The position numbers and the translations under genes were made by a program. Of a stretch of 8,885 nucleotides of DNA, positions 1 to 8,885 are shown piece after piece. The DNA comes from Betaproteobacteria bacterium (lineage in GTDB: Bacteria; Pseudomonadota; Gammaproteobacteria; Burkholderiales; Burkholderiaceae), in contig RFXC01000180.1 of NCBI GenBank assembly GCA_009921765.1, forward strand, positions 1-8,885, given 5' to 3'. How positions within the stretch are numbered: the stretch's first letter is position 1; the number at the start of each line of letters is the position of its first letter. The notes under the pieces are model-generated. The model did no database searches. It was not told the origin of the DNA and saw only the letters and a program-made list of their open reading frames with translations.

Positions 1-494
1 CGGAAAGCGGGCTCGAACCAGGTTTCGCTTGCAGGGAAGGCATGGAGCAGCCGTCGGGGAGACTCGGACCAGGAGGCGGGGGCAGATGCCCGGAGGGCGC
101 CGGCCGGGCGCAGGCGATTCGCCCCCGTCCGCGCGGTATCTGCTGTCTGCACCGCGCCCTCTGCTTTCACCGCCCGCGGTGACCCGTGAAACCGTGCCCA
201 GGCAAGACACCCAGGCTGCGACTCGGTCAGGCGTCTGACCGATCCCGGAGCGACGCATCCGTAGGCAGGCGCCACCCAGCACTGATCATCGATCCGCAAT
301 TCGCCCTCCAGAATCACGAACTCCTCGGCCGCCTCGTAGACCACTGGCTGACTGCGCGACCATCCTGCAGGGAACCGGACAAAGGCCAGAAAATCATCGT
401 TGCCGGAGGGTAGCCGCGCGATGCTGACCGGCCCGGTGCTGTAGGGCATCGGCGCGGCCTGCCAGGCGAGTGCTTGAAAGCTTGACCAGCCCAT
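1..494 (-). CDS. Cupin-like protein, 3' end cut by the window edge
   Basis: The reading frame is open for 164 codons from an ATG at 494 to the left edge, with no stop, so the C-terminus is missing. An in-frame TGA, which is the stop of the preceding hydratase gene, lies nine bases upstream of the ATG and fixes this as the first possible ATG. No strong Shine-Dalgarno sequence is visible. Residues about 36-105 look like a small cupin barrel: residues 57-64 (EEFVILEG) keep the E-x6-G half of cupin motif 1, and P77-Y78-G79 fits the P-x-G turn of motif 2. The metal-binding His-x-His is replaced by P50-x-V52 and the motif 2 histidine is also missing, so a classical metal site is unlikely. Residues 110-150 are rich in Ala, Arg and Pro and look like a linker or low-complexity tail. 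As last visible gene of the operon it is probably co-transcribed with the MaoC pair. Function unknown. The fold assignment is moderately sure. Confidence 0.6.
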   Translation of the reverse strand, partial: MGWSSFQALAWQAAPMPYSTGPVSIARLPSGNDDFLAFVRFPAGWSRSQPVVYEAAEEFVILEGELRIDDQCWVAPAYGCVAPGSVRRLTESQPGCLAWARFHGSPRAVKAEGAVQTADTARTGANRLRPAGALRASAPASWSESPRRLLHAFPASETWFEPAF

Positions 495-503
495 TGCCGC
501 GGA

Positions 504-1001
504 TCAGCGCTTCGCAAACCGAAGGGTGGTGAGCGCCTCGGCAATCAAGCGGTCGCCGCAAAGAAGCCGCTGTGAGAGCTGAACCTGATCGCCCGACGCG
601 AGCGATTCCACCGACCGAACTTCACCCTCTGCGCGCAGCGTATCGCCCGCGAAAGCCATCGAACGCATCTTCAAGCCCATGCCGGAAAGAAAGGCACCCG
701 GTCCCGCCCAGCGCGTGGCGAGCTTGGCGAAGATGGCGCCATATACCTGCCCATCGATCAATACCCCGGGCAGCTTTCGGCTCTTCGCATAGGCAAGGTC
801 ATAGTGGACCCGATGCCAGTCCCAGGTGGCCGCGCCATAGGCGACCAGATCCACCTCGGTGAAACGATGTTCCCAACCGGGGAGCGGAGTGCCAGGCGAG
901 AGCGCGGCGGGATCGACGGTCGGTCGAAGCACCACGCGGGTTGCGCTGGATGGGGCAGGGGAAGCAGGGTTGGTTGTCATCGGTATCGGTGGGTGGTTCA
1001 T
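504..1001 (-). CDS. MaoC-like (R)-specific enoyl-CoA hydratase, catalytic partner
   Basis: This 165-residue protein is a single hot-dog domain of the MaoC/hydratase-2 family, which adds water to 2-enoyl-CoA or removes it from 3-hydroxyacyl-CoA in the cytoplasm. The active-site segment at residues 55-71 (YGAATWDWHRVHYDLAY) carries D61 and H66 in the D-x4-H spacing of the hydratase-2 catalytic pair. It is followed by the usual small-residue turn and a G-x-x-Y helix (LIDGQVYGAIFAKL, 81-94). Residues 1-40 are a Pro/Ala-rich extension without clear similarity. The ATG at 1001 lies six bases after the stop of the MaoC_dehydrat_N gene and has only a weak ribosome binding site; Met8 is a possible alternative start. 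Hot-dog pairs like this often work as heteromers, one subunit catalytic and one structural, and this gene is the catalytic one. The acyl-CoA substrate is unknown. Confidence 0.85.
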   Translation of the reverse strand: MNHPPIPMTTNPASPAPSSATRVVLRPTVDPAALSPGTPLPGWEHRFTEVDLVAYGAATWDWHRVHYDLAYAKSRKLPGVLIDGQVYGAIFAKLATRWAGPGAFLSGMGLKMRSMAFAGDTLRAEGEVRSVESLASGDQVQLSQRLLCGDRLIAEALTTLRFAKR

Positions 1002-1007
1002 GCCGCT

Positions 1008-1508
1008 TCAGCCTGCAGTCCCGAGCGGCTGGATGACCAGCGTCTCGCGATTGGTGGCCACCAGCTTGCCCTCGGCATCGGTATAGCGTGCCACCGATTG
1101 CACGAACAACTGCGTGCCGCCCCGCGACGACGGCTTTTCCACCATGCTTTCCAGGGTCCAGGTGGCCGAGATCCAGTCGCTCGCGAGCACCGGCCGCTCG
1201 AAGCTGTAATCGTTGCCCGCGCGGATCAGGCGGCTGTTGCCGACCGGCAGATGCCAGTCATGGCCGATGTAGCCGTCGGCATCGGGTTGGCGGTCTGCGG
1301 TCTGACAGGTTTCGCAGACCAGCGTGGGCGGCGCAATCACATCGGCGTGGCCGGCGGCGCGCGCGTACGCCTCATCTCGATACACCGGGTTGTCGTCGTC
1401 GATCGCGAGCGCGAAATAGCGGATGGAGGCGCGGCCCATGGGCTCGCGAGCGGGATAGTGAACCTGCTGCCCGATCATGGCACGCAGTTCGTCGGTAAGG
1501 AGCGACAT
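1008..1508 (-). CDS. MaoC_dehydrat_N / FAS1-like dehydratase hot-dog protein, likely non-catalytic partner
   Basis: This 166-residue protein fits the N-terminal MaoC dehydratase family (PF13452, FAS1-like dehydratase). Residues 37-48 (DDDNPVYRDEAY) match the hydratase motif D-x-N-P-x-H, except that the catalytic His is Tyr (Y43), as is common in this non-catalytic family. The loop at 57-63 (VIAPPTL) is also typical. I chose the ATG at 1508 because an AGGAG (1517-1521) sits eight bases upstream. A TTG at 1529 would add seven residues and overlap the Rid stop as TTGA, but it lacks a good ribosome binding site. The protein is expected to dimerise with the hydratase encoded just downstream, giving a hydratase that accepts bulky or branched enoyl-CoA. 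This division of labour is known for related actinobacterial pairs and inferred here. Confidence 0.82.
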   Translation of the reverse strand: MSLLTDELRAMIGQQVHYPAREPMGRASIRYFALAIDDDNPVYRDEAYARAAGHADVIAPPTLVCETCQTADRQPDADGYIGHDWHLPVGNSRLIRAGNDYSFERPVLASDWISATWTLESMVEKPSSRGGTQLFVQSVARYTDAEGKLVATNRETLVIQPLGTAG

Positions 1509-1516
1509 GACGCGGG

Positions 1517-1521
1517 CTCCT
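1517..1521 (-). promoter_or_regulatory. Ribosome binding site that sets the start of the MaoC_dehydrat_N gene
   Basis: AGGAG on the minus strand lies eight bases before the ATG at 1508 and after the TTG at 1529. It favours the shorter protein. Confidence 0.6.
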
Positions 1522-1525
1522 GTGC

Positions 1526-2692
1526 TCAATCCAGAATTGCGAACGGATCGACCTCGATCTGCATCTCGGGCCGCAGCAGCGCCTCGCAGACGAGTCCCGT
1601 GGATGCCGGAAACGGCTGTGACAGCAGCTTTGCGCGCACGCCCGCCACGTCGCGGTAGCGCGGGAGCCCGGCAGGCGTCACGTATTCAATCGTCTTCACC
1701 AGGTGCTGCGGGCCTGCACCGGCTGCCTCCAGCACCTTGATGATGTTGCCGTAGGTGTACTCGGCCTGCGCCACGACATCGCCATCGAACACCACGCGTT
1801 CGGTGGCAGGATCAAGCGACCCCTGCCCCGACATGAAAAGCAGCTTCCCGGCCCGCACGGCGGGGCTGTAGGTGAGCTTCTGATAACGGTCCCAACCCGG
1901 GTTGACCGCCACCGGCAGGTCTCGCGTTGCGATGAAATCGTATTGAACGAGTGCGTCCGGATGACACAGACGCGGCATCAGGATCCCTGCTGCACCTGGA
2001 TACACCGGCCCCAGAAATTGCCGGCGAATTTTGCCGGTCGCCTTGTAACCCGAAAGCCCTGCAGGCAGAAGATAGTCGACCGTTTTGACCACATGGGCGA
2101 AAGACAGCCCGGTGGCCGCCAGCATGCGACCCGCCTTCTCAAAGATTGCCTGCGTCTGTGCGCCGATGTCACCCACGCCAATCACCTTGCCATGATCGTC
2201 GGTGGGCAGCACCGAGGGCAGGAACACCACGCCGGCCGATTCACGCGCCGAGGGCAGGCCGTCGCCAAAGCGTGTTTCCGCCCCCACCGGCCCCGCGGTC
2301 ACCTCGATTTCAAGAAACGCTTCGGGGCGGAGCAGACTTTTCACCGGCACCGTGTGCACGGCGGGGCGATTGGCACCCAACACTTCGGCGCGCACGGCCG
2401 CAGCCTCGGCATAGCGCTCGATACCTTCAGGGCGCAGGTACTCGACCACGCGCACCACATCGCCATAGCCGTAACCCGCGGCCTCGAGAATGGCGCCGAT
2501 TTTTTTCCAGGCGGTACGAACCTGTGTGCTCATGTCGCCGCGCACCACCATGCGCTTGGTCTCGGGGTCGTATTCAGAGGCCGTGTGGCCGGACAGATAC
2601 GCGCCAGCGCCGGCCTTGAGACCTAACGAAAACGAATAGCGCGAGTAGTCGAACCAGGGAAAGTGGGCGGGCTGAATGGCAGTGGGTCTCAA
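1526..2692 (-). CDS. Three-domain Rid-family protein (tandem triplication)
   Basis: The 388-residue protein consists of three Rid (YjgF/YER057c/UK114) units, at about residues 15-133, 147-255 and 270-385. From D53, D175 and D305 the three copies align for 81 residues without a gap, sharing motifs such as VVRVVEYL / VVKTVDYL / LVKTIEYV and GIERYAEAAAVRAEVLG / GLSGYKATGKIRRQFLG / GLPRYRDVAGVRAKLLS. Normal Rid proteins are about 130 residues and form homotrimers with substrate sites between subunits, so this chain could fold as a pseudo-trimer. The RidA catalytic arginine is absent from all copies: the aligned residues are about V112, A234 and S364. RidA-type 2-iminoacid deaminase activity is therefore not predicted. 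The start is a TTG with GAGG (2699-2702) six bases upstream; the preceding gene's TGA is in frame, so no further extension is possible. The gene follows the hydrolase-fold gene by 15 bases. Role unknown; other Rid enzymes include 2-aminomuconate deaminase. Confidence 0.85.
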   Translation of the reverse strand: MRPTAIQPAHFPWFDYSRYSFSLGLKAGAGAYLSGHTASEYDPETKRMVVRGDMSTQVRTAWKKIGAILEAAGYGYGDVVRVVEYLRPEGIERYAEAAAVRAEVLGANRPAVHTVPVKSLLRPEAFLEIEVTAGPVGAETRFGDGLPSARESAGVVFLPSVLPTDDHGKVIGVGDIGAQTQAIFEKAGRMLAATGLSFAHVVKTVDYLLPAGLSGYKATGKIRRQFLGPVYPGAAGILMPRLCHPDALVQYDFIATRDLPVAVNPGWDRYQKLTYSPAVRAGKLLFMSGQGSLDPATERVVFDGDVVAQAEYTYGNIIKVLEAAGAGPQHLVKTIEYVTPAGLPRYRDVAGVRAKLLSQPFPASTGLVCEALLRPEMQIEVDPFAILD

Positions 2693-2707
2693 GGCAGGCC
2701 TCGGGGA

Positions 2708-4468
2708 TCAGGGTTGGGTGGGGGCGCAGCAGCCGGGCTGGCACGCACCAGGGGAACAGCATGCGCCCGCCTGGCAGCCGCCGGCGGTGCAGCATGCAGC
2801 AGGCAGACTGTCGAGGAAGCGCAGAATCGTTGCGGCCTTTTGAACCGGCTCGCAGCGCTGTGCGCGCGCGTTGGCCGCTTTGGCGATCGGTTCGATGAGG
2901 TGCGAGGCCAGATCGTTGTGGTCGGCGATCACCATCCGCGGTTGGACGCAGGCCGCGAGTCGGCCGCTCCAGGCATAGTTCACGATGGCGCGCCAGGCCG
3001 GGGCATAGCTTCGCGGCTGCTTCAGCACCTCGCGCGCGCGCTCGGTGAGCGCCTCCGGGTCGAGCCGCGAGGGGCGTGGGCTCTGGAAGGCTTTTTCGCG
3101 ACGAAACCAGGGCCACCAGAGCTCGGCGTCGCGCAGATGGTGCCAGGCGCGCAGCAAATGAAAGCCTTCCGGATCGGGCTCGAGCGAAGGCGCGGGGTGC
3201 GAGCGAAAGAGCGCCCGGTCGGCGTCATTCAGAAAAAAGGGTGAGTCGAGCAGAAGCGATGCCACCCGCTCGGGTCGACCGACAGCGAGCTCCAGCGCCA
3301 CCGCGGCGCCGCCAAGGTGCCCCAGTGCGTGCACCCGCGCAACCGACAGCTGATCCAGCACCGCGATCACCGTATCGGCCCAGGTGGCAACCGTCTGCGG
3401 GTTGCCAGGCAAGGGTTCGGATTCCCCGTGTCCGGGTAGATCGATGGCAATCACCGGCACCGTCTGGCCGATCTCGTTCATGAGTGGTCGGTATAGCCAG
3501 GACGAGCCCGGTGCGTGATGAATGAGAAGAAGCGGTGCGTTGGGGCCATTCAAATCACCGACTGAGCGCACCAGAACCTGTGCGCCATGCAGATCAATGA
3601 ACCGATCGGTGCTGCGGCCGGCAAGCGGTTCGCAGGCTGGCGCCGGAGGCGGCGGCGCAGCGGCTGGGTGGCGCGAAAGCAGTTCGAGTTCCATCTCCGA
3701 GGCCGCCTGGAATTCGCGCGGGACGTCGGCATCCCAGATGCCCGCCGGGTAAAGCGGCCGGGTCTTGTACATGCTGTCACCCGGGCGATTGCCGAAACAC
3801 ACGGGTACCTTCAGATCCGGGATCACCTCAAGTTCACGATGACGGAACGGTGCGCGATAACCGATGCGGTAGTCGTTCCCCGCCTCGAGCATTTCGATCA
3901 CGCCTCGGTGCAGGAACTCGGTGTCGGGCGTGTCAGTGTCGGAACGGTGCGCGTCGTCCTGGGCATTCCAGGGCCAGAACGCATGCTGATCGCGATAGCG
4001 GAACCAAAGGCGCAGCAGATGCGCGCCATCCCAGGCTGGGGTGATGGGTTCAAGGTAGCGCTCGAGCGCTTCGTCGGAATAACGACTCGTGAAGACCGCA
4101 TAGCCGTCAGCGAGCGCCATGGAGCAGCGATCTGGATGACGGGCGGCGAACTCCACGGCAATCGAGGCGCCGGTGTGCCGTCCGTAGCTCGCCACTTTCT
4201 GGATTCCGAGCGCGGTCAGTGTATCGGCCAGCGCATCGGCGAAATCTTCCACGCTGGGCTGCGCAATCGGCAGTTTGTCCGACTGACCAAAACCAGGCAT
4301 GTCGAAAGCGAGGCAGGTGAAGCGCCTTGCAAAGATCTGCATGAGTGGCCGCATGACCTTGGCCGATACCGGGCAAGCGTGCAGCATGGCGACGGCCGGG
4401 CCGCTGCCGGCGCGCAGATAGTGCACGCGGCGCTCGCCTACGGTCACGAAGTGGCGGGTGATTTTCAT
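2708..4468 (-). CDS. Tandem alpha/beta-hydrolase-fold protein with Cys-rich C-terminal tail
   Basis: This 586-residue protein has two alpha/beta-hydrolase domains, about residues 1-265 and 286-556, joined by an Ala/Pro-rich linker (268-279). They are a clear internal duplication: H30/H317, DMPGFGQSD (56-64) and DLPGHGESE (343-351), the nucleophile elbows at G96/G383, and the cap motifs HLLRLWFRYRDQHAFWPW (150-167) and HLLRAWHHLRDAELWWPW (437-454) are all offset by exactly 287 residues. The elbow G-x-S-x-G is G-R-H-T-G in domain 1 and G-H-L-G-G in domain 2, so the nucleophile serine is His98 and Leu385. The end of domain 2 also shows no clear catalytic His. Ordinary serine-hydrolase activity is unlikely for either half. 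Residues 559-581 carry eight cysteines in a CC-x4-C-x4-CC-x4-C-x3-CC arrangement. No signal peptide is seen, so it is presumably cytoplasmic. The ATG follows the dehydrogenase stop by 18 bases with a weak ribosome binding site. Function unknown. Confidence 0.88.
   Translation of the reverse strand: MKITRHFVTVGERRVHYLRAGSGPAVAMLHACPVSAKVMRPLMQIFARRFTCLAFDMPGFGQSDKLPIAQPSVEDFADALADTLTALGIQKVASYGRHTGASIAVEFAARHPDRCSMALADGYAVFTSRYSDEALERYLEPITPAWDGAHLLRLWFRYRDQHAFWPWNAQDDAHRSDTDTPDTEFLHRGVIEMLEAGNDYRIGYRAPFRHRELEVIPDLKVPVCFGNRPGDSMYKTRPLYPAGIWDADVPREFQAASEMELELLSRHPAAAPPPPAPACEPLAGRSTDRFIDLHGAQVLVRSVGDLNGPNAPLLLIHHAPGSSWLYRPLMNEIGQTVPVIAIDLPGHGESEPLPGNPQTVATWADTVIAVLDQLSVARVHALGHLGGAAVALELAVGRPERVASLLLDSPFFLNDADRALFRSHPAPSLEPDPEGFHLLRAWHHLRDAELWWPWFRREKAFQSPRPSRLDPEALTERAREVLKQPRSYAPAWRAIVNYAWSGRLAACVQPRMVIADHNDLASHLIEPIAKAANARAQRCEPVQKAATILRFLDSLPAACCTAGGCQAGACCSPGACQPGCCAPTQP
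2711..2800 (-). other. Coding segment for the Cys-rich tail of the tandem hydrolase-fold protein
   Basis: The last 30 codons (residues 557-586) encode eight Cys, with Gly, Ala, Pro and Gln between them. The spacing is CC-x4-C-x4-CC-x4-C-x3-CC, ending APTQP. It follows the last helix of the second hydrolase domain (ILRFLDSL, 548-555). It resembles a metal-binding or disulfide-rich appendage rather than part of the hydrolase fold. Confidence 0.8.
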
Positions 4469-4486
4469 GGGTGGGAGTGTCCGGGG

Positions 4487-5644
4487 TCAGTAGCTTCGAG
4501 GCAGGCCCAGCCGCTCGCCTACGAAATTGCGCACCATCTCGTTGGAGATCGGGCTGAAGGGGCCGAGCCGGGTGTCTCGGAACAGGCGTTCCATCGGGGT
4601 TTCTTCCACCAGTCCGTAGCCGCCCAGCACCCGCATGCAGCGATCGGTTGCGCGAACGGCTGTCTCGGTGGCGGCGAGCTTGGCCATGGCCGCCTCGGTG
4701 GCGCAGGGCTTGCCGTGGGCGAGCATCCAGGCGGCTTTGGTGGTGAGGAGTCGGATCTGCTCGAGTTCGGTGGCGGTGTCGGCAAGCGGATGCTGCACGG
4801 CCTGGAATCCGCCAATCGGGCGCCCAAAGGCCAGCCGGTCGCGTGCGTACTGCAGCGCCTGGTCGAGCGCCGCGCTGGTAATCCCCACATACATGGCCGC
4901 GCACAGGATGCGCTCTTCATCGAGTGTGGCAAGCAGGTGATACCAGCCGCGGCCGCGCTCGCCCACCACCGCATCGAGCGGTGCCCGCGCATCGTCAAAA
5001 AACACTTCGCAGGTGCAGGCCGCGCGCATGCCCATGAGTTCGAGCCTTCGAACCGTGACCGCCGGCTGATTGCGCGGCGTGAGCACCAGTGAGAGCCCGC
5101 GTGCGCGCTTCGACTCGTCGGGTGTTTCGGTGCGGCAGAGCACGAGGATGGCATCGGCATCATCGGCAAGCGAGGTGTAGAGCTTCTGGCCGCGGACTGT
5201 CCATCCGTCGGCATCGGATTGGGCGCGGGTTTTGAGGGCCAGTACATCGGTGCCACCGCCTGGTTCGCTCATGCCAAAGCCCATCAGGAAATCACCCTGA
5301 ACCAGTTTGGGAAGGTACTCGCGCTTGTGCTCGTCGCTGGCCACTTCAAGAAACAGACGTGCGGTCATGGACGTAAGCAGCCAATCGGTGGCGAGCGACG
5401 GAAAGCGACGCGCGAGCTCCTCACAGAAGATCGATCCCGCCATGATGTCGCTGCCCGCGCCACCATATTCCTCGGGCACGCTGATACCCATCCAGCCCTG
5501 TTGGGCGAACTGCTTCCAGATGCTGCGCGGGATGCGGCGTGCACGGTCGTACTCGCGGATCTTTGCCTCGGGGAGCTCGCGATCGAAAAAATCGCGCACG
5601 CTCTCGCGAAGCAGTTCATGCTCGTGTTGCGATTCGAAATCCAT
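4487..5644 (-). CDS. Acyl-CoA dehydrogenase family flavoprotein
   Basis: The 385-residue protein has the full length and domain order of acyl-CoA dehydrogenases: N-terminal helical domain (1-120), middle beta domain with signature MGFGMSEPGGGTDV (121-134), and C-terminal helical domain with FGRPIGGFQAVQHPLAD (273-289) and VLGGYGLVEETPMERLFRDTRL (339-360). It should use FAD to form a 2-enoyl-CoA and pass electrons to ETF. The usual catalytic glutamate of the IYEGTSE segment is missing: after RDTRL the sequence is GPFSPISNEMVR (361-372), with Pro at the Glu position. Glu244, in LDEER (241-245), falls where isovaleryl-CoA and long-chain dehydrogenases carry their base, so activity is still plausible. 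The ATG overlaps the livG stop by one base (TAATG), with GGGAG at 5652-5656 seven bases upstream. Substrate unknown, possibly the CoA ester of the transported compound. Confidence 0.92.
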   Translation of the reverse strand: MDFESQHEHELLRESVRDFFDRELPEAKIREYDRARRIPRSIWKQFAQQGWMGISVPEEYGGAGSDIMAGSIFCEELARRFPSLATDWLLTSMTARLFLEVASDEHKREYLPKLVQGDFLMGFGMSEPGGGTDVLALKTRAQSDADGWTVRGQKLYTSLADDADAILVLCRTETPDESKRARGLSLVLTPRNQPAVTVRRLELMGMRAACTCEVFFDDARAPLDAVVGERGRGWYHLLATLDEERILCAAMYVGITSAALDQALQYARDRLAFGRPIGGFQAVQHPLADTATELEQIRLLTTKAAWMLAHGKPCATEAAMAKLAATETAVRATDRCMRVLGGYGLVEETPMERLFRDTRLGPFSPISNEMVRNFVGERLGLPRSY

Positions 5645-6417
5645 TACCCGGCTCCCTGTTCGATCACCGCCTCACCCAGATAGACACGCTGCACCTGCTC
5701 GCTGGCGCGAACCTCTTCCGGCTGCCCGGTGATGAGGAGTTTGCCCTGCACCAGCACTGAAATACGCGAGGCCACTGAAAACACCACGGCCATGTCGTGC
5801 TCGGTGAACAGGCAGCTGAGCCCCAGTTCGCTTGCCACCTTGTGCACCATCCGGATGGATTCAAGCCGCTCCTGCGCAGCCATGCCGGCGGTGGGTTCGT
5901 CCAGCAGCAGCAGCCTTGGTTCACCCGCAAGCGTGATCGCCAGCTCCAGGCGTTTACGGTCGCCGTGCGCCAGGGTCGACGCAGGCTGGTGATCCGGCAC
6001 CTGGAGCCCGACGCGTTCCAGCAGCGCACGAGCATCGGCAGGGCGGTGCCCCGAGGCGGCGCGCCAGGGTGCGAGTGTGAGCCGATCATGCGCGAGCAGC
6101 GCCACCTGCACGTTTTCAAGCAGCGTCAGGTCGGGAAACACCCGCGTGATCTGGAAGGTGCGGCCCATGCCCAGCCGCACACGCTGATGCGGCGCAAGCC
6201 CGGCGAGGTCGCGTCCCTCGAACCTCACGCTTCCTGCGTCAGGCGTGATGAGGCCGGTGAGCGTATTGAAAAACGTGCTCTTGCCCGCGCCGTTCGGACC
6301 GATGATGGCGTGAAACTCGCCGCGCCGCACCTGGAGCGTGACGCCCCCCAGTGCCTGCACGCCGCCAAAGCGTTTGGCCACCGACTCCACTGCCAGCACA
6401 TCGGCGTTCAGGTTCAT
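5644..6417 (-). CDS. livG: Branched-chain amino acid-type ABC transporter ATP-binding protein LivG
   Basis: This 257-residue cytoplasmic ATPase powers a HAAT/Liv-type importer. It shows Walker A GPNGAGKST (40-48), Q-loop region GRTFQITRVFPDLTLLENV (85-103), an ABC signature variant LAHGDRKRLELA (149-160, instead of LSGGQ/LSYG-type), Walker B LLLLDEP (169-175) and switch His207 in TEHDMAVVF. The loop between Q-loop and signature and the C-terminal extension are of LivG type rather than LivF type. The ATG overlaps the livM stop as ATGA (6414-6417) and is preceded by a perfect AGGAGG (6423-6428) five bases upstream. LivG normally pairs with a second ATPase, LivF, whose gene does not follow here; an acyl-CoA dehydrogenase gene does. 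The transported substrate may be an organic acid or amide rather than an amino acid. Confidence 0.93.
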   Translation of the reverse strand: MNLNADVLAVESVAKRFGGVQALGGVTLQVRRGEFHAIIGPNGAGKSTFFNTLTGLITPDAGSVRFEGRDLAGLAPHQRVRLGMGRTFQITRVFPDLTLLENVQVALLAHDRLTLAPWRAASGHRPADARALLERVGLQVPDHQPASTLAHGDRKRLELAITLAGEPRLLLLDEPTAGMAAQERLESIRMVHKVASELGLSCLFTEHDMAVVFSVASRISVLVQGKLLITGQPEEVRASEQVQRVYLGEAVIEQGAG

Positions 6418-7334
6418 GGACGCCTCCTGGCAAGGAGGCCCGCGAGGCCGCGCGGCATCCCCAGCACCAGCAGCATGATGATGAGCCCCATGAACAGCGG
6501 CCAGTATTCGGTGCTGCCGCTGATGGTGACCTCGAGCACGACATAGACCGCCGCCCCGAGCGCGGGCCCGAGGAAGCTCTGCACACCGCCCAGCACGGCC
6601 ATCACGATCGGCGTGGCGGAGGCCGTCCAGTTGAGCCAGCCCGGGAACACGTTGCCTGAGGAAAATGCAAACAGCGCGCCCGCAAGCCCGGCGAAGGCGC
6701 CGGCGATCACGAAGGTGATGAGCTGGTGGCCTCGCACATCGACACCGGAATACTGGACCCGAAGCGGGTTGTTGCGAAGCGCCCTCAGCGTCAGTCCGAA
6801 AGGCGAGCGTACCAGCCTGTGCAGCAGATAAACCGACGGCAACACCCAGGCGAGCGCGAAGTAATAGTAGTTTGCCGGCACGGCGAGCGCGCCGGGCGGG
6901 CGCAGCCCCGTGAGACCGTCGTCGCCCCCCGTGAGGCCGATGGCCTTGAGCGCAACGGTATAGAGCAGCATCTGGAAGGCGAAGGTGAGCATGGCGAAAT
7001 AGATGCCCGAGCGCCTGACCGAGAAAAATCCGATGGCAACCGCAACCAGTGCAGCCGCCGCCATGGCGCCCGGCATCACCAGCATGAACGCACCGAGCGA
7101 GCTGAGCCCAGCTTTTTTGACCAGCAAGCCGCCGGCATAGGCGCCAACCCCGAAAAAGGCTGCGTGACCGAATGACAGCATGCCGCCGTATCCCATCAGC
7201 AGGTTGAAACTGATGGCGTAGAGCGCGAACGCGAGCACTTCAATCGCAATGAAGATCCAGAAATCCGACAACCCGAGCGGCAACACCAGCAAGGCCGCCA
7301 CCAGCGCGAGGAGACCGATGCGTGCGCCGCTCAC
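6414..7334 (-). CDS. livM: Branched-chain amino acid-type ABC transporter permease LivM
   Basis: This inner-membrane permease of about 306 residues has many hydrophobic segments, beginning at residues 6-22 and 24-42, and the LivM hallmark SFNLLMGYGGMLSFGHAAFF (42-61). The cytoplasmic coupling loop is RSPFGLTLRALRNNPLRVQYSGVD (176-199), followed by membrane segments at about 205-225 and 240-270. The frame is open upstream to an ATG at 7436, but that stretch overlaps livH and encodes a hydrophilic, unrelated sequence. I therefore choose the GTG at 7334, which overlaps the livH stop as GTGA (7331-7334) and has GGGAG (7341-7345) six bases upstream. The resulting length and N-terminus fit the family. 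It should form a heterodimeric pore with LivH and couple to LivG. Confidence 0.92.
   Translation of the reverse strand: MSGARIGLLALVAALLVLPLGLSDFWIFIAIEVLAFALYAISFNLLMGYGGMLSFGHAAFFGVGAYAGGLLVKKAGLSSLGAFMLVMPGAMAAAALVAVAIGFFSVRRSGIYFAMLTFAFQMLLYTVALKAIGLTGGDDGLTGLRPPGALAVPANYYYFALAWVLPSVYLLHRLVRSPFGLTLRALRNNPLRVQYSGVDVRGHQLITFVIAGAFAGLAGALFAFSSGNVFPGWLNWTASATPIVMAVLGGVQSFLGPALGAAVYVVLEVTISGSTEYWPLFMGLIIMLLVLGMPRGLAGLLARRRP
6423..6428 (-). promoter_or_regulatory. Ribosome binding site for livG
   Basis: A consensus AGGAGG on the minus strand lies in the last codons of livM, five bases before the livG ATG. It is the strongest ribosome binding site in the operon and suggests high translation of the ATPase gene. 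Confidence 0.75.
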
Positions 7335-8254
7335 TCCTGGCTCCCAAAGAGGCCCCAGGGCCTGACGATCAGGACCACCGCCATGCAGACAAAGGTCAGC
7401 ACAACCGACCAGCCTGGCAGGGCCAGCACCCCCCATGCGTTGACGATTCCCACGAGCAACGAGGCGACCAGTGCGCCCAACACGCTGCCCATGCCACCGA
7501 TCACCACGACCACGAAGGCATCGATGATCACCTGCACGTGCAGACCGGGGCCGACCGACACGATGGGCGCGGCGAGCGCCCCGCCCAGACCCGCGAGCGC
7601 AACGCCCAGCGCGAACACCGTGGTGAACAGCCGCCGCGTGTCGGTACCGAGCGCGCCCAGCATGTCGCGGTCATTGGTGGCCGCGCGGATCAGGATGCCC
7701 CAGCGCGTCCGGTGCAGCAACCACCAGAGGCCCGCCGCCACCAGAAGCCCCACTGCGATCAGGAACAGCCGATAGGTGGGAAACACCAGGCCCATCGCCT
7801 GGGTGGATCCTGCGAGGAGTTCGGGCATGGGGGTGGACTGGTCTTCCCGTCCCCAGATGAGCTTCACCACATCGCCCGCGATGAAGACCAGCGCGAAGGT
7901 GAGGAGCAACTGAAATTCATGCGGCGCTCGATAGATTCGCCGCAGGAGCGTGATTTCGATGATTCCCCCGACGATCGCGAGAATCAACGCCGCTGCCGCC
8001 AACGCTGCGAAGAATCCGACGCTGCTGCCACCAGCCCAGGTGCCAACCGTCCAGGCGATGAATGCGCCCACCATGAAGAGCGCACCGTGTGCGAAGTTGA
8101 GCACCCGCAGCACGCCAAAGATCAGCGTGAGCCCGGCCGAGATCAGGAACAGCAGCATGCCGTTGGAAATGCCGGCGAGCGTCTGGCGAGCCAACACCAC
8201 CGGGTTGGTCATCCAGGCAAGGTGCTGGGCGAAAAATTCGGCGAGCTCGGTCAT
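7331..8254 (-). CDS. livH: Branched-chain amino acid-type ABC transporter permease LivH
   Basis: This 307-residue inner-membrane permease carries the LivH hallmark SAGLTLIFGVLRVLNFAHGA (39-58), further membrane segments at about 60-73, 82-104, 115-133 and 162-180, the coupling loop WGILIRAATNDRDMLGALGTD (185-205), and the terminal segments VVVVIGGMGSVLGALVASLL (248-267) and VVLTFVCMAVVLIVRPWGLF (284-303). It is the first gene of the minus-strand operon. An in-frame TAA twelve bases upstream limits the start to the ATG at 8254 or Met15 at 8212. Neither has a strong Shine-Dalgarno sequence; the upstream one gives an N-terminus somewhat longer than usual for the family. It partners LivM and receives substrate from the binding protein encoded divergently. 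Confidence 0.93.
   Translation of the reverse strand: MTELAEFFAQHLAWMTNPVVLARQTLAGISNGMLLFLISAGLTLIFGVLRVLNFAHGALFMVGAFIAWTVGTWAGGSSVGFFAALAAAALILAIVGGIIEITLLRRIYRAPHEFQLLLTFALVFIAGDVVKLIWGREDQSTPMPELLAGSTQAMGLVFPTYRLFLIAVGLLVAAGLWWLLHRTRWGILIRAATNDRDMLGALGTDTRRLFTTVFALGVALAGLGGALAAPIVSVGPGLHVQVIIDAFVVVVIGGMGSVLGALVASLLVGIVNAWGVLALPGWSVVLTFVCMAVVLIVRPWGLFGSQE
7341..7345 (-). promoter_or_regulatory. Ribosome binding site for the livM GTG start
   Basis: GGGAG on the minus strand lies inside the end of livH, six bases before the GTG at 7334. It supports that start over the ATG at 7436. Confidence 0.6.
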
Positions 8255-8283
8255 GCTGAACGCTTAATCGCTCAATCGGCAAC

Positions 8284-8295
8284 GCCGCATGCGGC
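8284..8295. promoter_or_regulatory. 12-base perfect palindrome, candidate operator
   Basis: GCCGCATGCGGC is its own reverse complement and lies 30 bases upstream of livH. A second GCATGC core occurs exactly 30 bases away (8317-8322), about three helical turns, so the two may be sites for one dimeric regulator. GC-rich DNA makes such palindromes fairly common, so this is tentative. Confidence 0.3.
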
Positions 8296-8352
8296 CGGGC
8301 GTTTCAAGCCCCTGGCGCATGCCGGCTGGGTGGGTGCGGGCGCGGAAGGCTG

Positions 8353-8364
8353 TCGCTGCAGCGA
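8353..8364. promoter_or_regulatory. 12-base perfect palindrome, candidate operator
   Basis: TCGCTGCAGCGA is its own reverse complement, near the middle of the divergent region, about 40 bases upstream of the -35 element of the binding-protein promoter. That is a suitable place for an activator or a shared repressor. No regulator gene is in the window. Confidence 0.3.
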
Positions 8365-8402
8365 AATCCGGAAGCGGGCCGAGTGTGCCAGACGCTTTCA
8401 AT

Positions 8403-8413
8403 GCTTGACAAGC
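8403..8413. promoter_or_regulatory. Short palindrome overlapping the -35 element
   Basis: GCTTG-A-CAAGC is symmetric around 8408 and contains the TTGACA hexamer. A dimeric repressor bound here would block the promoter. It may also be symmetric by chance. Confidence 0.25.
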
Positions 8414-8434
8414 CGGAAATGCGCCCAGCAGAAT
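8405..8434 (+). promoter_or_regulatory. Sigma-70-like promoter for the binding-protein gene
   Basis: A perfect -35 hexamer TTGACA (8405-8410) is followed after 18 bases by CAGAAT (8429-8434), a 4/6 match to TATAAT. A start near 8441 would leave a leader of about 22 bases containing the AGGAGA ribosome binding site of the GTG start. Position and orientation fit; activity is inferred. Confidence 0.55.
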
Positions 8435-8451
8435 CAGCCCGCCATTCGCAC

Positions 8452-8457
8452 AGGAGA
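8452..8457 (+). promoter_or_regulatory. Ribosome binding site for the GTG start of the binding-protein gene
   Basis: AGGAGA sits five bases upstream of the GTG at 8463. It decides the start, since the signal peptide begins directly there and no ATG lies in a better place. Confidence 0.75.
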
Positions 8458-8462
8458 TCACC

Positions 8463-8885
8463 GTGGCGATTACCGATCGACGTTCGGTTCTGCTTTCCGT
8501 CGGCACAGCGCTCGCAATTGCCGCAGCGCCAGCCTTTTCGCAGAACGCACCCCGTGGAGAGCCCATCAAGCTGGGGCTTATTGACATTTATAGCGGGGGC
8601 TTTGCCTTCATCGCCGATTCCATCCGCACCGGCTACCAGATTGCCGTGGATGAGGCCAATGCGGCGGGCGGCCTCAACGGCCGGCCGTTCCAGCTGGTGA
8701 CCGCCGATATGGGCGCACAGGTGGAGAAGGCGGTGACCGAGGGGCGCCGCATGATGCTGGAAGAAAAAATCCGTTACGTGACCGTAGGTATTCACAGCGG
8801 CGCAGCGGTCGCGGTGGGCAACCTGGGCCGCGAGCACAAGGCGCTGGTGGTCGGTGGCTTTGCCACCACCAAGCGGCTGACCGGC
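8463..8885 (+). CDS. Periplasmic substrate-binding protein of the Liv-type transporter, 3' end cut by the window edge
   Basis: The frame runs 141 codons from a GTG at 8463 to the right edge without a stop. AGGAGA (8452-8457) lies five bases before the GTG. Residues 1-26 form an export signal: RR at 6-7, hydrophobic core LLSVGTALAIAAAPA (10-24), and likely cleavage after Ala24 or Ser26. The twin arginine followed by S-V-L-L resembles a Tat signal, but a Sec signal is equally possible. The mature part begins with IKLGLIDIYSGGFAFI, then GYQIAVDEANAAGGLNGRP and an ADMGAQVEKAVTEGRRM helix, the classical start of the Leu/Ile/Val-binding type I periplasmic family (Peripla_BP_6). It is transcribed divergently from livHMG and most likely delivers the ligand to that transporter. 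The ligand is not predictable from this part. Confidence 0.92.
   Translation, partial: MAITDRRSVLLSVGTALAIAAAPAFSQNAPRGEPIKLGLIDIYSGGFAFIADSIRTGYQIAVDEANAAGGLNGRPFQLVTADMGAQVEKAVTEGRRMMLEEKIRYVTVGIHSGAAVAVGNLGREHKALVVGGFATTKRLTG

What the first reader, a model, noticed from the sequence alone, without database searches (positions are those of the whole stretch)
2708..4468. Duplicated alpha/beta-hydrolase protein that lost the nucleophile serine in both halves
The two halves align at a constant offset of 287 residues from the oxyanion-loop histidine (H30/H317) to the cap motif (HLLR-x-W ... RD ... WPW at 150-167 and 437-454). Yet G-x-S-x-G is GRHTG in one half and GHLGG in the other. Keeping the cap motif while losing the nucleophile twice, with a different residue each time, suggests selection for binding or a non-serine mechanism rather than simple decay. 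Domain 1 could use His98; domain 2 could be structural or ligand-binding.
Basis: partly seen in the sequence, partly recalled or inferred. Interest (0 to 1): 0.75.

Follow-up and report, generated by a model that had tools for sequence, protein, structure and literature searches.

The report
Double hydrolase with histidine catalytic elbow
A bacterial enzyme-like protein is made of two fused copies of a very common enzyme fold, in which one copy has an invariant histidine where such enzymes normally carry serine and the other copy has lost that residue, and many relatives share this, so it looks like a conserved and little-studied design rather than a broken gene.

Summary
In detail: on the minus strand (4468..2708), 586 aa, two alpha/beta-hydrolase halves (31% identical over 207 residues) with H98 and L385 at the nucleophile positions. 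It is not decay: H98 is invariant in 121 of 121 aligned sequences and present in 267 of 272 two-domain rows (found with His-type queries). Position 385 is N 95, Q 20, G 3, L 2, S 1 of 121. His elbows also occur in single-domain relatives. Asp231 at the acid position is kept in 267 of 267 H98 rows. The His normally carried after strand 8 is missing in the window protein, but two sister lineages have a His close by. The halves did not simply lose serine twice: one homologue has His in both halves, one locus has two adjacent unfused His genes. In a 450-aa lineage the second half has lost its elbow yet keeps cap residues W442, R446, W454 in 50 of 50 rows. Best reading: the first half works as a non-serine enzyme using His98 with Asp231, the second is a non-catalytic cap donor, in a conserved catabolic operon. 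Contacts, chemistry and substrate are not shown. New variant of a known fold.

The parts
2708..4468 (-). 586-aa fused double alpha/beta-hydrolase gene (the subject)
3632..4468 (-). first half, residues 1-279, putative catalytic unit with His elbow
   Evidence: 116 columns with >=118/121 identity lie in residues 1-275 against 43 in the rest; fold:
4166..4186 (-). elbow 1, residues 95-101 YGRHTGA
   Evidence: each residue invariant in 121 of 121
4175..4177 (-). His98 codon, nucleophile position
   Evidence: 121 of 121; 267 of 272
3776..3778 (-). Asp231 codon, catalytic-acid position after strand 223-227
   Evidence: 121 of 121; 269 of 272; model
4379..4381 (-). His30 codon, oxyanion-loop position
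   Evidence: 120 of 121; 261 of 272
3968..4021 (-). cap motif 1, residues 150-167
   Evidence: W155, R157, W167 in 269, 268, 270 of 272
2795..3616 (-). second half, residues 285-558, alpha/beta-hydrolase fold without nucleophile
3308..3322 (-). elbow 2, residues 383-387 GHLGG, Leu385 at nucleophile position
   Evidence: pos 385 N95 Q20 G3 L2 S1 of 121; H384 121 of 121
3107..3160 (-). cap motif 2, residues 437-454, with R446
   Evidence: R446 270, W442 263, W454 260 of 272; 50 of 50 where the elbow is deleted
2711..2794 (-). C-terminal Cys-rich tail, residues 559-586, low confidence in the model
   Evidence: pLDDT under 50; 8 Cys in 28 residues
4487..5644 (-). acyl-CoA dehydrogenase, upstream operon neighbour
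1526..2692 (-). three-repeat RidA-family protein, downstream neighbour
1008..1529 (-). FAS1_DH-type hydratase subunit
504..1001 (-). MaoC-like hydratase subunit
5644..8254 (-). branched-chain-amino-acid-type ABC transporter: LivG-like 5644-6417, LivM-like 6414-7436, LivH-like 7331-8254
8463..8885 (+). start of divergent periplasmic binding protein gene, cut by window end
   Evidence: 98.6% over 141 aa to the Peripla_BP_6 protein of L001

Best explanation
This is a working enzyme, not a pseudoenzyme: a covalent pseudo-dimer of two alpha/beta-hydrolase domains from a group whose nucleophile elbow carries histidine. The first half is the catalytic unit. His98 on the elbow and Asp231 behind strand 7 form a dyad that does the acid-base work; in the window protein the loop after strand 8 that normally brings a His has none (residues 249-252, VPRE). 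The second half has no nucleophile and acts through its cap (W442, R446, W454), which I propose closes over the first half and helps bind a carboxylate or CoA-linked substrate. The protein serves a catabolic operon with an importer, an acyl-CoA dehydrogenase and MaoC-type hydratases, and in relatives an AMP-forming ligase. Shown: fold, positions of H98/L385/D231, conservation, absence of the strand-8-loop His here, reduction of the second half with cap kept in one lineage, operon order. Inferred: that H98 and D231 touch, that the second cap reaches the first active site, the chemistry (general-base water attack or C-C/C-O cleavage), the substrate.
For: H98 121/121, 267/272; all 267 H98 rows have D231 (271 rows). 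In a looser set with letters at both columns, His pairs with D 58, E 4, N 2 and Ala with S 2, F 2, D 1. AF2 model places them at elbow and strand-7 end. Purifying selection in both halves. Second-half cap W442, R446, W454 kept 50/50 where its elbow is deleted; the model of that lineage (pLDDT 95.0, pTM 0.93) shows strands 1-4 plus cap helices left in the second half. Operon order in L001-L007 and L009 as far as contigs reach; AMP ligase in L003 and L006. His-Asp base catalysis without a needed nucleophile is known in this fold (HOD, PMC10548524, passages).
Against: Conservation would also fit a binding protein. Sister lineages have a His at the start of the last helix, near where a distal His could act: 45 rows of the GFHSG type at column 256 and 37 rows at column 257, among them 20 of the GMHTG type and 13 of the GFHSG type; so the distal His may be moved, not lost, there. 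In the window's own family the second half also keeps H384 (121/121), D519 (120/121) and H523 (113/121), which a mere cap donor need not keep. The 50 elbow-less rows are one lineage, not 50 events. The His/acid coupling rests on few Ala lineages, and one of them (L082) keeps the Asp. In HOD the base His comes from the strand-8 loop, so the analogy is of chemistry only. Rare members have Ala, Asp or Tyr at the elbow. The rows were collected with His-type queries, which favours His.
Confidence: 0.5

Rival explanations
1. Non-catalytic ligand-binding or scaffold protein: both halves are pseudoenzymes that bind a pathway intermediate or hold other operon enzymes together.
For: Neither half of the window protein has Ser/Asp/Cys at the elbow or a His in the strand-8 loop; inactive alpha/beta-hydrolase proteins are known (DPP10, PMC4350108, start of abstract seen); aromatic cap residues suit binding; second half keeps H384, D519, H523.
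Against: Near-absolute retention of His and acid in the first half, and His elbows in single-domain relatives, is unexpected for pure binding; the second half, which would do for binding, is the variable one.
Confidence: 0.23
2. His98 is a true covalent nucleophile (acyl- or alkyl-imidazole intermediate), a further elbow-nucleophile class beside Ser, Cys and Asp.
For: His sits at the nucleophile position with the acid and the oxyanion-loop His30 kept; in sister lineages a His near the last helix could activate it.
Against: In the window protein no second His is seen that could activate it; acyl-imidazoles are labile (general knowledge). A base role is simpler.
Confidence: 0.14
3. The conserved histidines (H30, H98, H150, H162) bind a metal ion and the protein is a metallo-hydrolase.
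For: H30 120, H98 121, H150 121, H162 121 of 121.
Against: H162 is His in only 164 of 272 two-domain rows; H30 and H98 hold classical loop positions; no metal site was tested.
Confidence: 0.08
4. Recent decay: a mutated serine hydrolase in one organism.
For: None beyond the missing serine.
Against: 0 of 121 rows have Ser at 98; dN/dS far below 1; a 98% identical database protein exists.
Confidence: 0.01

Closest known systems
Canonical alpha/beta-hydrolases with Ser-His-Asp triad (Pfam PF00561; esterases, chloroperoxidases, enol-lactonases)
   Same: Fold of both halves, elbow, acid after strand 7, His in the oxyanion loop, cap motif region
   Different: His instead of Ser at elbow 1; Leu/Asn/Gln/Gly or deletion at elbow 2; no His in the strand-8 loop of the window protein
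Cofactor-free dioxygenases of the HOD type and carboxy-lyase-type members that run on a His-acid dyad (PMC10548524 passages; PMC11878206 section 2.7)
   Same: Catalysis proposed without an elbow nucleophile, by His-Asp base
   Different: There the His is the strand-8-loop His and the elbow is Ser or Ala; here the His is on the elbow
RutD with RutC (pyrimidine utilisation operon)
   Same: alpha/beta-hydrolase-like protein (RutD fold recalled, and TIGR03611 match) encoded beside a RidA-family protein in a catabolic operon
   Different: TIGR03611 score 71.4 against cut-off 238.5; the neighbouring RidA repeats appear to lack the Arg that RutC has; other operon genes differ
Haloalkane dehalogenases / epoxide hydrolases
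   Same: Among the best sequence and Foldseek neighbours of the halves; one source names several relatives haloalkane dehalogenase
   Different: Those use Asp at the elbow with a distal His (PMC11878206 for epoxide hydrolases; dehalogenases recalled); NF002938 106 bits against cut-off 241
CGI-58 and DPP10, members without the catalytic serine
   Same: Missing elbow nucleophile
   Different: No conserved His in place of Ser that I know of (recalled); human proteins, not bacterial fusions

Membership tests
alpha/beta-hydrolase fold superfamily | Fold with central sheet, elbow between strand 5 and helix C | tested here: met
alpha/beta-hydrolase fold superfamily | Ser/Cys/Asp at the elbow | tested here: not met
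   His98 and Leu385
alpha/beta-hydrolase fold superfamily | Acid after strand 7 (or 6) | tested here: met
   D231 121/121; D519 120/121
alpha/beta-hydrolase fold superfamily | Catalytic His in loop after strand 8 | tested here: not met
   window protein: loop 249-252 VPRE and residue 540 hold no His; 10 of 121 close rows have any His in 249-256. Sister lineages do have His at 256 or 257, so this is not a trait of the whole group
Haloalkane dehalogenase (NF002938) | Family score and Asp nucleophile | tested here: not met
   106 vs 241 bits; no Asp at either elbow
RutD (TIGR03611) | Family score | tested here: not met
   71.4 vs 238.5 bits
Ndr family (PF03096) | Family score | tested here: inconclusive
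   56.2 vs 23.3 bits but best stretch covers profile 47-129 of 283 only
His-Asp dyad members (HOD type) | Base His from strand-8 loop paired with acid, nucleophile dispensable | tested here: not met
   no His in that loop of the window protein; whether it works like one is left open
His-elbow (G-x-H-T/S-G) group described here | His at the elbow of at least one half, acid kept | tested here: met

The most novel reading that the evidence does not exclude
A separate catalytic class of alpha/beta-hydrolases in which the elbow residue and the distal His of the triad have been merged into one elbow histidine, and in which gene fusion let the second copy shed its catalytic core and survive as a dedicated cap that completes the first copy's active site (R446 acting across the pseudo-dimer).
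Probability: 0.3. Interest if true: 0.8.

Novelty: new variant of a known kind. Interest (0 to 1): 0.6.

Why it matters
A 2024 survey of the superfamily (PMC11878206; section 2.7 read, passages) says that the elbow carries serine, with Asp, Cys and serine-less variants, and calls the strand-8 His totally conserved. A group with His on the elbow, and in the window's family none in that loop, fits neither statement. If it is catalytic, naming such proteins as esterases or haloalkane dehalogenases is misleading, and the series from His in both halves to His in one half to a second half without elbow gives a case of how a fused duplicate may turn into a structural part.

Tried and rejected
Decay: rejected. 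Independent double loss from Ser: disfavoured because of L075 and L101 and the tree, where 18 sampled relatives without His elbow (13 Ser, 3 Ala, 1 Asp, 1 Gly) lie on one side of one branch (79/98; 75% of 200 bootstrap trees) and the halves and single His proteins on the other. That branch is below the tool's starred level, second halves have long branches, the bootstrap had not settled and second halves do not form one clade, so this is support, not proof. Three fetched relatives (L042, L043, L046) were left out of the tree. Metal site: no positive evidence, not tested. RutD assignment: below cut-off. Solved His-elbow structure: a profile search of PDB sequences matched 445 distinct sequences, 60 listed; 5 alignments were printed and show S, S, D, D, D at the elbow; the rest were not inspected. 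Full-length match in the PDB: in the 50 rows shown no TM-score on the query above 0.36. Literature, one open-access library: (GXHXG and four spellings) 0 papers; some searches gave lists in whose titles and abstract starts I saw no His elbow or such fusion; one search gave 0; the one paper (PMC9105624) was checked by passages and concerns another residue in SGNH esterases; RutD searches.

Weak points and mends: my pattern missed L076, which has GFHTG. One row (L039_two) was translated out of frame and is dropped (271 rows). In one search, 8 of 121 rows lacked the motif: P0151 has His in YERHTG, P0162 has Tyr, P0158 starts after it, five have no letters there. Genome samples (4 of 185, 22 of 289, 6 of 274 genomes at E <= 1e-20, 1e-30, 1e-30) capped the candidates scored per genome, so are lower bounds, and the samples share genomes. 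Several loci of L062-L100 overlap. Neighbour queries came partly from the same loci.

Full report
What is there. The reported stretch codes, on the minus strand, for a 586-residue protein. Pfam finds two Abhydrolase_1 stretches. At the nucleophile elbow the first half reads G96-R-H98-T-G100 and the second G383-H-L385-G-G387. An AlphaFold2 model built on 119 aligned sequences (mean pLDDT 91.5, pTM 0.89) places H98 and L385 in the one-residue turn between strand and helix in each half. Asp231 follows strand 223-227. The loop between the last strand (246-248) and the last helix (253-265) is V249-P-R-E252, without the histidine that canonical members carry there; in the second half only residue 540 (Glu) separates strand and helix.

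It is conserved. A search of 5.8 billion proteins gave 483 hits, 120 listed. In the alignment of those with the window protein (121 rows) residues 95-101 YGRHTGA and D231 are invariant, and position 385 is N 95, Q 20, G 3, L 2, S 1. The first half (residues 1-275) has 116 columns in which at least 118 rows match the window protein, the rest 43. Against L001-L003, dN/dS of the window gene is 0.025-0.031 in half 1, 0.065-0.086 in half 2 and 0.087-0.150 in the tail; L001 against L003 gives 0.035, 0.122 and 0.139 (synonymous distances 0.4-1.5). Decay is excluded.

It belongs to a wider group. A search with first halves only (796 hits, 120 listed) shows G-x-H-[TS]-G in 113 of 121 rows, window included; of the other 8, one has His in a slightly different motif, one has Tyr and six have no letters at the spot. 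Besides the window type there are proteins of about 440-480 residues (GFHSG, GFHTG; some named esterase or haloalkane dehalogenase by a source) and single-domain proteins. Annotated plasmids carry single-domain forms with His elbows in Comamonas, Variovorax, Antarctobacter and Streptomyces, Shinella and Novosphingobium. Among 272 two-domain rows, His98 is present in 267; the others are P0277 (Asp), L037 (Ala), L019 (His in the second half instead), P0160 (gap) and one mis-framed row. In the 39 loci L062-L100, several of which overlap, 35 have His at the elbow (34 HTG, one HAG) and 4 have Ala. All 267 rows with H98 have D231; L037 has Ala98 and Ser231. In a looser set with letters at both columns, His pairs with D 58, E 4, N 2 and Ala with S 2, F 2, D 1. 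The Ala cases are few and partly related, so the coupling is suggestive only.

The distal histidine. In the window's own family 10 of 121 rows have any His in residues 249-256. In sister lineages it is different: 45 rows, all of the GFHSG type, have His at column 256, and 37 rows have His at column 257, 20 of them of the GMHTG type and 13 of the GFHSG type; in all 106 of 271 rows have some His in columns 244-258. These fall at the start of the last helix (compare the P0184 model). So the distal His is absent here but may be shifted rather than lost elsewhere in the group. Among the 15 rows, L034 keeps a canonical-looking GH.

History. L075 codes for a two-domain protein with GTHTG in the first and GEHTG in the second half; L101 has two adjacent separate genes, both GHHTG. 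In a tree of 74 half- and single-domain sequences first halves form one supported group with two single-domain proteins inside (98/94); 18 relatives without His elbow (13 Ser, 3 Ala, 1 Asp, 1 Gly) lie on one side of one branch (79/98). Second halves are not one clade and have long branches. A His-elbow ancestor for both halves, with the His lost in most second halves, is the simplest account; a Ser-type source for some second halves is not excluded.

What the second half does. In 50 of 271 rows, one lineage, the second elbow is deleted, yet W442, R446 and W454 of the second cap are present in 50 of 50; in the whole set R446 is 270, W442 263 and W454 260 of 272. A model of one such protein, P0184 (458 aa, 59 sequences, pLDDT 95.0, pTM 0.93), shows that the second half keeps strands 1-4 and the cap helices but has lost the strand-5/elbow/helix-C segment apart from a two-residue trace, and the last strands. 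A domain that drops its active-site core but not its cap most likely serves through the cap. Against this, the second half of the window's own family still keeps H384 (121/121), D519 (120/121) and H523 (113/121), which may mean a remaining role there. That the cap closes the first half's pocket is inference; I could not read coordinates.

Setting. The gene lies 18 and 15 bases from its neighbours in a run LivH-LivM-LivG, acyl-CoA dehydrogenase, this gene, three-repeat RidA-family protein, FAS1_DH-type subunit, MaoC subunit. The order recurs in L001, L002, L005 and L006 (in L005 with a cupin-like gene, and in L006 with a further stretch, between LivG and the dehydrogenase) and as far as the contigs reach in L003, L004, L007 and L009; the more distant L008 has other neighbours. 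A divergent periplasmic binding protein starts at 8463 (98.6% identical to that of L001), a second ABC ATPase lies beyond it in L001, and an AMP-forming ligase follows the cluster in L003 and L006. Among 32 loci of the wider group, a relative of a FAD_binding_4 oxidoreductase is found in 9, AMP ligase in 5, acyl-CoA dehydrogenase in 5, Amidohydro_2 in 4, some of these being source loci of the queries. Catabolism of an imported carboxylate through CoA esters is my reading; the substrate is unknown.

Mechanism. Canonical members need Ser, Cys or Asp at the elbow, an acid and a His after strand 8. HOD shows that a His-Asp pair can act as base without the nucleophile (PMC10548524, passages). Here a His stands at the elbow with the acid kept, so the likeliest catalyst is an elbow His-Asp dyad acting as general base, with His30 near the oxyanion site. 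A covalent His nucleophile, a binding-only protein and a metal site are rivals. A 2024 survey of the superfamily (PMC11878206, section 2.7 read, other passages) lists S, D, C and serine-less variants and no His elbow; my searches of an open-access library showed none in what I saw.

Verdict. Observation confirmed, interpretation partly supported and extended: a conserved, apparently undescribed variant of the alpha/beta-hydrolase active site in fused double-domain proteins. No chemistry has been shown.

Noticed in passing
window 2711-2794 (-): C-terminal tail of the protein is Cys-rich (8 Cys in 28 residues), low confidence in the model; a similar tail is seen in P0002-P0005 and P0010 among the 35 rows whose ends were printed.
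   Followed up: partly
window 1526-2692 (-): Downstream gene is a RidA-family protein with three tandem repeats in one chain (RidA is a trimer by recall); at the place of the catalytic Arg105 the repeats appear to hold V, A and S (my alignment to a recalled motif), as in the Rid4-7 subfamilies that lack it (PMC8113886, PMC4433059, passages).
   Followed up: partly
window 3-494 (-): Partial gene, 55% identical to a 209-aa protein of L003 that weakly resembles Cupin_7 (6.1e-5, below cut-off); cupin-like genes also lie near His-elbow proteins in L005 and L018, L023, L113.
   Followed up: partly
L019 8608-10227: Azospirillum two-domain relative has the order reversed: degenerate first half (FDLAG) and His elbow (GTHTG) in the second half.
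   Followed up: partly
P0277; P0162: Relatives with Asp (YGLDTGA) or Tyr (YGSYTGA) at elbow 1.
   Followed up: no
L049, L051, L054: A single-domain group in the relatives' genomes has GQATG, Ala at the nucleophile position.
   Followed up: no
L083/L102: Two adjacent single-domain genes (stop-to-stop 299 and 318 aa) both with GEAVG elbows; an unfused pair without nucleophile.
   Followed up: no
L063, L085, L109, L110: Some alphaproteobacterial genomes show up to eight matches (as many as were scored) and two-domain genes side by side.
   Followed up: no
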